From the NCBI GenBank assembly GCA_035546535.1, contig DASZWQ010000176.1, positions 1 through 64,000 on the forward strand: a stretch of DNA of 64,000 nucleotides, read 5' to 3'. The notes beneath the pieces were generated by a model, which ran no database searches, was not told where the DNA came from, and was given only the letters and a program-made list of their open reading frames with translations. A program made the position numbers and the translations under genes. Within the stretch, counting starts at the first letter, position 1. Each line of letters starts with the position of its first letter. Shown here piece after piece: positions 1 to 64,000 of the stretch. This DNA is from Pirellulales bacterium (GTDB lineage Bacteria > Planctomycetota > Planctomycetia > Pirellulales > JACPPG01).

Positions 1-48
1 CAATTGCCATTGTTCGTCCGTCAGGTCGCTGGGATAATTCGCGCACAT
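1..48 (-). CDS. IS5-family-like transposase, N-terminal fragment cut by window edge
   Basis: Reading the minus strand from the ATG at 48 gives 16 codons: MCANYPSDLTDEQWQL. The YPSDLTDEQW pattern is the usual start of IS5-family (DUF4096-type) DDE transposases, which act on the IS ends. The rest lies outside the window, so neither the catalytic residues nor intactness can be judged. It sits directly beside a recombinase that stops early, which fits an insertion into that gene. The call rests on a short but characteristic match. Confidence 0.7.
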   Translation of the reverse strand, partial: MCANYPSDLTDEQWQL

Positions 49-49
49 C

Positions 50-100
50 GTTACGGCTCCGTCTTCCTTGACTTGAGAACCAAGACGGCGGAGTCGTAAC
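50..100. repeat. Imperfect inverted repeat at the probable IS end
   Basis: The left arm at 50-65 (gttacggctccgtctt) and the right arm at 82-100 (aagacggcggagtcgtaac) pair with a few mismatches around a 16-base loop, and GTTTTT follows on the + strand. It lies between the transposase start (48) and the stop of the broken recombinase (106). It could be the subterminal or terminal structure of the IS, or a hairpin acting as a terminator against outside transcription. No target duplication can be tested because the other IS end is outside the window. Confidence 0.45.
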
Positions 101-105
101 GTTTT

Positions 106-810
106 TCATCGATTCATGCAATTTGAAAACACGGTCTTAGAGAATTCGCTGGCGGACAAAGCGCGACGCTGTCGTCGAATATCAGTCTCAGCGTTAAGCG
201 AGTGAAGGTGGACCAAAGGACTCGATGGAACATAGCCGTCCCTAACCATCCACTGACAGAACTCCTTCATTGCATTCAAGTAGTGGTTGCTGGTCTTGAC
301 GCCAATACGCTTCGTGCGACGCTCCTCGGCCAGCCAACCGAGCAGCTGAGAGCTTGAAATGTCTGCCCAGCACTTCAGGCGACACCCAGCGAGAACCCGT
401 TCGACTCGGCGACACGTGTGGTCAACATGTTTGGACGAATTACCCTTACTTTCGAGATAGCGTTGAAATGAAGTGAGGTGCTCGATCAATGGTTTCGATT
501 TACCGTCCTCATGCGGATCACCGAGCCCGGACTGAAGGCGCTCGGCCTTACGTTCGAGTTCAGCGGCCAGCTGTGCTGTCGCCTCCTTGTCGGCGTATCC
601 GGCGACTCGTTGCCAGCATCCCCTCGCATTCCGATATTGGACATACCACTTGCGCGACTCTTGAGTGAATCGCGTACCACAGTCGGCGACCGGTAAGACA
701 ATGGTCCGTCCGGATCGCTTAAGGCGGACGAAGCTACGGCCGTTCTTCAAGACAATTTCCGCGTCACTTGGAATCGGCTTCGTTGTCTTGACCTTGAATA
801 TGTGAGCCAT
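106..810 (-). pseudogene. Truncated tyrosine recombinase / phage-type integrase
   Basis: This 234-residue product has an N-terminal arm-binding-like part (about 1-110) and a SAM-like core-binding domain (about 115-205, around the WADISSSQLLGWL and NHYLNAMKEFCQWM segments). It ends just after ALSASEF, the point where tyrosine recombinases enter the catalytic domain. The R..HxR..Y catalytic residues are therefore missing, and the usual length would be about 370-420 residues. The last residues (SKTVFSNCMNR) look unrelated to the family. An IS5-like transposase start lies within 60 bases of the stop, so disruption by IS insertion is the likely cause. Before disruption it would have integrated an element at a tRNA-type site, and a tRNA 3'-end remnant lies about 140 bases from its start. 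Confidence 0.75.
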
Positions 811-1384
811 ACAGACGCTCCCCGACGAAAACCATGAGCCTTGGCCATCACGCTGCCAAGTTTAGGCAGCCAGCGCGAAATCGTCTTTCGCAATCTTGTG
901 CAAACTTCTGTGTGCGTAAGTGGTTAGCAAGAAACGCGATGCAACGCCGAGCCGCGGGTTCGATTCCCGCCGCCTTCAGATAAGGGCGCGCGGCCGCTCG
1001 GGACAACCAACACGTCGATTCGATCGCCCACTTTGCCCTATTGCCGTTTATCAAAGCGGAGTACTTCGCAGCTCGGCTTCTGATCCGCATTGATCTCGCA
1101 TTAAACCGCGACACGACGCTCGCTATTGCCGCTCCACGCATCGATCGCCTTGGCTGAGAGTGAAGCCCTTGCGACGGCACATTTCTAGTCACTCCCCTTC
1201 ATCGTGCAACGACTGATATTGGATTTGGTGATACCTGAGTTCGGCCACAATGTTCGACGAGTCGGTTCAGCTTGCGCCCTGCCCGCTCGCCAGTCCAAAA
1301 GTCCACTTCCGAGCGCTTCATGCGTAACGCTGCACAACACATCTCTCTGCGTCGCTGAACTGCTTTTGCACTGCCGGTAATCAC
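811..1384. other. Gene-free stretch with attachment-site remnants
   Basis: No convincing coding sequence is seen here; the open frames have no family-like composition. It holds a TTGTGCAAAC word (896-905) and a tRNA-like 3' end (951-978), described separately. The remainder up to the stop of the glycosidase-like gene shows nothing I can name. Confidence 0.5.
951..978 (+). other. tRNA/tmRNA-like 3'-end fragment (candidate att site)
   Basis: A perfect T-arm is present: stem GCGGG (954-958), loop TTCGATT (959-965), stem CCCGC (966-970). It is followed by an acceptor-like CGCCTTCA (971-978). No matching 5' acceptor strand GAAGGCG or D/anticodon arms are found upstream, so this is only the 3' part of a tRNA or tmRNA gene. 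Such fragments are typical att scars of tyrosine-recombinase elements, and the broken recombinase is adjacent. A TTGTGCAAAC word at 896-905 may be a recombinase arm site. Confidence 0.5.
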
Positions 1385-3745
1385 TTACTTCTCGCCAACC
1401 CAGAGGGCGTCATACGAACCTCGCTCATTGGCGATATCTATCATCACAGAGCGAGGCGGTAGCACCTTCTCCGAATAGCTATACGGGCTCTCTCCGAAAT
1501 TCGCTACGATTACTGATCGATTACCGAATGACGTACGCTGTACCAGACGGTCTTCGGTAAGTATGTCAAACGCCGTCATGCGTTTTCCGGCTAACAATCT
1601 GTGTACTCTAGTAAAGACTTGGTAATGCCGACATATTCTGTCCCGGCGCGCTGCATACTCATCTAAGTTCAGGTGGTACAGCGGAGGAACACAATAGAGC
1701 ATGTCAATTAGCTCCACTGTCGCGGCCTGATCCAGAAACTTCAAAGACCCAGTAGTCCAGTGATGCGTCGATATTAATGAGTCGTGAAATACCGTCTGAT
1801 ATAATGGCAGTCTAAAGCGCGGTTCAAAGTAAATGGCCTGGTACTCGGGCTTCAAGGGAACGGAAGACATAAATAGACGCGGACCGTCTGATGGCCAATT
1901 GCCTCCCAGCCAGTACTGGGACTTTGGATCGGTCAAATCGGGATCACCAAATCCGATAACCGGCGTTGCGATTCCATGCGCAAAGTCGATCGCAGGAACT
2001 GCAAAAGCTGCGCCTCCTTCGGATCCGACGGGTATTCCCCACGTATTACTAATCCACTTCAATCGTCGTAGTCGCCAATTGGCATCGCCCCTTTGCGACG
2101 CCGTGTGTTGCGACGAAAAATCATCCAACAATTCGCCAGCCGCGTCGCAATCAACAAACCACGCTGAGTACTCGCCTCTTCGCATCATCCGTGATACTCT
2201 GCTTTTCACGTAGGGAAATGCTGCTATAGGACTTAGTGCAAAGCCAGTTCCTTGAAAACCCGGAACGGGTTTGCAATCCCGACTTAGTACCGGACCTTGC
2301 CGAAAAAGCCGCCAATCAAAACTAGCAGTCTCCCACGTTACGTCGACTTCATCGCTATGGCGGCGTGTCGTATTCGGAGCATGGATCGTGTGATACGAAT
2401 CGTACGGCCCCACAAGAAGTCCGTCGCGATCTGCTTTTGCTAACACGTCTTGATGGTATGTTCCACTTGACAAGTCACCAAAACATAAACACATCTTGTC
2501 AAAACCATCCGTGTGCAGACGATCGAGCATTTCAATCGATACGCCGTCTCCCCACTTATCTACCTCCGAAAACATCCCCGGCAAAGCGATGGCCAATAAA
2601 TGCGCGTTTGCCTTTGCCACTTCCGTTGGACTTGTGCATCCCTTGCGAAGTATCGCTGCGCAAGAACGGGAGCCCTGAATCGTCCGCCAATACCTTGAGT
2701 CATAGAAGCCAGAGCATTCCAATACCACTCCAATCGCTTGCGCTGCCTCCCGCTTGTCATAGATCGAAGGCGCGTCGCTCTTGGCTATATTACGAATTGC
2801 ACGTCGCCCGTCACTTTCAAGCAACAACCATAATCTATAGGCAGGAGTTGGCTCCTTCGTCACTTCAGCAGACAAAAGCACGTTCGCCAGCTTCCGCCAA
2901 TCCGTGACATTATGCCGACTGATTACGCCATCCCCCCATAAATATGCATGGGCGGCTCCAATCAGTCGCGTCGCTCGTGGCACGATAGCGCACTTTTCAT
3001 CAAACGTGACGAACTCGCCACGTCGAACAAGCAGATCTCTAAATAGAAGGGCTGGTGCGACCGGCGAGTCGTCGCAGAATTTCACAATTACTTGGTAATC
3101 GTCGTTATTTCCGCGTCGAGGAAAACTATGCGTAAGCCCTACCGTAAGATGGCCGCTTTCGCTTCCAAATACTAGTCGATTATTGAACTGCGTTGGGATT
3201 ACATACGTGCATGTATTGCCTGGACGTCGTACGGCCCAAAACGGCATTGTCAGATCACCCGCTGTGTCCATCGGATATCCCGACAGAAATGACTGCCACC
3301 GTTCATCGGTGCACGGGATATTCAGGCCTTCGTAGTACGGGAGTATAAGAGAGTCCGCTGCACCGCGACAAATAATACGGGGCCATTCTATCGAAAGCGG
3401 TACGGCGCTCTTAATTGTTGTTACGATACTGTCTCCGCTCACGCACACGAACACTTCGGCATGCGCGCCCACTAGCTCAAGCGATAATGTGGACCTTGTC
3501 TGATTCCGCCGCACAATTACTTCCTGAGAAGAAAGCGGCTCTGCGACCACCACGCGCTCCCCGCTGGGGAGGACCGCGATCATTTCGAGTGTTTCTGTGT
3601 TAACAGCAGCACTGACGTTTCCGTCGCACAGATGCACATACCCAGATGCAGCGCAATCCGGTCGCCCTGGACCTGCCCAGATCCACACGGTTGCGACCGC
3701 AAGCACCGCACACCGCCGTCGAGTATTCCCGCTACCCGGTATCAT
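1385..3745 (-). CDS. Secreted glycoside-hydrolase-like protein
   Basis: This 786-residue protein starts with an arginine-containing, hydrophobic signal peptide (AVLAVATVWIWAG, about residues 13-25), so it is probably exported. The middle and C-terminal part resembles TIM-barrel glycosidases of the GH101/GH129/DUF5696 kind. It has a substrate-cleft-like AWFVDCDAAGE segment, a following RLRRLKWISNTWGIPVGSEGG segment, and a late beta-rich part (about 700-786) like the C-terminal sandwich of such enzymes. The acidic residues in FVDCDAAGE and VGSEGG are candidate catalytic groups, but I cannot assign the family with certainty. Its start overlaps the end of the methyltransferase gene by 14 bases, so the two are co-transcribed. 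It is the last gene of the island block and could trim or turn over the glycan made by its neighbours. Confidence 0.5.
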   Translation of the reverse strand: MIPGSGNTRRRCAVLAVATVWIWAGPGRPDCAASGYVHLCDGNVSAAVNTETLEMIAVLPSGERVVVAEPLSSQEVIVRRNQTRSTLSLELVGAHAEVFVCVSGDSIVTTIKSAVPLSIEWPRIICRGAADSLILPYYEGLNIPCTDERWQSFLSGYPMDTAGDLTMPFWAVRRPGNTCTYVIPTQFNNRLVFGSESGHLTVGLTHSFPRRGNNDDYQVIVKFCDDSPVAPALLFRDLLVRRGEFVTFDEKCAIVPRATRLIGAAHAYLWGDGVISRHNVTDWRKLANVLLSAEVTKEPTPAYRLWLLLESDGRRAIRNIAKSDAPSIYDKREAAQAIGVVLECSGFYDSRYWRTIQGSRSCAAILRKGCTSPTEVAKANAHLLAIALPGMFSEVDKWGDGVSIEMLDRLHTDGFDKMCLCFGDLSSGTYHQDVLAKADRDGLLVGPYDSYHTIHAPNTTRRHSDEVDVTWETASFDWRLFRQGPVLSRDCKPVPGFQGTGFALSPIAAFPYVKSRVSRMMRRGEYSAWFVDCDAAGELLDDFSSQHTASQRGDANWRLRRLKWISNTWGIPVGSEGGAAFAVPAIDFAHGIATPVIGFGDPDLTDPKSQYWLGGNWPSDGPRLFMSSVPLKPEYQAIYFEPRFRLPLYQTVFHDSLISTHHWTTGSLKFLDQAATVELIDMLYCVPPLYHLNLDEYAARRDRICRHYQVFTRVHRLLAGKRMTAFDILTEDRLVQRTSFGNRSVIVANFGESPYSYSEKVLPPRSVMIDIANERGSYDALWVGEK

Positions 3746-4424
3746 AAGAAGCCTTTTTTTTGAAGATCAAATACTGCGCCTGCCCTGGTCCCACCCTTCT
3801 GTTGAACTGATGAACAAGATAAAACGCGCCGGAAGAAAACCACGCCTCCACCGTGCCTCGCGGCAGCACTACTGGAAAACGCTCGGGGGTCTGGAGCCAT
3901 TTATTTATTTCTTCTGAGTCAAAGGTGTCTTCAGGAAACATATCGAACACCACATAGCCGCCCGGACGACACACTCGCATCATTTCCCTAAAATAAGAGA
4001 ACGATACGAGCAACGGTACGTACACGAACACACCGTGTGCATGAACTAGGTGACAGCTCCCACTTTCAGTCTGTGAAAGGCTGATACCGTCTGCTGCACG
4101 AGCAATGACACTCTTGAATGTGCTGTAGAGCCATCGCTCCCATGCGGGTGCCGTCTCATAAATCTCGTATGTACACGATTCTAGTCGATCTAACGTATGT
4201 TTTAAGAAGCGACCGCTCCCGGGACCGATCTCTAAAACGCTAATACCCTTAGTTAGCTCGCAATGCGACAACATTTCTTCGACCACAGTCGTCGCCTGGC
4301 CCACACATCCCCATAAAGTCTCAAGGTAGTCGCCGACCTCTTGCTTCGCCGCGTTCGCGGCCGTAATTGTTTCGTCAAAATCCAGAAAAGGCTGTCCATA
4401 TTGGCTGGATCGAGAGGTATGCAT
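3732..4424 (-). CDS. Class I SAM-dependent methyltransferase
   Basis: This 230-residue protein has a standard Rossmann methyltransferase fold. Motif I is VLEIGPGSGRF (about 63-73), an acidic residue follows in YEIYET, a post-I HLVHAHGVFVYVP strand comes next, and then the MMRVCRPGGYVVFDMF motif typical of Methyltransf_11/25 proteins. The substrate is not shown by the sequence. The setting, between sulfotransferases and a glycosidase-like gene, suggests methylation of a sugar or a glycan end. It overlaps the glycosidase-like gene downstream. Base composition is low in GC like its neighbours, consistent with the island. Confidence 0.75.
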   Translation of the reverse strand: MHTSRSSQYGQPFLDFDETITAANAAKQEVGDYLETLWGCVGQATTVVEEMLSHCELTKGISVLEIGPGSGRFLKHTLDRLESCTYEIYETAPAWERWLYSTFKSVIARAADGISLSQTESGSCHLVHAHGVFVYVPLLVSFSYFREMMRVCRPGGYVVFDMFPEDTFDSEEINKWLQTPERFPVVLPRGTVEAWFSSGAFYLVHQFNRRVGPGQAQYLIFKKKASYDTG

Positions 4425-4471
4425 AGTGCATGCTCGCCATGGCTTGTGCGACGTCGCCCGCCAATAGCACG

Positions 4472-5293
4472 TTACATCGGAAGCCGAAGATATCTAAAGG
4501 CGTCAAGAAAATCACTACGACAACTTAACACAGCAAAGTTAGTTATTTTACGGTCCAGCGGCCACGGATTCTGGCGCACGGATTTAGCGATGGGCCTCCG
4601 ATTTAGTTGAACTCCAATGAACGCGAGTACTCTTGTCATCTGCCCAGTCGGATCTTGTATCAATGCCTCGTATTCTACGTATAGCACCTCGCACTTCTCA
4701 CGAAGCGCGCCTAAACAGTCGCTCCACAGGCGCCGCTCGTTGTTACAGAACTCCATGAACTCGTTCCAATCTACTTCCACCGCATCTGCATTCGGCGCTT
4801 CCCTCGAATACCACCGTTCAGTCCGCATTGCTATTTTACGGGACACGAAGGCCTCCAGCATATCAGTCCTATAAAGTGCTATCACTTTCGGCACGCCTAG
4901 GTCGCGCGCAACGTCTGACGCGCTAATAGCATTTATGGCAAACTGATCGATCAAGACCTTCGCACCGACGAATTGTCGTGGTAGTCGGCCACACAGGGGA
5001 AGCTTTACGAAAAACGACAAGATGTGTAACCGCTTCCGCACGCGGCATTTGTGTGTGACGTTGCCGTACACTTCGAAGTTCGCATTTATAATTTCGCGAT
5101 GGCATGTGACGCGCCAATGCTGCTTCAAGTAGTCGACCATAAGATTCGATCCTGACCTGGCCGAACTAAGGACGAGGAAATTCCTGCGGCGAACGGTACC
5201 AAGTACGATTCCCAATAGTGCCGCGGTGAGTTGCACGGGAAGACAGCACCGTATGGTGCCGAGCATGCGGTCTTTGCTAAAGCCTCTTCCCAT
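4472..5293 (-). CDS. Sulfotransferase family protein
   Basis: This 273-residue protein carries the 5'-phosphosulfate-binding loop in FLVLSSARSGSNLMVDYL (about 39-56), the PAPS-dependent sulfotransferase signature (Stf0/Sulfotransfer type). A YRTDMLEAFVSRKIA helix, which usually holds the 3'-phosphate-binding Arg/Ser, comes later. The protein probably transfers sulfate from PAPS to a carbohydrate hydroxyl. A hydrophobic stretch near the N-terminus (PVQLTAALLGIVLG, about 19-32) could be a membrane anchor or simply precede the fold. It is about 50 bases from the next gene in the same block and is paralogous in plan to the second sulfotransferase at 6315-7049. Confidence 0.78.
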   Translation of the reverse strand: MGRGFSKDRMLGTIRCCLPVQLTAALLGIVLGTVRRRNFLVLSSARSGSNLMVDYLKQHWRVTCHREIINANFEVYGNVTHKCRVRKRLHILSFFVKLPLCGRLPRQFVGAKVLIDQFAINAISASDVARDLGVPKVIALYRTDMLEAFVSRKIAMRTERWYSREAPNADAVEVDWNEFMEFCNNERRLWSDCLGALREKCEVLYVEYEALIQDPTGQMTRVLAFIGVQLNRRPIAKSVRQNPWPLDRKITNFAVLSCRSDFLDAFRYLRLPM

Positions 5294-5349
5294 GATATGG
5301 CTCTTCCGACGTCTATACTCTACAGGCTATCGAGTCTCTTAAAGGAACC

Positions 5350-6318
5350 TTACAGGTGAAACAAGAAGCCTTTTGCAGACCCTTCCGGCTTATGAAGTGG
5401 TAGAAGCACCTGTGAGTGCTCAGCACAGAACGTCCGTAGTCCACCCGCGCGCGCATTTCCATATTGCTGAAATACTACTACAGTGTGATCGGGGACAAAA
5501 TACGGCACAAAGCGTTCCCACAACACTTGCGTAAGGTGGAAGTCTTGGCTCATGTCAAATACAATGATCCCAATGGACTGACCGCTCCACTCGAGTCCAT
5601 TAGTCATCGTCAGAGTAACATCGCATTCATGGATTTCCACGTAGTCCAACCAGTCGCCACACATACGCTCGAAAACGCTACGAAACGAGTCGCCCGTCGT
5701 TACCTGTAGCTCTGAGCGGACATCGGCTCGCAAGAGCCGTGTCATATAGTCTTCCCACGTGAAACGATCATACACATGGAGCAGTTTCGATTCGCGCCGC
5801 AGATTGCGCTGCAAGCCCCGCACAAGGCAACGCGATCCGCTCCCAAGCCAGCATCCTAATTCGACACACTCACCAGTGGTGCCATGGGTGCTCGCCAGCC
5901 ATTCAAGGTATGCCATCGTATCTGGATGGAGCATATTTGGAATGCTCGCATATTCAGTATGATGCGAAAGCACTGCCCAAGGACGCTCCTGACTCGCGCA
6001 GCTCTCTGAGGAGTACTTCAAATTCTCCGCAGCGACAGTAAGGTATTCGCCAGCTTCGCGATCAGCGAGCCCCAACTCCTTGTATTGCGATATCAGGTCC
6101 GCTACCTCTTCTCGTACGGGCACAAGCACTTCACCGGATTCTCGCAAATAGTAATTTTGCAAGCGACCACACAGTATGATGAGCCGCAAATAGAATTCCG
6201 CTTCACCGTAGGCTTCTAAAATAAACTCCCTGTCCAGCACTCGGCGAGCAAGGGATCGTACCGCATCAACCGCCTCCGTCGTGTCCATGTTCTGGAACCT
6301 TATCGCATTGGGCCTCAT
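5350..6318 (-). CDS. Methyltransferase-like protein (TylF/Methyltransf_24 type)
   Basis: This 322-residue protein has a helical N-terminal part (about 1-130) before a Rossmann core with ECVELGCWLGSGSRCLVRGL (about 145-165), which reads as a SAM-binding motif I. LLHVYDRFTWED follows (an acidic residue ending strand 2), then an IIVFDMSQDF strand near 250, where these enzymes place acidic/metal ligands. It resembles macrocin-O-methyltransferase-like proteins common in glycan loci. The role is inferred: O-methylation of a sugar. The start overlaps the stop of the upstream sulfotransferase by 4 bases (ATGA), so the two are translationally coupled. Confidence 0.6.
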   Translation of the reverse strand: MRPNAIRFQNMDTTEAVDAVRSLARRVLDREFILEAYGEAEFYLRLIILCGRLQNYYLRESGEVLVPVREEVADLISQYKELGLADREAGEYLTVAAENLKYSSESCASQERPWAVLSHHTEYASIPNMLHPDTMAYLEWLASTHGTTGECVELGCWLGSGSRCLVRGLQRNLRRESKLLHVYDRFTWEDYMTRLLRADVRSELQVTTGDSFRSVFERMCGDWLDYVEIHECDVTLTMTNGLEWSGQSIGIIVFDMSQDFHLTQVLWERFVPYFVPDHTVVVFQQYGNARAGGLRTFCAEHSQVLLPLHKPEGSAKGFLFHL

Positions 6319-7049
6319 GTGACATTAATAGATCGCAAGTGTGCCGACGCGGGAGGCAATAGGCACAATTGCGTACAGTTGTCGCCTTCCCCTGCAAGTG
6401 GTAGCGAGGCCCAGTTGGAAATTTTTTCTGAAAGCGGCCGGGGGTTTTGGCGGACCGACTCGGTGGCAACGTCGCATGGCGCAACGTCAAGAAAGCAAAA
6501 TAGCTTGTGGAGCACGCTTTGCGGGGCCATCACCAAGTCTTCATACGAGACAAGCCGGGACTCACATTCGCGAGCGGCTAAAAGGTTTAGACAGCGCCTC
6601 CACCGATCCCGTTCACGTTCGCGATACCGCAGAAAGTGGCTCCAGTCCACTGCTACCGCGTCCTGATTTTGGAGTCGTGTCGAGTACCAGAGATTATTGC
6701 GCTGAGCCACCTTAAGCGATACATATGCCTCGAGAGCGTTACGTCGATACAAGACGATCGTCCGAGCTGCCGAGCTGAAGTCCAAGAACGCTCCTAAATC
6801 AATAGGAAGTTCATCAAAGTGGTGAGTATGAACCTTCGAGCCCACAAGGCGCCCACGACTATCTGAATAGGCAGACCGCACATACTCGCATAGCGCATCT
6901 CGACCCATCGTTTCAGGTGCCGCATCCTTTCGGCCATCGCCATTCAGGATTTCCCCCCGACACCAAATATCCGAATGGCAATTTAGGTAATTGACCAGCA
7001 AGGATGAGCCACTTCGAGCGGAACTGAGCAACACGAAGGCGGGCATCAT
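6315..7049 (-). CDS. Sulfotransferase family protein, second copy
   Basis: This 244-residue protein begins directly with FVLLSSARSGSSLLVNYL, a PAPS 5'-phosphosulfate loop near the N-terminus, and has the YRRNALEAYVSLKVAQRNN helix that parallels the one in the 4472-5293 protein. The two share SVRQNP.PL near the C-terminus, so they are paralogues and may sulfate different positions. It lacks the longer hydrophobic N-terminus of the first copy. It overlaps the downstream methyltransferase-like gene by 4 bases and is 24 bases after the large fusion gene, well inside one operon. Confidence 0.78.
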   Translation of the reverse strand: MMPAFVLLSSARSGSSLLVNYLNCHSDIWCRGEILNGDGRKDAAPETMGRDALCEYVRSAYSDSRGRLVGSKVHTHHFDELPIDLGAFLDFSSAARTIVLYRRNALEAYVSLKVAQRNNLWYSTRLQNQDAVAVDWSHFLRYRERERDRWRRCLNLLAARECESRLVSYEDLVMAPQSVLHKLFCFLDVAPCDVATESVRQNPRPLSEKISNWASLPLAGEGDNCTQLCLLPPASAHLRSINVT

Positions 7050-7073
7050 TGATATTCAGTGTCCAAATGTGTG

Positions 7074-9881
7074 TTACCGGCGTTCTGTGCTCTTCGCCAG
7101 TCGTCGTGATATCACGTCAAACATGTGTCCGCCCTCAACCCTAAACATCTGATCGAGCGACGGCCCTAACTCATAATCCATGGCATCCCACGCTTCGTCG
7201 CGGAACGCGTAAAGACACCACGACCATCGGAACTCGTCAAAAATATCCATCAAATCCGTTAGGTATTGCTGGGCACCGACGGTTTCGCGACAAATCCCAA
7301 ATTCGCCAATGAATATTTGAGACGAGCTCAAGCCCATCTCTTTGCGCCACACTTCGATAGGACTAAGGTAATTCCTAAGTGTCGCCTTATCCCACACCAG
7401 TATGCCGCCTTCCGTTGAGTCCGGCGATTGCCTCACCGGGCCGGGATAACAGTATCGCTGTTTATTATGCGCACGATTAGTTAACGCCACTGGCTGATAC
7501 ATGTGGCACGAATACATAACATTGCTATCGTCTACCAGCTTAAGCTGCGATACCCTTTGCGGATTTGCCCAGTGCGTGCTTTCAAATATTACCTTCAGAG
7601 TTGTCGAATGGCGCCGAATTGCGGTTAGGCAATCGGCGTATATTGCATTTAGCATATCTATGCACGGATCCGGCCCCAGCTCTTTAGAGGACCTGGTTGT
7701 ATCAAGAGGCGTGAATGGCTCGTTAAGAAGATCGAACGCGACGACATTGCGGTGCGAAGCGAAGTAATGTGCCAATGTATCCCATAGCTTAACGATGCGC
7801 ATCCGGTGCTCTACGGACGCCCACATCCGAAGGTCGTACTCGTCCGCAACGCTGAACAGCCTTCCTGGAACATGAGTGAGAGTCAACACAACCTTGAGGC
7901 CGTGTTCCGCAGCCATTTCAATGGACGTTGCCAGCCGACTGACCGTTTCGTCGGATATGCAAATGTTATCCCCAGTTGCGTCGACCAAATACCGCAGATC
8001 TGTTGCATCGTTTACTGCCCCAATTCGTATCACTTTAACTCCCGCCTGGCGCACATCTCGAAAGTCCTGCCGCGTCGCTTCGGAAAACATATTCACGCCC
8101 GCAAACCTCGCATCAACATCCCACTCCACTGTGGTAGCAGGCACATCCACTTTCTTTGCTGAGGCACGTCGTAGACTGTACGGCCAGCCCGCCCTCATGT
8201 GATGCACGTACATGTTTACTCGCTCGGCCTGCACGTGTGGATTAAGGAACAAGGCCACCGACGCGTCCTCGGCGCTTGGGGTGAAGCGCGCCACGTCATC
8301 GGCTCTGATCTTCCATACCGGAATGTGCAGGATCGCACCGAACACATAGGACATCCAGTAGTCGTCAATCAGCCAAAAGTCCAAACGGGGAATCGGCACA
8401 CTCGCGGCTGCTTGCATTACCTTAGTGCTTATAAGGCAGTTGTCCGCATGAAAGAAATGCACCTGCCTGTCGTCAACCCCCTCATCAAAAAAACGAATAT
8501 GTTCATAATCGGTCCATATACGACCTGGATTCTCTTCATCCATGTCGTGCGGAAGGAACACGTGTCCACGAATACATAGGACAGCCTCGGGCCCATATTC
8601 GCGACGCTTGCTCATGAAGCGCGCTACGTAGTGCGTTGAGGGGATCACATCGTCGTCGCAGATTAGAATATCGGGGCTTCTTACGAGACTGGCCGCCGCG
8701 AGGCGCACGACACAATAATAATTGAACGACGACTGTATTAATGTAATATCTAGGACGTCACGGAAGCGAGCACATATGTGCTCCAACGCATCTTGTGTGT
8801 CCTTGTTGTTGTTCCAGATGATCACCTCGAACGTGCCGTCATACGTTTGTTGGCAAAGAGCCTCTAATATTACAGCGATGTTATCTAGCCGCTTGTAAGA
8901 ACAGATAAGAAGGGACACGTCGTACGTGCGAAAGCGCTGTTGAGTGCTGGGTACTGGCAACGAACGGTATATTGCCGATTCGACCACTGCGTCTACAAAC
9001 GTCTCTCTCGATAGTGTGCCGCCCTCGCGGATCTCCGCAAGATGCGCCACCGCGGCCTCAAGGCGTGCAGAATCCGATAACAATGCGGAAGCCTCGTCCA
9101 GCGATTCGTAAAATAACGGGTAGTCGTTTCCCAAATACTCTACAACTCCCGGAAGTCTATTTATTAGTAACGGCGTACCCCTCGCTATGCACTCCAAGAC
9201 GGTAGTATTTGCCGGGGCGTCGTATAGATTTAAGAAGAGAACTGACCTTGCCACTAAAGCATCGTATTCCTCGTCGCTCACTCTCGGAAGTCGGAGAACT
9301 GATCCTGTGTCACGAACGTGATCTAAACGTGCATTGCTGGGCAATAATAGGTACTTCCTATAACCGGGTGCCTCGAGATCGAAGAACGCCTGGTAATTTC
9401 GCAAATATTCGCCAACGAACAATAAGCGTCGCTCGCTCTGCTGATTGTACGTGCGAAAGTCGAAGCGCGACGTTGTCGGCGTAAACGGGTAAGGTACTCG
9501 AGCGACGGGGATCTCTGGACATTCGGCGAGAAGATAATCCTTCAACACGGTAGAAAGGACGAAAAGCCCAAGACAATTCTTGGCGCTTGCGATCCAGGTG
9601 TCGAGTCGAAGAAGGCGTTCCAAGTCCGGAAACCACTTGAGGTTGTGGCGGGGCACCTGATGAAGAAACCCCACCCACGGCTCCGCAATTACATGTCCGG
9701 CAAACATTTCGTCTTCAACGGAACCAAGGAACTTGATTCCGTCGGCGCAGTGAAGGTTATCGCGGACTGCTTCGATGACGTCCTTCCAGCCGCCAGCATG
9801 ATGCTCCCAGCCTTCTTGACCGTCGAGGCGTATACAACGCGCGTGGCCGTCTCGCATAAACATCCAGTCCATATAGGGCAC
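7074..9881 (-). CDS. Three-module glycosyltransferase-GT2-GH5 fusion protein
   Basis: This 935-residue protein has three modules. (1) Residues about 1-310 form a GT-B-like glycosyltransferase, with RRLLFVGEYLRNYQAF and the C-terminal FLNLYDAPANTTVLECIARGTPLLIN donor-site segment. (2) Residues about 320-575 form a GT2/GT-A domain: DVSLLICSYKRL start, and a CDDDV metal-binding motif at 408-412. (3) Residues about 590-930 form a GH5-like TIM barrel, with acid/base Glu721 in VAFDLLNEPF and candidate nucleophile Glu860 in IFIGEFGI. The start lacks any signal peptide, so the hydrolase module appears cytoplasmic. The protein probably helps assemble the island glycan. Joining two transferases to a hydrolase-type barrel is unusual. 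Neighbours are an aminotransferase upstream (12 bases) and a sulfotransferase downstream. Confidence 0.75.
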   Translation of the reverse strand: MPYMDWMFMRDGHARCIRLDGQEGWEHHAGGWKDVIEAVRDNLHCADGIKFLGSVEDEMFAGHVIAEPWVGFLHQVPRHNLKWFPDLERLLRLDTWIASAKNCLGLFVLSTVLKDYLLAECPEIPVARVPYPFTPTTSRFDFRTYNQQSERRLLFVGEYLRNYQAFFDLEAPGYRKYLLLPSNARLDHVRDTGSVLRLPRVSDEEYDALVARSVLFLNLYDAPANTTVLECIARGTPLLINRLPGVVEYLGNDYPLFYESLDEASALLSDSARLEAAVAHLAEIREGGTLSRETFVDAVVESAIYRSLPVPSTQQRFRTYDVSLLICSYKRLDNIAVILEALCQQTYDGTFEVIIWNNNKDTQDALEHICARFRDVLDITLIQSSFNYYCVVRLAAASLVRSPDILICDDDVIPSTHYVARFMSKRREYGPEAVLCIRGHVFLPHDMDEENPGRIWTDYEHIRFFDEGVDDRQVHFFHADNCLISTKVMQAAASVPIPRLDFWLIDDYWMSYVFGAILHIPVWKIRADDVARFTPSAEDASVALFLNPHVQAERVNMYVHHMRAGWPYSLRRASAKKVDVPATTVEWDVDARFAGVNMFSEATRQDFRDVRQAGVKVIRIGAVNDATDLRYLVDATGDNICISDETVSRLATSIEMAAEHGLKVVLTLTHVPGRLFSVADEYDLRMWASVEHRMRIVKLWDTLAHYFASHRNVVAFDLLNEPFTPLDTTRSSKELGPDPCIDMLNAIYADCLTAIRRHSTTLKVIFESTHWANPQRVSQLKLVDDSNVMYSCHMYQPVALTNRAHNKQRYCYPGPVRQSPDSTEGGILVWDKATLRNYLSPIEVWRKEMGLSSSQIFIGEFGICRETVGAQQYLTDLMDIFDEFRWSWCLYAFRDEAWDAMDYELGPSLDQMFRVEGGHMFDVISRRLAKSTERR

Positions 9882-9893
9882 GAAGACGACGGG

Positions 9894-11000
9894 CTAAGTG
9901 CTAATGCTTCTCACTGTGTGAGTAATGCGTGCGATATCATCATTTACAAGACCGACGTAAGTGGGCAGGTAAAGCCCTTGACTGCACAATCTTGAAGATA
10001 CTGTGTAGCTGTGTCGATGGGTGTCTTTGGTCATGAATGGCTGGTCGTGCAGCGGCGTAAAGAACCGTCGCGTCTCGATTCCATTCCTTTGCAAGTATTG
10101 CTGCATTTCTTGTCGCGATACAGCACAGTCATCATTTACTAGAACTCCGTAGACCCAGTTTACAGCATCGGCCCATGAGGCTTGAGGCGGACATACGATT
10201 CCGGAAATACCGTCGAGACCAGAGCGATATGATTGAGCGATTCGCCGACGATCGGCAATCGCAGCATCAAGGTGGCGGAGTTGTGCCACGCCGATCGCGG
10301 CATGCATATTGGACATGCGAAAGTTAAAGCCAACGCTAGCATGGACGAAGCGCGTTTCGTCCGAGTCGCCAAAACACATGTTGCGAAGCGAACGCAAGCG
10401 CGAGGCAAGCGCGTCGTCATTGGTGACAACGATGCCGCCTTCTCCACAAGTAATAATTTTGTTCGCGTAAAAGCTAAATACAGAGGCAATTCCAAAGGTC
10501 CCGACTTGTCGCCCATCCACCTTTGCTCCGTGCGCTTCTGCGGCGTCCTCGACCAGGAGTAGATTATGCCGTGATGCGATACCAGCAATCGCTCCCATAT
10601 TCGAGGGATGACCGTAGGTGTGCACAGCAAGAATTCCGACGGTGCGATTGGTGATTCGACTCTCTATCTGGCCGGGGTCCATATTCCAGGTTTCGTCGGC
10701 GTCCACGGGAATTGGCGTGGCGCCACAATGAAGGAGAGCGAATATAGGTGCCATCATGACGAAATCCGGGACGATCACTTCGTCCCCAGCTTGTATGCCT
10801 AGAGCGGCAAAGAGAAGTTGCAACGCGCACGTGCCATTGCATGTCGCTATTGCATGAGTAACACCGACTTCTGAAGCGAAGCCAGATTCAAATTGCGAAA
10901 CAAATGCCCCCTGCGAAGAGATCCAGCCCCCATCAAACGCTTCGAGCAACAAGTTGCGCTCGTCGCCCCAGAAATAGGGCCGACTCACTGGGATTCGCAT
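9894..11000 (-). CDS. DegT/DnrJ/EryC1 sugar aminotransferase
   Basis: This 368-residue PLP enzyme transaminates keto-sugar nucleotides, as perosamine synthetase-like proteins do. The N-terminus RIPVSRPYFWGDE and the TCNGTCALQLL phosphate-binding loop are typical. VLVEDAAEAHGA carries the PLP-ring Asp, and the Schiff-base lysine is Lys181 in SFYANKIITCGEGG. I chose the ATG at 11000 because family members start close to this motif; an upstream GTG would add 14 residues. It follows the SDR gene by 60 bases. Together they could make a 4-amino-dideoxy sugar nucleotide for the island glycan. Confidence 0.85.
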   Translation of the reverse strand: MRIPVSRPYFWGDERNLLLEAFDGGWISSQGAFVSQFESGFASEVGVTHAIATCNGTCALQLLFAALGIQAGDEVIVPDFVMMAPIFALLHCGATPIPVDADETWNMDPGQIESRITNRTVGILAVHTYGHPSNMGAIAGIASRHNLLLVEDAAEAHGAKVDGRQVGTFGIASVFSFYANKIITCGEGGIVVTNDDALASRLRSLRNMCFGDSDETRFVHASVGFNFRMSNMHAAIGVAQLRHLDAAIADRRRIAQSYRSGLDGISGIVCPPQASWADAVNWVYGVLVNDDCAVSRQEMQQYLQRNGIETRRFFTPLHDQPFMTKDTHRHSYTVSSRLCSQGLYLPTYVGLVNDDIARITHTVRSIST

Positions 11001-11060
11001 TGAGTTGTTGTATCCTTCCACCGTCACACTCCGTGCAACCACAAAGCGCTTGCGTTTACG

Positions 11061-12059
11061 TCATCGATACATATTGCAACCATCGGAAAAGGCTTCCCAG
11101 CTCCAACGGCTTCCATTCGCACGAAACCAATCGAGTGTTAATCGCAAGCCCTCCTCGATCGTAACGGTGGGTGCCCAGCCAGTTAAGTGTTTGAGTTTTG
11201 TATTGTCACACCTAAAATAGTCGATGTCACAAAGGCGTAAGCGTGCAGGATCGACCTCGATTTGCACATTGTCCAATTCCATTAGGCGCGCGAGCATCTT
11301 CACCAACTCCTCAACGCTATGTGCGTTATCTGATCCTACATTCACCGCAGTGCCCGACGGCACATCGGCCTCCAAAAGCGCAATGAGAGCTTTAGCGGTA
11401 TCGTGGACATATGTAAAATCGCGCTGGGCCTTCGTGTTTCCTAGCTTCAAAACGGTGCCCTTATTAAGCTGAGAAATGATCTCCGGGATAACATAGGGCT
11501 CGGATTCTCTAGGGCCGTAGCAATTAAAGATTCTTGCGATTACAACAGACACAGAGTGCTCTATCGCGAACGTGTAGGACAGGCGGTCTGCCGCTAGCTT
11601 CGAGACAGCGTACGTGTTGACCGGCGCAAGAGGATGAGACTCGCTAGCACGCGGGGAGATGAGCGGGCCGTACACCTCAGTACTTGAGACGTATAAGACT
11701 CGTCGTATCGCGTGGTTGCGTGCTGCCTGTAAGACGTTGTAGTGGCCCGCTAAATTAATATCAAAGAAACGTTTTGGCATACTGTAAGCAGTCGGTACAA
11801 ATGTGTCGCCAACACAGTTAATTACGGTCGATACATTGTGTTCCGAAATGGTGCGAGATAACTTCCATTCGTCCAGTAAATCACCGCAAATCGCGACCAA
11901 AGAATCGGGAAGACCAGCTACGTTCGACGGAACTCCATGCAAATAGTTGTCGTAGGAGACAACTTGGCAACCTCGCGATAGGAGTTCTCGAACAACCGCC
12001 GATCCGACAAAGCCGGCACCGCCAGCCACCATCACAGTTCCGTTTCGCAGATCAATCAT
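11061..12059 (-). CDS. NAD-dependent epimerase/dehydratase (extended SDR)
   Basis: This 332-residue protein has the Rossmann motif VAGGAGFVGSAVV at the N-terminus, YVSSTEVYG with the catalytic Ser/Thr, and the YAVSK (YxxxK) pair, followed by RIFNCYGPRE. These are hallmarks of nucleotide-sugar epimerases, dehydratases and decarboxylases. No feature fixes which reaction it carries out. With the adjacent DegT aminotransferase it probably prepares the keto or epimerised sugar nucleotide. It is the first gene of the minus-strand island block, so the promoter should lie in the 12.06-12.9 kb stretch. Confidence 0.82.
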   Translation of the reverse strand: MIDLRNGTVMVAGGAGFVGSAVVRELLSRGCQVVSYDNYLHGVPSNVAGLPDSLVAICGDLLDEWKLSRTISEHNVSTVINCVGDTFVPTAYSMPKRFFDINLAGHYNVLQAARNHAIRRVLYVSSTEVYGPLISPRASESHPLAPVNTYAVSKLAADRLSYTFAIEHSVSVVIARIFNCYGPRESEPYVIPEIISQLNKGTVLKLGNTKAQRDFTYVHDTAKALIALLEADVPSGTAVNVGSDNAHSVEELVKMLARLMELDNVQIEVDPARLRLCDIDYFRCDNTKLKHLTGWAPTVTIEEGLRLTLDWFRANGSRWSWEAFSDGCNMYR

Positions 12060-12907
12060 CGGGAGCTCTCCTGTGCAACGCGCCGTCTCGTTGACTATAC
12101 CTCGACTTAAGTAATATCGATGCGATGACTATAGAAGAATCGCCGTATCCTGTCTGGTAAAAGCCAAATGGCGATTCTCGTCGTCGTTGACGACGTCGCC
12201 GTAAGGCATGAGTCTCGCATTCGCCTATCGCATGTTAAGTGTCGTGAGGTCGTTAAAAGCTAAATCGCCGGCAGCTGCACCAGTCGCCTGAAGACGGCAG
12301 CGCTTCGCGGTCGTCAAGAAGCAGCTAGTGTAAGCGAAAATCAGACGACGCGGTGAGCGTTGCAGAAAAGAGACGATCGCTTTTCGAGATTCGACGCTTT
12401 CGCGAAGATCAAGGAGTGTCACCCGCTAACCATGCGAAGAAGAACTGAACCGACTAGCCCTAACTTTGTGCTAATATACGAAAAATCGTATCCCCGATAG
12501 CCAATGGAGACCTACAACAATAACGGCGCACCGACAGGTCGGCTCAGGTCCTTGTTATAGTTTTCGGATCTAAAATATGGACGGCGACCTAGAAGGATGC
12601 GACCTTGGCGTCGCAAGCTACCAAAAGGCTGAAGAATGTCAAGCATTTTGTCGAGATGCCGCACCCGGTGCGATCAATGCCCCAAAGTCGCGGCATAAAG
12701 CGTTCTGAAGTCTTGCAGGCAAAGACGAAGCGCCAGCGCTTTAGCCTACTAACATGGGCACCGACGCGCCGAAAGGTAAGTTGATCCCGACGTCGCATTA
12801 GATGTCACATTGTTAAGGAAGATGCCCCATTATCCTAGCTTTAATTGCGTCGGGGAAACTTGGCCAGGCTACCACGACTCGTGCCAAGTCGCCGTTCTCT
12901 ATTAGGC

Positions 12908-12929
12908 TTGTGCAAACCCATGTGCAAAC
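12908..12929 (+). repeat. Two direct TGTGCAAAC words (candidate recombinase arm sites)
   Basis: TTGTGCAAAC at 12908-12917 is followed four bases later by TGTGCAAAC at 12921-12929. The same 10-mer occurs at 896-905, again about 50-60 bases upstream of a tRNA-like 3' end in the same orientation. Repeated short words at a fixed place beside an att scar are what arm-type binding sites of tyrosine recombinases look like. This is inference from position and repetition only. Confidence 0.4.
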
Positions 12930-12985
12930 GCCGTCAACATCAGTTCCCAATCCGTTGGCCGCCAAGCACTTGTCGATCACGTCTC

Positions 12986-13032
12986 CCGGAATCATAATCC
13001 GCGTGTCCGGGGTTCGAGTCCCTGCGCCGCTA
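12986..13032 (+). other. tRNA-Met(CAU) 3'-half fragment (candidate att site)
   Basis: The sequence matches a tRNA from the anticodon stem to the discriminator base. The stem CCGGA is followed by the loop ATCATAA with anticodon CAT and the stem TCCGC (four of five pairs). Next come a 5-base variable loop, the T-stem CGGGG, the loop TTCGAGT, the stem CCCTG and the acceptor CGCCGCT plus A. The D-arm and 5' acceptor strand are absent. A 3' half alone at a sharp composition border is the expected scar of an element that used tRNA-Met as its integration site. Confidence 0.6.
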
Positions 13033-13460
13033 TTTGCCGAAAGGCATTTAGCTCTATCGGTTTGCGTCGCCGGCCTTCGCCGGCCTTCGAATCTGCCCGT
13101 TCCCCTCGTTGTCATCGGCGGTTGGTGATCTCGAAGCGCCTCGAGCCGCCGGCCAAAAGCATCGGCCGCGGTCCGCGTCTTCTCGCCGACTTCTTAGGGC
13201 ACGCTCGTGTTTAAAGACTTTCGATTGCAAATTGGATGACCGGCGATTACCTTGCACGGCATTCATCTGCCCTTGCACTCTGGTAAAGCCAGCCCAGCGA
13301 ATCACGCCGCCGTCTCTCGACCGATTCGCCATCGTCCATATTTTGCAAGGGCTTGCCGTCTTTCTCGCCCATGGGCCGCCATCCGTGCGCTTGTTCGGTG
13401 GGTTGTTCGCGAGTGAACACGGCCCCTCTCGTTTTCACATATCTCCAGGGGGTAAGAACT

Positions 13461-14705
13461 ATGATCCAGAAGACGCTGCTGTGCCAGATGCTCGTGCTGA
13501 ATGCTGCTTGGATAGGGATGAGCTCTTCGACCTTGGCCGACGTTCAAAAAATCATCTTCACGATCGATCCATCGCAAAGTTCTCTTTCGGCAATTGCCGT
13601 CGACAATGCTTTTGGTACCACCGTCGCGCAGCCTGGCGGCAGCCTCAGCAGCCCGCTCAGTGGGCACTTCCTGGTCGAGTTCGATCCGACGAATCCGACG
13701 TCGATTCAATTCGATGGGGGCAATGGCTTCATGAACCTGGCCACTACCGGCTCGTACCTGCCCGGGCCCGATCCGGCCAATAATTCATCGTCGTTAACCA
13801 CGCCGGCTCCGGCCGACCTGGGCGGACGCAGCACCGACGATCAGGTGCAATATGCCTATCGTGGACTTTCTTGGGATTGGCAAAGCCCCACGCTGCCGAT
13901 CAACTCTGGCGATAATTCCTTCGACGTGAACCAGCTTGGCTATCAAGTGCTCGGCGGAGTCGCGGACATCATTTATCCGGGCCTGGGCGGAGGAACCGTT
14001 CAGTTCACCGGTGATTCGGGAAATGTTTCCGCCGTCGGCACCGCGAGCTTTTCGCAAGCTTCGCCTGGCAACTGGACATTCTCCTTCTCGTTCCATGTGC
14101 CTGAGGATTATTCATTCGGCAGCGCGGGGAGCGGAGTGATCGACTACGCCGGGCACCTGGTGGCGACTGCGCAGTTCGGCGCGGGCAACACGGCCCCGGT
14201 ATCGGCTGGAAGCAACACGCCGCCGGCCTCGTTGATTGGCGGCGCTGCTCAGACCGGTGGCCTCGATGCATCGTTCGCCAACGTGACGACGTCCGGCAAC
14301 GTCTATGCCCAGCAGATTCCGACCACCGGCCTGAGCGTGCAGGCGTACAATTCGTTGGCCACGGAAACCAACTTTCATCTCATCGGTGGCGCCACGCCGC
14401 AAATCTGGGAAGTGAGCTTTAGCGGCGCGTTCAGCGGGCCGGCAACGCTGACCTTTAATTACGACCCCACGCAGCTCGGTGGGGCGGATCCGTCCAGCCT
14501 GTTCATTGAGCACTTCAACAGCAACACGCAGCAGTGGGAAAACCTTGGCGGCATTGTCGACGCCACGAACCACACGATCACGATCCAGACCAGCAGCTTC
14601 TCGGGATTCGCGCTTGCCACGGTGCCGGAGCCGTCAACCCTGGCGCTCTTGGCCATGGGAGCGGTGTTCCTGGCCGGCCTGGTTCGTCGCAGGCGCCGAA
14701 AGTAG
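13461..14705 (+). CDS. PEP-CTERM sorting-domain protein
   Basis: This 414-residue secreted protein ends with a canonical PEP-CTERM tail: VPEPSTLALLAMG, a hydrophobic segment, then RRRRRK. Exosortase-type enzymes would cut and process it; none is in this window. The N-terminus (MIQKTLLCQMLVLNAAWIG...TLA) is a signal peptide. The ATG at 13461 is preceded by AGGGGG at a good distance, which decides the start. The body is low-complexity beta-type sequence rich in Gly, Ser, Thr and Asn, with no enzyme motif that I recognise. It is monocistronic and lies just outside the putative island. Confidence 0.85.
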   Translation: MIQKTLLCQMLVLNAAWIGMSSSTLADVQKIIFTIDPSQSSLSAIAVDNAFGTTVAQPGGSLSSPLSGHFLVEFDPTNPTSIQFDGGNGFMNLATTGSYLPGPDPANNSSSLTTPAPADLGGRSTDDQVQYAYRGLSWDWQSPTLPINSGDNSFDVNQLGYQVLGGVADIIYPGLGGGTVQFTGDSGNVSAVGTASFSQASPGNWTFSFSFHVPEDYSFGSAGSGVIDYAGHLVATAQFGAGNTAPVSAGSNTPPASLIGGAAQTGGLDASFANVTTSGNVYAQQIPTTGLSVQAYNSLATETNFHLIGGATPQIWEVSFSGAFSGPATLTFNYDPTQLGGADPSSLFIEHFNSNTQQWENLGGIVDATNHTITIQTSSFSGFALATVPEPSTLALLAMGAVFLAGLVRRRRRK

Positions 14706-14799
14706 TTCGCGACAAGTTTGATACGGCCGTCGAGCAATTTGCGACCGCCGACGCCGATCAGATCAAGCGCGATCCTGCGCAGTTGCGAAAAGCAAAAAA

Positions 14800-14848
14800 G
14801 AACGGCCGGATCAAAGTCGTCGAGGAAGACGCTTCGATCCGGCCGTTC
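14800..14848. repeat. Perfect 13-bp inverted repeat, candidate terminator
   Basis: GAACGGCCGGATC (14800-14812) pairs with GATCCGGCCGTTC (14836-14848) across a 23-base loop, about 95 bases after the PEP-CTERM stop. There is no T-run after the stem, so intrinsic termination is doubtful; transcript-end protection or a protein site are alternatives. Confidence 0.45.
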
Positions 14849-15022
14849 TGGCACTGCCGTGTGGCGCACCCACCGTTCATTTCACGGTACGGCCGTTCGG
14901 ACGCGCGTCGGCGGGCTCGCGACCGATGGTTTTTGCATATGAAGAATGTTCTTAGGCGTTGCAAAGCGCGTTCCGTCTGAGCGAACCCAGGGACGCCTTT
15001 CAGTCGCTGCATGCAGGTAGCC

Positions 15023-15167
15023 GATTCACCGCCAGGAGAACTGCAAAGTTGAGATTCTCCGCGCGAATCTTCTGTAGCCGGCCTCTGCGAGGCAGGGAGT
15101 TCACGTGCCGCTTCCGGGGTCACAGACCCCCGGCTACAGACTTTGCAGTTCTCCTGGATTCACCGCC
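15023..15167. mobile_element. MITE-like palindromic element with 11-bp flanking direct repeats
   Basis: The terminal inverted repeats are CCAGGAGAACTGCAAAGT (15032-15049) and its exact complement (15140-15157). A second, inner pair is CTGTAGCCGG (15072-15081) with CCGGCTACAG (15130-15139). GATTCACCGCC occurs on both sides (15023-15033 and 15157-15167), like an 11-bp target duplication overlapping the repeat tips by one or two bases. The element is about 125 bp with no coding capacity, which fits a miniature inverted-repeat element moved by a transposase elsewhere. Confidence 0.6.
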
Positions 15168-15253
15168 GAATTGGTTGAAAGGCAGTCATGCCGGGCATTA
15201 AGATGGATGCCGGAACAGCGTAGACCGGCAATTCTTTTCGCGGAGCTGTGCTG

Positions 15254-17557
15254 ATGGCGGGTCGCCCTCTGGCGTGGCTTTTTCTCGCGCTGTATTGCGC
15301 GGCGAGCGTCGCTCCCCCGGCGCGGGCCGACGTCACGGCGGAACAGGTGCGCGAGGCAATCGATCGCGGCGTCACCTATTTGCGCCGCCAGCAGTTTCCT
15401 GATGGCTCGTGGCAGGAAATCGCGCCGATCATGGCGGGCGGTGTCACCTCGCTGTGTACGCTGGCGCTGTTGAACGCGGGGGTGCCCAAAGACGACCCGC
15501 AGATTCAGGCGGCGCTGAATATCTTGCGACAGATTCCCGCGGTTTCGAACTATCCGACGGCACTGCAAACGATGGTGTTTGCCATCGCCGAACCAGAGAA
15601 AGATATCCAGTTGCTGCGCCGCAATGTGCGCTGGATCGAAGAGCAGCAAAAGCGCGACGCGGCGCATCGCGGTATGTGGAGCTACCCACTCGGCAATGGC
15701 GACAATTCCAACTCGCAATTCGCCATCCTGGCGCTGTACGAAGCGCAACGCGCGGGGGTCTCGATCAGCCCGCACATTTTGCGCACGGCGCTCAGCTATT
15801 GGACGCAGTCGCAAAACTCCGATGGCTCCTGGGGCTATCAGCCCGGCCAGCAGGGAACGGGCAGCATGACGTGCGCCGGCATCGGTGCCGTGGCGCTGGC
15901 TCTCGATGTGCTCGAAGAGGGGGACGCCACGGTCGAAGGCGCTAACGTGCGCTGCTGCCGGCCGCATCGTCAGCAAGGTTCCATCGATCAGGCGCTCGAT
16001 TGGCTCGCGAAGCATTTTTCGGTTCGCAGCAATCCCAACAACAACATGTGGCCTCTTTATTACCTTTACGGTTTGGAGCGCGCTGGCCGTTTGACGAATC
16101 AACGCTTCGTCGGCCTGCACGACTGGTACCGCGAAGGTTCCGAGGTGCTGGTCGAGCAGCAGAACCAGGTCACCGGCGCGTGGATCGAAAAGGGACTGGG
16201 GCAGATCAATCCGAATATCGGCACTAGTTTTGCCCTGTTATTTCTCGCCAAGGGGCGCCGGCCGGTTGTTGCCGCCAAGCTCAAACATCAGCCGAACGAA
16301 GATTGGAATCATCACCGCAAAGACCTGGCCCACGTGGTGGAGTACGCCGAAAAGCGCTGGAAACGCGACCTGACCTGGCAAATCATCGACGTCGACGCCG
16401 CCACGACCGAAGACCTGCTCGAAGCGCCGGTGCTGTACCTGTGCGGCGAGGACGCTCCGCAGATGAGCGATGAAGAAGTGCGGATGCTGCGCGACTACAT
16501 CAACCGTGGCGGTTTCATCCTGGGGGACGCTGTCTGTGGCGGCAAGGAATTCGATCGCGGCTTTCGGGCCCTCGTCGAGCGTGTGTTCCCTGAGCCCGAG
16601 TACAAGTTGCGCTTACTGCCCCCCGAGCATCCCATCTGGAGCGCCGAAGAGCCGGTCGACGCCCGCTACCAGAGGCCGCTGTGGGGCATCGATCTGGGGT
16701 GCCGGACGTGCGTCGTTTACTGTCCCGAAAACCTGTCCTGCTACTGGGAACTGGCGCGCGAGCATCGCGAACGAAAATACGGCGGCGACATGGAGGCCCG
16801 CATCGACGCGGCTAAGAAGATCGGTGTGAACGTGCTGGCCTATGCCACGAACCGCGACCCGAAATACAAGCTCGACCTGCCGCAACTGGCGGGCGCCGGT
16901 CCGCGCGAAGCATTCGATCGCGCCAAGCTGTACGTCGCCACGGTACGACATTCCGGCGGCGCGAATGTCGCGCCTTTGGCGCTTCCGAACCTGCTGCGCT
17001 ATCTGTCGGGCGAACTCGGTTTGCGCGCCAATACCGACGATCGCGAGCTGGGCCTGGCCGACGACCGGCTGTTCGAATTCCCGGTCGTGTTCATGCACGG
17101 CCGCGAGAAGTTTTCGCTCAGCGAGCAGGAACGCGAGAAGTTGAAGACATTCTTGCAGCGGGGCGGCGTGTTGTTCGCCGACGCGATCTGCACGAGCGAG
17201 GCCTTCGCTGGGGCATTCCGGCAGGAAATCGCCACGATGTTTCCCGATCACCCGTTGAAAACAATCTCGGCCGACGATCCGCTGTTCACCACCAAGTACG
17301 GTGGATTCGATTTGAAGACCGTGACGCGCCGCGAGGCGGCGCCGCCGGACGCCGATGGTCGCCCGAAAACGGCCGTCCGCGAAGTCGCGCCGGAGCTCGA
17401 GGTGCTGCAACTCGACGATCGCTACGCCGTGATCTTTTCGCGCTACGATTTGAGCTGCGCCCTGGAAAAGCACGAAACGGCCGGCTGCTTCGGCTACTCG
17501 AGCGATTCGGCCGCGCGCATCGGGCTGAACGCGCTTCTGTACGCGATCGAGCAGTAG
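15254..17557 (+). CDS. Terpenoid-cyclase-like toroid plus DUF4159 protein
   Basis: This 767-residue exported protein has a signal peptide (LAWLFLALYCAASVAPPARA). Residues about 25-340 form repeated helical hairpins with GVTYLRRQQFPDGSW and NSDGSWGYQPGQQG motifs, the QXXDGSW pattern of prenyltransferase/squalene-cyclase alpha-toroids. The second half carries two DUF4159 units: one with DYINRGGFILGDAVCGG, another with LKTFLQRGGVLFADAICTS. DUF4159 is common in planctomycetes and often sits near MoxR/DUF58 genes, which are not present here. No enzymatic role is shown; it may bind or scan surface polymers. I chose the ATG at 15254 over the GTG at 15248 because GGAG at 15242-15245 is then correctly spaced. 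Confidence 0.8.
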   Translation: MAGRPLAWLFLALYCAASVAPPARADVTAEQVREAIDRGVTYLRRQQFPDGSWQEIAPIMAGGVTSLCTLALLNAGVPKDDPQIQAALNILRQIPAVSNYPTALQTMVFAIAEPEKDIQLLRRNVRWIEEQQKRDAAHRGMWSYPLGNGDNSNSQFAILALYEAQRAGVSISPHILRTALSYWTQSQNSDGSWGYQPGQQGTGSMTCAGIGAVALALDVLEEGDATVEGANVRCCRPHRQQGSIDQALDWLAKHFSVRSNPNNNMWPLYYLYGLERAGRLTNQRFVGLHDWYREGSEVLVEQQNQVTGAWIEKGLGQINPNIGTSFALLFLAKGRRPVVAAKLKHQPNEDWNHHRKDLAHVVEYAEKRWKRDLTWQIIDVDAATTEDLLEAPVLYLCGEDAPQMSDEEVRMLRDYINRGGFILGDAVCGGKEFDRGFRALVERVFPEPEYKLRLLPPEHPIWSAEEPVDARYQRPLWGIDLGCRTCVVYCPENLSCYWELAREHRERKYGGDMEARIDAAKKIGVNVLAYATNRDPKYKLDLPQLAGAGPREAFDRAKLYVATVRHSGGANVAPLALPNLLRYLSGELGLRANTDDRELGLADDRLFEFPVVFMHGREKFSLSEQEREKLKTFLQRGGVLFADAICTSEAFAGAFRQEIATMFPDHPLKTISADDPLFTTKYGGFDLKTVTRREAAPPDADGRPKTAVREVAPELEVLQLDDRYAVIFSRYDLSCALEKHETAGCFGYSSDSAARIGLNALLYAIEQ

Positions 17558-17807
17558 GACCGCGGCGACCATCGGCATTTCTATTGCCGGGCTCGGTGGG
17601 TCCGCAATCGGTGCCTTTGAAATCCCGGGCTCGCAAAGCCCCGCCACAGAGGACGGGCCATCGTAATTGCGACCCACGCAGCGGGCGGCTAGCATAGCGT
17701 CATGTGCGCGGCCGGTGCTCCGCGGGCATGGCAAAGTTGCGTGGCAAGCTGATTGCCACGCCGAAAAGTGTTCCCTCCTTGCATCCTCCTCCCTCAGAGA
17801 CCCTGTC

Positions 17808-19115
17808 ATGACCCGATCTCCGCTCAGTCGTCGTGAATTCTTGCACCAGGCGGCGTTGGCCGGCACCGGCGTCGCCACGGTCGGCTTGCTGCCGCGCATA
17901 GCGCCTGCCGCGGCGCCGCGTTCGCCTAACGACAAGTTGAATATCGGCGTGATCGGCGTCGCCGCCCAAGGCGCTTACAACCTGGGAAACGTGGCGACCG
18001 AGAACATCGTGGCCCTGTGCGATATCGACCAGCACCGCCTGGCCGAGGCGGCCGACAAGCACCCGAACGCCAAGAAGTACGCCGACTATCGGCAGATGCT
18101 CGATCAAAAAGATCTCGACGCTGTCGTGGTTGCCACGCCCGACCATTCGCACGCCATTCCCGCGGTGTGGGCGCTGAAACGTGGGCTGGATGTGTATTGC
18201 GAGAAGCCGCTGGCTCATTCGGTCTATGAAGTGCGACAGGTCCGCAACTGGGCCGCCAAGCAAAAAGCGGTCACGCAAATGGGCACGCAGATTCATAACA
18301 CCGGCGACAACTATCGCCGCGTCGTCGAGCTGGTGCAGGCGGGTGCGCTGGGAAAGGTCGGACGCGTACACGTCTGGAAAGAGAAGGATTCGCGCCTCGG
18401 GCACGGCAAACGGGTCAAGCAAGGTACGCCCCCGGACTACGTCGACTACGATTTGTGGGTTGGGGCCGCGCCGATGCGCCCCTTCGACGAATCGCACTTC
18501 CACTTCAATTGGCGCTACTGGTGGGATTTCGGCGGCGGCATCCTGGCCGACTTCGGCTGTCACTTCATGGACCTGCCGTTCTGGGCCCTCAACTTGCGCT
18601 ATCCCAAGAGCGTGCAAGCCAAGGGCGAGATCACGTACCACGCCGACAACGACGTGCCGGACAACATGCAGGTCGATTACGAATTCCCGGCGCGCGGCGA
18701 TATGCCGCCGGTACACCTCACCTGGTATCACGGCACGTGGAAGCCCGAGGGGGCCGAGGCCTATGGCAAGGGGAGCGCGGTCTTGTTCGAAGGGGAACGC
18801 GGCCGACTGCTGGCCGATTACGGCACGCGGAAGCTGTTCCTTGAACCGGGTCTCACCGCCGAGACGCCGCCGGAAACGATTCCGCCCTCGATCGGGCATC
18901 ATCAGGAATGGATCCGCGCCTGCAAAACGCGCGACAACACGACTTGCAACTTCGACTATTCGGGCGCGCTGGCCGAAGCAGTGCTCTTGGGCAACGTCTC
19001 GTACCGCGCCGGCGGCAAGAAACTCGACTGGGATGGCGAACTGCTGAAGGCCACCAACTGCCCCGAGGCCGACAACTACCTGCAGCGCGAATACCGTCCC
19101 GGTTGGACGCTGTGA
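17808..19115 (+). CDS. Tat-exported Gfo/Idh/MocA-family oxidoreductase
   Basis: This 435-residue protein starts with a twin-arginine signal (SRREFLHQAALAGTGVATVGLL), so the folded, cofactor-loaded protein is probably exported. The Rossmann domain follows: NIGVIGVAAQGAY, VALCDID, then VVVATPDHSHAIPAVWALKRGLDVYCEKPLA with the EKP lysine. The C-terminal beta domain includes YWWDFGGGILADFGCHFMD, where the catalytic His lies in related enzymes. Such proteins oxidise or isomerise sugars and inositols, and planctomycetes have many of them. The substrate cannot be read here. The ATG at 17808 is chosen because the Tat motif starts right after it; an upstream frame extension lacks signal features. Confidence 0.82.
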   Translation: MTRSPLSRREFLHQAALAGTGVATVGLLPRIAPAAAPRSPNDKLNIGVIGVAAQGAYNLGNVATENIVALCDIDQHRLAEAADKHPNAKKYADYRQMLDQKDLDAVVVATPDHSHAIPAVWALKRGLDVYCEKPLAHSVYEVRQVRNWAAKQKAVTQMGTQIHNTGDNYRRVVELVQAGALGKVGRVHVWKEKDSRLGHGKRVKQGTPPDYVDYDLWVGAAPMRPFDESHFHFNWRYWWDFGGGILADFGCHFMDLPFWALNLRYPKSVQAKGEITYHADNDVPDNMQVDYEFPARGDMPPVHLTWYHGTWKPEGAEAYGKGSAVLFEGERGRLLADYGTRKLFLEPGLTAETPPETIPPSIGHHQEWIRACKTRDNTTCNFDYSGALAEAVLLGNVSYRAGGKKLDWDGELLKATNCPEADNYLQREYRPGWTL

Positions 19116-19166
19116 AGAAGTTGGCAGAGGGCAGCGGGCAGCCGGCAGAAAGGCAGTAGCCGGTAG

Positions 19167-19256
19167 TCAGTATCCGGTAGTCAGTAGTCAGTAGTCAGTA
19201 GTCAGTAGTCAGTAGTCAGTAGTCAGTAGTCAGTAGTCAGTAGTCAGTAGTCAGTG
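19167..19256 (+). repeat. 7-bp tandem array (AGTAGTC)n
   Basis: About eleven nearly perfect copies of a 7-base unit (gtagtca) run from about 19177 to 19254, preceded by two diverged copies. It lies between convergent genes. Short pieces of the same words recur at 22268-22285 and 29935-29956, again between genes. Confidence 0.85.
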
Positions 19257-19285
19257 AGGGAGGCGCGTCCTCGGCTCCCTATTTT

Positions 19286-19310
19286 GCCGCCGGGCTTGCG
19301 CGGCGGTTTT
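19286..19310 (+). terminator. Candidate intrinsic terminator after the Gfo/Idh gene
   Basis: GCCGCC (19286-19291) and GGCGG (19302-19306) form a GC-rich stem followed by TTTTG. It lies between the convergent Gfo/Idh and lysA genes. A longer cousin, TAGCCGCCGGGC / GCCCGGCGGGCTA, occurs at 22317-22343, so it may be a repeat-derived terminator. Confidence 0.45.
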
Positions 19311-19327
19311 GCTACGCGCCGCGCCTC

Positions 19328-20629
19328 TTACTCGCTCGCCGGAATCGATTCGCCGCGGACGATATCCTCGAACGATTGCCGGCTGCGCACGAGGTGCGCC
19401 CGCCCCGAGCGAATCAGCACCTCGGCGGCCAGCGGCTTCGAGTTGTAATTCGAGGCCATCACCGAACCGTATGCTCCGGCGTTCTCGATCACGACCAGGT
19501 CGCCTACCTCGGCAGCCGGCAAGCTGCGGGTGGCGACGAAGCCCCCTTCGTTCTGTGTGAAGATATCGCCTGACTCGCACAACGGTCCGCCCACCACCAC
19601 GTCTGTCAGTGGACGTTCTGCTCGATTACCGCCGCGCGGCACGATCGACATCGGATGATACGACCCATACAGAATCGGTCGCGCCAGATTGTTGAATCCG
19701 GCGTCGAGCAGGTAGAACGTGTTGCCGCCCATCTGCTTGATCGCGCGAATCTCGCTCACCAGGTAGCCGCTTTCGGCCACCAGGTAGCGGCCCGGCTCGA
19801 TCTCCAGATGCACCGGATGGCCGAAGGCGCTTTCCAGCCGCTTGCGCGTCTTGTCCCACAGCCCGAAATAAATATCCAGGTCGACGTATGACTCGCCGGA
19901 CTTGTACGGCACGGGCAACCCGCCGCCGGCGCTGATCGACGTGATCGAGCGCCCGGCCGCCAGGGCCAATTTTTCCATGGCGTCGCAGACCTGCGACAAG
20001 TGCGCGAGGTCCGTGCCCGACCCGATGTGCAAGTGCAGCCCCGTTACGCCCAGCCCATGATGATCGGCGCGGCGCAGGCAGTCATCGAGTTGTTCGTGCC
20101 AGATGCCGTGCTTCGACTGATCGCCGCCGGTGTTCGTCTTGCGGCTATGTCCGTGGCCGAAGCCCGGGTTCACACGCAGCGTGATCGAACGCCCCGGCGC
20201 GACCGCGCCCAGTTGATCGATCATGTCGGGCGAGCCGCAATTGACGTGCAGCCCGAGCGCCACAACCAGGTCGAGCGATTCGCGATCGAAGATATCGGCC
20301 GTGTAGACGATCGGCGGTGGGTCGCCCGCGGCCGAATAACCGGCGGCCAGGGCGCGGTTGACCTCGCCCGCGCTCACGGCGTCGACCAGCACGCCGGCGC
20401 GGCGCACCAGGTCGAGAATCGCCAGGTTCGAGTTCGCCTTTTGCGCGTAGCGAATCGTGTCGAAGCTGCGCAGATCTTCGATCCGCTCTTGAATCTTGGC
20501 GGCGTCGTAAGCGTAAAACGGCGTGCCGAACTGCCGGGCGAGCTCGTCGACGCTCAGGCCCGCGATTTCGTGGCGCAAAACTGGAAAGGCATCGGCCGGA
20601 GCGGTCAGGGATCGGGTCGAGGATGTCAT
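19328..20629 (-). CDS. lysA: Diaminopimelate decarboxylase
   Basis: This 433-residue PLP enzyme decarboxylates meso-diaminopimelate to L-lysine in the cytoplasm, the last step of lysine synthesis. The fold type III barrel has its PLP lysine in IRYAQKANSN (Lys64), the GVLVDAVSAGEVNRAL motif, LHLHIGSGTDL, a GGGLPVPY glycine loop and EPGRYLVAESG. The C-terminal VVGGPLCESGDIF segment carries the Cys/Glu active-site residues of the partner subunit. The length is normal. It is transcribed alone, with a 330-base divergent region upstream. Confidence 0.92.
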   Translation of the reverse strand: MTSSTRSLTAPADAFPVLRHEIAGLSVDELARQFGTPFYAYDAAKIQERIEDLRSFDTIRYAQKANSNLAILDLVRRAGVLVDAVSAGEVNRALAAGYSAAGDPPPIVYTADIFDRESLDLVVALGLHVNCGSPDMIDQLGAVAPGRSITLRVNPGFGHGHSRKTNTGGDQSKHGIWHEQLDDCLRRADHHGLGVTGLHLHIGSGTDLAHLSQVCDAMEKLALAAGRSITSISAGGGLPVPYKSGESYVDLDIYFGLWDKTRKRLESAFGHPVHLEIEPGRYLVAESGYLVSEIRAIKQMGGNTFYLLDAGFNNLARPILYGSYHPMSIVPRGGNRAERPLTDVVVGGPLCESGDIFTQNEGGFVATRSLPAAEVGDLVVIENAGAYGSVMASNYNSKPLAAEVLIRSGRAHLVRSRQSFEDIVRGESIPASE

Positions 20630-20960
20630 CGAAAAACCTGGAGGATAGGGGGCGAGAAATTCCAGTATATCAGGCCGTTTCTACACGACGAGGCGGCGGA
20701 CTCACACGCTCTTCCATGGGCGTGCAACATGTCCACCGGCAAGAGGGGGCGGTTTCGCTACGGGTTCGCCTGGTGGTCGAGTCTCGACTGATAAACCGGT
20801 CAGAACGGTTGGCGAAACGTGCTCGGCGGCTGACGAACCCTATCAAGTTCCGGGCGACCAACCGCCGATTTGCACCGAAAGCGGCCCGGGCGATAGACTT
20901 ATCACGGCAGGCCGCACAGGCGGTCAATCTTCCCCGGCGAAGCGAGCATAGGCATTTCCG
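20630..20960. other. Divergent intergenic region
   Basis: About 330 bases lie between the divergently read lysA and the small gene at 20961. It should contain both promoters. I see no clear -35/-10 pair, riboswitch fold or lysine-box that I could defend. Confidence 0.4.
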
Positions 20961-21221
20961 ATGGTCGAACGCACCAAGTATCAGCAGAACATCATCAAGC
21001 GCTTCTACGAGAACCAGGATGCAATCCTGACGCAGCGTCTGGGGGAGCAGATCACGGAGCTTTACCTGGCTGAGGGAAAAGCGCGCGAAAAGCAGTGGAC
21101 GAAGGTGGTCGGCACGCTCGAAAAACTTAAAGTCCCTAAAGCCCGCATCGACCACGTCCGCAAAGCCGACAATCCTTCGCTAGTCGCCAAGGTGCTGGAA
21201 GAGATCCTGGCCAAGAACTGA
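20961..21221 (+). CDS. Small helical hypothetical protein
   Basis: This 86-residue soluble protein is predicted all-helical and highly charged (MVERTKYQQNIIKRFYENQD... through ...VAKVLEEILAKN), with no signal peptide. It looks like a conserved planctomycete small protein of unknown function, but I cannot name a family. Codon use is GC-rich at third positions, like its neighbours, which supports it being real. No ribosome site is evident before the ATG, as is common here. Confidence 0.65.
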   Translation: MVERTKYQQNIIKRFYENQDAILTQRLGEQITELYLAEGKAREKQWTKVVGTLEKLKVPKARIDHVRKADNPSLVAKVLEEILAKN

Positions 21222-21446
21222 GCCACTGGCTCGGAAGATTTTGCCACAGAGCACGCCGAGGACACAGAGAATCAGAAAATGAGTAGAGAGCGAGGGAATA
21301 CCACTTCTTTCTCTTACTCATCATTCTGCACTCTTACATTGGCATTCCTCGGTGCCCTCTGTGAACTCGGTGGCCGGTCGGCTTTCTGACTACCGACTAC
21401 TTCCTCTGTGCTCACTGCCTGCTGCCCTCCGCCGACTGCCTACTAT

Positions 21447-22220
21447 CTAATGCACCAGCACGCCGGAGTAGAACTTCTCCTCGCCGCGATCGGTGCGCAG
21501 GACGAGTGCTCCATCGTCGGCGATTTTCACACAGGTGCCCTGAGCGCGCCGCGTGCCTGATTCGATCGTGATCTGCTTGTCATGCTGCAGGCAGGCGCGG
21601 TTCGCTTTGCGCCCGACTTCCGCCGCATTGGCTGCCAATTGTCCTAGATGAGGCCACAGTCGGCCGAGCAGTTCCAGGAGCACGTCGGTGCGCGACAATT
21701 CGCGCCCGGCCAGATCGGCCAAGGACGTTGCCCGTTCGCGCAGTTCGGCCGGGGCCGCCGCCGCGCGATTGTTCACGTTCAGGCCGATCCCCAGCACGTG
21801 CTTGCCGTTGGGCAGTCCCTCGACCAGGATGCCGGCCAGCTTGCGTCCCGAGGCAAAGACGTCATTCGGCCAGTGCAGTCCCAGAGACCCGCCAGGAATG
21901 GTCGGCCGTACCGCATCGACGATCGCCAAGGCCACGGCGAGCGACATGAGTGGATAGTTCTGCCGCTTGATCCCTTGCGCCGCGGGATCGAACACCACGC
22001 TGCACGCCAGGCTGCCGGGGCCCGTCCACCAGCGGTTGGCGCCGCGCCCGCGGCCGGCCGTCTGCTCGTCGGCGATCACAAGCGCCGTCTCATCCGCCGG
22101 CAAATCGAGTGCAATATCGCGGGCCCGATCGTTCGTCGATGTGAGCTCGACGTAATGCTCGACGTGCGAGAGCGACCCCTCGCGCAGCAAACGTTCGACA
22201 TCGATGGTGGACGAGGGCAT
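21447..22220 (-). CDS. birA: Biotin--[acetyl-CoA-carboxylase] ligase, short form
   Basis: This 257-residue enzyme activates biotin with ATP and joins it to the carrier lysine of biotin-dependent carboxylases. It shows VELTSTNDRAR at the start of the catalytic core, the biotinyl-AMP loop EQTAGRGRGANRWW, and the LHWPNDVFASGRKLAGILVE motif with its catalytic lysine. A C-terminal SH3-like domain follows. The N-terminal winged-helix DNA-binding domain of repressor-type BirA is absent, so this is a ligase only. Confidence 0.9.
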   Translation of the reverse strand: MPSSTIDVERLLREGSLSHVEHYVELTSTNDRARDIALDLPADETALVIADEQTAGRGRGANRWWTGPGSLACSVVFDPAAQGIKRQNYPLMSLAVALAIVDAVRPTIPGGSLGLHWPNDVFASGRKLAGILVEGLPNGKHVLGIGLNVNNRAAAAPAELRERATSLADLAGRELSRTDVLLELLGRLWPHLGQLAANAAEVGRKANRACLQHDKQITIESGTRRAQGTCVKIADDGALVLRTDRGEEKFYSGVLVH

Positions 22221-22316
22221 GGGGAATTAGTGGGCAGTCGGCCGAGGGCAGATGGCAGTGAGTAAAGAGTCGGTAGTCAGTGGTCAGCGCGTGGGGGCCG
22301 GCATCAATTTCCTATT

Positions 22317-22343
22317 TAGCCGCCGGGCTTGCCCGGCGGGCTA
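22317..22343. repeat. GC-rich palindrome TAGCCGCCGGGC...
   Basis: TAGCCGCCGGGC and GCCCGGCGGGCTA meet around a TT centre, with one base slipped. Downstream (22352-22380) another piece with GCCGGCGGCTAAG follows. It sits between birA and ftr along with degenerate AGTAGTC-like words and is a likely REP-type element or terminator. Confidence 0.5.
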
Positions 22344-22442
22344 CGAATCAAGAAGCGCGGGGCAAGCGCCGGCGGCTAAGTAAAGGTTGACGCGAACCGC
22401 GTTCTCGTCGCTGCCCGCTGCCGACTGCCCTCTGCCCGCTAC

Positions 22443-23384
22443 TCACTGCCCCTGCTTCTCCGGGTGCAAATAGACGAAACTCTTGCCCAGTCGGCCGCCG
22501 TAGTTGCCGGCCGAGATCTTTACCAACCCCGGCGTTTCGACCGAGGCAGCGATCGCGGCGTGCGTCGCGCGGGCGATCGTCGGCAGATCGGCGCCGTTGA
22601 TGATGATCTCCATGATCGAATGGACGCCCGAGGGCACTTTCGACTTCTCGCCCAGCTTGTCGCGCAGCGTCGGACAGAACTCGGCGTAGGTGCTGGCGAT
22701 CGTGAACGAGTACCGGCTGCCGGCCTTCGACCCGCTGGCCGCGATGCCGCCGGGAAAGGGCATGATCACGCCGGGCGTGGCGGCCACGGCTCGCGTGCCC
22801 GCCTCGGCCGCCGCGAGGGCCGCGTCAAGCGTCGCGCCCATGTACCACAGGTTGCCCCCCATCAACCCATCGCGAAACCCAAAGCGCCGATCCAGAGCGA
22901 ACTCGCCTCCCAGGATCGGAATGACCCACACGGGGCGATCGTTGCGCACGTCGCGGAATTGGTAACCGTCGCCGAAGAAGGCGATCTTGCGCCCCAGCTT
23001 GAAGTAATCTTCACTGGTTTGAGCGTTACCGTCGATCAGGTTGAAGCAACTGGTCGTCGGGCAGGTGAGCACATTCTGGCTCAAACGCACCAAGAGCGAG
23101 CGCTCGAGCGCCTCGCGCCGGTCCTTGCGGAACCGCGGCACGTGAAACTGCACGATCGCGCCGGGGCGCCCGTCGGGCGTGGGAAAGCTGGTGTCGCCCC
23201 CCGGTCCCACGTAGCGGTCCAAACCCGCCTCGCAATCGCACAAAATCGTGCTCGAGGCATTGCCCGTGGCGGCCCGCACGGCCTCGTCCAGCCATTTACG
23301 GTCGCGGGCCGTGATCAGCACCTCGGCATAGATGCTGCGAAAGGCTTCGGCGTAGGTGTCTTCGACTTCGGCTCGGTGCGTCAC
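22443..23384 (-). CDS. ftr: Formylmethanofuran:tetrahydromethanopterin N-formyltransferase
   Basis: This 313-residue protein (family about 295-305) moves the formyl group between methanofuran and tetrahydromethanopterin in the C1 pathway that planctomycetes share with methylotrophs and archaea. It shows the Ftr segments EDTYAEAFRSIYAEVLITA, GPGGDTSFPTPDGRPGA, VLTCPTTSCFN and GDGYQFRD. It is cytoplasmic. The start overlaps the stop of the cyclo-ligase gene by 4 bases (23381-23384). No other H4MPT genes (Fhc, Mch, Fae, MtdB) are in this window, so the rest of the pathway must be encoded elsewhere. Confidence 0.9.
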   Translation of the reverse strand: MTHRAEVEDTYAEAFRSIYAEVLITARDRKWLDEAVRAATGNASSTILCDCEAGLDRYVGPGGDTSFPTPDGRPGAIVQFHVPRFRKDRREALERSLLVRLSQNVLTCPTTSCFNLIDGNAQTSEDYFKLGRKIAFFGDGYQFRDVRNDRPVWVIPILGGEFALDRRFGFRDGLMGGNLWYMGATLDAALAAAEAGTRAVAATPGVIMPFPGGIAASGSKAGSRYSFTIASTYAEFCPTLRDKLGEKSKVPSGVHSIMEIIINGADLPTIARATHAAIAASVETPGLVKISAGNYGGRLGKSFVYLHPEKQGQ

Positions 23385-23995
23385 GCCGATCCTCGCCCCC
23401 GGCCGGGGTAAATGTCTTTCTCGGTGATGATCTTGTCCATGAAGATGTCATGTTCGCCGACCGGAATCTCGGGGAAGAGCTGGCACTCAAAGGCCAGAGC
23501 CACGAGCGGCGCGTCCGGGCGGGCGTGCTCGAGCAGCTTGTCGTAGTAGCCCATCCCGTGCCCCATCCGCGCCCCGCGCCGATCAAAGGCCACGCCCGGG
23601 ACCATCACCAGGTCCAGTTCCTTGACGTCGATTCGCTTGCCCGGTGCGTCACGCAGCTCGGGCTTGGGCTCGAGAATCTTGTACATGCCGATCGACAGCT
23701 CGTCCATGTTCTCCAGCAGGAACAACTCCAGTTCGCCGTCGACGCAGTACGGCACTACGATCCGCTTGCCGTGCCCCAGGGCGCCCGGCAATGAATGCCG
23801 GGTGCGGACCTCGGTACGGACGTCGACATAGAACATCACCGTACCGGCGGCGGCATATTCCGGCAGGGCCATGAATCGCTCGACGATTTTTTCGCTCAAG
23901 GGCTCCTTGTCGAGCTGCGCCTTGCGATTGGCGTGGGCCTGCTCGCGAATCTCGGTCTTGCGGGCGCGTAACTGCTCGGCCTGATCAACGTTCAT
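23381..23995 (-). CDS. 5-formyltetrahydrofolate cyclo-ligase family protein
   Basis: This 204-residue protein belongs to the 5-FTHF cyclo-ligase (MTHFS) family, which makes 5,10-methenyl-THF from 5-formyl-THF with ATP. It shows the N-terminal KTEIREQAHANRKAQ helix, GTVMFYVDVRTEVRT, and the glycine-rich LVMVPGVAFDRRGARMGHGMGYYDKLL motif that binds ATP and folate. It is translationally coupled to ftr by a 4-base overlap, an arrangement that hints at a role in pterin C1 metabolism rather than only folate repair. Such a switch is not provable from sequence. Confidence 0.85.
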   Translation of the reverse strand: MNVDQAEQLRARKTEIREQAHANRKAQLDKEPLSEKIVERFMALPEYAAAGTVMFYVDVRTEVRTRHSLPGALGHGKRIVVPYCVDGELELFLLENMDELSIGMYKILEPKPELRDAPGKRIDVKELDLVMVPGVAFDRRGARMGHGMGYYDKLLEHARPDAPLVALAFECQLFPEIPVGEHDIFMDKIITEKDIYPGRGRGSA

Positions 23996-24344
23996 GGCGT
24001 CTCTCGGGGCGGTCGGGACGAGTGGGAAAAGCGTGCGAACTGCTGTCGATGCACCGCTATCGTAAAAAAGCAGCGACCATTAGGCAATCGGTCCGGGTTG
24101 CGCGCGGTCGCTACGGCAGCACATTGCGGATGAAACGCCGGGTGCCATGCTCACGCTTGCGTGAGCATGTGGCCAAGGCGAAGTCAGGCCTCTTCGTGAT
24201 CCAGCATGGCCACGGCAAGCGTGGCCATGGCACCCAAACCAAAAAATGCCTGACAGGTCACCAGGTCGCCTGGACGCCGTGCCAGCCTTTTGCCAGACTC
24301 CGCCCTCTTGGCACATCCTTGGGGCTTGGAAAACCGACTGCGCT
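23996..24344. other. Intergenic region with a large palindromic repeat
   Basis: About 350 bases separate the cyclo-ligase start from the small lipoprotein. Apart from the palindromic element at 24140-24235 nothing is recognised. Promoters for both divergent genes should lie on either side of it. Confidence 0.4.
24140..24235. repeat. REP-like double palindrome GGGTGCCATG...CATGGCACCC
   Basis: The outer arms are GGGTGCCATG (24140-24149) and CATGGCACCC (24226-24235). Inside are two near-perfect hairpins: CATGCTCACGC/GCGTGAGCATG (24146-24169) and CATGGCCAC/GTGGCCATG (24205-24229). The nested symmetry and intergenic site are typical of repetitive extragenic palindromes. Confidence 0.7.
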
Positions 24345-24581
24345 ATGATGGATTGCCCGCGAACGACGACGCGACGCGATCGTTTGGTAGCCGTGCTCGC
24401 CTGCACGATTCTGCTGTTCGCGGGCTGCCAGCACTATTCCACGCGCGAAGCGTCCCCCAGCAAAATCGAGCCGCCGAAAGATTCGAGCGAAGCCACGGCC
24501 CGCCGAGTCTTGCTGCGCGGCGCCGGCTCAGGCCTCACACCGCAGGCCCGCAAGGTCGAGCAGAGCCTGGGGTACCAGTAA
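24345..24581 (+). CDS. Small predicted lipoprotein
   Basis: This 78-residue protein has an arginine-rich start, a hydrophobic segment and the lipobox LLFAGC (cysteine about 25), so it should be lipid-anchored after signal peptidase II cleavage. The mature part (about 54 residues) is charged with no known domain. The gene is convergent with the barrel-protein gene of the BMC operon. Two adjacent ATGs (24345, 24348) are equally possible starts. No function can be assigned. Confidence 0.6.
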   Translation: MMDCPRTTTRRDRLVAVLACTILLFAGCQHYSTREASPSKIEPPKDSSEATARRVLLRGAGSGLTPQARKVEQSLGYQ

Positions 24582-24585
24582 GACG

Positions 24586-24656
24586 AAGTGATGAGTGCGG
24601 AGTGAGGAGTGATGGACGAAGGAATGAATACCTTTTTCGCTCAGCACTCATTACTT
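24586..24656. terminator. Inverted repeat between convergent genes
   Basis: AAGTGATGAGTGC (24586-24598) pairs with GCACTCATTACTT (24644-24656), with one mismatch. The right arm overlaps the stop of the barrel gene (24655), and CTTTTT lies in the loop. It could end transcription from both sides, including the BMC operon. Confidence 0.45.
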
Positions 24657-25956
24657 ACCGAGTAGCGCTTCCGAAGATCCGGTCGCGCTCGCGCTGGTTG
24701 TAGGCCAGCTTTTCCGCCTGGCTCATGCGCTTGAAGTCGGGCGCGCCGTCGGTGGACGCTGAAGGTTGGGCAGCGGCCTTGTCCGGGCAGCCACAAGCCG
24801 ACGGTTCCGCCGGGGCGGCTTTCTTCTTACCACCGCAACCACAACCGCAATCCTTTTTCTTCTCGCCGGTCGTGGCGGAAACGCCTGCCGGTACGGTCAC
24901 TGTACTTCCGCCGCCGTAGCTCATCACGCCGGTGCGCAGCTCCAGATCTTCGGCGAGCGAGCGTTGCGGCTTGATCGATAGCTTCTGTAGCACGCTGTGA
25001 TACGCCCGCACTGCCTCTTCGGGACTGATCAGGCGATCGGTAATCAGCCGCAGGAACTCGACAAAGGCCAACTGGTTCTCGGCCTGGTTGATTTTGCGGC
25101 CGAAGAGCGCCACGCGGGCGCCGTATTTCTGTGCCTCGGAGATCAACTTGAACGCGTCGTACGTTGTGCCCGCGCCGCCGCCGAGTATGCCGACCACCAG
25201 GTGCGGATCGTACGCAACCAGTTCTTCCATCGCCTTTGGGCCGTGATAGACGACCTTCAAGAACACCGGCCGGCCAGCCTGGGCCACGCCGGCCAGCGTG
25301 CGAGCGATCGAATCGTTAATGAAATGCGGCAAGTTCACACTATCGAGTCCGACCGGGGCGTTCGGGTCGAAGACTTCGAGGAAGTGGCGAAAGCCCTTGC
25401 TTTCGGCCTCGATGCGGAAGCGGCGATACTCTTCGACCGCCGCGAGGTCTTCGTCCAGGCGATTGTTGAACGTAATGCTGTACAGGCCGAGGTTTGCCCC
25501 GCGGCCGCGCTCGCCTGCCGCGCATTCGACGTGCCCGCACTGGATGTGATCGATCGCGGCGGTGCGAAACGGCCGTGACGGCTCTTCGATGTACTTGTTG
25601 CCGCGCAGCACGAAGATATCGCTGGTGTCGTTCGCCCGGGCGGCGGGCGTGACGTGGCTATTCTCGAACAATCCTTCTTGAATCGTGAGCAGGTCATTGC
25701 TGCTGGCGGACATGAGCATGATATCGACCAGACCTTGCCGGACGATCTGCCGCATCTGCTCGCGGTATTCGGCCAGCGTCCGCAGGCGGACTTCGCCGGC
25801 GTGCATCTCGGGCGACTGGCCCGGCGCGCCGATGCCGAACGCCATGTCGGCGTCCTTGGCGTCGGCAATGATGAACTCGCGCGAGCCCGACGGATCGGCG
25901 TGAATGGCGGCCAGTTTGCGATCGAGCGATTTTTGCATGGCGGATTTTGAAGACAT
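24655..25956 (-). CDS. Uncharacterised class-I-aldolase-like barrel protein with Cys-rich tail
   Basis: This 433-residue protein ends the BMC operon, 69 bases after the dehydrogenase. Residues about 30-325 read as a beta/alpha barrel. RPVFLKVVYHGP holds Lys234, in the place of the Schiff-base lysine of DeoC/FbaB/LacD aldolases. LVVGILGGGAGTTYDAF followed by ALFGRKINQAENQ resembles their phosphate-binding end. The tail (about 366-392) is unusual: a Lys run then DCGCGCGG and later ACGCPD, seven cysteines in all, perhaps a metal site. A short charged helix closes the protein. No encapsulation helix is obvious. The specific function is unknown. A second aldolase acting on DHAP or a related sugar phosphate is one idea. 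A second ATG (25938) is also possible. Confidence 0.6.
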   Translation of the reverse strand: MSSKSAMQKSLDRKLAAIHADPSGSREFIIADAKDADMAFGIGAPGQSPEMHAGEVRLRTLAEYREQMRQIVRQGLVDIMLMSASSNDLLTIQEGLFENSHVTPAARANDTSDIFVLRGNKYIEEPSRPFRTAAIDHIQCGHVECAAGERGRGANLGLYSITFNNRLDEDLAAVEEYRRFRIEAESKGFRHFLEVFDPNAPVGLDSVNLPHFINDSIARTLAGVAQAGRPVFLKVVYHGPKAMEELVAYDPHLVVGILGGGAGTTYDAFKLISEAQKYGARVALFGRKINQAENQLAFVEFLRLITDRLISPEEAVRAYHSVLQKLSIKPQRSLAEDLELRTGVMSYGGGSTVTVPAGVSATTGEKKKDCGCGCGGKKKAAPAEPSACGCPDKAAAQPSASTDGAPDFKRMSQAEKLAYNQRERDRIFGSATR

Positions 25957-25984
25957 GTTGAGTGCGTTGTCCGCGGCGGCCCTT

Positions 25985-26018
25985 CCCCTCACCCTGACCC
26001 TCTCCCGGCGGGAGAGGG
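25985..26018. repeat. B-type palindromic repeat (reverse orientation)
   Basis: CCCCTCACCCTGACCCTCTCCC followed by GGCGGGAGAGGG is the reverse form of the CCCTCTCCC/GGGAGAGGGCAGGGTGAGGG repeat found in other gaps of this operon. It fills half of the 69-base gap after the dehydrogenase gene. Confidence 0.75.
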
Positions 26019-26025
26019 AATTCTG

Positions 26026-26970
26026 TTAGTGGGCGGCGCCCACGCGGGATAGCACCGTGTCGATCGTTTCGCGCAACACCTGGCCACTCTTGCGCAGAGC
26101 CTGCACTTCCTTGGGCCACAATTCAATTTCCAGGCGATCGACCACGCCGGCCCGGCCGACGACCGTCGGCACCGATAGGGCCACGTCGCGGATGCCGTAG
26201 CACCCTTGCTGCACACTCGACACCGGCAGCACGCGCCGGCGATCGAGCGCGATCGATTCGATCACTTCCTGAATGGCGATGCCCACGGCGAAGCCGGCGC
26301 CACCTTTTTTCTTGATGACTTCCGCGCCCGAGCCGCGCGTGCGCGTGAACAACTCGTTGGCCAGATGCGGCGTCCAGCCGGGGTATTTATCGAGCGGTAA
26401 ACCGGCCGCCGTTGCGCACGACCAGATCGGCACCATGCTGTCGCCATGCTCGCCCAGGATCACGGCCGAAACCTGCGTTGGCGCGGCGTGCAAGGCCGTC
26501 GCAATCAAACTGCGAAAGCGGATCGTATCGAGCTGCGTGCCCAGCCCCAGCACTTGCGACAGCGGCAGATCGAGCCGGTCCGCAGCCAGATAAGTGAGCA
26601 CGTCGACGGGGTTCGACACCACCAGCACGATCGCGTCGCGGCGATAACCGACGCGGCGCACCTCGTCCAAGATGCTCAAGAATAAATCGACGTTGCGATT
26701 GATCAGATCCAAGCGGCTCTCGTCCGGCTTGCGCCGCAGCCCCGCCGTGATGCAGATCAGGTCGCTGTCGGGAATGTTTTCGTAGCCGCCGGCGTGAATC
26801 ATCTGATCGGCGACCAGCGGGCTGCCGTGAGCCAGATCGAGCGCCTGGCCGGCCGCCCCCTCGGCATTCGCATCGAGCAAGGCGATGTCGCGCACGATGC
26901 GGCCGGTTTGCAAGGCGAAGGCGGTGCAAGAGCCGACAAGACCCGCCGCGCCGATAATGCTGACTTTCAT
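26026..26970 (-). CDS. Lactate/malate dehydrogenase family protein of the BMC operon
   Basis: This 314-residue NAD-dependent 2-hydroxyacid dehydrogenase has the Rossmann motif SIIGAAGLVGS, an acidic LLDAN end of strand 2, the mobile-loop ITAGLRRKPDESR and the catalytic His in ILGEHGDSMVP. PVM microcompartment operons carry such a gene. It probably recycles NADH made by the aldehyde dehydrogenase, but its true substrate (lactate, lactaldehyde or malate) is not settled by sequence. No encapsulation peptide is seen, so it may act outside the shell. I use the ATG at 26970 since a longer frame begins inside a repeat. Confidence 0.82.
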   Translation of the reverse strand: MKVSIIGAAGLVGSCTAFALQTGRIVRDIALLDANAEGAAGQALDLAHGSPLVADQMIHAGGYENIPDSDLICITAGLRRKPDESRLDLINRNVDLFLSILDEVRRVGYRRDAIVLVVSNPVDVLTYLAADRLDLPLSQVLGLGTQLDTIRFRSLIATALHAAPTQVSAVILGEHGDSMVPIWSCATAAGLPLDKYPGWTPHLANELFTRTRGSGAEVIKKKGGAGFAVGIAIQEVIESIALDRRRVLPVSSVQQGCYGIRDVALSVPTVVGRAGVVDRLEIELWPKEVQALRKSGQVLRETIDTVLSRVGAAH

Positions 26971-27001
26971 GGATGAATCTCTAGCTGGTCTGTTCTTCAA
27001 A

Positions 27002-27242
27002 CCCTCTCCCTTCGGGAGAGGGCAGGGTGAGGGGCAAAACGCTCCGCACCGCAACGAGTTATTGCTGTTTGTCTGATTACGGACATGGTGCCCACAGGGC
27101 ACCCTACTTGTCGTTCGTTGTCCTTAAACCCTCTCCCCTCGGGAGAGGGCAGGGTGAGGGGTGAAACGTTACCTTGCTTTGACGCGTTTCTATCTCTGAT
27201 GGCTCCGACCCTCCCTCGATCCCTCCCTGAAAGGGAGGGAGG
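27002..27242. repeat. Palindromic repeat cluster in the dehydrogenase-aldolase gap
   Basis: A lone B unit at 27002-27034 is followed by a composite. The A-half (GGTGCCCACAGGGCACCCTAC) is at 27087-27107, B (CCCTCTCCC..GGGAGAGGGCAGGGTGAGGGG) at 27129-27161 and C (CCCTCCCTGAAAGGGAGGGAGG) at 27221-27242. The A-B-C order and spacing are almost the same as at 28235-28389. The cluster fills most of the 291-base gap. Confidence 0.85.
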
Positions 27243-27261
27243 TTTGCGAGCGCACATTCCT

Positions 27262-28134
27262 CTACTTCGATAGCGCCGCCAGGACGCGATCCGTGATCGC
27301 CTGGATCAGCGCGTCTTGATCGTTCGTGACGGGCGCGCCGTTGGCCGACGGCCTCGGCGTGGCGCCAGGCGTGCGCGGGGCGGCCGGGGGCGCCTCGAAC
27401 GCGCGTCGCTGGACTCCGGAATCCTTCCAACTGTCGCGGAAGATGTCGTTCGCGCAGATGTCGCAATTCTCCATGCCCGCTTCGAGCCGGGCGTCCTTGA
27501 AGCCCCACTTTTGCTTCAGGTCCAACAGCTCGCGCGTCTGTTCAGGCGTGAAGAACGTGACGCGGCCGAGTTGCTTCGACAGCATCAGGATGCGGCAATA
27601 GGCGTCGAGGATTTCGGTCCACCAGTACGCCCGCTCGAGCGATTCGCCGAAGCTGACGGTGCCGTGGTTGGCGAGGATGATCACGTTCGATTTTTTGACG
27701 AACGGCAGCACCGTGTCGGCGAATTTCTGGCCGCCCGGCGTCTCGTACTTCGTGATCGGCACGTCGCCCAGGAACACTTCGACCTCGGGCAGGACGCATT
27801 GTGGGATCGGCTCCCGCGCCACGGCGAAGGCCGTTGCATGGGGCGGATGGCAGTGGACGCAGCTTTTCACGTCCGGGCGCTCTTTCATGATCGCCAGGTG
27901 CAACAGCACCTCGCTCGTCCGTTTGCGGCTGCCCGAGAGCTGCTTTCCCTCCATGTCGACGCTGCAAATATCCTCGGGCTTCATGAAGCCTTTGCAGATC
28001 ATCGTGGGCGTGCACAACACTTCGTTGTCGCTGATGCGGATCGTAATATTGCCGTCATTGGCGGCGGCGAAGCCTTTGTTGTAGAGCCGCTGCCCGATCT
28101 CGCAGATATCTTTTTTCAGTTGATGAATGTTCAT
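27262..28134 (-). CDS. BMC-associated class II aldolase (fuculose/rhamnulose-phosphate type)
   Basis: This 290-residue zinc aldolase cleaves L-fuculose-1-P or L-rhamnulose-1-P to DHAP and L-lactaldehyde. The metal site is seen in HCHPPHATAF and ILANHGTVSF, and the catalytic Glu is probably in VLPEVEVFLGD. The catalytic part ends near residue 215. A Cys-bearing NCDICANDIF stretch and a Pro/Ala-rich linker follow, then a C-terminal amphipathic helix (271-290: DALIQAITDRVLAAL), which fits an encapsulation peptide. C-terminal targeting of the aldolase is a known trait of PVM compartments. It lies between two repeat-rich gaps in the BMC operon. Confidence 0.88.
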   Translation of the reverse strand: MNIHQLKKDICEIGQRLYNKGFAAANDGNITIRISDNEVLCTPTMICKGFMKPEDICSVDMEGKQLSGSRKRTSEVLLHLAIMKERPDVKSCVHCHPPHATAFAVAREPIPQCVLPEVEVFLGDVPITKYETPGGQKFADTVLPFVKKSNVIILANHGTVSFGESLERAYWWTEILDAYCRILMLSKQLGRVTFFTPEQTRELLDLKQKWGFKDARLEAGMENCDICANDIFRDSWKDSGVQRRAFEAPPAAPRTPGATPRPSANGAPVTNDQDALIQAITDRVLAALSK

Positions 28135-28184
28135 GGCTTTCCGTCGTTCTCCGTGCTGAAAGTGTTTCTTACCGTGTTGTGTCT

Positions 28185-28466
28185 GTAGGGTGCTCTGTGA
28201 GCACCGTGGCTCGTTCTTCGTTGCTATTTAATGTGGTGCCCGCAGGGCACCCTACGTTGGCTGTCTTTCGTCCAAACCCTCTCCCGTCGGGAGAGGGCAG
28301 GGTGAGGGGCAAGGCGTTGCTTGTCTCTACACGCTTCTGTCTCTGACCGCTCTCACCCTCCCTCGATCCCTCCCTGAAAGGGAGGGAGGTTTTCATGTAG
28401 GGTGCTCTGTGAGCACCGTGGCTCGTTCTTCGTGCTATTTAATGTGGTGCCCACAGGGCACCCTAC
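28185..28466. repeat. Palindromic repeat cluster in the aldolase-BMC-P gap
   Basis: The full A element (GTAGGGTGCTCTGTGAGCACC ... GCACCCTAC) is at 28185-28255, B at 28277-28309, C at 28368-28389, and a second full A at 28397-28466. The two A copies are nearly identical, including the inner GTGGCTCGTTCTTCG and GCTATTTAATGTGG words. The second A ends four bases from the stop of the BMC-P gene. Almost the whole 335-base gap is repeat. Confidence 0.88.
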
Positions 28467-28469
28467 TTG

Positions 28470-28775
28470 CTATCCGCGCTTCTTCTTGTTTCCGTTGGCA
28501 ATGTCGACTGAGTCAAGGATGGCCGCGTTGTACGCATCAACCGGTTTGTCGTGTGGCCGAAACGGCTGGGCCGCTTCGCCTCCTTCACTGATCGCGATGA
28601 GCGAGCCGTCGCCGGCGCCGAGGTCGTCGTAGACGACGATCGGTTCGCCCGCGCCGGCGCTGCCACTCGACAACTCGACCAGCGTCAGTGGCACGGCCAG
28701 GCGAAACGAAGCGCCCGTCAGGCTGGGATGCCTGCGGCTCAACGTCACACTGCCAATCACTTCGCCGATACGCAT
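28470..28775 (-). CDS. BMC-P pentameric shell vertex protein (EutN/CcmL family), first from operon end
   Basis: This 101-residue EutN/CcmL-fold protein forms pentamers that cap the vertices of the microcompartment shell. It starts MRIGEVIGSVTLSRRHPSLTG, the usual first strand and loop. It continues with a LVELSSG.. insert, IVVYDDLGAGDGSLIAISEG (the conserved D.L.AG.G..V motif) and a C-terminal AAILDSVD strand. The basic KKKRG end is distinct from the other two BMC-P proteins of the operon. PVM loci regularly carry three non-identical BMC-P genes. Confidence 0.9.
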   Translation of the reverse strand: MRIGEVIGSVTLSRRHPSLTGASFRLAVPLTLVELSSGSAGAGEPIVVYDDLGAGDGSLIAISEGGEAAQPFRPHDKPVDAYNAAILDSVDIANGNKKKRG

Positions 28776-28835
28776 CGGTCTTTGGTCTTTCTGGCGTTCG
28801 TCTTTTCGGGCCCGCCGCGGCGGGCGTTTTATCGC

Positions 28836-29573
28836 TCAAACGCTGGGAAAATGTACGTCAAGCAACTCGGGGACGCGTCGCGGCCAGCCCGTGCGAAATT
28901 CCGTGATGAGCCGGCGAAATGCGGCCGGCGCCACCCTCGGATCGAAAGCCAGCAGGTTTGCCGCCACTTCAAACATCGCCAGCCGCACGGTCGCAACATC
29001 GCGACCGCCCACCGCCCGCACGCCTGCGAATCGATTGGCCAGGCACGCCGCTGCCTCGGGACGGCTGGTGAGCAAGACGGTCGGCCGGCCACCGCGCGCC
29101 GCGTGATCCGCCAACTCGCCGATAACGCTGGCCAAGCCCGTGGCCGCGATCCGTTCGATGGCAATACCGTCTCGCGCGAGCGTTTCGACAAAATCGGCTG
29201 CGGCTTTTACGCGTTCGCCCTCGCCCAGCTCAGCCACGCCCAGCACGATTGCCACATTCGCCGCGGCCTTGGTTCCGGCCGTGTACGAAACCGTGATCTT
29301 GCGCTCGCGGAACACGTCACGCGCCGACGGCGTCACCACCGCCCCGCGCGCGAGCACGACGTGGCGAATGCCGGTCAGTCGATGTTCCAGGGTTGCAAGG
29401 GTCACGAGGCGTTCCGTGATTTCCAGTGGGGCTGAATCCGATCCGTTGCTCGTTGCTGCCGGAATCGATGGCTGTTCGGGCTTCCTCTGTTCGTTCGCTG
29501 TCGTCGCAGGTTGACTGCGTAGCTGAGCGACGACCTGCCGCACGATCTCATCAATGTCGACTTCCAGAGGCAT
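28836..29573 (-). CDS. Unknown BMC cargo: encapsulation helix plus RpiB/LacA-like domain
   Basis: This 245-residue protein begins with an amphipathic helix (DIDEIVRQVVAQLRS, 6-20) and a Pro/Thr/Asn-rich linker (21-50), the layout of an encapsulation peptide. Then comes ARGAVVTPSARDVFRERKI (75-93), like the TPSARD motif of BMC-linked proteins such as EutT. Residues about 105-215 resemble RpiB/LacA sugar-phosphate isomerases: LANRFAGVRAVGGRDVATVRLA (178-199) corresponds to the AANKxxGIRAA..D..SA.LAR stretch. The family's catalytic CGTGIG is replaced by LTSRPEA (168-174), so isomerase activity is doubtful. It sits between two BMC-P genes. I infer a lumen protein of unknown role. Confidence 0.7.
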   Translation of the reverse strand: MPLEVDIDEIVRQVVAQLRSQPATTANEQRKPEQPSIPAATSNGSDSAPLEITERLVTLATLEHRLTGIRHVVLARGAVVTPSARDVFRERKITVSYTAGTKAAANVAIVLGVAELGEGERVKAAADFVETLARDGIAIERIAATGLASVIGELADHAARGGRPTVLLTSRPEAAACLANRFAGVRAVGGRDVATVRLAMFEVAANLLAFDPRVAPAAFRRLITEFRTGWPRRVPELLDVHFPSV

Positions 29574-29621
29574 CAGCGGGCGGTAGTCCGTCTATCTCGG
29601 TCTGACTCGTATTCGTGTAAG

Positions 29622-29649
29622 CACTGGTGGGCGAGCCACCCGTGGCACC
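29622..29649. repeat. D-type palindrome CACTGGTGG...CCACCCGTGGCACC
   Basis: A half copy of the CACTGGTGG/CCACCAGTGGCAC palindrome seen in full at 38139-38209 lies in the 84-base gap between BMC-P and the RpiB-like gene. Confidence 0.65.
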
Positions 29650-29657
29650 GTACGTTG

Positions 29658-29918
29658 CTAACTGTTTGGTATTCCGATCACGCACCAGCGGACCGGTGTT
29701 GTTTCGTCGCCAAGCATTTCGCGGGTGTATTTTCCGTCGCTGGTGATCATGACGGTTTCGCCCACGCCCGCCCCGAGCTGATCGGCCGCCAGGACCGGTT
29801 CGCCATCGGGGGACTGGCCATCGGCCAGAAGCGTCTGCACAACGAGCAGCTTCACTCCGGAGAGTGACGCGTGCCTGCGTGTGGCGGTCGCGGTTCCAAC
29901 AACAAGTCCGAGTTGCAT
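29658..29918 (-). CDS. BMC-P pentameric shell vertex protein (EutN/CcmL family), second
   Basis: This compact 86-residue EutN/CcmL-fold vertex protein starts MQLGLVVGTATATRRHASLSG and contains VLAADQLGAGVGETVMITSDG, the D.LGAG.G..V strand-loop common to the family, then VRWCVIGIPNS. It lies 72 bases after the aldehyde dehydrogenase gene. It shares the RRHxSLxG loop with the first BMC-P (28470-28775), so these two are closer to each other than to the third. Confidence 0.9.
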   Translation of the reverse strand: MQLGLVVGTATATRRHASLSGVKLLVVQTLLADGQSPDGEPVLAADQLGAGVGETVMITSDGKYTREMLGDETTPVRWCVIGIPNS

Positions 29919-29957
29919 GAGCAGTCGTCAGTAAGCAGTAGTCGGTAGTCAGTAGTT

Positions 29958-29989
29958 CCCTCTCCCCTTGGGAGAGGGCAGGGTGAGGG
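29958..29989. repeat. B-type palindromic repeat after the aldehyde dehydrogenase gene
   Basis: CCCTCTCCCC/GGGAGAGGGCAGGGTGAGGG abuts the stop of the aldehyde dehydrogenase gene (29991) and is preceded on the + strand by AGTAGTC-like words (29935-29956). It occupies the gap to the BMC-P gene. Confidence 0.75.
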
Positions 29990-29990
29990 C

Positions 29991-31442
29991 TCAAATCACG
30001 CGCAGGTCGTCGATCATCGAGCAGCGGCGTTCGCGCGTGAACGTCAGTGGCGTGGTCACGCCTTCGCCCGTGGGCGTGGCGATCGAGAACGACAGGTAAC
30101 CTTCGCCGCCGAGTCCCAGCGACGCCATGCACGGACCGTTCTTCACGAATAGAGTCGTGTCCATCGCCCGGCCCATGCGGGTCATGTTGCGCACGTTGTT
30201 CGAGTGAATGATGCTCGTGTGGCGGAAGCCGTGTTCGAAATGCTTGGCCTTCGCAATCGCCTCGTCAACGTCGCGAACGCGCACGAACGGCACGAACGGC
30301 ATCATCTGCTCGACGGGGACGAACGGGTTGCTCTCGTCGGTCTCGCCGAACAGCAACTCAGTCGATGCGGGCACTTGCTTGCCGATGCCGGCAGCCAAGA
30401 AGCCGGCGTCCTGACCCAGAAAATCTTTACTCGGTACGTCGTGCTTGTGCTCGCCTTCGCCCACCGTCGTGATTGCCACGCGGGTCAGAGCGTCGACTTC
30501 GCGGGCCGACAACCGTGCGGCCCCGGCCCGATCCATCGCCGCGAGCATCTGGTCAAACACTGAGCTGACGACGAACACTTCCTTCTCGGCGATACAGAGC
30601 AGGTTGTTATCGTACGAAGCGCCTTGAATGATCGAACGGGCGGCGCGATCCAGGTCGGCCGTTTCGTCAACCACGACCGGCGGGTTGCCGGGCCCGGCCA
30701 CGATCGCCCGCTTGCCCGAGTTCATGGCGGCCCGTGCCACGGCCGGTCCACCGGTGACGCAGATGAGTTTGATGCCGCGATGGCGGAATATCTGGTCGGC
30801 GGTTTCCAGCGTCGGCTCGGCGATGACGCAGATCAGGTTGTCGATGCCCAGGTCGCGGTAAATCGCTTCGTTAAAGCGGCGCACGCCTTCGGCGGCCACG
30901 CGTTTGCCGCTGGGATGCGGATTTACCACCAATACGTTGCCGCCGGCGATCATGCTCACGGCGTTACCGGTGATCGTGGGCAGCGAGTGAGTGACCGGCG
31001 TGATCGCGCCAATGACGCCGAACGGCGCGTGTTCGATCACGGCCAGGCCGTGGTCGCCGCTGAAGACTTCGCTGCGCATGAACTCGACGCCTGGCGTCTT
31101 TTCGCCGAGCGTCTTCAGCTTCTCGATCTTGTGGACCAGGCGGCCGATCTTGGTTTCTTCCATTTCCATCGTGCCCAGTTCGACCGATTGCTCGATCGAG
31201 ATGCGGCGGATGTGGTCGATGATCCGCTTGCGATCTTCGATCGTGCGGTCCGAAAGCTGGTGGAAGGCCTCGGTGGCCGCGGCGACTGCTTCGTCAACAC
31301 ACGTAAAAATGCCGAAGCGGCCGTTGAAGCCGCGACCGTTCGCGGCCGGCGGCACGCGACCATTAGTCGCCAATGGCGTGGTGCCGATGCGGGCGAGCAC
31401 TTCCTGGACAACGCTGCGAATGACGGCTTCAGTGGCTTGCAT
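29991..31442 (-). CDS. CoA-acylating aldehyde dehydrogenase of the BMC (PduP-like)
   Basis: This 483-residue enzyme oxidises the aldehyde released inside the shell (lactaldehyde) with NAD and CoA to the acyl-CoA. The first 18 residues ([17 protein letters not shown]) form the classic N-terminal encapsulation peptide, followed by a Pro/Asn/Gly linker to about 40. The catalytic domain shows [16 protein letters not shown], the [13 protein letters not shown] nucleotide-binding strand, [12 protein letters not shown] and the catalytic cysteine Cys283 in [12 protein letters not shown]. The length is normal for PduP/EutE. It lies 272 bases after the third BMC-P gene, with repeats in the gap. Confidence 0.92.
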
Positions 31443-31514
31443 GATGATTCTTCAACCGTGGTTGTTGAGTGACTTTCCTGTGAAGTTCAAAGTCCGTTTG
31501 GCTGTCGTCTTACT

Positions 31515-31680
31515 CCCCTCCCTATCAGGGAGGGGTTACGGGAGGGGCAAAGCGTTCTGGCGGTTATGATTGCCGCGTTCTGCATCGAGATTGATGTCGA
31601 TCATTTCTCCCTCACCCTGCCCTCTCCCGGAGGGAGAGGGTTTTATTTGTCGGCCCGTTCTCCCGGAGGGAGAGGGTTCT
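31515..31680. repeat. Palindromic repeat cluster upstream of the aldehyde dehydrogenase gene
   Basis: A C unit in reverse orientation (CCCCTCCCTATCAGGGAGGGG, extended to 31547) is followed by a reverse B unit at 31609-31640. A partial second copy then follows: TTTGTCGGCCCGTTCTCCCGGAGGGAGAGGG recurs, giving a local tandem duplication to about 31702. This is the same composite as in other gaps but inverted. Confidence 0.75.
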
Positions 31681-31714
31681 ATTTGTCGGCCCGTTCTCAT
31701 CAAAGGGGCAGGTT

Positions 31715-32032
31715 CTACTTCTCTCCTTCGCGGCTGTATACGCTCTTGTGATCGACGTGCACGCTGTCGACGATGCCGATGATCGTCGTATCGACGGGCA
31801 GGTTCTTGGTTTCCGGCGTGAGCCGGGCGCTCGAGCCCTGCACGATCAATACGAATTCATCCTGCCCGGCGCCGACGGTGTCGACCGAAACGAACGTCCG
31901 GCCGGTCGAAACCAGCCGATCGCGATTCTGGCCGTCGACCCGGTACGGCTCGACGATGAGCAGCTTGTGGCCAATCATCGAGTTGACTTTCTGCGTGGCG
32001 ACGACACTGCCGGTAACTTTCGCAACAAACAT
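31715..32032 (-). CDS. BMC-P pentameric shell vertex protein (EutN/CcmL family), third
   Basis: This 105-residue vertex protein starts MFVAKVTGSVVATQKVNSMIGHKLLIVEPY, the closest of the three to standard EutN/CcmL. It has VSVDTVGAGQDEFVLIVQGSSAR and the closing strand TTIIGIVDSVHVD. The ATG at 32032 lies 4 bases after the acetate kinase stop, so the two are coupled; a longer in-frame extension upstream overlaps that gene and is not needed. It probably caps shell vertices together with the other two BMC-P proteins. Confidence 0.92.
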   Translation of the reverse strand: MFVAKVTGSVVATQKVNSMIGHKLLIVEPYRVDGQNRDRLVSTGRTFVSVDTVGAGQDEFVLIVQGSSARLTPETKNLPVDTTIIGIVDSVHVDHKSVYSREGEK

Positions 32033-32036
32033 ACGA

Positions 32037-33221
32037 CTAACCTTGTAAGAGTTCCTTCGCCTGCCGTGCCACGACGATTTCTTCGTTCGTGGGCACGACC
32101 CACACTTGCGTCCGGCTGCTGGCGGCATGAATCGGCGCTTCGCCCGTGGCCGCCTGGTTGGCCGCCGCGTCGAGCTCGATGCCGAGCTCTGCCAGTCCCT
32201 GGCACACCGCCGCGCGGATCGTGCGGCCGTTCTCGCCGATGCCCCCGGTGAACACGATCACATCCGCCCCGCCCAGCTCGACCAGGTACGCCCCCAGGTA
32301 ATGCCGAATGGCGGCCACGTAAACGTCGAGCGCCAGTTGCGCGTCCTTGCTTCCCGCCGCGATGGCCGCCTCGAGATCGCGCACATCGCCGCTGGTGCCG
32401 CTGAGCCCTGCCAACCCGCCGCGCGAAGCCAACATCTCGAGCACTTCGGCCAACGGCTTGCCAGTGCGCTCGACGATCATGGCCACCGCGTACGGATCGA
32501 AATCCCCCGCGCGGTTGTTCTGCGGCAGACCGGTCTGCGGGCTCATTCCCATGCTCGTGGCCACGCTCTGTCCATTGCGAATGGCGCACAGCGAGCTCGA
32601 GCCGCCCAAGTGGCAAGAGATGATCCGCAAATCGTTGCGACCCAGAATCTCGGCCGTGCGCTGCGCGATGTAGCGATGGCTGGCCCCGTGAAAACCCCAA
32701 CGGCGCACGTGGTACATGTCGGCCCACTCGCGCGGGATGGCATAGAACCGGTTGCGATCGGGGATCGTCTGGTGAAAGCCCGTTTCGAAGGCCGCCACCA
32801 GCGGAATTTCGGGGAGCTTCTCGCGCAGCAGCCGCATGGCAGTGATGTACGGCGGGTTATGCGCCGGCGCCACCGAGCTCATTTCATCCATGGCCGCGAG
32901 CACTTCGGGTGTGACGCGCTGCACGCCGCTGAAACTTCCGCCGTGTACGGCCTTGAAGCCGATGGCGGCCACTTCGGCGGCATCCTGGATGCAGCCCGTC
33001 TCAGGGTCCGTCAACTGCTCCAAGCAGCGGCGCACGGCCACGGCGTGATCCGGCACGGACGAAACGAGCTCACGGCGCGTGCCGCCGATGTCGACGTACG
33101 AACGACTTTCGGCCGAACCGATGCGTTCGGTCCCGCCGCGCGCGAGCTGGCGCTCGTCGGTCATGTCGTACAGCCGATACTTGAAGCTCGTCGAGCCCAG
33201 GTTGGCCACCAGGATCTTCAT
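32037..33221 (-). CDS. ackA: Acetate/propionate-type acyl kinase
   Basis: This 394-residue ASKHA-fold kinase makes ATP from an acyl-phosphate; in this operon that would be lactyl-phosphate giving lactate. It shows [19 protein letters not shown] (the N.GS.S.K motif), [45 protein letters not shown] and [14 protein letters not shown]. The length is typical. There is no encapsulation helix, so the enzyme may work outside the shell on exported acyl-phosphate. It is the energy-yielding step downstream of PduL and lies 47 bases after the BMC-H gene. Confidence 0.92.
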
Positions 33222-33268
33222 CTTAGGTCGTGCGCTCCGTCTAACTGGGAAGAATGTCGAACGTCCGT

Positions 33269-33538
33269 TTACGACAGGTACGCCTTGACCAGCCCTTCGC
33301 TGGGGCGAGGAATGACGTGGCTGGCCGTGAGCTCGCCGACCTTGGTGGCCGCCGCGGCGCCTGCCTCGACCGCGGCACGCACGCTACCGACGTCGCCTTG
33401 CACGACGGCCGTCACGAGTCCGCCGCCGATGGCGACTTTCTTGATGATCCGCACGTTGGCGGCCTTGGCCATGGCGTCGGTCGCTTCGACAAGCGCCACG
33501 AGCCCCTTGGTTTCGACTAATCCGATCGCGTCTTGCAT
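33269..33538 (-). CDS. BMC-H hexameric shell protein, short copy
   Basis: This 89-residue canonical BMC domain tiles the shell facets as hexamers: [27 protein letters not shown], the central [27 protein letters not shown] and the closing [13 protein letters not shown]. The residues lining the pore are in the IGGGL loop (residues 37-41), with a glycine-rich small opening. It is paralogous to the 99-residue BMC-H just upstream, and two BMC-H genes side by side are the PVM pattern. Confidence 0.95.
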
Positions 33539-33602
33539 GACTTGAACCTTCTGTTAAAGCGTTTTTGTACTTGGTGCTCGGTCACAAATGCAGAATGCGT
33601 TT

Positions 33603-33695
33603 TTCACCACGGAGGCACGGAGACACGGAGAATTCGACATTTGCCTTTCGACATTCGTCATTTCCACCTCCGTGCCTCTGTGTCTCCGTGGTGAA
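33603..33695. repeat. F-type inverted repeat between the two BMC-H genes
   Basis: TTCACCACGGAGGCACGGAG... (33603-33630) pairs with a right arm at 33668-33695 at about 25 of 28 positions. It fills the 168-base gap between the shell genes. A degenerate relative is at 21241-21373. Confidence 0.8.
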
Positions 33696-33706
33696 GCTCT
33701 TCATCC

Positions 33707-34006
33707 TCAGTCGGCGCCCTTGCTGCCGGCGGTCGGCATCACGCCCTTGAGATCGTCGTGCGGGCGAGGAATGACCTGCACGCTGACAACTTCGCCAATC
33801 CGCCCGGCTGCTGCGGCACCGGCGTCGGTCGCGGCCTTCACCGCAGCCACGTCGCCCGTGACGAACGCCGTCACCAGGCCACTGCCCACCTTGTCCCAGC
33901 CGAGAAACTCGACGTTCGCGGCCTTCATCATTGCGTCGCTGGCTTCGATCAGGGTTACGAAACCCTTCGTCTCGATCATGCCCAACGCTTCCATCGCTTT
34001 CGCCAT
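33707..34006 (-). CDS. BMC-H hexameric shell protein, long copy
   Basis: This 99-residue BMC domain shows [52 protein letters not shown] and [14 protein letters not shown]. The pore loop reads KVGSGL. It has a short C-terminal extension ([16 protein letters not shown]) missing from the other BMC-H. It is separated from pduL by a 250-base gap holding B and C repeats, and from the second BMC-H by an F repeat. Confidence 0.95.
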
Positions 34007-34119
34007 GTCACGGGTACTCCAGAAAAACCAAGAACAAACAGAAACTCGAAAACTCTTTGTGCCTGCACTTTCGTCAGGCGTTCATTCCCTCTGCTTAACC
34101 CTCCTCCCGTGGCGTCAAA

Positions 34120-34231
34120 CCCTCTCCCTTTGGGAGAGGGCAGGGTGAGGGGCACATCGTTCACTTACCTGTCGCGTGTTTCTTGCCGAACGCTTCGACC
34201 ATCCCCTAACCCCTCCCTGACAGGGAGAGGG
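34120..34231. repeat. B-C composite palindromic repeat in the pduL-BMC-H gap
   Basis: B (CCCTCTCCCTTTGGGAGAGGGCAGGGTGAGGGG, 34120-34152) is followed by a spacer with GCCGAACGCTTCGACC and C (CCCCTCCCTGACAGGGAG, 34210-34231). The spacer word recurs in the composite at 38907-39054 (GCCGAACGCGTCGACC), so B, spacer and C move or evolve as one unit. Confidence 0.8.
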
Positions 34232-34256
34232 ATTCGTGCCTTAACGCTTTGGCCCT

Positions 34257-34931
34257 TTACTGCTTCAACAATTCCACTTTCGTCGCGTGATCCAGATCGG
34301 CGGCGTTGCCTTCGTCAGTATCGATGTGCACTTCCAGCTTGCTGGTGGCGTCGGCCCGCACCAGCAAGTCCTCGTAGACCGTGGTGCAGGTCGATTCGAT
34401 CCGCAGCCGCATCCGCTCGCCGTTCTTCACGCCGTAGAAGGCTGCCGTTTCGTTGCTCATGTGGACGTGCCGCTCGGCGCGAATCACGCCTTCCTTCAAC
34501 TCGACCACGCCGTTTGGCCCAACGAGCACGCAGCCCGGCGTGCCCTGAATCTTGCCACTGGCACGCACCGGGAGATCGATGCCCAACGAAATGCCGTCGG
34601 TGAACGCCAGCTCGACCTGGCTGGCCGGCCGCGTGGGTCCCAGCACGCGCACGCTGGGGAGCATCCGTCGTCGCGGGCCGACAACCATCACGGTTTCCTC
34701 GGCGGCGTAGAAGCCATCTTGATACAGCGGCTTCTGCGGCGTCAGCTTGCGGCCCGGTCCGAACAGTGTCTCCACGTGCTCGTCGGTCAAATGGCAATGC
34801 CGGGCCGAGATGCTGACAACCAGCTTCGGCACGCCCGGGGGGGCGCTCGATTTGCCGAGGACGATCTCGCGCACGATGCGCTCGATGGTCGTTCGATCCA
34901 GGGTCGGCGCGCTAGCGGTTGCAAGGCTCAT
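34257..34931 (-). CDS. pduL: PduL-type phosphate acyltransferase
   Basis: This 224-residue zinc-dependent phosphotransacylase turns acyl-CoA into acyl-phosphate and frees CoA inside the shell. The start has an encapsulation-type helix ([11 protein letters not shown], 14-25) and a Pro-rich linker. The two beta-barrel halves carry SARHCHLT (His45, His47) and ERHVHMSN (His155, His157), the metal ligands of PduL. The gene starts inside the regulator's stop (4-base ATGA overlap). It is followed by a repeat-containing gap before the first BMC-H gene. Confidence 0.93.
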
Positions 34932-35716
34932 GCGTTTTTCAACGGTTGTGCATCAGGAGGTTCGGCAATGACGAGGTCGACGCCCGCCGCTTTGACTTTC
35001 TTCTTCCAGGCCGCGTCGATCTCGTGATCGACGACCAGGTAATCGACACGTTCCAGGGCGCACAAATGCGCCAGGCTCTGATGGCCGAACTTGGTGCTGT
35101 CCGCCACCACGATCACCTCTTCCGAGGCTTGCAGCATCGCCTGCTCGGTTTCGACCAACAGCAAGTTGCTGTTGTAAAACCCGCGGTCGTTGATGCCGGC
35201 CACGCTGAGCACCGTGCGGCGCACGTTCAGGTTCGCCAGCATCTGATTCGCGTAGGGACCGAGCGACACGCCGGTGCGCGGATAAACGTAACCGCCAACG
35301 AGCACCAGATCGGTCGAGGCGCCCGAGGCGAACAGATTGGCCACGGGCAGCGAGTTGGTGACGATTTGCAAGTGGCGGCCAACGAGCAGCCGCGCCACTT
35401 CGTAAGTCGTGGTCCCACCATCCAACAAGAGCGTGTCGCCATCCTGGATCAGTTGCGCGGCCCGGGCGGCGATGGCACGCTTCTTGTCCCACTGCGCCGG
35501 CTGGCGCTCGTCGAAATGCGGCAGCTTCGGCGACGAGCCGGTGTAGAACACGCCGCCGTGGGTGCGCTTGGCGCTGCCGGCGTCCTCGAGGAAATCGAGA
35601 TCGCGGCGCACCGTCGACTCGGACACGGCCAGCGCGTCGGCCAAATCGGGCAATGCCGCAAAGCCGCGTGAGCGGACGAGTTCGAGCAAGCGGGACCGCC
35701 TTTCTTCGGCTAGCAC
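34928..35716 (-). CDS. DeoR-family transcriptional regulator of the BMC operon
   Basis: This 262-residue protein has an N-terminal DeoR helix-turn-helix ([38 protein letters not shown]). A sugar-phosphate-isomerase-like sensor domain follows, with [20 protein letters not shown] and [12 protein letters not shown], and [14 protein letters not shown] near the end. DeoR proteins usually bind a sugar phosphate, here plausibly one from fucose or rhamnose breakdown. I take the GTG at 35716 as the start because it begins right before the HTH. The open frame extends to a GTG at 35797, but that codon lies in a palindrome that looks like an operator. Confidence 0.87.
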
Positions 35717-35779
35717 GGGACCATTCCGCGAGGATTCTGGCAGGAGGTTGGCAAACGTGGCTCCATTATGTGCGCATTT

Positions 35780-35797
35780 GTGATAGATAACAATCAC
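35780..35797. promoter_or_regulatory. Candidate DeoR operator GTGAT-N8-ATCAC
   Basis: GTGATAGATAACAATCAC has 5-base inverted arms (extended by T/A with TGTGAT..ATCACT) in the short region between the deoR-like gene and the divergent GNAT gene. The AT-rich centre and position about 65 bases upstream of the chosen start fit autoregulation of the BMC operon. Seen in sequence; the function is inferred. Confidence 0.4.
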
Positions 35798-35921
35798 TAA
35801 TTGGCACTACGGATGGCCGGTATAGCCATATTTCAGCAGGTCACGCCCAAACTCGGGCGGCGATTGGAAATATACAACACCCCAAAGGGGTGGGTTTCGC
35901 GGCTCGCGGGGCGCGGGGAGA

Positions 35922-36455
35922 ATGATGGTGGATATGGCCTCGGCCCTCCACTTCTCGAAACGGCTTCTCACTCGCCCCCCGTCGGCGACTCCGACGGGCT
36001 TTGCCTTGCGACAATTCGCAGGGCTCCAGGACATCGCGCTGTGGCTCGAGCTGCGCAACCGGGCCTTCGCCCGGGCCAAACCCGGCATTCTTAGCTGGGA
36101 CGCGACGGACTTCGCCCGCGAGCTGACAGAGCGCCCCTGGTGGTCGCCCGACCGGCTGTGGTTTGCCCTGGCCCACGAGCCGGGGGCTGACCAGCCGCTG
36201 CCGGTCGGCACGGTGGCACTTGCCGAACGAGCGGCCGGCCCCGAGGCGGTCGCCGCCGTGCATTGGCTGGCGGTGCTCCCCATGTGGCGGCGTCGCGGCG
36301 TGGCCCGGCTGCTGATGGCCGCGCTCGAAGAGCGTGCCTGGGATCTAGGCTACCGCACGATCGCGCTGGAAACCCATGCAGGCTGGACTGCCGCGAAACA
36401 GCTTTATGAATCGCTCGGATATCTACAGGACCCTGGAGAGACGTTTATGCGTTAG
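35922..36455 (+). CDS. GNAT-family N-acetyltransferase
   Basis: This 177-residue protein has the GNAT fold, with the acetyl-CoA-binding motif A in IHWLAVLPMWRRRGVARLLMAALEERA (read as VHWLAVLP then RRRGVA) and the C-terminal LETHAGWTAAKQLYESLGYLQ motif B. The substrate is unknown. GGGGAG just before the ATG at 35922 supports this start. It is transcribed away from the BMC operon and is probably independent of it. Confidence 0.85.
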   Translation: MMVDMASALHFSKRLLTRPPSATPTGFALRQFAGLQDIALWLELRNRAFARAKPGILSWDATDFARELTERPWWSPDRLWFALAHEPGADQPLPVGTVALAERAAGPEAVAAVHWLAVLPMWRRRGVARLLMAALEERAWDLGYRTIALETHAGWTAAKQLYESLGYLQDPGETFMR

Positions 36456-36520
36456 CGATCAGACGCGAAGCGAGTGCCCAAGAATCCCTCTGCGATTCCC
36501 TTTCTTGTCAAAGGTGGCAA

Positions 36521-38101
36521 ATGGACACGAAGCAAGCGCAACTGTACGCGAAGATTCTGGCGTTCGAGTTTGATGAGCCTGGCACCTGCCGCACGTTCGC
36601 GGCGCGGCTCGCCGAAGAGAACGATTGGTCCGTCGAATTTGCTGACCGAGCCGTTTTCGAATATCGGCGGTTTCTCTTTCTCGCCATGGCCGCCGGACAC
36701 GTCGTCTGTCCTTCGGAAGAAGTCGACGAAGTCTGGCATCTGCACCTGATCTACAGCCGCTCGTACTGGCAGCGCCTGTGCGGCGAAGTGCTCGAGCGTC
36801 CGCTGCACCACGATCCGTCGCGCGGCGGTCGCCAGCAGTACCACAAGCATCGCCGCATGTATGCCGAGACGCTCGATAGTTATCGGCGGCTGTTCGGCGA
36901 AGAGCCGCCGGCCGATCTGTGGCCTGATGTCGAGAGGCGGTTCTCGCCGCATCGCAAAGACCAGCCGGCCGATCGATCGCGATACTGGATGATCCGCAAA
37001 CCGGTTCTGTGGTGGCGTGTTCGCTCATGGTGGCGAAAATTCAGCACCGGCGTGGCCTTCACTTTGATGGCCACTGTGCCACTCTTCGGAGTCGCCATCG
37101 ATCATCCGTTCAACATGCATGGGCCGGAATTCCTGGCGTTCTACGCGTGCCTGTTGATCGTCGCTTTCGGGACAGCGGTCACGGTGCGTCTGCTGGCGAA
37201 GCGGTCGTCGGACATGAACAAGAAGGGAGACAGCTCGCCGCTCGATCCGTATCAAGCGGCGTATCTCAGCGGCGGACCGGGCTGGGCCCTGAAGACCGCC
37301 ATTGCACGCATGCTGGCCGATCACGAAACCATCGTCACCCGGACAACACCGCTTCGTCTTGGCCGATTCGGGATATCGAAAACGACGGGGCATCCGCTCC
37401 TCCGCGCCCTATCGATGGCTATGCCGGCGGCACCACAGGGAGCGAGCATGGGCGGTCTGAGAGGAAATGCTCAGGATGCGTTAGACAATCTCGCTGAGTC
37501 GTTGCAAACCCGCGGCCTCTTGATGTCGCCGCAGCGTGCATCAATTGCTCACGTCGTGCCGCTGGCGATCATGGCCACGACGATTGGCGTGGGACTGATC
37601 AAGATCATTGTCGGGCTCCAGCGGCATCGCCCCGTCGCGTTTCTCGTGTTGATGTGTGTCTTGGCCGTGATCGTAACGCTGCTGGCGTTCGCTCGCCGGG
37701 TCTATCGGACAGATGCCGGGGATCGGCAGCTCTTATCGCTGAAGCTCGGGAATCAGCATTTGCGCAAAGAGGCTCGCGATTCAGAGTTCTCGGCGCATGA
37801 CTCCTTGCCGCTAGCGATTGCGCTGTTCGGCTTTGGCGTCTTGCTTGGTGGCCCTTATCAGAATCTCGCTCGTTCGCTCGATCCCAACGCGAAAACCAAC
37901 TACCCAGCGAAGGGGCATCGCATCTGGGGCAATAGTTGCGGAGGCATTGGCGTCGGCTGTGGGGGTGGCGCCGGCGCTAACCTCGGCGGCGGCGGACATG
38001 GCTGTGGTGGCGGAGGGGGCGCCGGCTGTGGAGGCGGCGGCGGATGCGGCGGGGGAGGTGGTGGTTGCGGTGGAGGGGGCTGCGGAGGATGCGGCAGCTA
38101 A
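36521..38101 (+). CDS. TIGR04222-domain membrane protein with Gly/Cys-rich tail
   Basis: In this 526-residue protein, residues about 1-140 form a helical domain with a VDEVWHLHLIYSRSYW motif, like glycine-rich-domain (GRDP/DUF1399) proteins. Two membrane spans follow near 172-195 and 202-225. DPYQAAYLSGGPGWALKTAIARML is the TIGR04222 hallmark, after which come further spans near 350-370, 375-395 and 430-450. The tail after about 468 is almost only Gly and Cys (CGGGGGCGG type), as typical of the family. The function is unknown. AAAGGTGG ahead of the ATG supports the start. Confidence 0.8.
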   Translation: MDTKQAQLYAKILAFEFDEPGTCRTFAARLAEENDWSVEFADRAVFEYRRFLFLAMAAGHVVCPSEEVDEVWHLHLIYSRSYWQRLCGEVLERPLHHDPSRGGRQQYHKHRRMYAETLDSYRRLFGEEPPADLWPDVERRFSPHRKDQPADRSRYWMIRKPVLWWRVRSWWRKFSTGVAFTLMATVPLFGVAIDHPFNMHGPEFLAFYACLLIVAFGTAVTVRLLAKRSSDMNKKGDSSPLDPYQAAYLSGGPGWALKTAIARMLADHETIVTRTTPLRLGRFGISKTTGHPLLRALSMAMPAAPQGASMGGLRGNAQDALDNLAESLQTRGLLMSPQRASIAHVVPLAIMATTIGVGLIKIIVGLQRHRPVAFLVLMCVLAVIVTLLAFARRVYRTDAGDRQLLSLKLGNQHLRKEARDSEFSAHDSLPLAIALFGFGVLLGGPYQNLARSLDPNAKTNYPAKGHRIWGNSCGGIGVGCGGGAGANLGGGGHGCGGGGGAGCGGGGGCGGGGGGCGGGGCGGCGS

Positions 38102-38138
38102 TGTCGACTGCTTTTCAATCGCGACCTGCGTGTTCCGC

Positions 38139-38209
38139 GTGCCACTGCTGGCTTGTCCAGCAGTGCATTGGCATCGAGCAAACACTGGTGGACAAGCCAC
38201 CAGTGGCAC
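38139..38209. repeat. D-type double palindrome GTGCCACTG...CAGTGGCAC
   Basis: The outer arms GTGCCACTG and CAGTGGCAC enclose two hairpins, CTGCTGGCTTGTCCAGCAG and ACTGGTGGACAAGCCACCAGT. It lies between the convergent TIGR04222 gene and purN. Related copies are at 46208-46275 and a half copy at 29622-29649. Confidence 0.8.
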
Positions 38210-38219
38210 ACGATGCGGC

Positions 38220-38849
38220 TCAGCCCGGCAACACGCGCACGCGCCGCCCTTCGACTTGCAACCGGCCCGCGGCGAACAAGCGCAGCGCCTCGGGCAAGGC
38301 CTCGCACTCGGCCGCGAAGACCCGCGCGGCGAGCGATTCGGGCGTGTCGTGCTCTTCGACCGGCACGACGTGCTGCAAGATGATCGGCCCGTGGTCGTAC
38401 TCGTTGTCGACGAAGTGAACCGTGCAGCCCGACACTTTGGCTCCGTAGTCGAGCACGGCGCGATGCACACGCAGACCATACGCGCCGCGCCCGCAGAAAG
38501 CCGGTATCAGCGCGGGATGGATGTTCATCACGCGATTGGCAAAATCGGCCGGCACCGGCGCGAACTTCAAGAAGCCGGCCATCACGACCAGGTCCGGCTT
38601 CGCTTCTCGACAAGCCGCGAAGATCGCACGGCCAAACTCATCGTCGCTGGCGAATTGATTGCGTTGGCAGATGTGCGTGGGTATCTGCGCGGCTTCGGCG
38701 AATTTCAATCCGCCCGCTGTAGGATTGCTCGAGATCACTCGCTCGACCCGCGCCGCCAGGCGGCCATCGGCCATGCGATCAAGCAGATTGCGCAGCGTGG
38801 TCCCACCGCCGGAGATGAGCACGACAAGTTTTAGCGGTGCGGTGCTCAT
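38220..38849 (-). CDS. purN: Phosphoribosylglycinamide formyltransferase
   Basis: This 209-residue enzyme transfers a formyl group from 10-formyl-THF to GAR, step three of purine synthesis. It shows LVVLISGGGTTLRNLL, LVVMAGFLKFAP, the active-site MNIHPALIPAFCG (Asn and His) and CTVHFVDNEYDHGPII with the catalytic Asp. The length is normal. It is read towards the TIGR04222 gene, with a palindromic repeat between. Its start is only two bases from an A-type repeat. Confidence 0.93.
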   Translation of the reverse strand: MSTAPLKLVVLISGGGTTLRNLLDRMADGRLAARVERVISSNPTAGGLKFAEAAQIPTHICQRNQFASDDEFGRAIFAACREAKPDLVVMAGFLKFAPVPADFANRVMNIHPALIPAFCGRGAYGLRVHRAVLDYGAKVSGCTVHFVDNEYDHGPIILQHVVPVEEHDTPESLAARVFAAECEALPEALRLFAAGRLQVEGRRVRVLPG

Positions 38850-38851
38850 GG

Positions 38852-39054
38852 GTAGGGTGCTCTGTGAGCACCAGCATTCTTATCGGAAAGCAATTTCTTT
38901 TCGCTCGGTGCCCACAGGGCACCCTACGGTCATCTCGCGTTTCACCCTCTCCCTTCGGGAGAGGGCAGGGTGAGGGGCAAACCGCTCACTCAACGAACAC
39001 GTGTCCCTTGCCGAACGCGTCGACCCTCCCCTAACTCCTCCCTATTCAGGGATT
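38852..39054. repeat. A-B-C composite palindromic repeat between purN and ileS
   Basis: A is full length at 38852-38927 (GTAGGGTGCTCTGTGAGCACC ... GCACCCTAC), B is at 38945-38977, the spacer GCCGAACGCGTCGACC follows, and a degenerate C ends near 39054. A separate A-half (39079-39099) overlaps the ileS stop codon. The order is the same as in the BMC operon gaps. Confidence 0.82.
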
Positions 39055-39095
39055 GGCATCTTGCCGCGATGCGAACGCGGTGCCCACAGGGCACC

Positions 39096-42000
39096 CTACT
39101 TAAGGCGCTTCAAATAAATCTGCACGCTCTCGCCGGCCAGCTTGATCTCGACCGGCCCAATACCGGGCAAAGGCTCGAACACGATCTTCACGCACAAGGT
39201 TTCGCTCTGCACGTATTCGGCAAAATCCTTGATCGCCTGGCGCAGCACGGCACTTTCGGTGACGATCCCCAGCTCGATGCGGTCGGTGTATTCGCAGTCT
39301 GTGTCGCGGCGCTGATTCTGGATCGAGTGGACCAGATCCCGCACGTGTCCCTCGGCCACGAGCTCGTCGGTCAGCTCGGTCGACAGCACGACGACGGCGG
39401 CCGGACCTTGCGCCGCGGCCCAGCCGGGCTTGGCCTGCAGGCGGACTTGCAAATCTTGTGCGTCGAGCGTGACCGATCCGTCGGGCAGGTCGAAGGTGAC
39501 GGCGCCCTCCGCCTCCATCCGCGCCAGGAGCTGCGCCGCGTCCGCCTCGGCGAGCGCTTTTTTCAGCGCCGGCAATTGCTTGCCCAGTCGTGGTCCGAGA
39601 CGTTTCAGATCAGGCAGCACCGTGTAGCTGATGTACTGATCGGCTTTCTGCGTGTACTCGACCTGCTTGACGTTGAGTTCGTCTTTCACCAGGCCGTTGT
39701 GCTCTTCGAGCCAGGCGCGATGCGTCGGGTCGGCCAGGATTACTTCGACTTTGGCCAGCGGCTGCCGGACTTTCAGCTTGGCGTTCATTCGCGCGCTGCG
39801 ACCGAGCGAGACAATTTCGCGCACCAGGTTCATCCGCACCGACAACTGCTCGTCGGTCTCCGCGGCGTTGGCCGACGGATAATCGCACAAGTGCACGCTT
39901 TCGGCGGCGCGATCGCCGAACGGCTCGCGCACCAGCCCTTGCCAGAGCGTCTCGGACAAAAACGGCACGAATGGCGCCACCAATTTGGCCGTGGTCACCA
40001 GGCATTCGTACAAAGTCCAATAGGCGTCGAGCTTGTCCGAGCCTTTACGAGCGGACTCGCCACTCCAGAAGCGCGACCGGCTGCGGCGCACGTACCAGTT
40101 CGACAGGGCGTCGACAAACTCCGTGATCCGCGCGCAGGCGTTGAAGTTGTCGTAGGCGTCCATTCGCTCGACGACCGCGGCGCTCGTGCGGGCGAGCTCA
40201 CTGAGGATCCAGCGATCGAGCTCGCTGCGCTGCGCCACCGGCCGATAATCCGCCGCCCGCGCCAAATCCTCGGGCGCGAGCTGCCCGGCCTCGCCCGGCA
40301 AAGACTTCGCCGGATCGAAGCCGTCAATATTGGCGTAGATCACCAAAAAGCTGTAGACGTTCCACAACCGCAAGAGGAACTCGGGGATGCTGTCCTTGAT
40401 CGCCTGCTCGTTGTAGCGAATCGAGGTCCACGGCGGCTGATTGGCGAAGAAGTACCAGCGCAGCGCGTCGGCCCCGTAGCGATCGAAGATCTCGCCCGGC
40501 TCGCGATAGTTCCGCTTGCTCTTGGACATCTTCTGCCCGTCTTCGCCGAGCATCAGCCCCAAGACGATGCAGTTGCGGAACGGGTGGGGGAACTTCACGT
40601 CGCCGAAGACCAGCGTGCTGATCGCCAGTTGGCTATAGAACCAACCGCGCGTCTGATCGATCGCCTCACTGATGAAATCGGCCGGGAAGTTTTCCTGAAA
40701 TCGTTCTGCGCTGTCGCTCGCCGGGTAACCCCATTGGGCGAACGGCATCGCGCCCGAGTCATACCAACAGTCGATGACTTCGGTGACGCGCGTCATGCGG
40801 CCGCCTTTTTCGAACGGCGAGTCGTACGTGATGGCGTCGATGTACGGCTTGTGGATCTTCAGATCGTCGACCAGCTCGGGATTCTTCTTTTTCGCGGCGT
40901 CCCACACTTCGGTGCCGCGCACGCCGGGCTTTGCAATCAGCTCGGCATAGTTGGCCACGGCTTCCATCCGACCGGTCTTATCGCAAACCCAGATCGGTAG
41001 CGGCGTACCCCAGTAGCGTTCGCGCGACAGGGCCCAATCGACGTTGGTGGCCAGAAAGTTGCCGAAGCGGCCATCCTTGATGTGCTCGGGCAGCCAGTTG
41101 ATCTCGGCGTTATTGGCGAGCATCTGCACTTTGAACTGTGATGTGCGAATAAACCAGCTTCTGCGCGGATATTGGATCAGCGGATCCTCGTCGGCCCGCC
41201 AGCAGAACGGATAGTCGTGCAGGTACTGTTCTTGATGCCAAAGCAGTCCGCGATCGCGTAGGTTGCGTGATATGTCGCGATCGCAGTCTTTAACCCAGCG
41301 GCCCCGATAATCAGGCGCCTCGGCGGTAGACCTATCTCCAGGCGGTCCAAGGTCGAACTTACCGTCCGAGGCGACAGGGCAAAGCAGATCCGGTCCGCTG
41401 CCGTTTGACCCAAACGTGCGGCGTTCGTTATTGAGGACCTCGAAGTCGTCCTCGCCAAATGCTGGTGCAATGTGGACAATGCCTGTGCCGCTGTCGGTAG
41501 TAACAAATCCCGTACCCACGATTCGCCAGCCGACGTACCTTTCACTCTTCGCGACCTCCACTTCGACGTCGGCCGTGTCCAGGCCTTGTTTGTGGAAGTA
41601 GTAGTTCGCAACGGTCGCTTCCATCGGCGCGTAGTCGACACGTCCGAGCACATTGCCGAGGCTCCTGTAGTAATAGTCAAAGGGCGGCACATAGCGGCAG
41701 CCGACCAGCTTTGAGCCCATCAGCTTCTTCTCGACGTGCAGCTCGCGCTTGACCTTCGCGGCAAGCGTCTCGACCAGGGCCGAGGCCACGATCAGCTTGT
41801 GCGTTTGCCCGTCGTGCTCGTCAACGACGACGGAATACTCCAACTCGGGATGCACGGCCGCGAATTGATTGCTCGGCAGCGTCCAGGGCGTGGTGGTCCA
41901 GACCAACAGGCTCGTGTTCGCGTCGAGCCCCAGCTTTTCGGTTTTCTCGTCGACAACTAGCGGAAAGCGCACGAACACGCTCGGGTCGGCCACTTCGCGA

Positions 42001-42590
42001 TAGCCCTGGCCTACTTCGCCCGAACTGAGTGCCGTGCCGCCTTGTGCCCACCACCAGACGATTTTGTGCCCCTGGTAGAGCAGACCGCGATCGAACAGAT
42101 TTTTGAGCGACCACCAGACGCTTTCGACGTAGCTCTGGTGATACGTGACGTAGGCATGATCCAGGCGGATCCAAAAGCCGATCCGTTCGGTGAGCCGTTC
42201 CCACTCTTGCATATAGCGCCACACGCTCTGCTGGCAGCGGTGGATGAAGGGCTCGATGCCATAGGCTTCGATCTCTTCCTTCGCGTGGATGCCCAGCTCT
42301 TTGCAGACTTCGACTTCGACCGGCAGCCCATGCGTGTCCCAGCCCGCCTTGCGTTCGCAGTAGCGTCCGCGCATGGTCTGGTAGCGCGGGAAGAGGTCCT
42401 TGATCGCCCGCGTCAGGCAGTGCCCCGGATGCGGCATGCCGTTGGCCGTGGGGGGACCTTCGTAGAAGACGAATTTTGGCGATCCCTCGCGGCGGGCGAG
42501 CGACTTCGCATAGATCGCGCGCTCGCGCCAGAAGTCGAGCACTTGCTGTTCGAGCTTGGGAAAGTCGGCGTTGGGCGTAGGGCGAAACAT
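39096..42590 (-). CDS. ileS: Isoleucyl-tRNA synthetase, eukaryote-like (IleS2) type
   Basis: This 1164-residue class I synthetase charges tRNA-Ile. The HIGH-type motif is HPGH (54-57) after GPPTANGMP, and KMSKS is at 687-691. A CP1 editing domain lies between. [13 protein letters not shown] and the length above 1050 point to the IleS2 branch, which in many bacteria goes with mupirocin tolerance; the C-terminal zinc finger of IleS1 is not seen. The stop codon lies in an A-type repeat half. The codons for about residues 290-460 are somewhat poorer in GC than the rest. Confidence 0.93.
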
Positions 42591-42852
42591 AGGCAGATTC
42601 GAACAAATCGACGTACAACGAGCGGCGCAAAGCGGCCCGCAAGGACCCGCCTTCGGGTTCGCCGGTGCGCCTACGGCGGCCTGACAAACAAGTGGTCAGG
42701 GGCACCCAGGGAATTTCCCATACAAGAATTAGGGCCACCCGGGCCGCCCTGACGAATAGCCCACTAGAGCAGCCAGGGGGCGTTTTTTCAATCGGGGGGG
42801 AGAGGTGCCAACATCTGCGAAACAGACTCCGCTGGATGGCGGACCGCTTCAC

Positions 42853-43698
42853 TTACCGCTCCACGGCGATCCGCTGTAGTGCCCCCAGCACGATCGCCCG
42901 CAGCTTCGGCTCGCTCTCGGCGGCCGCGGCCAGGATCATGTCGATATTGGCCGGCTCGAGCGCGTCGGGGAAGCACATGTCCGTGATCACCGACAGCCCC
43001 AAGACCCGCATGCTCGCGTGGACGGCCACGATCACCTCGGGCACGGTCGACATGCCGACCACGTCCGCGCCGATCGTCCGCAGGAAACGATACTCGGCCC
43101 GGGTTTCCAGATTCGGTCCCGTCACCGCTACATAGACACCCCGATGGGCGGTAAAGTTCTCGAGCCGGGCGATCTCCAGGGCACATTCGATCAAAGCCGG
43201 GTCGTAGGGGCACGACATGTCCGGGAAGCGCGGGCCCAGGGCTTCGTCGTTCACCCCTATCAGCGGGTTGTCCCCGAGCAGGTTGATGTGGTCGTCGATC
43301 ACCATGATGTCGCCGCGGCGATAGAACGGGTTCATGCCGCCGCAAGCGTTCGAGACGATCAGCGTGTCGGCCCCCAGCGCCTTCATCACGCGCACCGGAA
43401 AGGTGAGCTGCTGCTGGCTGTACCCTTCGTAGGCGTGAAAGCGTCCTTCCATGGCCACGACGCTCGCGCCGCCGAGCTTGCCACAGACGAGCTGCCCGGC
43501 ATGGCTGATCGCGGTCGAGCGCGGAAAGTGCGGGATCGCATCGTAGGGAATCGTGACGGGTGACTCGATCTCGCGCGCGAGTCCGCCCAGCCCGGTGCCC
43601 AGGATCACGCCGGCCTGGGCGGTGCCCTGCCATTGGGTGCGGATGTACGTCGCGGCCTCGGCGATTTGTGCGGCAAGGTGAAGCATTGGCTCGTTCAC
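42853..43698 (-). CDS. Purine nucleoside phosphorylase
   Basis: This 281-residue PNP/MTAP-family enzyme splits purine nucleosides with phosphate for salvage. It shows the phosphate-binding GVILGTGLGGLA, the SHAGQLVCG His motif, GRFHAYEGYS and VSNACGGMNP of the purine site, and a late MSTVPEVIVA segment with the Met/Thr ribose contacts. The length fits the trimeric, low-molecular-mass type (PunA/DeoD2). The start could also be the second methionine four residues later. Confidence 0.9.
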   Translation of the reverse strand: MNEPMLHLAAQIAEAATYIRTQWQGTAQAGVILGTGLGGLAREIESPVTIPYDAIPHFPRSTAISHAGQLVCGKLGGASVVAMEGRFHAYEGYSQQQLTFPVRVMKALGADTLIVSNACGGMNPFYRRGDIMVIDDHINLLGDNPLIGVNDEALGPRFPDMSCPYDPALIECALEIARLENFTAHRGVYVAVTGPNLETRAEYRFLRTIGADVVGMSTVPEVIVAVHASMRVLGLSVITDMCFPDALEPANIDMILAAAAESEPKLRAIVLGALQRIAVER

Positions 43699-44002
43699 GC
43701 GCGGGGAAGGTCCGGGGAAGCCCGATCAGCGAGCAATGTACGCCACCAGCCGAAAAGCGACCAGTGCCACGTGAGACGGGTGCGCACGCGGGTGGTGAAA
43801 CGATCGTCCAACGCCTTTTCGTGGCGCAAGCGTCCCGCCCGCGGAACCGTCGATGAGAGCACGCGGCTGAACCGATCGGACGAATTCGCAGGCGAGACGC
43901 CTGCACCACAATCGCGTTCTTGAAGCTGTGCCCGGCAATCTGCTGCTCGCCGAGCACCTTACCGATCAGCCGTGGAGAATGTTAGCGATCGATGAGGGGC
44001 GG

Positions 44003-44434
44003 CTAGTTCAGAATGCCGTACTCGCGCATCAGGGCGACATAGGCCGGGTCTTCGCGCAGCGAGTCGAGGTCGCCGTCGTTTTCCAGATACTCGAAGTCGT
44101 CATACCCTTGCTCGAGCGCCGCCCGCAGGGCCGCGATCGCCTCGCGGCGATACCCGCCGACGGCCAGGCTGCACGCCAGGTTGTAACGAATCACGAAATC
44201 CGTCGGCAGCAGTTCGGCCAGACGGCGATCGATCACCAGGGCCCGCTCATGCAGCCCCTTGCGCGACAGCAATTCCCCCTGACAGCGCAACACGTCGATG
44301 TAGTTCGGATCGCGCTGGAGGATGCGATCGTAAAATGCAATGTCAAAATCGAGCTGTCCGCGGGCGAACGGCTCGGCTTTGCCGGCAGGTTTGTCCTGAG
44401 GTGTCGCGCTTCGCGAGTCGTCTGCCGATGGCAT
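44003..44434 (-). CDS. Small TPR-type protein
   Basis: This 143-residue soluble protein has about two and a half tetratricopeptide units: FDIAFYDRILQRDPNYIDVLRCQGELLSRKG, HERALVIDRRLAELLPTDFVIRYNLACSLAVGG and RREAIAALRAALEQGYDD. A C-terminal DLDSLREDPAYVALM motif follows, which is typical of planctomycete TPR proteins. It probably mediates protein contacts; its partner is unknown. The N-terminal 25 residues are charged linker. Confidence 0.75.
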   Translation of the reverse strand: MPSADDSRSATPQDKPAGKAEPFARGQLDFDIAFYDRILQRDPNYIDVLRCQGELLSRKGLHERALVIDRRLAELLPTDFVIRYNLACSLAVGGYRREAIAALRAALEQGYDDFEYLENDGDLDSLREDPAYVALMREYGILN

Positions 44435-45170
44435 CGATGATTCTCCCGGAAATCAAGATCGCGTCGCTCGTGCAGTCGGACTTCAGGCCATCAATCATGC
44501 CAACCGGGCAGTTGACCCGTCAACACCGCTCTCGGCCGGCCATCGCCTGGAACACCTGGAGCCTGGAACACCTGGGGCCTGGGACACCTGGGGCCTGGGA
44601 CACCTGGGAAGTGTCCCGGTCAGGAACGCTCCCGCGGGTCCAACGGCGCTGGATCGAGTCGGTGCAGGGCTCAAAGCTCTCCGTTACAGCCACAGCAACA
44701 CCAATCCATCGCTAAGAATAGCTTACGCGACATCGTTCCCTCGACAAGGCCGCCTCACGATAGGCAAACGATACATCAGTGCTTTGAGAGGCAAATAAGT
44801 CGATTTCTTGCCGGAAATTCCGGTTAGCGAACTGCGTCGGTCACACCATTCCGGGTGTCGATGGGGCCGACTTTGGAGCGTACCCAAGAAGTGTCGCGGC
44901 TGATTGTCACGGAACCATCGTCGGCTGGTTGCAACGCACGAGCTTGTCACGGTGCCGTGGCTTACCCAGTCTTCGGTCGCGGTCTGGCGCATGCCTGCTC
45001 CGCGAAGCAATGATTCCCATGACCGAGACTTCGGTTGCCATCGAGAGCGCTTGTCTGCCGATAGAAGAAGGGCGCGACTCCGCGCTGCGCGTCGTCCTTG
45101 CTAGCTGGAAACCTGGCACTGATTTGCGGTGGTCGCCACATCTCACACGTTTACACGCGCTGGTTACCGT
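44435..45170. other. Gene-free stretch before the second glycan locus
   Basis: About 730 bases without a supported gene. It contains a 16-bp tandem repeat (44552-44610) and a CCGGAAATTCCGG palindrome (44811-44823) that could be an operator. The promoter of the following plus-strand genes is expected here. Nothing else is recognised. Confidence 0.45.
44552..44610 (+). repeat. 16-bp tandem repeat ACACCTGGGGCCTGGG
   Basis: Three and a half units start at 44552, 44568, 44584 and 44600, the first one or two bases diverged. The end (ACACCTGGGAAGTGTCCC) can fold into a small hairpin. Confidence 0.85.
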
Positions 45171-46145
45171 ATGGAAGAAAATGCTCGCTCTCTGGTTCAG
45201 CCGATCGCTGACGGCGCGGGCGCTGTCGCGAGAAAGGTCTCGAAGAACGTCGCCAGGCCGTTTCGCCGTTTGGCAAAGAAGCTTGCCAGGCCGATGCAAA
45301 ACCGCCGCGCTATCAAGATCTTCGAGGCCTATGACCAGTCGCTCAGCAAAGTCGCGATCTCACCACCATTGCCGCTATCTTCGCCCGCCAGCGCGCACCG
45401 CCGCATTCATGCGGTTTACTTCTGCTGTCACCGCGATTTCACGATGCTGCGCATGTCGCTGGTTAGCCTGCTTGCGCACGGAGGCGGAAAGATATCGCGC
45501 ATTTATGTCTACGAGGACGAGTCTGACCCGTTAACGGGTGACGAGAAGCGTGATCTGCTGTCGTTGACTCCGCTCTCGATCGTTTCCGGACCTCGCTACA
45601 CGGGCTGGGGCGCTGAAGCGCTCGTGCGCGGACTGAATTTCTATCGCCGGATGCTGGCCGACGTGCCCGCGGGGGCTTCCGCCTGGCTTCTGAAGATTGA
45701 CGCCGATCTGCTGTTTCTGAACAGCCATGTCTTTCAGCAGATTGCCGACTGTCGGGAGGACATGTTCGGCCAGCCGTACACGCATCCGCGTGGCCTGACG
45801 TATTCGCAAGGGGGCTGTTACGCGATCACGACGGAGTTTCTGCATCGGCTACTGGCGACACCCGTGTCCGAAGTCATGCACACGCTGAGCGCCAAAATCG
45901 GGATGCCGATCTCGCACCTTCCTGAAGATGCGTGCGTTTTTTCGCTGGCTGCGCGGAACGGGCCGCGGGTGAAATTCTCGGATTTCTATCTGCCAGCGGA
46001 GCGGATTCCCACCTTCGTGCCCTCGGCGACCGAGCCGGCGAGCGCGATTCATTTCGAAACCGGCGGCGGTAAGAATCTGCGCCTGCACATGCCGAGAATC
46101 GCGAATTGTGCGGCATCGCCCAGCGAATCCCGTCGTGCCGCTTGA
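45171..46145 (+). CDS. GT-A-like glycosyltransferase-type protein
   Basis: This 324-residue protein has a nucleotide-diphospho-sugar-transferase-like core. HAVYFCCHRDFTMLRMSLVSLL opens the fold, WLLKIDADLLFLN supplies a DxD-type motif (IDADLLF), and GGCYAITTEFLHRLL and HLPEDACVFSLAA follow as in GT-A acceptor regions. There is a basic N-terminal stretch (RKVSKNVARPFRRLAKKLARP) that could bind membrane lipid. The ATG at 45171 is chosen because the upstream extension has no family features. It leads the second glycan locus and may add a sugar to its product. Confidence 0.6.
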   Translation: MEENARSLVQPIADGAGAVARKVSKNVARPFRRLAKKLARPMQNRRAIKIFEAYDQSLSKVAISPPLPLSSPASAHRRIHAVYFCCHRDFTMLRMSLVSLLAHGGGKISRIYVYEDESDPLTGDEKRDLLSLTPLSIVSGPRYTGWGAEALVRGLNFYRRMLADVPAGASAWLLKIDADLLFLNSHVFQQIADCREDMFGQPYTHPRGLTYSQGGCYAITTEFLHRLLATPVSEVMHTLSAKIGMPISHLPEDACVFSLAARNGPRVKFSDFYLPAERIPTFVPSATEPASAIHFETGGGKNLRLHMPRIANCAASPSESRRAA

Positions 46146-46506
46146 TCGCCGCCCGCGTAAGGCACGCTTGCTCCCGACAGCACCGCTAGCTTCTCCGGTT
46201 GCTGGGGGCCACTGGTGGCTTGTCGACCAGTGCAGAATCGCCGGAAATCCTGGCGAACAAGCCGCCCGTGGCACCCTGTTCCAGGCCGTGAGCCGTTCTG
46301 CAACAGCGATTCCGCGCGCTATTTCAATCGAGGGCTGCCGGAAAAGCTTCGCCACTTTCCCCAGCTCGATTAATGCGAAAGGCGAGCGCAGCCGATACAT
46401 CCCATCACGGTGGTGCCGGCCGTGCCGACGTTGCCTCGCACGAACGGCCCAGGCGGGAGCGGTTTTCAGGCGGATTTACATCGGCCAATAGTCTACGAGC
46501 CCAACA
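46146..46506. other. Intergenic region holding a D-type repeat
   Basis: About 360 bases between the GT-A-like gene and the fusion gene, with the palindromic repeat at 46208-46275. Otherwise there is no recognisable gene or promoter element. Confidence 0.4.
46208..46275. repeat. D-type palindromic repeat, diverged copy
   Basis: GCCACTGGTGGCTTGTCGACCAGTGC and AACAAGCCGCCCGTGGCACC resemble the two hairpins at 38139-38209 in the same order, with a different inner spacer. Confidence 0.65.
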
Positions 46507-48198
46507 ATGCCCATTGCGCCCAACGTCTGCTTTGCATCGAACGTCGGCATCACGTATCCGGACCTGGTGAACCTGTATGGCTGCACGATCGGCGAGGGGA
46601 CGCGGATCGGGCCCTTTGTCGAGATCCAAAAGAACTCGTCCGTCGGAGCTCGCTGCAAAATCAGCTCGCACACCTTCGTCTGCGAAGGGGTGACGATCGA
46701 AGACGAGGTCTTCGTCGGTCATCACGTGTGCTTCATCAACGACCGTTATCCGCGCGCGACCGGGGCATCGGGTCAGTTGCAAACCGAGGCGGACTGGAAA
46801 GTCGTTCCCACGCGCGTCTGCCGCGGGGCCTCGATCGGTTCGGGCGCCGTGATCATGTGCGGCGTCACGATCGGGGCGAACGCCACGGTCGGCGCCGGCG
46901 CCGTCGTGACGCATGACGTCGCGCCGGGCGACGTCGTGGCCGGCGTGCCCGCCGCTCATTTGGCCAGCGCAAGCAAATCTGCGCCCGTCGCGGCGAGCAA
47001 CAAAGTGCCGTTTCTCGACCTTACCGAACACAACCGGCGGATCGAATCGGAATGGAAGCCGGCCATCGACGCCGTCACGTCGCAATCGCAATTCATACTC
47101 GGGCCGGCGGTCGAGCGATTCGAAGCGGCTTTCGCTCGCTACATCGGCGTCGATTATTGCGTGGGGCTGAACAACGGCACCTCGGCCTTGCAACTCGCGC
47201 TACAGGCCTGCGACGTCGGCCCCGGCGATGAAGTCATTACCACGCCGCACACCTGGATCAGCACGACCTGGGCCATCAGCTACGTCGGCGCGAAGCCTGT
47301 CTACGTTGACGTCGACCGCAAGACTGCCACGATCAATCCGGCGCTCGTCGAGCGTGCCATCACTCCGCGCACCAAGGCCTTGTTACCCGTGCATCTCTAC
47401 GGCCAGGCATGCGATCTGGACGCGCTTAAGAATCTGGCTGACAAATACCAGCTCGTACTGATCGAAGACACGGCGCAGGCGCACGGCGCCATGCACCGCG
47501 GCCGCCGGCTCGGCTCGGTCGGGCACGTCGGGTGCTTCAGCTTCTACCCTGGTAAGAATCTTGGTGCGTTTGGCGAGGCCGGCGCCATCGTCACGGGCTC
47601 GGCCGATATCGCGGCACGCGTCCGGCGGCTCCGCGATCACGCACAAGACGGACGGCATAACCACGTCGAGCTCGGCTACAACGCTCGCATGGAGGGACTG
47701 CAAGGAGCGGTGCTCGAGGTCAAGCTCCGCCACCTCGACGATTGGAACGCGGCGCGCCGCGCGCATGCCAGGCGGTACACCGAATTACTCGCCGGCCTGC
47801 CCGAGCTGACCTTGCCTACGGCCACGAACGCCGAAGGGCACGTGTGGCACTTGTATGTGGTGCTGCTCAACGGAGTCGATCGTAAGGCCTTGATGGCGCA
47901 GTTGGCCGATCGCGGCGTGGCCACGGCGATCCACTATCCGACGCTCGTCCCCTTCCAGCCGGCGTACGCACATCTGGGCTATGGCCGTGGCGTGTTTCCG
48001 GTCGCCGAGGATATCGCCAGCCGCTGCTTGTCGCTGCCGATGTACGCCGAATTGACCGACGCGCAGATCCTGCACGTCGTGCAGGCGATGAAGGAATGCC
48101 TGGCAACATCCCGTGCCGCCCGGATCCAGGTAGTCCCCGCCCCATTGGGATTTCCCCTGGGGAACGCCGCTCATACGAACTCACACCTTTCCAAGTGA
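46507..48198 (+). CDS. Fused hexapeptide N-acetyltransferase / DegT aminotransferase
   Basis: This 563-residue bifunctional protein has two parts. Residues 1-155 form a left-handed beta-helix acyltransferase with hexapeptide repeats (IGEGTRIGPFVEIQKNSSVGARCKI, then VCRGASIGSGAVIMCGVTIGANATVGAGAVV), as in WbpD. Residues about 167-545 form a DegT/DnrJ/EryC1 aminotransferase (VPFLDL start, NNGTSALQLAL, LIEDTAQAHGA, PLP lysine Lys350 in CFSFYPGKNLGAFGEAG), as in WbpE. Together they would transaminate a 3-keto sugar nucleotide and N-acetylate the amine in one chain. The matching 3-dehydrogenase is the WbpB-like protein at 57977. In other bacteria these activities are usually separate proteins. Confidence 0.88.
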   Translation: MPIAPNVCFASNVGITYPDLVNLYGCTIGEGTRIGPFVEIQKNSSVGARCKISSHTFVCEGVTIEDEVFVGHHVCFINDRYPRATGASGQLQTEADWKVVPTRVCRGASIGSGAVIMCGVTIGANATVGAGAVVTHDVAPGDVVAGVPAAHLASASKSAPVAASNKVPFLDLTEHNRRIESEWKPAIDAVTSQSQFILGPAVERFEAAFARYIGVDYCVGLNNGTSALQLALQACDVGPGDEVITTPHTWISTTWAISYVGAKPVYVDVDRKTATINPALVERAITPRTKALLPVHLYGQACDLDALKNLADKYQLVLIEDTAQAHGAMHRGRRLGSVGHVGCFSFYPGKNLGAFGEAGAIVTGSADIAARVRRLRDHAQDGRHNHVELGYNARMEGLQGAVLEVKLRHLDDWNAARRAHARRYTELLAGLPELTLPTATNAEGHVWHLYVVLLNGVDRKALMAQLADRGVATAIHYPTLVPFQPAYAHLGYGRGVFPVAEDIASRCLSLPMYAELTDAQILHVVQAMKECLATSRAARIQVVPAPLGFPLGNAAHTNSHLSK

Positions 48199-48204
48199 AC
48201 GCCT

Positions 48205-49221
48205 ATGAAACTCGATGGCCAAACGGTCCTTGTGACGGGCGGAGCCGGCTTCATCGGCTCGCATCTGGTCGAAACGCTGCGGAATTGCACGGTGCGTGTG
48301 CTCGACGATCTGTCGACCGGCAAGGAGGCTAACCTGGCCGACGTGCGGCGTCACGGACGCGTCGAATTCGTCCACGGCGATATACGCAATCGCGCGCTGG
48401 TCGCGACGGTGTTGCGCGACGTCGACACGGTATTTCACCTTGCCTGTCGCGGCGTGCGGCACTCGATTGGCAATCCGCAGGAAAGCCACGAGGTGAACGC
48501 CGCGGGCACTTTGACGTTGCTGGCCGAAGCGCGCCGGGTCGGCGTCAAGCGGTTCCTGCACGTTTCGTCGTCCGAGGTCTACGGCACGGCCCGGCGGGCG
48601 CCGATGGACGAAGATCATCCGACATTTCCGGAAACTGTTTATGGCGCCGCGAAGCTGGCCGGCGAGGCGTACGCTCGGGCTTACCATCAAACGTACGGTT
48701 TGCCGACGATCGTCGTGCGGCCGTTCAATAACTTCGGGCCGCGCAGCCATCACGAAGGCGATTCCGGTGAAGTGATTCCTCGTTTTGTCGTGTGGGCCTT
48801 GAACGGCCAGCCGCCGATCATCTTTGGCGACGGTTCGCAAACGCGCGATTTTATCTACGTCGGCGAAACCGCGCACTGGTTGTGCCGTGCGGCCGAATGC
48901 GATGCCCTGGTGGGCCGAACGGTCAACCTTGGCTCGGGGGTCGAGACCTCGGTCAGCCAGTTGGCGAAAATCGTTTTCGAAGAGGCGGGACTGCCGCACA
49001 TCCAACCGAATCACCAGCCGAAGCGACCGGGCGACGTGCAGCGGCACCTGGCCGACGTGCGCCTGGCTCGCGAGGTGCTTGGCTTCAATACGCGGATCGA
49101 CGTGCGCGAGGGAATCAAGCGCGTGCTCGCCCACGTGCGGGCCCAGTCGCGCAGTGCGGCCGACCTGTTGGCCGAGACGAACCCGTTCAACTGGCAAACC
49201 GTCGGAGAATTGGTGACGTGA
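48205..49221 (+). CDS. NAD-dependent epimerase/dehydratase (extended SDR)
   Basis: This 338-residue SDR shows VLVTGGAGFIGSHLVETL, VRVLDDLSTGK, LHVSSSEVYGTA and the catalytic YGAAK pair, then VVRPFNNFGPRSHHEG. The family includes sugar-nucleotide 4-epimerases, 4,6-dehydratases and UDP-glucuronate decarboxylases; the exact reaction cannot be chosen here. It begins 6 bases after the fusion gene and its stop overlaps the next start (GTGA), so the three are one transcription unit. It probably makes the keto-sugar used by the following aminotransferase. Confidence 0.85.
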   Translation: MKLDGQTVLVTGGAGFIGSHLVETLRNCTVRVLDDLSTGKEANLADVRRHGRVEFVHGDIRNRALVATVLRDVDTVFHLACRGVRHSIGNPQESHEVNAAGTLTLLAEARRVGVKRFLHVSSSEVYGTARRAPMDEDHPTFPETVYGAAKLAGEAYARAYHQTYGLPTIVVRPFNNFGPRSHHEGDSGEVIPRFVVWALNGQPPIIFGDGSQTRDFIYVGETAHWLCRAAECDALVGRTVNLGSGVETSVSQLAKIVFEEAGLPHIQPNHQPKRPGDVQRHLADVRLAREVLGFNTRIDVREGIKRVLAHVRAQSRSAADLLAETNPFNWQTVGELVT

Positions 49222-50411
49222 TTCCGATTACACTGCCCTTGTTTGGGCCGGAGGAAGAGCAGGCGGCAGCGGCAGCCATTCGTAGCGGTTGGGTCACGCA
49301 AGGGCCACAGGTCGCGGCCTTCGAGCGCGCCGTCGCCGATTACTGCGGCGCGGCCCACGCCGTTGCCGTGAGCAACTGCACCACCGCCTTGCACTTGGCG
49401 CTGCTGCTGCACGGCATTGGGCCGGGCGACGAAGTGATTTGCCCGTCGATGTCGTTCATTGCGACGGCCAATTCGATCCGTTATACCGGGGCGACGCCGA
49501 TCTTTGCCGAGGTCGATCCGCGGACTTACAACCTTGACGTCGAGGCCGCCCGCGCGGCGATTACAACGCGCACCAAGGCGATCTTGCTGGTGCATCAGAT
49601 CGGTCTGCCGGCCGATTTGGACGATTTTTACGCGCTCGCCGAAAAGCGGGGCCTGAAGATCATCGAAGACGCTGCCTGCGCGATCGGCAGCAAATATCGT
49701 GGCCGCCCGATCGGCAGCCATGCCGAAACGGCCTGCTTCAGCTTTCACCCGCGCAAAGTGATCACGACCGGCGAAGGGGGAATCATAACGACCAGCCGGG
49801 CCGACTTCGCCGAGCGGCTGCGTCTGCTTCGCCAGCACGGGATGAGCGTTTCGGATGCGGCGCGGCATTCGTCACGCAAAGTGGTCATCGAGAGCTACGA
49901 GTGCCTGGGCTACAACTATCGGATGACGGATATCCAGGGAGCGATTGGAATCGAACAGATGAAGCGGCTGGCGGGAATCGTCGCTCGTCGGCGAGAGCTG
50001 GCCGCGCGCTATTCGAAAGCACTTGAGGGTCATCCGTGGTTGCTAGCCCCGTTCGTACCAGAGTGGGCCGAGCCGAATTTTCAGAGCTACGCGGTGCAAC
50101 TGGCACCGAAGGCGCCAGTGTCTCGTGACGATCTCATGCAGTCGCTTCTCGAACGCGGAATCGCCACGCGCCGCGGGATCATGCTCGCGCATTTGGAACC
50201 CGCCTGCGCCGACCTGCCGCCGCGCCATTTGCCGCGCTCGGAACAGGCCAGCACGCGCTCGCTGCTCTTGCCCCTTTATCCGCAAATGACCGACGACCAG
50301 CAGCGCGAAGTGATCGCGGCGCTGGGCGCCGTCGGTCAAGCGCACGCGGCGATTGCGCCGCCCCATTCGATCGGCGGCATCATCAATGCCGCGCCTGTCT
50401 CGCGAATTTAG
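49218..50411 (+). CDS. DegT/DnrJ/EryC1 sugar aminotransferase
   Basis: This 397-residue PLP enzyme starts IPITLPLFGPEEEQAAAAAIRSGWVTQGP, typical for 4-aminotransferases of 4-keto-6-deoxy sugar nucleotides (PglE/PseC/perosamine-synthase-like). It has the loop SNCTTALHLAL, IIEDAACAIGS, and the PLP lysine Lys180 in FSFHPRKVITTGEGG. The GTG at 49218 is chosen as the start because it overlaps the upstream stop and matches family N-termini. It is a different branch from the aminotransferase half of the fusion two genes earlier, so two amino groups or two different amino sugars may be made. Confidence 0.87.
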   Translation: MIPITLPLFGPEEEQAAAAAIRSGWVTQGPQVAAFERAVADYCGAAHAVAVSNCTTALHLALLLHGIGPGDEVICPSMSFIATANSIRYTGATPIFAEVDPRTYNLDVEAARAAITTRTKAILLVHQIGLPADLDDFYALAEKRGLKIIEDAACAIGSKYRGRPIGSHAETACFSFHPRKVITTGEGGIITTSRADFAERLRLLRQHGMSVSDAARHSSRKVVIESYECLGYNYRMTDIQGAIGIEQMKRLAGIVARRRELAARYSKALEGHPWLLAPFVPEWAEPNFQSYAVQLAPKAPVSRDDLMQSLLERGIATRRGIMLAHLEPACADLPPRHLPRSEQASTRSLLLPLYPQMTDDQQREVIAALGAVGQAHAAIAPPHSIGGIINAAPVSRI

Positions 50412-50944
50412 TCTCGCGGATCGTGTCAGAGCAGGTCGAAGTGCGCGCGTGGCACTCTGAACATTAGCCCGAAGCGCCAGCGAGGGTAGAACGCGAATGA
50501 GCCGGTAGTTCCTCGCTCGCGATTCGGGCTGCTTTCCGGTCGGCTTTAAAAGCTCGGGCCAGGCTCACGCCTGCGTGTGCGCGCAAGTCCGTGGCGTCGT
50601 ACGCTCACGACACGCCCCTTCTTTCGACCTACGTCCGGGACACTTCCCGGCCCCCTCCAGTATGGTTACCCCCCACGAAGATTTCGCGGCTGCTTTGGTG
50701 AGCCAGACGGGCTCATAACGGGTATGACCGCGCGCTTCCGGGCAACCTGACCGTGGGCCGAAATCCATCAGTGCCTGCGCGATTTCGTGAAGTATTAGTT
50801 GAGTGGTGGCTGATCGTTTGATGGCCGCCACAACTTGTCATTGGGGCGTATCGCCTGACGTTTCGAGATTGCTTGTTCGGCTGGGCACGTCCTCGGACGA
50901 CGAGGCCAGCAGGCACGCGGTTGCGTGCGTAGCTCCCGGTATCA
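50412..50944. other. Intergenic region before the giant protein gene
   Basis: About 530 bases with no supported gene. It contains a short palindrome CCGGGACACTTCCCGG (50635-50650) that could be part of a terminator or operator. The promoter for the giant gene should lie here. Nothing else is recognised. Confidence 0.4.
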
Positions 50945-53900
50945 ATGCTTCTTGATTGGCTATTCTCTGGCGATGCCTGGCGCGACGCCCCGGTGCCCCG
51001 GCGGCCCGGTTTGCACGCGCGCCGCTTGCGCTTCGAGCAGCTCGAAGATCGCATCGCATTGACGATCGTCGCCGGCGGCGACGGTTCGCAGAACACGACG
51101 CCCCCGACCGACGATCCCGGTTTTGCCAACATCGGCATTCGCGGTAGCGGCAGCGCTGTTTACTTGGGGGATGGCTGGGTCTTGACCGCGACGCATGTGG
51201 GCGCGGGTGCCACCTGGTTCAACGGCACCCTTTACAACGCGGTGGCTAACTCAGCGGTCCAACTCCTGAACCCGCCGGGCGCCGGCTATACGACCACCAC
51301 GGATCTGACGTTGTATCAGATTGACGGACGGCCCGACTTGCCCTCGGTCTCGATCGGCAGCGCCGCGCCGGCCGTCGGCTGGAATGTGATCATGATCGGC
51401 AACGGCCGCGACCGCCAGTCGAGCGAAGTCTATTGGACCTCGTCCTGGCAGCCGTCGGCAACGCCATCGTCGTACGCCGGGTATCTGTGGAACACCTCGA
51501 TGCAGAACATTCGTTGGGGGACGAATGTCATTAGTCAGGTCGGCTTCGCGCAAGGTGTTGACACCGATTCCGAAACCGCCTTTGCCACGCAATTCACGGC
51601 CAATGTCGCCAACGAAGGGACCGGCTCCTGGGGAGACTCCGGCGGCGGCGTGTTTCATAAGGATGCCAGCGGCAACTGGCAACTCGTCGGCATCATGTTC
51701 TCGATCAGCACCCTTCCCGGCGAGCCGATCGGGGCCTCGGCTTTCGGCGATATCACGTACATGGCCGACCTGTCGGTTTATCGCAGCCAGATTCTCAACA
51801 TTATCGGCGTCGATCATGCCCCCGTCGGCACCTCGAACACCATCACCGTCGCCCAGGGCGCTTCGGTCACGTTTACGGTGGGCGAATTCGGTTTCAGCGA
51901 TCCATCCGACTCGCCAGCCAACAACTTTGCGGCCGTGAAGGTCACGAGCCTTCCGGCCCTGGGCACGCTGACCGACAACGGCACGCCGGTCACGGCCGGG
52001 CAGTTCGTGTCGGTCGCTGACATCGCGGCCAATAAACTCGTTTACACCATCTCCTCGAACCCCGGCGGAGCCAGCTCCACAGCGTTCACGTTCCAGGTTG
52101 AAGACGACGGCAGCACCGCCGGCGGCGGAGTCAATCTCGACCCTTCGCCGAAGACGATGACGCTGGACTTGTCGCACGACGATCTGACGCCGCCGACGGT
52201 GGCGGCCGTGACGCCGCTCGGCGCCTCGACGGGCGTGTCCGTAAACACGCCTGTGACGGTGACGTTCAGCGAAGCCGTGAATCCCTCGAGCGTGACCACG
52301 AGTACGATCCAGCTGCGCGACTCGAACAACAACCTGGTCGCCGGCACGGTCACGTACAACGCCGCGACGAAAACCGCGACGCTCACGCCGACGAGTTCCC
52401 TGTCGAACTCGATGATGTACATGATGACGATCGTGGGGGGCGCCGGCGGCGTGACGGATCTGGCCGGCAACTCGTTGGCGACGAATATCTTCTCGTCTTT
52501 CACCACGGTCGCGGCCCCTCCACCGGACACCACGCCGCCGACCGTGGTCTCGGTAACGCCGATCGGCGCCTCGACGGGCGTGGCCACGAGCGCGGTCGTC
52601 ACCGTGACGTTCAGCGAAGCGCTGAACGTGTCGACGGTCAATAGCGGCACGATCCAGCTGCGCGATTCGAATGGCAACCTGGTGAGCGGCACCGTCAGTT
52701 ACAACGCGGCGACCAAAACGGCTACGTTTACGCCCACCAGCGCGCTATCGAACTCGATGATGTACATGCTGACGGTGGTCGGCGGCACGGGCGGCGTAAC
52801 GGACCTGGCCGGCAACGCGCTGGCCACGAATATCTTTTCGTCGTTTACGACGGTCGCTGGGGATACTACGCCGCCGACTGTCGTGTCGGTAACACCGCTG
52901 GGCGCGTCGACGGGGGTTTCGGTAAATACGCCAGTGACGGTGACGTTCAGCGAAGCTTTGAGCGTCGCCAGCGTCACGACGAATACGATCCAGCTGCGCG
53001 ACGCGAACAATAACCTGGTCGCCGGCACGGTCACGTACAACACGGCGAACTTCACCGCGACCTTTACTCCTAGCGCCGCGCTATCGAACTCGACGACTTA
53101 CATGCTCACGATTGTGGGCGGCGCTGGCGGCGTGACGGATGTGGCCGGCAATGCGCTGGCAACGAATATCTTTTCATCGTTCACGACGGTCGCTGGAGAT
53201 ACTACGCCGCCGACCGTCGTTGCCGTGACGCCCGTCGGCGCCTCGACCGGTGTGGCCGTGAATACTCCGGTCACGGTGGCGTTCAGCGAAGCCTTGAACC
53301 CCGCGACTATCAGCACAAGTACGTTCCAGCTGCGCGACTCGAACAACAATCTCGTCGCGGCGACGGTCGCCTATAGCTCGGCGACGAAGACGGTGATTCT
53401 GACGCCGACGAGCGCGCTGTCGAACTCGATGACCTACATGTTGACCGTCGTCGGTGGCACGGGCGGCGTCACGGACCTGGCCGGCAATGCGCTGGCAACG
53501 AATATCTTTTCGTCGTTCACGACGGTAGCCGGGGCGCCGGTAGATACCACGCCGCCGACGGTCGTCGGAGTGATCCCGATCGGAGCTTCGACGGGCGTAG
53601 CCGTTAACGCGCCGGTGATCGTCAGGTTCAGTGAACCTCTGAACGGAGCCACCATCAGCGGCAGCACGTTCCAGTTGCGCGACGCGAACAACAATCTCGT
53701 CCCGACCTCGATCGCTTACACGCCGTCGACGAACACCGTGGTCCTTACGCCCACGAGTGTCCTGGCGAACTCGATGACGTACATGTTGACCATCGTCGGC
53801 GGGGCGAGTGGCGTGAAGGACCTGGCCGGCAATGCCGTAGCGACGAACATCTTTTCGTCGTTTACCACCGTGGCTGGGGCACCGGCGGATACCACGCCGC

Positions 53901-56689
53901 CGACCGTTGTGGCGGTGACGCCCGTCGGCGCTTCGACTGGTGTGGCCGTGAATACGCCGGTGACGGTGAAGTTCAGTGAAGCTCTGAACCCCGGAACGAT
54001 CACCGCGAGCACGTTCCAGCTGCGCGATTCGAATAACAATCTCGTCGCGACAACGATTGCCTATAGCTCGGCGACGAACACAGTGATCCTCACGCCCACG
54101 AGCGCCCTGGCGAACTCGATGACGTACATGCTGACGGTCGTCGGCGGGGCAAATGGCGTGAAGGACGTGGCTGGCAACGCCGTGGCTACGAACATCTTTT
54201 CGTCGTTCACCACTGTCGCCGCAGCGCCAGCAGACACCACGCCGCCGACGATCGTGGGAGTGATCCCCGTGGGAGCTTCGTCGGGCGTCGCCGTGAGCGC
54301 TTCGGTAATCGTGCGGTTTAGCGAAGCCCTGAACGAAGCGACGATCAGCAACAGCACGTTCCAGTTGCGCGACGCGAACAACAATCTCGTCGCGACCTCA
54401 ATCTCTTACACCGCGTCGACAAACACCGTGATCCTTACGCCGACGAGTGCCCTGGCAAACTCGATGACGTACATGCTAACCGTGGTCGGCGGATCGGCTG
54501 GCGTCAAGGACCTGGCGGGCAATGCCCTGGCCGCCAACACTTTCTCGTCGTTCACGACCGTGGCGGCCCCCAGCGCGACCAGCAGCCTGTGGCCGGCGAG
54601 CACGGTGCCCACGAATCCTGACAGCGGCGAAAACAGCGCCATCGAAGTCGGCGTCAAATTCACCGCCAGTACGAACGGCTACGTGACGGGCATCGAGTTC
54701 TACAAGGCTGCCGCCAATACGGGTACGCATACCGGCAGTTTGTGGTCGAGCACCGGTCAGTTGCTGGCCACGGGCACCTTTACGAACGAGACCGCCAGTG
54801 GCTGGCAGACCTTGGTCCTCAATACGCCCGTCGCCATCACGGCCGGCACCACGTACGTGGCCAGCTACCACACGACTGTTGGTCACTACGCCTTTACGCA
54901 CTCGTACTTCAGCGCCCCGTACTCCAATGGCGCGCTGAACGTGCCGGTGAACGGCGGCGTGTACGTTTACGGCAACAGCGCCTTCCCCACGCAGTCGTAC
55001 CTGGGGACGAACTATTGGGTCGATGTGCTGTTCACCACCGTAGCGCCGGTAGACACCACACCGCCGACGATCGTGTCGGTAACGCCGACCGGCGCCTCGA
55101 CCAACGTGCCGACGACTTCACCGGTCTCGATCGCCTTTAGCGAGGCATTGAGCGCCGCCAGCGTCACGACCAACACGATCCAGCTGCGCGATGCGAACAA
55201 TAATCTCGTGGCCGGCACGGTCGGCTATAACGCGACGAACAACACGGTCACGTTTACGCCGACGAGCGCGCTTGCCTACTCGACGACGTACGTATTGACC
55301 GTGGTCGGCGGTGCCAGCGGCGTGAAGGATTTGGCCGGCAACGCTTTGGCCTCGAACATCTTCTCGTCGTTCACGACGGCGGGCGCGCCCAGCCCGAACA
55401 GCACACTGTGGTCGACTGGCACAGTCCCCTCGACAGTCGACAGTGGTGACGGTCAAGCCGTGGAGCTGGGCGTCAAGTTCACCGCCACCGCCAACGGCTA
55501 CGTTACGGGCGTCGAGTTCTACAAGGCCGCGGCCAACACCGGCACGCATACCGGCAGCCTGTGGTCGTCGACGGGACAGTTGCTCGCCACCGGCACCTTC
55601 ACGAACGAAACCGCCAGCGGCTGGCAGACCTTGACCTTTGCGAGCCCCGTGGCAATCACCGCCGGCACGACGTACGTGGCGGGCTATTACGCCCCGGCGG
55701 GACATTACTCCGTGACGCGCTCGTATTTCACCTCGGGCTATACGAGTGGCTCCTTGCAAGTGCTCCCCAGCGGGGGCGTCTACATGTACGGCAGCGGCGC
55801 CTTCCCCACGCAGTCGTACCAGGCGAGCAACTACTGGGTCGACGTCCTGTTCACCACGATCAGGCCGGTGGACACGACACCGCCGACGGTCGTCTCGGTG
55901 ACACCGGTCGGCGCTTCGACGGGCGTGGGCACGAATTCGCCGATCACGGTTACGTTCAGCGAGGCGTTAACCGTTGCCAGCGTCACGAGCAGCACGCTCC
56001 AATTGCGCGACGCGAACAACAACCTGGTTCCAGCAACGGTGAGCTATAACGCTGCGACGAATACCGCCACCTTGACACCCATCACCGCACTAGCCAACTC
56101 GATGACCTACGTGCTGACCGTCGTCGGTGGCGCGGGTGGCGTCAAAGACCTTGCCGGCAATCCCCTGGCCGCCAACACTTTCTCGTCGTTCACGACGGTA
56201 CCCGCTTTGGGGACGGCCACCGCTTTGTGGGACGCTACCATCACGCCGACAACGCCCGATAGCGGCGACAACCGAGCGATCGAAGTCGGGGTTAAATTCA
56301 CTGCCAGCACCGATGGCTTCATCACCGGCATCTCATTCTATAAATCGACGAACAATACCGGCACGCATACCGGCAGCCTGTGGTCGTCGACAGGGCAATT
56401 GCTGGCCACAGGCACTTTCACGAATGAGACTGCCAGCGGCTGGCAGACCCTGGTCTTTGATAATCCCGTGGCCATCACCGCGGGCACGACCTACGTGGCC
56501 AGCTACCACACGAACGTAGGCTACTACGCGTACACCCACTCGTACTTCGCTTCGCCCTATTCCAGCGGAGTGCTTACCGTCGCGGCGAATGGTGGCGTCT
56601 ATTCTTACGGCGACAGCGCCTTCCCCACGGCGAGCTACATGGCAACCAACTACTGGGTCGAGCCGATCTTCCGACCCATCGGTAGCTGA
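50945..56689 (+). CDS. Giant secreted S1 protease with nine Big_5 and three DUF4082 domains
   Basis: This 1914-residue protein has a planctomycete export-type N-terminus (RLRFEQLEDRIALT, 27-40). Residues about 55-290 are a trypsin-like domain with a full triad: His84 in TATHVG, Asp120 in TDLTLY and Ser232 in GDSGGG. A cadherin-like unit follows, then seven Big_5 (SbsA-type Ig) repeats opening with DTTPPT and closing FSSFTT. After that DUF4082, Big_5, DUF4082, Big_5 and DUF4082 alternate. No C-terminal anchor is seen. It is probably a cell-surface or sheath protein that processes or displays other proteins. It lies inside the second glycan locus, reading the same way. Confidence 0.88.
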   Translation: MLLDWLFSGDAWRDAPVPRRPGLHARRLRFEQLEDRIALTIVAGGDGSQNTTPPTDDPGFANIGIRGSGSAVYLGDGWVLTATHVGAGATWFNGTLYNAVANSAVQLLNPPGAGYTTTTDLTLYQIDGRPDLPSVSIGSAAPAVGWNVIMIGNGRDRQSSEVYWTSSWQPSATPSSYAGYLWNTSMQNIRWGTNVISQVGFAQGVDTDSETAFATQFTANVANEGTGSWGDSGGGVFHKDASGNWQLVGIMFSISTLPGEPIGASAFGDITYMADLSVYRSQILNIIGVDHAPVGTSNTITVAQGASVTFTVGEFGFSDPSDSPANNFAAVKVTSLPALGTLTDNGTPVTAGQFVSVADIAANKLVYTISSNPGGASSTAFTFQVEDDGSTAGGGVNLDPSPKTMTLDLSHDDLTPPTVAAVTPLGASTGVSVNTPVTVTFSEAVNPSSVTTSTIQLRDSNNNLVAGTVTYNAATKTATLTPTSSLSNSMMYMMTIVGGAGGVTDLAGNSLATNIFSSFTTVAAPPPDTTPPTVVSVTPIGASTGVATSAVVTVTFSEALNVSTVNSGTIQLRDSNGNLVSGTVSYNAATKTATFTPTSALSNSMMYMLTVVGGTGGVTDLAGNALATNIFSSFTTVAGDTTPPTVVSVTPLGASTGVSVNTPVTVTFSEALSVASVTTNTIQLRDANNNLVAGTVTYNTANFTATFTPSAALSNSTTYMLTIVGGAGGVTDVAGNALATNIFSSFTTVAGDTTPPTVVAVTPVGASTGVAVNTPVTVAFSEALNPATISTSTFQLRDSNNNLVAATVAYSSATKTVILTPTSALSNSMTYMLTVVGGTGGVTDLAGNALATNIFSSFTTVAGAPVDTTPPTVVGVIPIGASTGVAVNAPVIVRFSEPLNGATISGSTFQLRDANNNLVPTSIAYTPSTNTVVLTPTSVLANSMTYMLTIVGGASGVKDLAGNAVATNIFSSFTTVAGAPADTTPPTVVAVTPVGASTGVAVNTPVTVKFSEALNPGTITASTFQLRDSNNNLVATTIAYSSATNTVILTPTSALANSMTYMLTVVGGANGVKDVAGNAVATNIFSSFTTVAAAPADTTPPTIVGVIPVGASSGVAVSASVIVRFSEALNEATISNSTFQLRDANNNLVATSISYTASTNTVILTPTSALANSMTYMLTVVGGSAGVKDLAGNALAANTFSSFTTVAAPSATSSLWPASTVPTNPDSGENSAIEVGVKFTASTNGYVTGIEFYKAAANTGTHTGSLWSSTGQLLATGTFTNETASGWQTLVLNTPVAITAGTTYVASYHTTVGHYAFTHSYFSAPYSNGALNVPVNGGVYVYGNSAFPTQSYLGTNYWVDVLFTTVAPVDTTPPTIVSVTPTGASTNVPTTSPVSIAFSEALSAASVTTNTIQLRDANNNLVAGTVGYNATNNTVTFTPTSALAYSTTYVLTVVGGASGVKDLAGNALASNIFSSFTTAGAPSPNSTLWSTGTVPSTVDSGDGQAVELGVKFTATANGYVTGVEFYKAAANTGTHTGSLWSSTGQLLATGTFTNETASGWQTLTFASPVAITAGTTYVAGYYAPAGHYSVTRSYFTSGYTSGSLQVLPSGGVYMYGSGAFPTQSYQASNYWVDVLFTTIRPVDTTPPTVVSVTPVGASTGVGTNSPITVTFSEALTVASVTSSTLQLRDANNNLVPATVSYNAATNTATLTPITALANSMTYVLTVVGGAGGVKDLAGNPLAANTFSSFTTVPALGTATALWDATITPTTPDSGDNRAIEVGVKFTASTDGFITGISFYKSTNNTGTHTGSLWSSTGQLLATGTFTNETASGWQTLVFDNPVAITAGTTYVASYHTNVGYYAYTHSYFASPYSSGVLTVAANGGVYSYGDSAFPTASYMATNYWVEPIFRPIGS

Positions 56690-56872
56690 TCGGCCGTGGA
56701 GTGGCCAACGGTTGCCTAATCCTCGCCATGCCAGCAATGCCAGCGTCGGCCTTTGCGAGCTTGCCGAGAGCCGGCCGAGTGCCCTTGGCGCGTTGCGGCA
56801 CCGCATCTATTGTCTTGCCGCTCGCGACATTAGCGAAGGTCGCCGATCCCTTTCTCCGGCCGGAAGGTTCCG

Positions 56873-57949
56873 ATGCGAATTCTTTTTGTGGGCGGTATGT
56901 ACCGCGGCTATCGACTTGCGCAACGCCTGCTCGAGCGCGGCGAGAACATCGTCGGCGCCTTTGTCTACGAGGAAGACGCCCACGAGGCTCCGAAGTACGC
57001 CGAGCACATTGCGTCCCTGTTTGCGTCGCGCAACGTGTGGTGCAAAGCCACGCGCAAGATCACCGAGAACCACGCGGCCGACGTCGTCGGTCGCCTGGCG
57101 CCGGATGTGATCTTCTGCCTGGGTTGGCGCACGCTCATTCCGCCCGGCATGCTGGCCGCGACGCCACGTGGTGGCATTGCGGTACACGATTCCCTGCTGC
57201 CGCGCCTGCGCGGGTTTGCGCCGACGAACTGGGGCATGATCCTGGGGCACGAGCGCTTGGGCGCAACGCTCTTTCAACTCACCGATGAAGTGGACGCCGG
57301 TGTGATCTATTTTCAAGAAAAGATCGAGCCTGCTCCGCGTGAAAGCTTTGCGTCGATTCAGGAGCGGATCGCGGAAGTCTCCGTACGGCTGTTCGAGCGT
57401 TTTCTCGACGGCGCCCGGGCGGGCACGCTGAGCCCCCGCGTCCAATGCGAGGAACTAGCCAGCTATGCCTGCTCGCGCCGACCGCAAGACGGGGAAATCA
57501 ACTGGCATGAGTCGAGCGAAAGCATCGATCGGCTGGTGCGCGCGCTAGGGCGCCCCGGGCCGGGCGCTTTCACCTATTACCAGGGGCGCGAGCTGTCGAT
57601 CCTCGATGCCCACGCATTACCAAACCCGAAGAAATTCGAAGGGCGCGTGATCGGGCGGGTCTTTGATCGCGATCCGGCGACCGGAACGGCCGACGTGTTG
57701 TGCGGCGAAGGGGTATTGCGCATTGCGCGCGTGCAGCGCGGCGCCGAGCCCGAGCAACCGGCCGCGGTCGTGCTGACGAGCGTCCGAGAATCCTTGGGGA
57801 TGAATCATTCGCACGAAATCGTGAGTTTGCGCACGCGCGTCGAGGAGCTGGAACAGCTGATTCGCCGCCTTGGCGCTTCAGACGAAACGCAGGCCGGCGC
57901 CGCGGAGGGCGCGGACCGGATTCCCTTGCCGAGGCGCGCTTCGGCGTGA
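56873..57949 (+). CDS. Sugar N-formyltransferase-like protein with altered active site
   Basis: This 358-residue protein resembles methionyl-tRNA/ArnA-type formyltransferases that formylate amino sugar nucleotides with 10-formyl-THF. The N-terminal Rossmann part runs MRILFVGGMYRGYRLAQ to VIFCLGWRTLIPP. The catalytic region reads GIAVHDSLLPRLRGFAPTNW and DEVDAGVI. His105 and Asp141 are kept, but the usual Asn two residues before the His is Ala103. A C-terminal beta domain (about 205-290) resembles the OB-fold of the family. A helical LRTRVEELEQLIRRL coiled-coil segment and a basic tail follow. The genetic setting suggests an amino sugar as substrate. Confidence 0.75.
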   Translation: MRILFVGGMYRGYRLAQRLLERGENIVGAFVYEEDAHEAPKYAEHIASLFASRNVWCKATRKITENHAADVVGRLAPDVIFCLGWRTLIPPGMLAATPRGGIAVHDSLLPRLRGFAPTNWGMILGHERLGATLFQLTDEVDAGVIYFQEKIEPAPRESFASIQERIAEVSVRLFERFLDGARAGTLSPRVQCEELASYACSRRPQDGEINWHESSESIDRLVRALGRPGPGAFTYYQGRELSILDAHALPNPKKFEGRVIGRVFDRDPATGTADVLCGEGVLRIARVQRGAEPEQPAAVVLTSVRESLGMNHSHEIVSLRTRVEELEQLIRRLGASDETQAGAAEGADRIPLPRRASA

Positions 57950-57976
57950 TCTTTCGGCCGCAACAAGGATGTGAAG

Positions 57977-58990
57977 ATGATTCGAGTGGGCGTAATCGGC
58001 GCCGGCTACTGGGGCCCGAACCTGATTCGTAATTTCAACGTCTGTCCCGACACGCAACTCGTGGCCGTTTGCGATCGGGACGAGGCGCGGCTGAAAAAGG
58101 CAATCGCCGGGCTGCCCGAAGTGCAGCCGATCCGCGAACTCGACGAGCTGCTCGCCCGCGGTGATATCGACGCCGTGGCAATTGCCACGCCGGTCGCCAC
58201 GCACGCACCGATGGGCCTGGCGGCGCTGCGTGCTGGCAAGCACGTATTGCTGGAAAAGCCGCTCGCCGCCTCGGTCCAGGAGGCCAAGGAGCTCGTGCGA
58301 GTCGCCAAGGACCTCGACCGGGTGTTGATGGTCGATCACACGTTCATCTACAGCGGACCGGTGCAAAAGATCAAGCAATTGATCGAGTCGGGCGAAATCG
58401 GCGACCTGTACTTCATCGACAGCGTGCGGATCAACCTCGGCCTGTTCCAGCACGACGTGAACGTGGTTTGGGATCTTGCGCCGCATGACCTTTCGATTCT
58501 CGATTTCCTGATTGGCCGGCTGCCCAAGAGCTTGTCGGCGTTCGGGACTTCGCACGCCGACAACGTGCGCGAGATCGAGGACGTCGCGTATCTGAATCTC
58601 GACATGGGCGATGGCCTGCTGGCTTCGTTCCATGTCAATTGGCTGAGCCCGGTGAAAGTCCGACATTTCATTATCGGCGGCAGCCGCAAGAGCATCGTCT
58701 ACGACGATCTCGAGCCGGCCGAGAAGGTGAAGGTCTACGATCGCGGCATCACGGTGAACGGTGACATCGACGCCCGCCGTGGCGTGCTCGTGGGCTATCG
58801 GACCGGCGACGTCTGGTCGCCGCATATTGCACATTCCGAGCCGCTGGCCTTGATGGTCAAGCACTTTGCCGAGTGCATACGCGACCACAAAGAGCCGCTG
58901 ACCAGCGGTCAATCGGGTCTGCGGGTGGTGCAGATTCTGGACGCGGCCCAGCGCAGCATCAAAGCGCAAGGGGGCCGGATCACGCTGTAA
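57977..58990 (+). CDS. WbpB-like Gfo/Idh/MocA sugar-nucleotide oxidoreductase
   Basis: This 337-residue NAD-dependent protein starts MIRVGVIGAGYWGPNLIRNF, with AIATPVATHAPMGLAALRAGKHVLLEKPLA (EKP motif). The C-terminal beta domain contains WDLAPHDLSILDFL with the catalytic-type His. It is close in plan to WbpB/WlbA enzymes that oxidise C3 of UDP-GlcNAc(A). With the acetyltransferase-aminotransferase fusion at 46507 it would complete a 3-acetamido sugar route. No signal peptide is present, so it is cytoplasmic, unlike the Tat-exported relative at 17808. The ATG at 57977 is preferred over the GTG at 57971 because AAGGA is better spaced to it. Confidence 0.85.
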   Translation: MIRVGVIGAGYWGPNLIRNFNVCPDTQLVAVCDRDEARLKKAIAGLPEVQPIRELDELLARGDIDAVAIATPVATHAPMGLAALRAGKHVLLEKPLAASVQEAKELVRVAKDLDRVLMVDHTFIYSGPVQKIKQLIESGEIGDLYFIDSVRINLGLFQHDVNVVWDLAPHDLSILDFLIGRLPKSLSAFGTSHADNVREIEDVAYLNLDMGDGLLASFHVNWLSPVKVRHFIIGGSRKSIVYDDLEPAEKVKVYDRGITVNGDIDARRGVLVGYRTGDVWSPHIAHSEPLALMVKHFAECIRDHKEPLTSGQSGLRVVQILDAAQRSIKAQGGRITL

Positions 58991-59009
58991 GCCGACTTCG
59001 TCGCCTGGG

Positions 59010-61307
59010 TCAGGCGGCGCGTCGCAGCGGGACCGCCGACGCGCAAGCTCCGCCCGTCGCACGACGGAAAATCGCGTACTGATGGCTCGCCGCCGGCTCG
59101 TGCATGACCAGATCGTGCGTCTCGCCGGCGGTCAGCGCGTGATGACAGGCATGGCCCGCCGCCGAGAGAATCTGCCGAACTACGATCAACTGCGCGGCGG
59201 CACATGTCTGCCCGGGATTTTCGAGCAAATCCGGTTGCTCGATCACGAGCAGCCCTGACGCTTCGCCACCTTCCAGCGTCGCCGTGCCGTCGGACGGCAG
59301 GTAGCGAAATTCCACGCCCGACTCATGGGCATGCTGGCGATGAAACGTGGCGAACCCGTCGGTCGAGCGGTTGACGCAGATGACCGGCGGCCGATGCGGG
59401 CTGGCTGTCATGGCTCGCATGAACGCTTCGGACAGCCACGAGCCCTGCGCGGCGCCGACGAGCACGCCGCACCCGATCTCTTCGCGCGTGAGCAGCCGGA
59501 TCATTTCTGCTGCGTCGGCAGCAAACGGGTCGGGCGCAGGAGTATAGAGTGCGTGCTGGACTTTTTGCACGACACGGTGCCAGCGGTCTTGTAGTTTCTT
59601 GCCGCGGCGGGCCAAGCGGCTCTGGGCGTTCAGCGAGTGATAGAGCAGCGTCTGGCTGACCGGCAATTTCTGTTTTGACTTCGCGGGAGTAGACGCAGGA
59701 AGTTGCATCTTTTCGACCGGCCGCGGCATACTCGTCCCAGTTTGCAATTCCGCAAGCCCCTGCTGTCCGCAAGCGACGAGCATCGTGCGCAAGCTGGCCG
59801 TCCACTCTTCGGGCGGTGCGCAGGGCGTACGATGCACGGTCGGACGTTCCTGCGGCAAGGTGTCGTTCGATGCGACAAAGGACGATTGCTGACACGCGGC
59901 TGCGACTGCCTGGCGCGCACGATCCAGTTCCGCGTTACGCACGTGTGGAAATTGCGCGGCGCGTAACGCCGCCTCGCGGCGGTTGCCGTGGCACAAGAGC
60001 GTGACGAGGAACCAGGCCCATTCCGTTGGGTCGGGCTCGAAACCTTGCTCGCTCGTCGACTGGTGGCTGGGGAAGTGCTCGCGCATCGTGGCGAGCGCTT
60101 CGGCGGACTTGCCTTGGTGAAGCTGGCACTTCACCAGGGCGAACTTATGGTCGAGAATCGGCGGCTGATGGTAGTTCAGGCCCGCGCGGTAGAGGCGTTC
60201 CGCCTCGGCGTAGTCCCCCGCGCGTAGCCGCTGGTTGCCGGCAGCCAGCAAAGCGCCGTCGACGGCGTTGGCCGCGGCGTGCCTGTTAGCCTCGCCGGAG
60301 GCGATTTCTGAAATGCGCATCGGCTCGAACGGGCCCGGCTGCACGACGCGCTGCCCCGGTTTTAGTCGCCGATGCAAGTTGAACCAGTCAAAGACCTGGT
60401 TTCGGTGGTGAATCGTGTGTCGAGAATCGACCAGCGCCTTCCCAGCGGCGGTAATCCGCGCGAGTTCCTCCGGGTGCTCGAAAAGCCATTCGAGCTTGTC
60501 GAGCACGTCGTTTTCGTCGGTGTAGACGCAATTGACCATGTCTCGAAAACCAGCAGCCTCGAGGCCGGGCGTTTTCTCGGTCAACAAGCAGCTATTGCAG
60601 GCGGGGATCTCGAAGTGCTTGCGCACGACTTCGTTGGCGATCGTGCCGCACGTGGGGGCGATGTACGAGGAATTCAGCAACTGGGCGTACTTTACCCCCT
60701 CCAGGAAACCTGACGTGCGCGGCTTTGCTTTCTTCCAGCACCAGCCGAAGTGCGGGCTGTGTAAGGTCGGGTAGTGACGCGATACGATCCGAGCGATGCG
60801 GCTGCGCCACGGGTAATGCGTCGCCTGGCTGCCGGTGAACAGGATGGGCACAACCTTCGCCAAGCCGTAATCGCGAAACACTTCCGGGGTCACGAAATTG
60901 GGCCACACGAACATGTCGCCGGCAATTGATGGCGTGTATTCGGCCATCGAGACCGAAATGCCGAAGTAGCCCGCCACGCCCCAATTCGCCATGTTCGCGA
61001 TCGCCGTCTTGCGTGTCGGGCAGTACGCATCGCAATGCACGAAGCCCAGCTTCGGAACCTGCGGACTGTAGTCCGTGTTTTTCACCTCGGCCTGCACCGT
61101 GTAGACGCCGGTTTCGAAGATGGCCAGATCGGGCTCGTGCTGGTCGCAGAGCTGCTGGTAGTCGCATGACCGCTCGTTGACGAGGGTCAAATCAAAGTAC
61201 TGCGACATGCACCGTTCCTGCTCGCGCATGTGCAGTTGCACGAACGAGGGGAGCTTCGGCTGCAGAAACCGCAACCACAGGAGCTTCGGCTTTCTGTCGG
61301 TGCTCAT
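59010..61307 (-). CDS. Large glycosyltransferase with TPR-like middle and unknown C-terminal domain
   Basis: This 765-residue protein has at residues about 1-330 a GT-B-like transferase of the CgeB/group 1 kind. KLLWLRFLQPKLPSFVQLHM comes first, FVWPNFVTPEVFRDYG, PILFTGSQATHYPWRSRI and EIPACNSCLLTEKTPGLEAAGF follow, and then an ARITAAGKALVDSRHTIHHR end. Residues about 355-480 look TPR-like (GDYAEAERLYRAGLNYH). The C-terminal part is an alpha/beta domain of unknown kind (about 600-760) with VLVGAAQGSWLSEAF and ICVNRSTDGF. I start it at the ATG at 61307. It is convergent with the WbpB-like gene and divergent from the surface protein at 61914. Confidence 0.7.
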   Translation of the reverse strand: MSTDRKPKLLWLRFLQPKLPSFVQLHMREQERCMSQYFDLTLVNERSCDYQQLCDQHEPDLAIFETGVYTVQAEVKNTDYSPQVPKLGFVHCDAYCPTRKTAIANMANWGVAGYFGISVSMAEYTPSIAGDMFVWPNFVTPEVFRDYGLAKVVPILFTGSQATHYPWRSRIARIVSRHYPTLHSPHFGWCWKKAKPRTSGFLEGVKYAQLLNSSYIAPTCGTIANEVVRKHFEIPACNSCLLTEKTPGLEAAGFRDMVNCVYTDENDVLDKLEWLFEHPEELARITAAGKALVDSRHTIHHRNQVFDWFNLHRRLKPGQRVVQPGPFEPMRISEIASGEANRHAAANAVDGALLAAGNQRLRAGDYAEAERLYRAGLNYHQPPILDHKFALVKCQLHQGKSAEALATMREHFPSHQSTSEQGFEPDPTEWAWFLVTLLCHGNRREAALRAAQFPHVRNAELDRARQAVAAACQQSSFVASNDTLPQERPTVHRTPCAPPEEWTASLRTMLVACGQQGLAELQTGTSMPRPVEKMQLPASTPAKSKQKLPVSQTLLYHSLNAQSRLARRGKKLQDRWHRVVQKVQHALYTPAPDPFAADAAEMIRLLTREEIGCGVLVGAAQGSWLSEAFMRAMTASPHRPPVICVNRSTDGFATFHRQHAHESGVEFRYLPSDGTATLEGGEASGLLVIEQPDLLENPGQTCAAAQLIVVRQILSAAGHACHHALTAGETHDLVMHEPAASHQYAIFRRATGGACASAVPLRRAA

Positions 61308-61913
61308 GGAGCCGTCCTGAAAGGTGACCATGCCGCGCAGCCGCGCAAGGCCTTTGATTTCCGTCCGTAGTGTTTGCGCTTGCTGGCAAATGATCGCCAG
61401 CATGCCCGCAAGGTTTATCCAATCGCATCATTCGGCCGTTTAGCGACGCCACTTGAGATGCACCGTGGCGGAGGCAGCGTGAGCCCGAAGTCTTGGATCG
61501 CGCCCCGGGGCGGTGTCGCGCGGTGGGGCCTCATGGCTCTCTTTGCTCCCAGGTCGTTGCGCGTTCGTTGCTTCCCTGCATAGGTCAGAACCGGGCCGTG
61601 TGCTGGCCAAACGGGGGGATTTTCGGCTCGATTTCGTCGGAGATTCGCGGCTCATTCCGGATGGGGCGAATTTTCCATCGGAAAATTCTACTTAGTTCCT
61701 GCAAGATCGCTCAGCCCACTTGTTTTCCTAGTCATCCCACATCAACATGAGCGTTCGAGGGTGGCCCACGGAACGGTCACTCTCGAGCGTGCGGACTCCC
61801 TTCCTCCCGCACGTCGCTTTGCCCGCCGATCGAGCCAACCCCCGTTGGCAAAGCCGCCTGGATGCGGTCGGTGTCGCTTCCCCTCATCTCCTCGCTACCC
61901 CCACCTGCCTACC
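61308..61913. other. Divergent promoter region
   Basis: About 600 bases between the glycosyltransferase and the surface-protein gene, reading in opposite directions. It contains a perfect 9-bp inverted repeat at 61668-61688. No further element could be defended. Confidence 0.45.
61668..61688. promoter_or_regulatory. Palindrome GAATTTTCC-ATC-GGAAAATTC
   Basis: A perfect 9-base inverted repeat with a 3-base centre, AT-rich within GC-rich DNA, lies about 225 bases upstream of the surface-protein start. It looks like a dimeric regulator's site, but no regulator gene is adjacent. Confidence 0.4.
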
Positions 61914-64000
61914 ATGTCACCCAGACGCAAGCCTAAGAAGGCCGCACAGCGCCGTCGTTTTCTCACCCGTACCTCGCGGAAGATCTTCTTGGAGCCGCTG
62001 GAAGAGCGGTACATGTTCTCGGTCAATCCGATCGTGGCCGAGAACCAGCTTCCCGGCACGCCGGAAAGCGTGTGGGACGTGCCCGATCCTTCGAGCAACA
62101 TCGAAGGCTTCGCCGCGCAATTCAGCGTCGACGTGGGCCAAACCGTACAGTTCAAAGTCAATACCGATGCCAGCGCTTACCACCTCGACATCTATCGCAT
62201 CGGCTACTACCAGGGCGACGGCGCGCGGCTGATCACGACGATCCAGCCGACCGATCTGTCGGATCAGCCGGATCCGAACTTCGATCTGGCGACCAACTCC
62301 ACCGACGCCAGCAACTGGCACGTCTCTGCCTCGTGGAACGTGCCGACCACGGCCGTTTCGGGCGTGTACGTCGCGGACATCATTCGCGACGACGGCACCT
62401 ACGGCGAGAATCAGATCATCTTCGTGGTGCGCGACGACGCCAGCACCTCGGACTTGCTGTTCCAAACCTCGGACACGACCTGGGAAGCCTACAACACCTG
62501 GGGCGGCACGAGCCTGTACACGCCCGACTACCCGGCAGGCCGCGCTTACGCCGTCAGCTATGAACGGCCGTTCGCCAACCGCACGACGAGCCAGCAGAAT
62601 TTCTTCTTCGCCGACGAATACCCGATGGTCCGTTACCTGGAAGAGAACGGGTACGACGTCAGCTACACGAGCGGTCAGTACATCGCCATGACCAGTGGCG
62701 CCGACATCGTCAACCACAAAGTCTTCCTGTCGGTCGGTCACGACGAATATTGGTCGAGCGAGCAGTTCTACGGCGTCGAGAACGCGCTTGCCGACGGCGT
62801 AAATCTGGCGTTCTTCAGCGGCAACGAAGTTTTCTGGAAGACGCGCTGGATCGCGGACGATGCCGGCGATCCGTACGGGACGATGGTCTGCTACAAGGAG
62901 ACGCTCGATGACTCCTTGACCGACCCGTCGGGCGTCTGGACCGGCACCTGGGCCGATCCTCGCTTCAGCCCTCCCTTGGATGGCGGCATCGCACAGAACT
63001 CGTTGACCGGCACCCTGTGGACGATGAACGCGCTCACGACCGACGCCACCAGTTCGACCAGCTTCACGCTGACGTCGAATTACGCGGCCCTGCGTTTCTG
63101 GCGAAACACGGCCGTCGCCTCGCTCACCGGCAGCAAAACCTTGACCGTCGGTGACCACACGCTGGGATACGAGGCCGATTCGGATATCGATAACGGTTTC
63201 CGCCCGGCAGGTTTGATCGATCTGTCAGCGACGACCGTCAATGCCTCGTCGGTGCTGCAAGATTACGGCGCCACGTTCGCCGCGGCGACGATCACGCAAA
63301 ACATGACGGAGTATCGGGCGTCCAGCGGCGCGATCGTCTTCAGCGCCGGTACCGTCCAGTACTCCTGGGGTCTCGACAACGATCACGACGTCTACGAAGG
63401 CGCCGTCGACAAGAACCTGCAACAGGCCACGATCAACCTGTTCGCCGACATGGGCGTGCAACCGGCGACGATGATGAAAGGAATGGTCGCGGCCACGGCC
63501 TCGACCGACCATACCGCCCCCACGTCCACCATCACCTCGCCGCTCCCCGGGGCCACGATTGCCGCTGGCGCCAGCGTCACCATCAAGGGCACGGCCAAGG
63601 ACACCGGCGGTGGTGTAGTGGCCGGCGTCGAAGTCTCGGTCGACGGCGGCCTCACCTGGCACCCCGCCACCGGAACGACAAGTTGGAGCTATACGTTCAC
63701 GCCGCGCAGCGCCGGCCAGTTCACGATCATGAGCCGCGCCACGGACGACAGCCTCAACACCGAAAAGCCCGGCCCGGGCGTGACCGTCAATCCGCCGCAA
63801 GCCGTGGCCACCTACAACCTGTTCGGCAATACCACACCTACCCTCATCGATTCCGGCGATGCCAACAGCATCACGCTGGGTATGCGTTTCCAATCCGACG
63901 TCGACGCTGTGGTGACGGGCGTCCGCTTCTACAAAAGCGCAGCCAATACGGGCACGCATACCGGCAGCCTGTGGACCTCGACCGGCGTACTGTTGGCCAC
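61914..64000 (+). CDS. Giant secreted protein with dimethylformamidase-beta-like and DUF4082 domains (3' end outside window)
   Basis: The frame is open from the ATG at 61914 to the window end (695 residues so far). It starts with a basic stretch and FLEPLEERYMFS, the planctomycete LEPR-type export motif. Residues about 50-525 resemble the N,N-dimethylformamidase beta-subunit family: FKVNTDASAYHLDIYRIGYYQG beta-sandwich, then an SVGHDEYWS motif (His276, Glu278, Tyr279) and NLAFFSGNEVFWKTRW. A Big-type Ig unit follows, then a DUF4082 domain (GVRFYKSAANTGTHTGSLW) almost identical to those in the giant protein at 50945. The substrate is unknown, and surface location is likely. No Shine-Dalgarno is seen. 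Confidence 0.85.
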   Translation, partial: MSPRRKPKKAAQRRRFLTRTSRKIFLEPLEERYMFSVNPIVAENQLPGTPESVWDVPDPSSNIEGFAAQFSVDVGQTVQFKVNTDASAYHLDIYRIGYYQGDGARLITTIQPTDLSDQPDPNFDLATNSTDASNWHVSASWNVPTTAVSGVYVADIIRDDGTYGENQIIFVVRDDASTSDLLFQTSDTTWEAYNTWGGTSLYTPDYPAGRAYAVSYERPFANRTTSQQNFFFADEYPMVRYLEENGYDVSYTSGQYIAMTSGADIVNHKVFLSVGHDEYWSSEQFYGVENALADGVNLAFFSGNEVFWKTRWIADDAGDPYGTMVCYKETLDDSLTDPSGVWTGTWADPRFSPPLDGGIAQNSLTGTLWTMNALTTDATSSTSFTLTSNYAALRFWRNTAVASLTGSKTLTVGDHTLGYEADSDIDNGFRPAGLIDLSATTVNASSVLQDYGATFAAATITQNMTEYRASSGAIVFSAGTVQYSWGLDNDHDVYEGAVDKNLQQATINLFADMGVQPATMMKGMVAATASTDHTAPTSTITSPLPGATIAAGASVTIKGTAKDTGGGVVAGVEVSVDGGLTWHPATGTTSWSYTFTPRSAGQFTIMSRATDDSLNTEKPGPGVTVNPPQAVATYNLFGNTTPTLIDSGDANSITLGMRFQSDVDAVVTGVRFYKSAANTGTHTGSLWTSTGVLLA

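Follow-up and report, generated by a model that had tools for sequence, protein, structure and literature searches.

A predicted soluble fusion of two glycosyltransferase domains and a GH5 barrel in a Pirellulales operon

One gene of a Pirellulales bacterium appears to join two sugar-adding modules and a GH5 barrel, a module of the cutting kind, on a single chain that carries no export signal. This raises two questions: is the join real, and if so, what would a cutting enzyme do inside a protein that builds glycans? A first-pass annotation had offered three roles for the barrel, as a transglycosidase, as a hydrolase that proofreads, or as a transferase in its own right. All three are compatible with the evidence, and the sequence does not tell them apart.

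The window analysed here is a stretch of 64,000 nucleotides (contig DASZWQ010000176.1, positions 1 to 64,000), and all positions refer to it. The source genome is a draft assembly in 210 contigs, and everything observed on the fusion comes from this one genome.

Three modules in one reading frame

The coding part of the gene runs on the minus strand from a GTG start at 9881 down to 7077, followed by the stop, without interruption. Upstream of the GTG the frame stays open for just 4 codons. The parts are:

7074..9881, minus strand: GT-B/GT2/GH5 fusion gene, a single open frame of 935 aa with GTG start
8952..9842, minus strand: GT-B (GT4-like) glycosyltransferase domain, aa 14-310, from an AlphaFold2 model and invariant residues
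8157..8924, minus strand: GT2 domain, aa about 320-575, with PF00535 (Glycos_transf_2) at 323-489
8646..8660, minus strand: CDDDV, DxD-type motif of the GT2 domain, aa 408-412, read from the sequence
8124..8156, minus strand: short GT2-GH5 linker, aa about 576-586, with the other two frames closed and no hidden signal peptide
7077..8123, minus strand: GH5 barrel, aa about 587-935, from PF00150 and PDB endoglucanases
7719..7721, minus strand: E721, predicted GH5 acid/base, aligned with a catalytic glutamate in 22 sequences
7302..7304, minus strand: E860, predicted GH5 nucleophile, aligned in 22 of 22 sequences

The N-terminal domain is a GT-B by its modelled fold, though it stays under the curated Pfam cut-off. 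Glyco_trans_1_2 matches weakly at 194-274 (19.2 bits versus a cut-off of 25), and reaches 21.3 bits, still below the cut-off, when the domain is searched alone. The AlphaFold2 model has pLDDT mostly above 90, and aa 14-310 form a complete GT-B fold that aligns to SenB, PimA, BshA and others (Z about 20, 268-284 residues aligned). The domain also keeps all residues that are invariant in a 39-sequence alignment.

The middle domain is a GT2, judged by a profile above its cut-off (PF00535, E 7e-10, 39.5 bits versus a curated 23.3) and by the DxD-type motif, CDDDV, which the first-pass annotation had named. LIDDYW at aa 504-509 is a plausible catalytic-base motif.

The barrel is GH5 by profile and by its aligned catalytic residues. 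PF00150 (Cellulase/GH5) matches at 597-894 with E 4.1e-21 and 76.1 bits versus a curated cut-off of 23.5, and the PDB endoglucanases 8b3y, 8ag9 and 8anx match with E about 1e-22. The glutamates had been placed at exactly 721 and 860, and both positions hold: they align with the acid/base and the nucleophile of 8b3y. At the position of E721 there is an A in the 8anx chain, and an E in 8b3y and 8ag9. R619, N720, H793, Y795 and W888 are also kept, a family pattern across nearly all of the 22 aligned sequences; the beta-3 His of the barrel (H670) is one column off in the alignment. The catalytic set is apparently intact. From homology to 8b3y, this part would adopt a beta/alpha barrel fold; a single-sequence model, for which no alignment was used, has a mean pLDDT of 37. 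Structure prediction of the whole chain is confident for the GT-B domain only, and the GT2 and GH5 assignments are made independently of any model.

Because the Pfam matches for GT2 and GH5 are above their cut-offs, and the GT-B model is confident and complete, the three modules can all be taken as real. The earlier reading of three modules on one chain is thus confirmed by the fold model, PF00535 and PF00150.

Export signals were judged by simple hydropathy, applied to the fusion and its relatives alike, rather than by a signal-peptide predictor. In the 935-aa chain this test finds neither a signal peptide nor a transmembrane segment. No hydrophobic segment is present (the 19-residue Kyte-Doolittle maximum is 1.46, and the N-terminal 40 aa score -0.14), as the absence of a signal peptide in the first-pass annotation had implied.

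Could the frame be an assembly or sequencing artefact, which joins a glycosyltransferase gene to a separate GH5 gene? A draft in 210 contigs, and a join without a second example, would fit this. However, the two alternative frames are closed at the GT2-GH5 junction, and no frame there hides the signal peptide that a separate exported GH5 would carry. Codon-position composition runs on across this point without a break, and the spacing of 12-24 bp to the genes on either side fits one operon. An artefact is highly improbable, and the GT-GT-GH5 join looks real rather than an accident of frame.

Relatives of the modules and a genomic island

The combination had been called unusual, and a search of homologues for the same three-part order agrees with this. 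With the whole protein as query, a sample of just under 1,100 genomes yielded no second GT-B/GT2/GH5 protein. These genomes came in partly overlapping samples of 294, 15, 297, 292 and 197 genomes, drawn from the same order and phylum, Desulfobacterota, cyanobacteria and GT-B-carrying genomes, and passed through a coarse first filter. A query of GT-B plus GT2 against 98 further relatives gave no match joining transferases to GH5, and the GH5 profile against 392 genomes of the phylum gave none joining GH5 to transferase modules. Collections of plasmids, phages, viral contigs and genome contigs held no match uniting the GT and GH5 parts. Literature searches found no GT-GH5 fusions by name.

With the N-terminal domain and one relative from Crinalium as queries, the GT-B domain turned up at 18 bacterial and 33 viral-contig loci. 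In other proteins it stands by itself or is joined to GT2, GT4, sulfotransferase or TPR parts. Members of this unnamed family (from the Desulfobulbaceae locus L049, Crinalium, Moorena, Aminicenantes and viral contigs) are up to 42% identical to the domain in the fusion and have the invariant residues in common. In those relatives whose frames were examined, the domain ends the protein and none runs on into GT2 and GH5, whereas the fusion does. Searching genomes that hold the GT-B domain for the remaining parts gave the same picture, with the frame stopping after that domain. Another planctomycete has a GT4-GT2 fusion, clustered with a sulfotransferase gene. Since fusions of GT-B with GT2, GT4 and sulfotransferase parts exist in relatives, two-thirds of the architecture is ordinary; the GH5 is the unusual addition.

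Some further observations concern this GT-B family. The 33 viral contigs are from IMG/VR (L067-L099), and no Pfam model above cut-off names the family. In Aminicenantes and an acidobacterium (L063:4970-7903 and L060:5402-7798) the same domain is fused to a sulfotransferase; in the window, sulfotransferases are separate genes adjoining the fusion. Outside this family, a planctomycete glycan cluster (L199:1767-4379) has a methyltransferase fused in one frame with a polysaccharide deacetylase domain, where an enzyme of exported type may likewise have been captured.

The nearest relatives of the barrel look very different from the fusion. All 21 of the best by profile score are separate proteins with a hydrophobic, signal-like N-terminus by the simple hydropathy test. 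The first-pass annotation had named two findings that would count against it, and they came out differently. Modules that are separate proteins in relatives are indeed what these free-standing GH5 enzymes are, and there is no sign of a frame that joins them by error. Loss of the catalytic residues in close homologues is not what was found, as the free-standing relatives keep them.

This branch of GH5 includes exported enzymes of Phaeobacter, Pantoea, Ensifer, cyanobacteria and enterobacterial plasmids, and the CBM-like-GH5 endoglucanase 8ag9/8b3y. They are 28-33% identical to the barrel and have the same catalytic residues. Every exported relative starts with a signal-like sequence and lacks a GT domain, whereas the fusion has GT domains and no export signal. 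They are probably degrading enzymes. The alignment of the barrel starts at or just past their signal peptides, which is the start of the mature enzyme. Together with the closed frames and the absence of a hidden signal peptide, this suggests that the signal peptide was replaced by the transferases, and that no frame error is involved.

Phylogenetically, the barrel is placed as sister, with support 99/95, to a group of exported GH5 proteins from proteobacteria and cyanobacteria. Its end branch is the longest in the tree, at 1.64 versus a median of 0.5, and the program warns that the placement of such a long row is unsure. Rapid change that spares the active site suggests an enzyme that has kept its reaction but acts on a changed or new substrate.

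Two kinds of candidate were set aside in this search. Long open frames around GH5 matches (up to 990 aa) proved to be exported multi-domain hydrolases or spurious extensions, not GT fusions. A cyanobacterial GH5 in a frame of 610 codons turned out to be a protein of 413 aa that starts with a signal-like sequence of its own. Separately, one exported relative of the barrel (L042:11965-13164) adjoins blaSCO-1 in a mobile segment, found on plasmids of Klebsiella, E. coli and Serratia.

The fusion itself also lies in DNA of foreign appearance. From 1 to about 13,030 the window has a GC content of 0.52, versus 0.62-0.63 beyond, and the GC3 of the genes is 0.51-0.60 versus about 0.80. The boundaries carry these features:

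12987..13036, plus strand: copy of the 3' end of a tRNA-Met(CAT), 46-50 bp, at the right island edge, where the GC step lies
106..810, minus strand: tyrosine-integrase fragment at the contig end, phrog_1 integrase E 9.5e-12, Phage_int_SAM_1 below cut-off

Each of the four genomes of the same genus that were searched has an intact tRNA-Met with a matching 3' end. Horizontal acquisition of the operon is very probable.

Near these edges, several other things were seen. On another contig of the same genome (C72, L172) an integrase-like frame adjoins tRNA-Met. Copies of positions 1-140, 96-100% identical, lie at the ends, or close to them, of five other contigs of the genome, and a partial one on a sixth, as would result from an insertion element interrupting the integrase gene. 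A second tRNA-like 3' end (GCGGGTTCGATTCCCGCCGCCTTCA) lies at about 950-980, close to the integrase fragment, and is perhaps a further attachment site. Beyond the island, about 15029-15157 and 19120-19300 are dispersed repeats of ~125 bp, with many copies of up to 94% identity. They occur on contigs throughout this genome and, as weaker matches, in the same genus.

A single occurrence across all searches, a long branch and a mobile island are also what would be expected of a fusion without any shared function, in which a captured GH5 lost its signal peptide and the barrel now sits idle or drifts. Against this, the barrel still has its full catalytic set despite long divergence, the frame has stayed open, and in composition the gene matches the remainder of the operon. 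We regard such an idle barrel as unlikely.

The operon and the work of the barrel

The fusion is the third of eight co-directional genes on the minus strand, from 12059 to 1385. The other seven, in order of reading, are:

11061..12059, minus strand: NAD-dependent sugar-nucleotide 4,6-dehydratase (LegB-like), operon gene 1, PF16363/PF01370, LegB model below cut-off
9894..11042, minus strand: DegT-type sugar aminotransferase (LegC-like), PF01041 E 9e-110, LegC model below cut-off
6315..7049, minus strand: sulfotransferase 1, PF13469
5350..6318, minus strand: methyltransferase-like protein 1, PF13578 weak and below cut-off
4472..5293, minus strand: sulfotransferase 2, PF13469
3732..4424, minus strand: methyltransferase 2, PF13489 and PF08241
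1385..3745, minus strand: GH129-like protein, last operon gene, PF11308 E 5.6e-94, signal-like N-terminus

The dehydratase and aminotransferase, with family scores below the equivalog cut-offs, suggest that a 4-amino-4,6-dideoxyhexose is made. The GH129-like protein is apparently secreted; its signal-like N-terminus was read by eye, and its hydropathy is only moderate. None of the eight genes was recognised as a polymerase, flippase or ligase. A search for related operons, by way of the GH129-like gene and a methyltransferase, showed no common cluster order.

Two transferase domains, which use nucleotide sugars, and the lack of an export signal place the fusion protein apparently in the cytoplasm. 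There, the GT-B and GT2 domains would add two sugars, one after the other, to an acceptor. One of these sugars is plausibly the 4-amino-4,6-dideoxyhexose from the two preceding genes. As the glycan built in this way grows, the GH5 barrel would act on it through a retaining mechanism with two glutamates, most likely by cutting it. This could mean trimming chains that are over-long or wrongly built, or releasing a finished oligosaccharide. The sulfotransferases and methyltransferases may then decorate the glycan after the cut.

On this reading, to which we tentatively assign a probability of about 0.4, the fusion is a cytoplasmic glycan assembler with its own processing module, which edits or releases by cutting. 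Three things are inferred here: cytoplasmic activity of the barrel, the product of the attached transferases as its substrate, and hydrolysis rather than transfer as its reaction. This reading is consistent with a GH5 catalytic set that is intact even though the barrel has the tree's longest end branch, and with an operon that makes sugar nucleotides and decorates a glycan. There is also a precedent in Cgs, where a cytoplasmic transferase is joined to a GH-family module that sets the length of the glucan (PMC10901819), and active hydrolases within EPS synthesis systems have been called an emerging trend (PMC5933820). On the other side, with no second fusion found in these searches, selection for the combination is not demonstrable across species. 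The nearest relatives of the barrel are exported and probably degrade. A constitutive cutter tied to a builder would moreover be wasteful, unless it is regulated or specific.

The GH5 mechanism is a retaining one, and transfer is thereby permitted. The barrel might then be a transglycosylase, which takes the oligosaccharide as a covalent intermediate on E860 and passes it to a second glycan or another acceptor, making the protein a build-and-transfer machine. With no polymerase, flippase or ligase recognised among the operon's genes, this would supply a transfer step that is otherwise missing. The GH17 of the GT2-GH17 proteins, also of the retaining clan GH-A, has similarly been proposed to cleave and cyclise a glucan (PMC10237404), although that precedent is periplasmic. 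The sequence of the barrel carries no mark of transfer over hydrolysis. A transglycosylase is possible, if on the doubtful side.

Finally, the barrel might do no more than bind carbohydrate, keeping the acceptor or the product glycan in place for the transferase domains. A GH module of a synthase may have a non-catalytic role: for Cgs, it matters more that the C-terminal part is there than that it is enzymatically active (PMC10901819). But binding alone would not require that all catalytic residues be kept, as they are here, and a purely binding role is quite unlikely.

Comparison with known systems

Proteins that combine building and cutting are not new. In Cgs (GT84-GH94) of Agrobacterium and Brucella, a GH94 phosphorylase domain controls chain length (PMC10901819). 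As predicted for the fusion, its transferase and its GH-family module share a chain and lie on the cytoplasmic side. Cgs is however a large membrane protein, made of GT84, cyclase and GH94 with six transmembrane helices, whereas the fusion is soluble and made of GT-B, GT2 and GH5. When tested for GT84, cyclase, GH94 and transmembrane helices, the fusion protein had none of them.

The GT2-GH17 'Orphan' BcsA-like proteins of pseudomonads similarly join a GT2 to a retaining clan GH-A module, and this GH17 is proposed to process the glycan of the GT2 by cleaving and cyclising it (PMC10237404). Their GH17 has a signal peptide, is periplasmic and is linked through transmembrane helices; the fusion has neither signal peptide nor transmembrane link, no periplasmic GH17, and adds a GT-B. 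It is therefore neither a Cgs nor a GT2-GH17 synthase, but on the best reading, in which the barrel cuts the glycan, it would work like both. WbsX/GH99-like proteins are further possible analogues; literature searches did not document such cases.

Hydrolases are common in EPS synthesis systems: BcsZ, PssZ, PslG and PgaB are also glycan cutters that belong to the synthesis machinery, as separate proteins from the transferases (PMC5933820). BcsZ and PgaB act in the periplasm, whereas the barrel is covalently joined to its transferases on a chain that lacks an export signal. What cutting enzymes do within glycan biosynthesis machinery has been described as not fully understood (PMC5933820).

As a tentative proposal, the fusion would be the first soluble GT-GT-GH synthase, a cytoplasmic machine that builds and then edits or transfers by means of a GH5 barrel derived from an exported, glucanase-like enzyme. 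The barrel would also be the first in this branch of GH5 to have a biosynthetic role in the cytoplasm. A soluble chain of two transferases and a hydrolase would make the cutter's role in synthesis testable in one tube, with and without the catalytic glutamates. It also suggests a route by which an exported, degrading enzyme may enter synthesis: its signal peptide is swapped for transferase domains on a mobile island.
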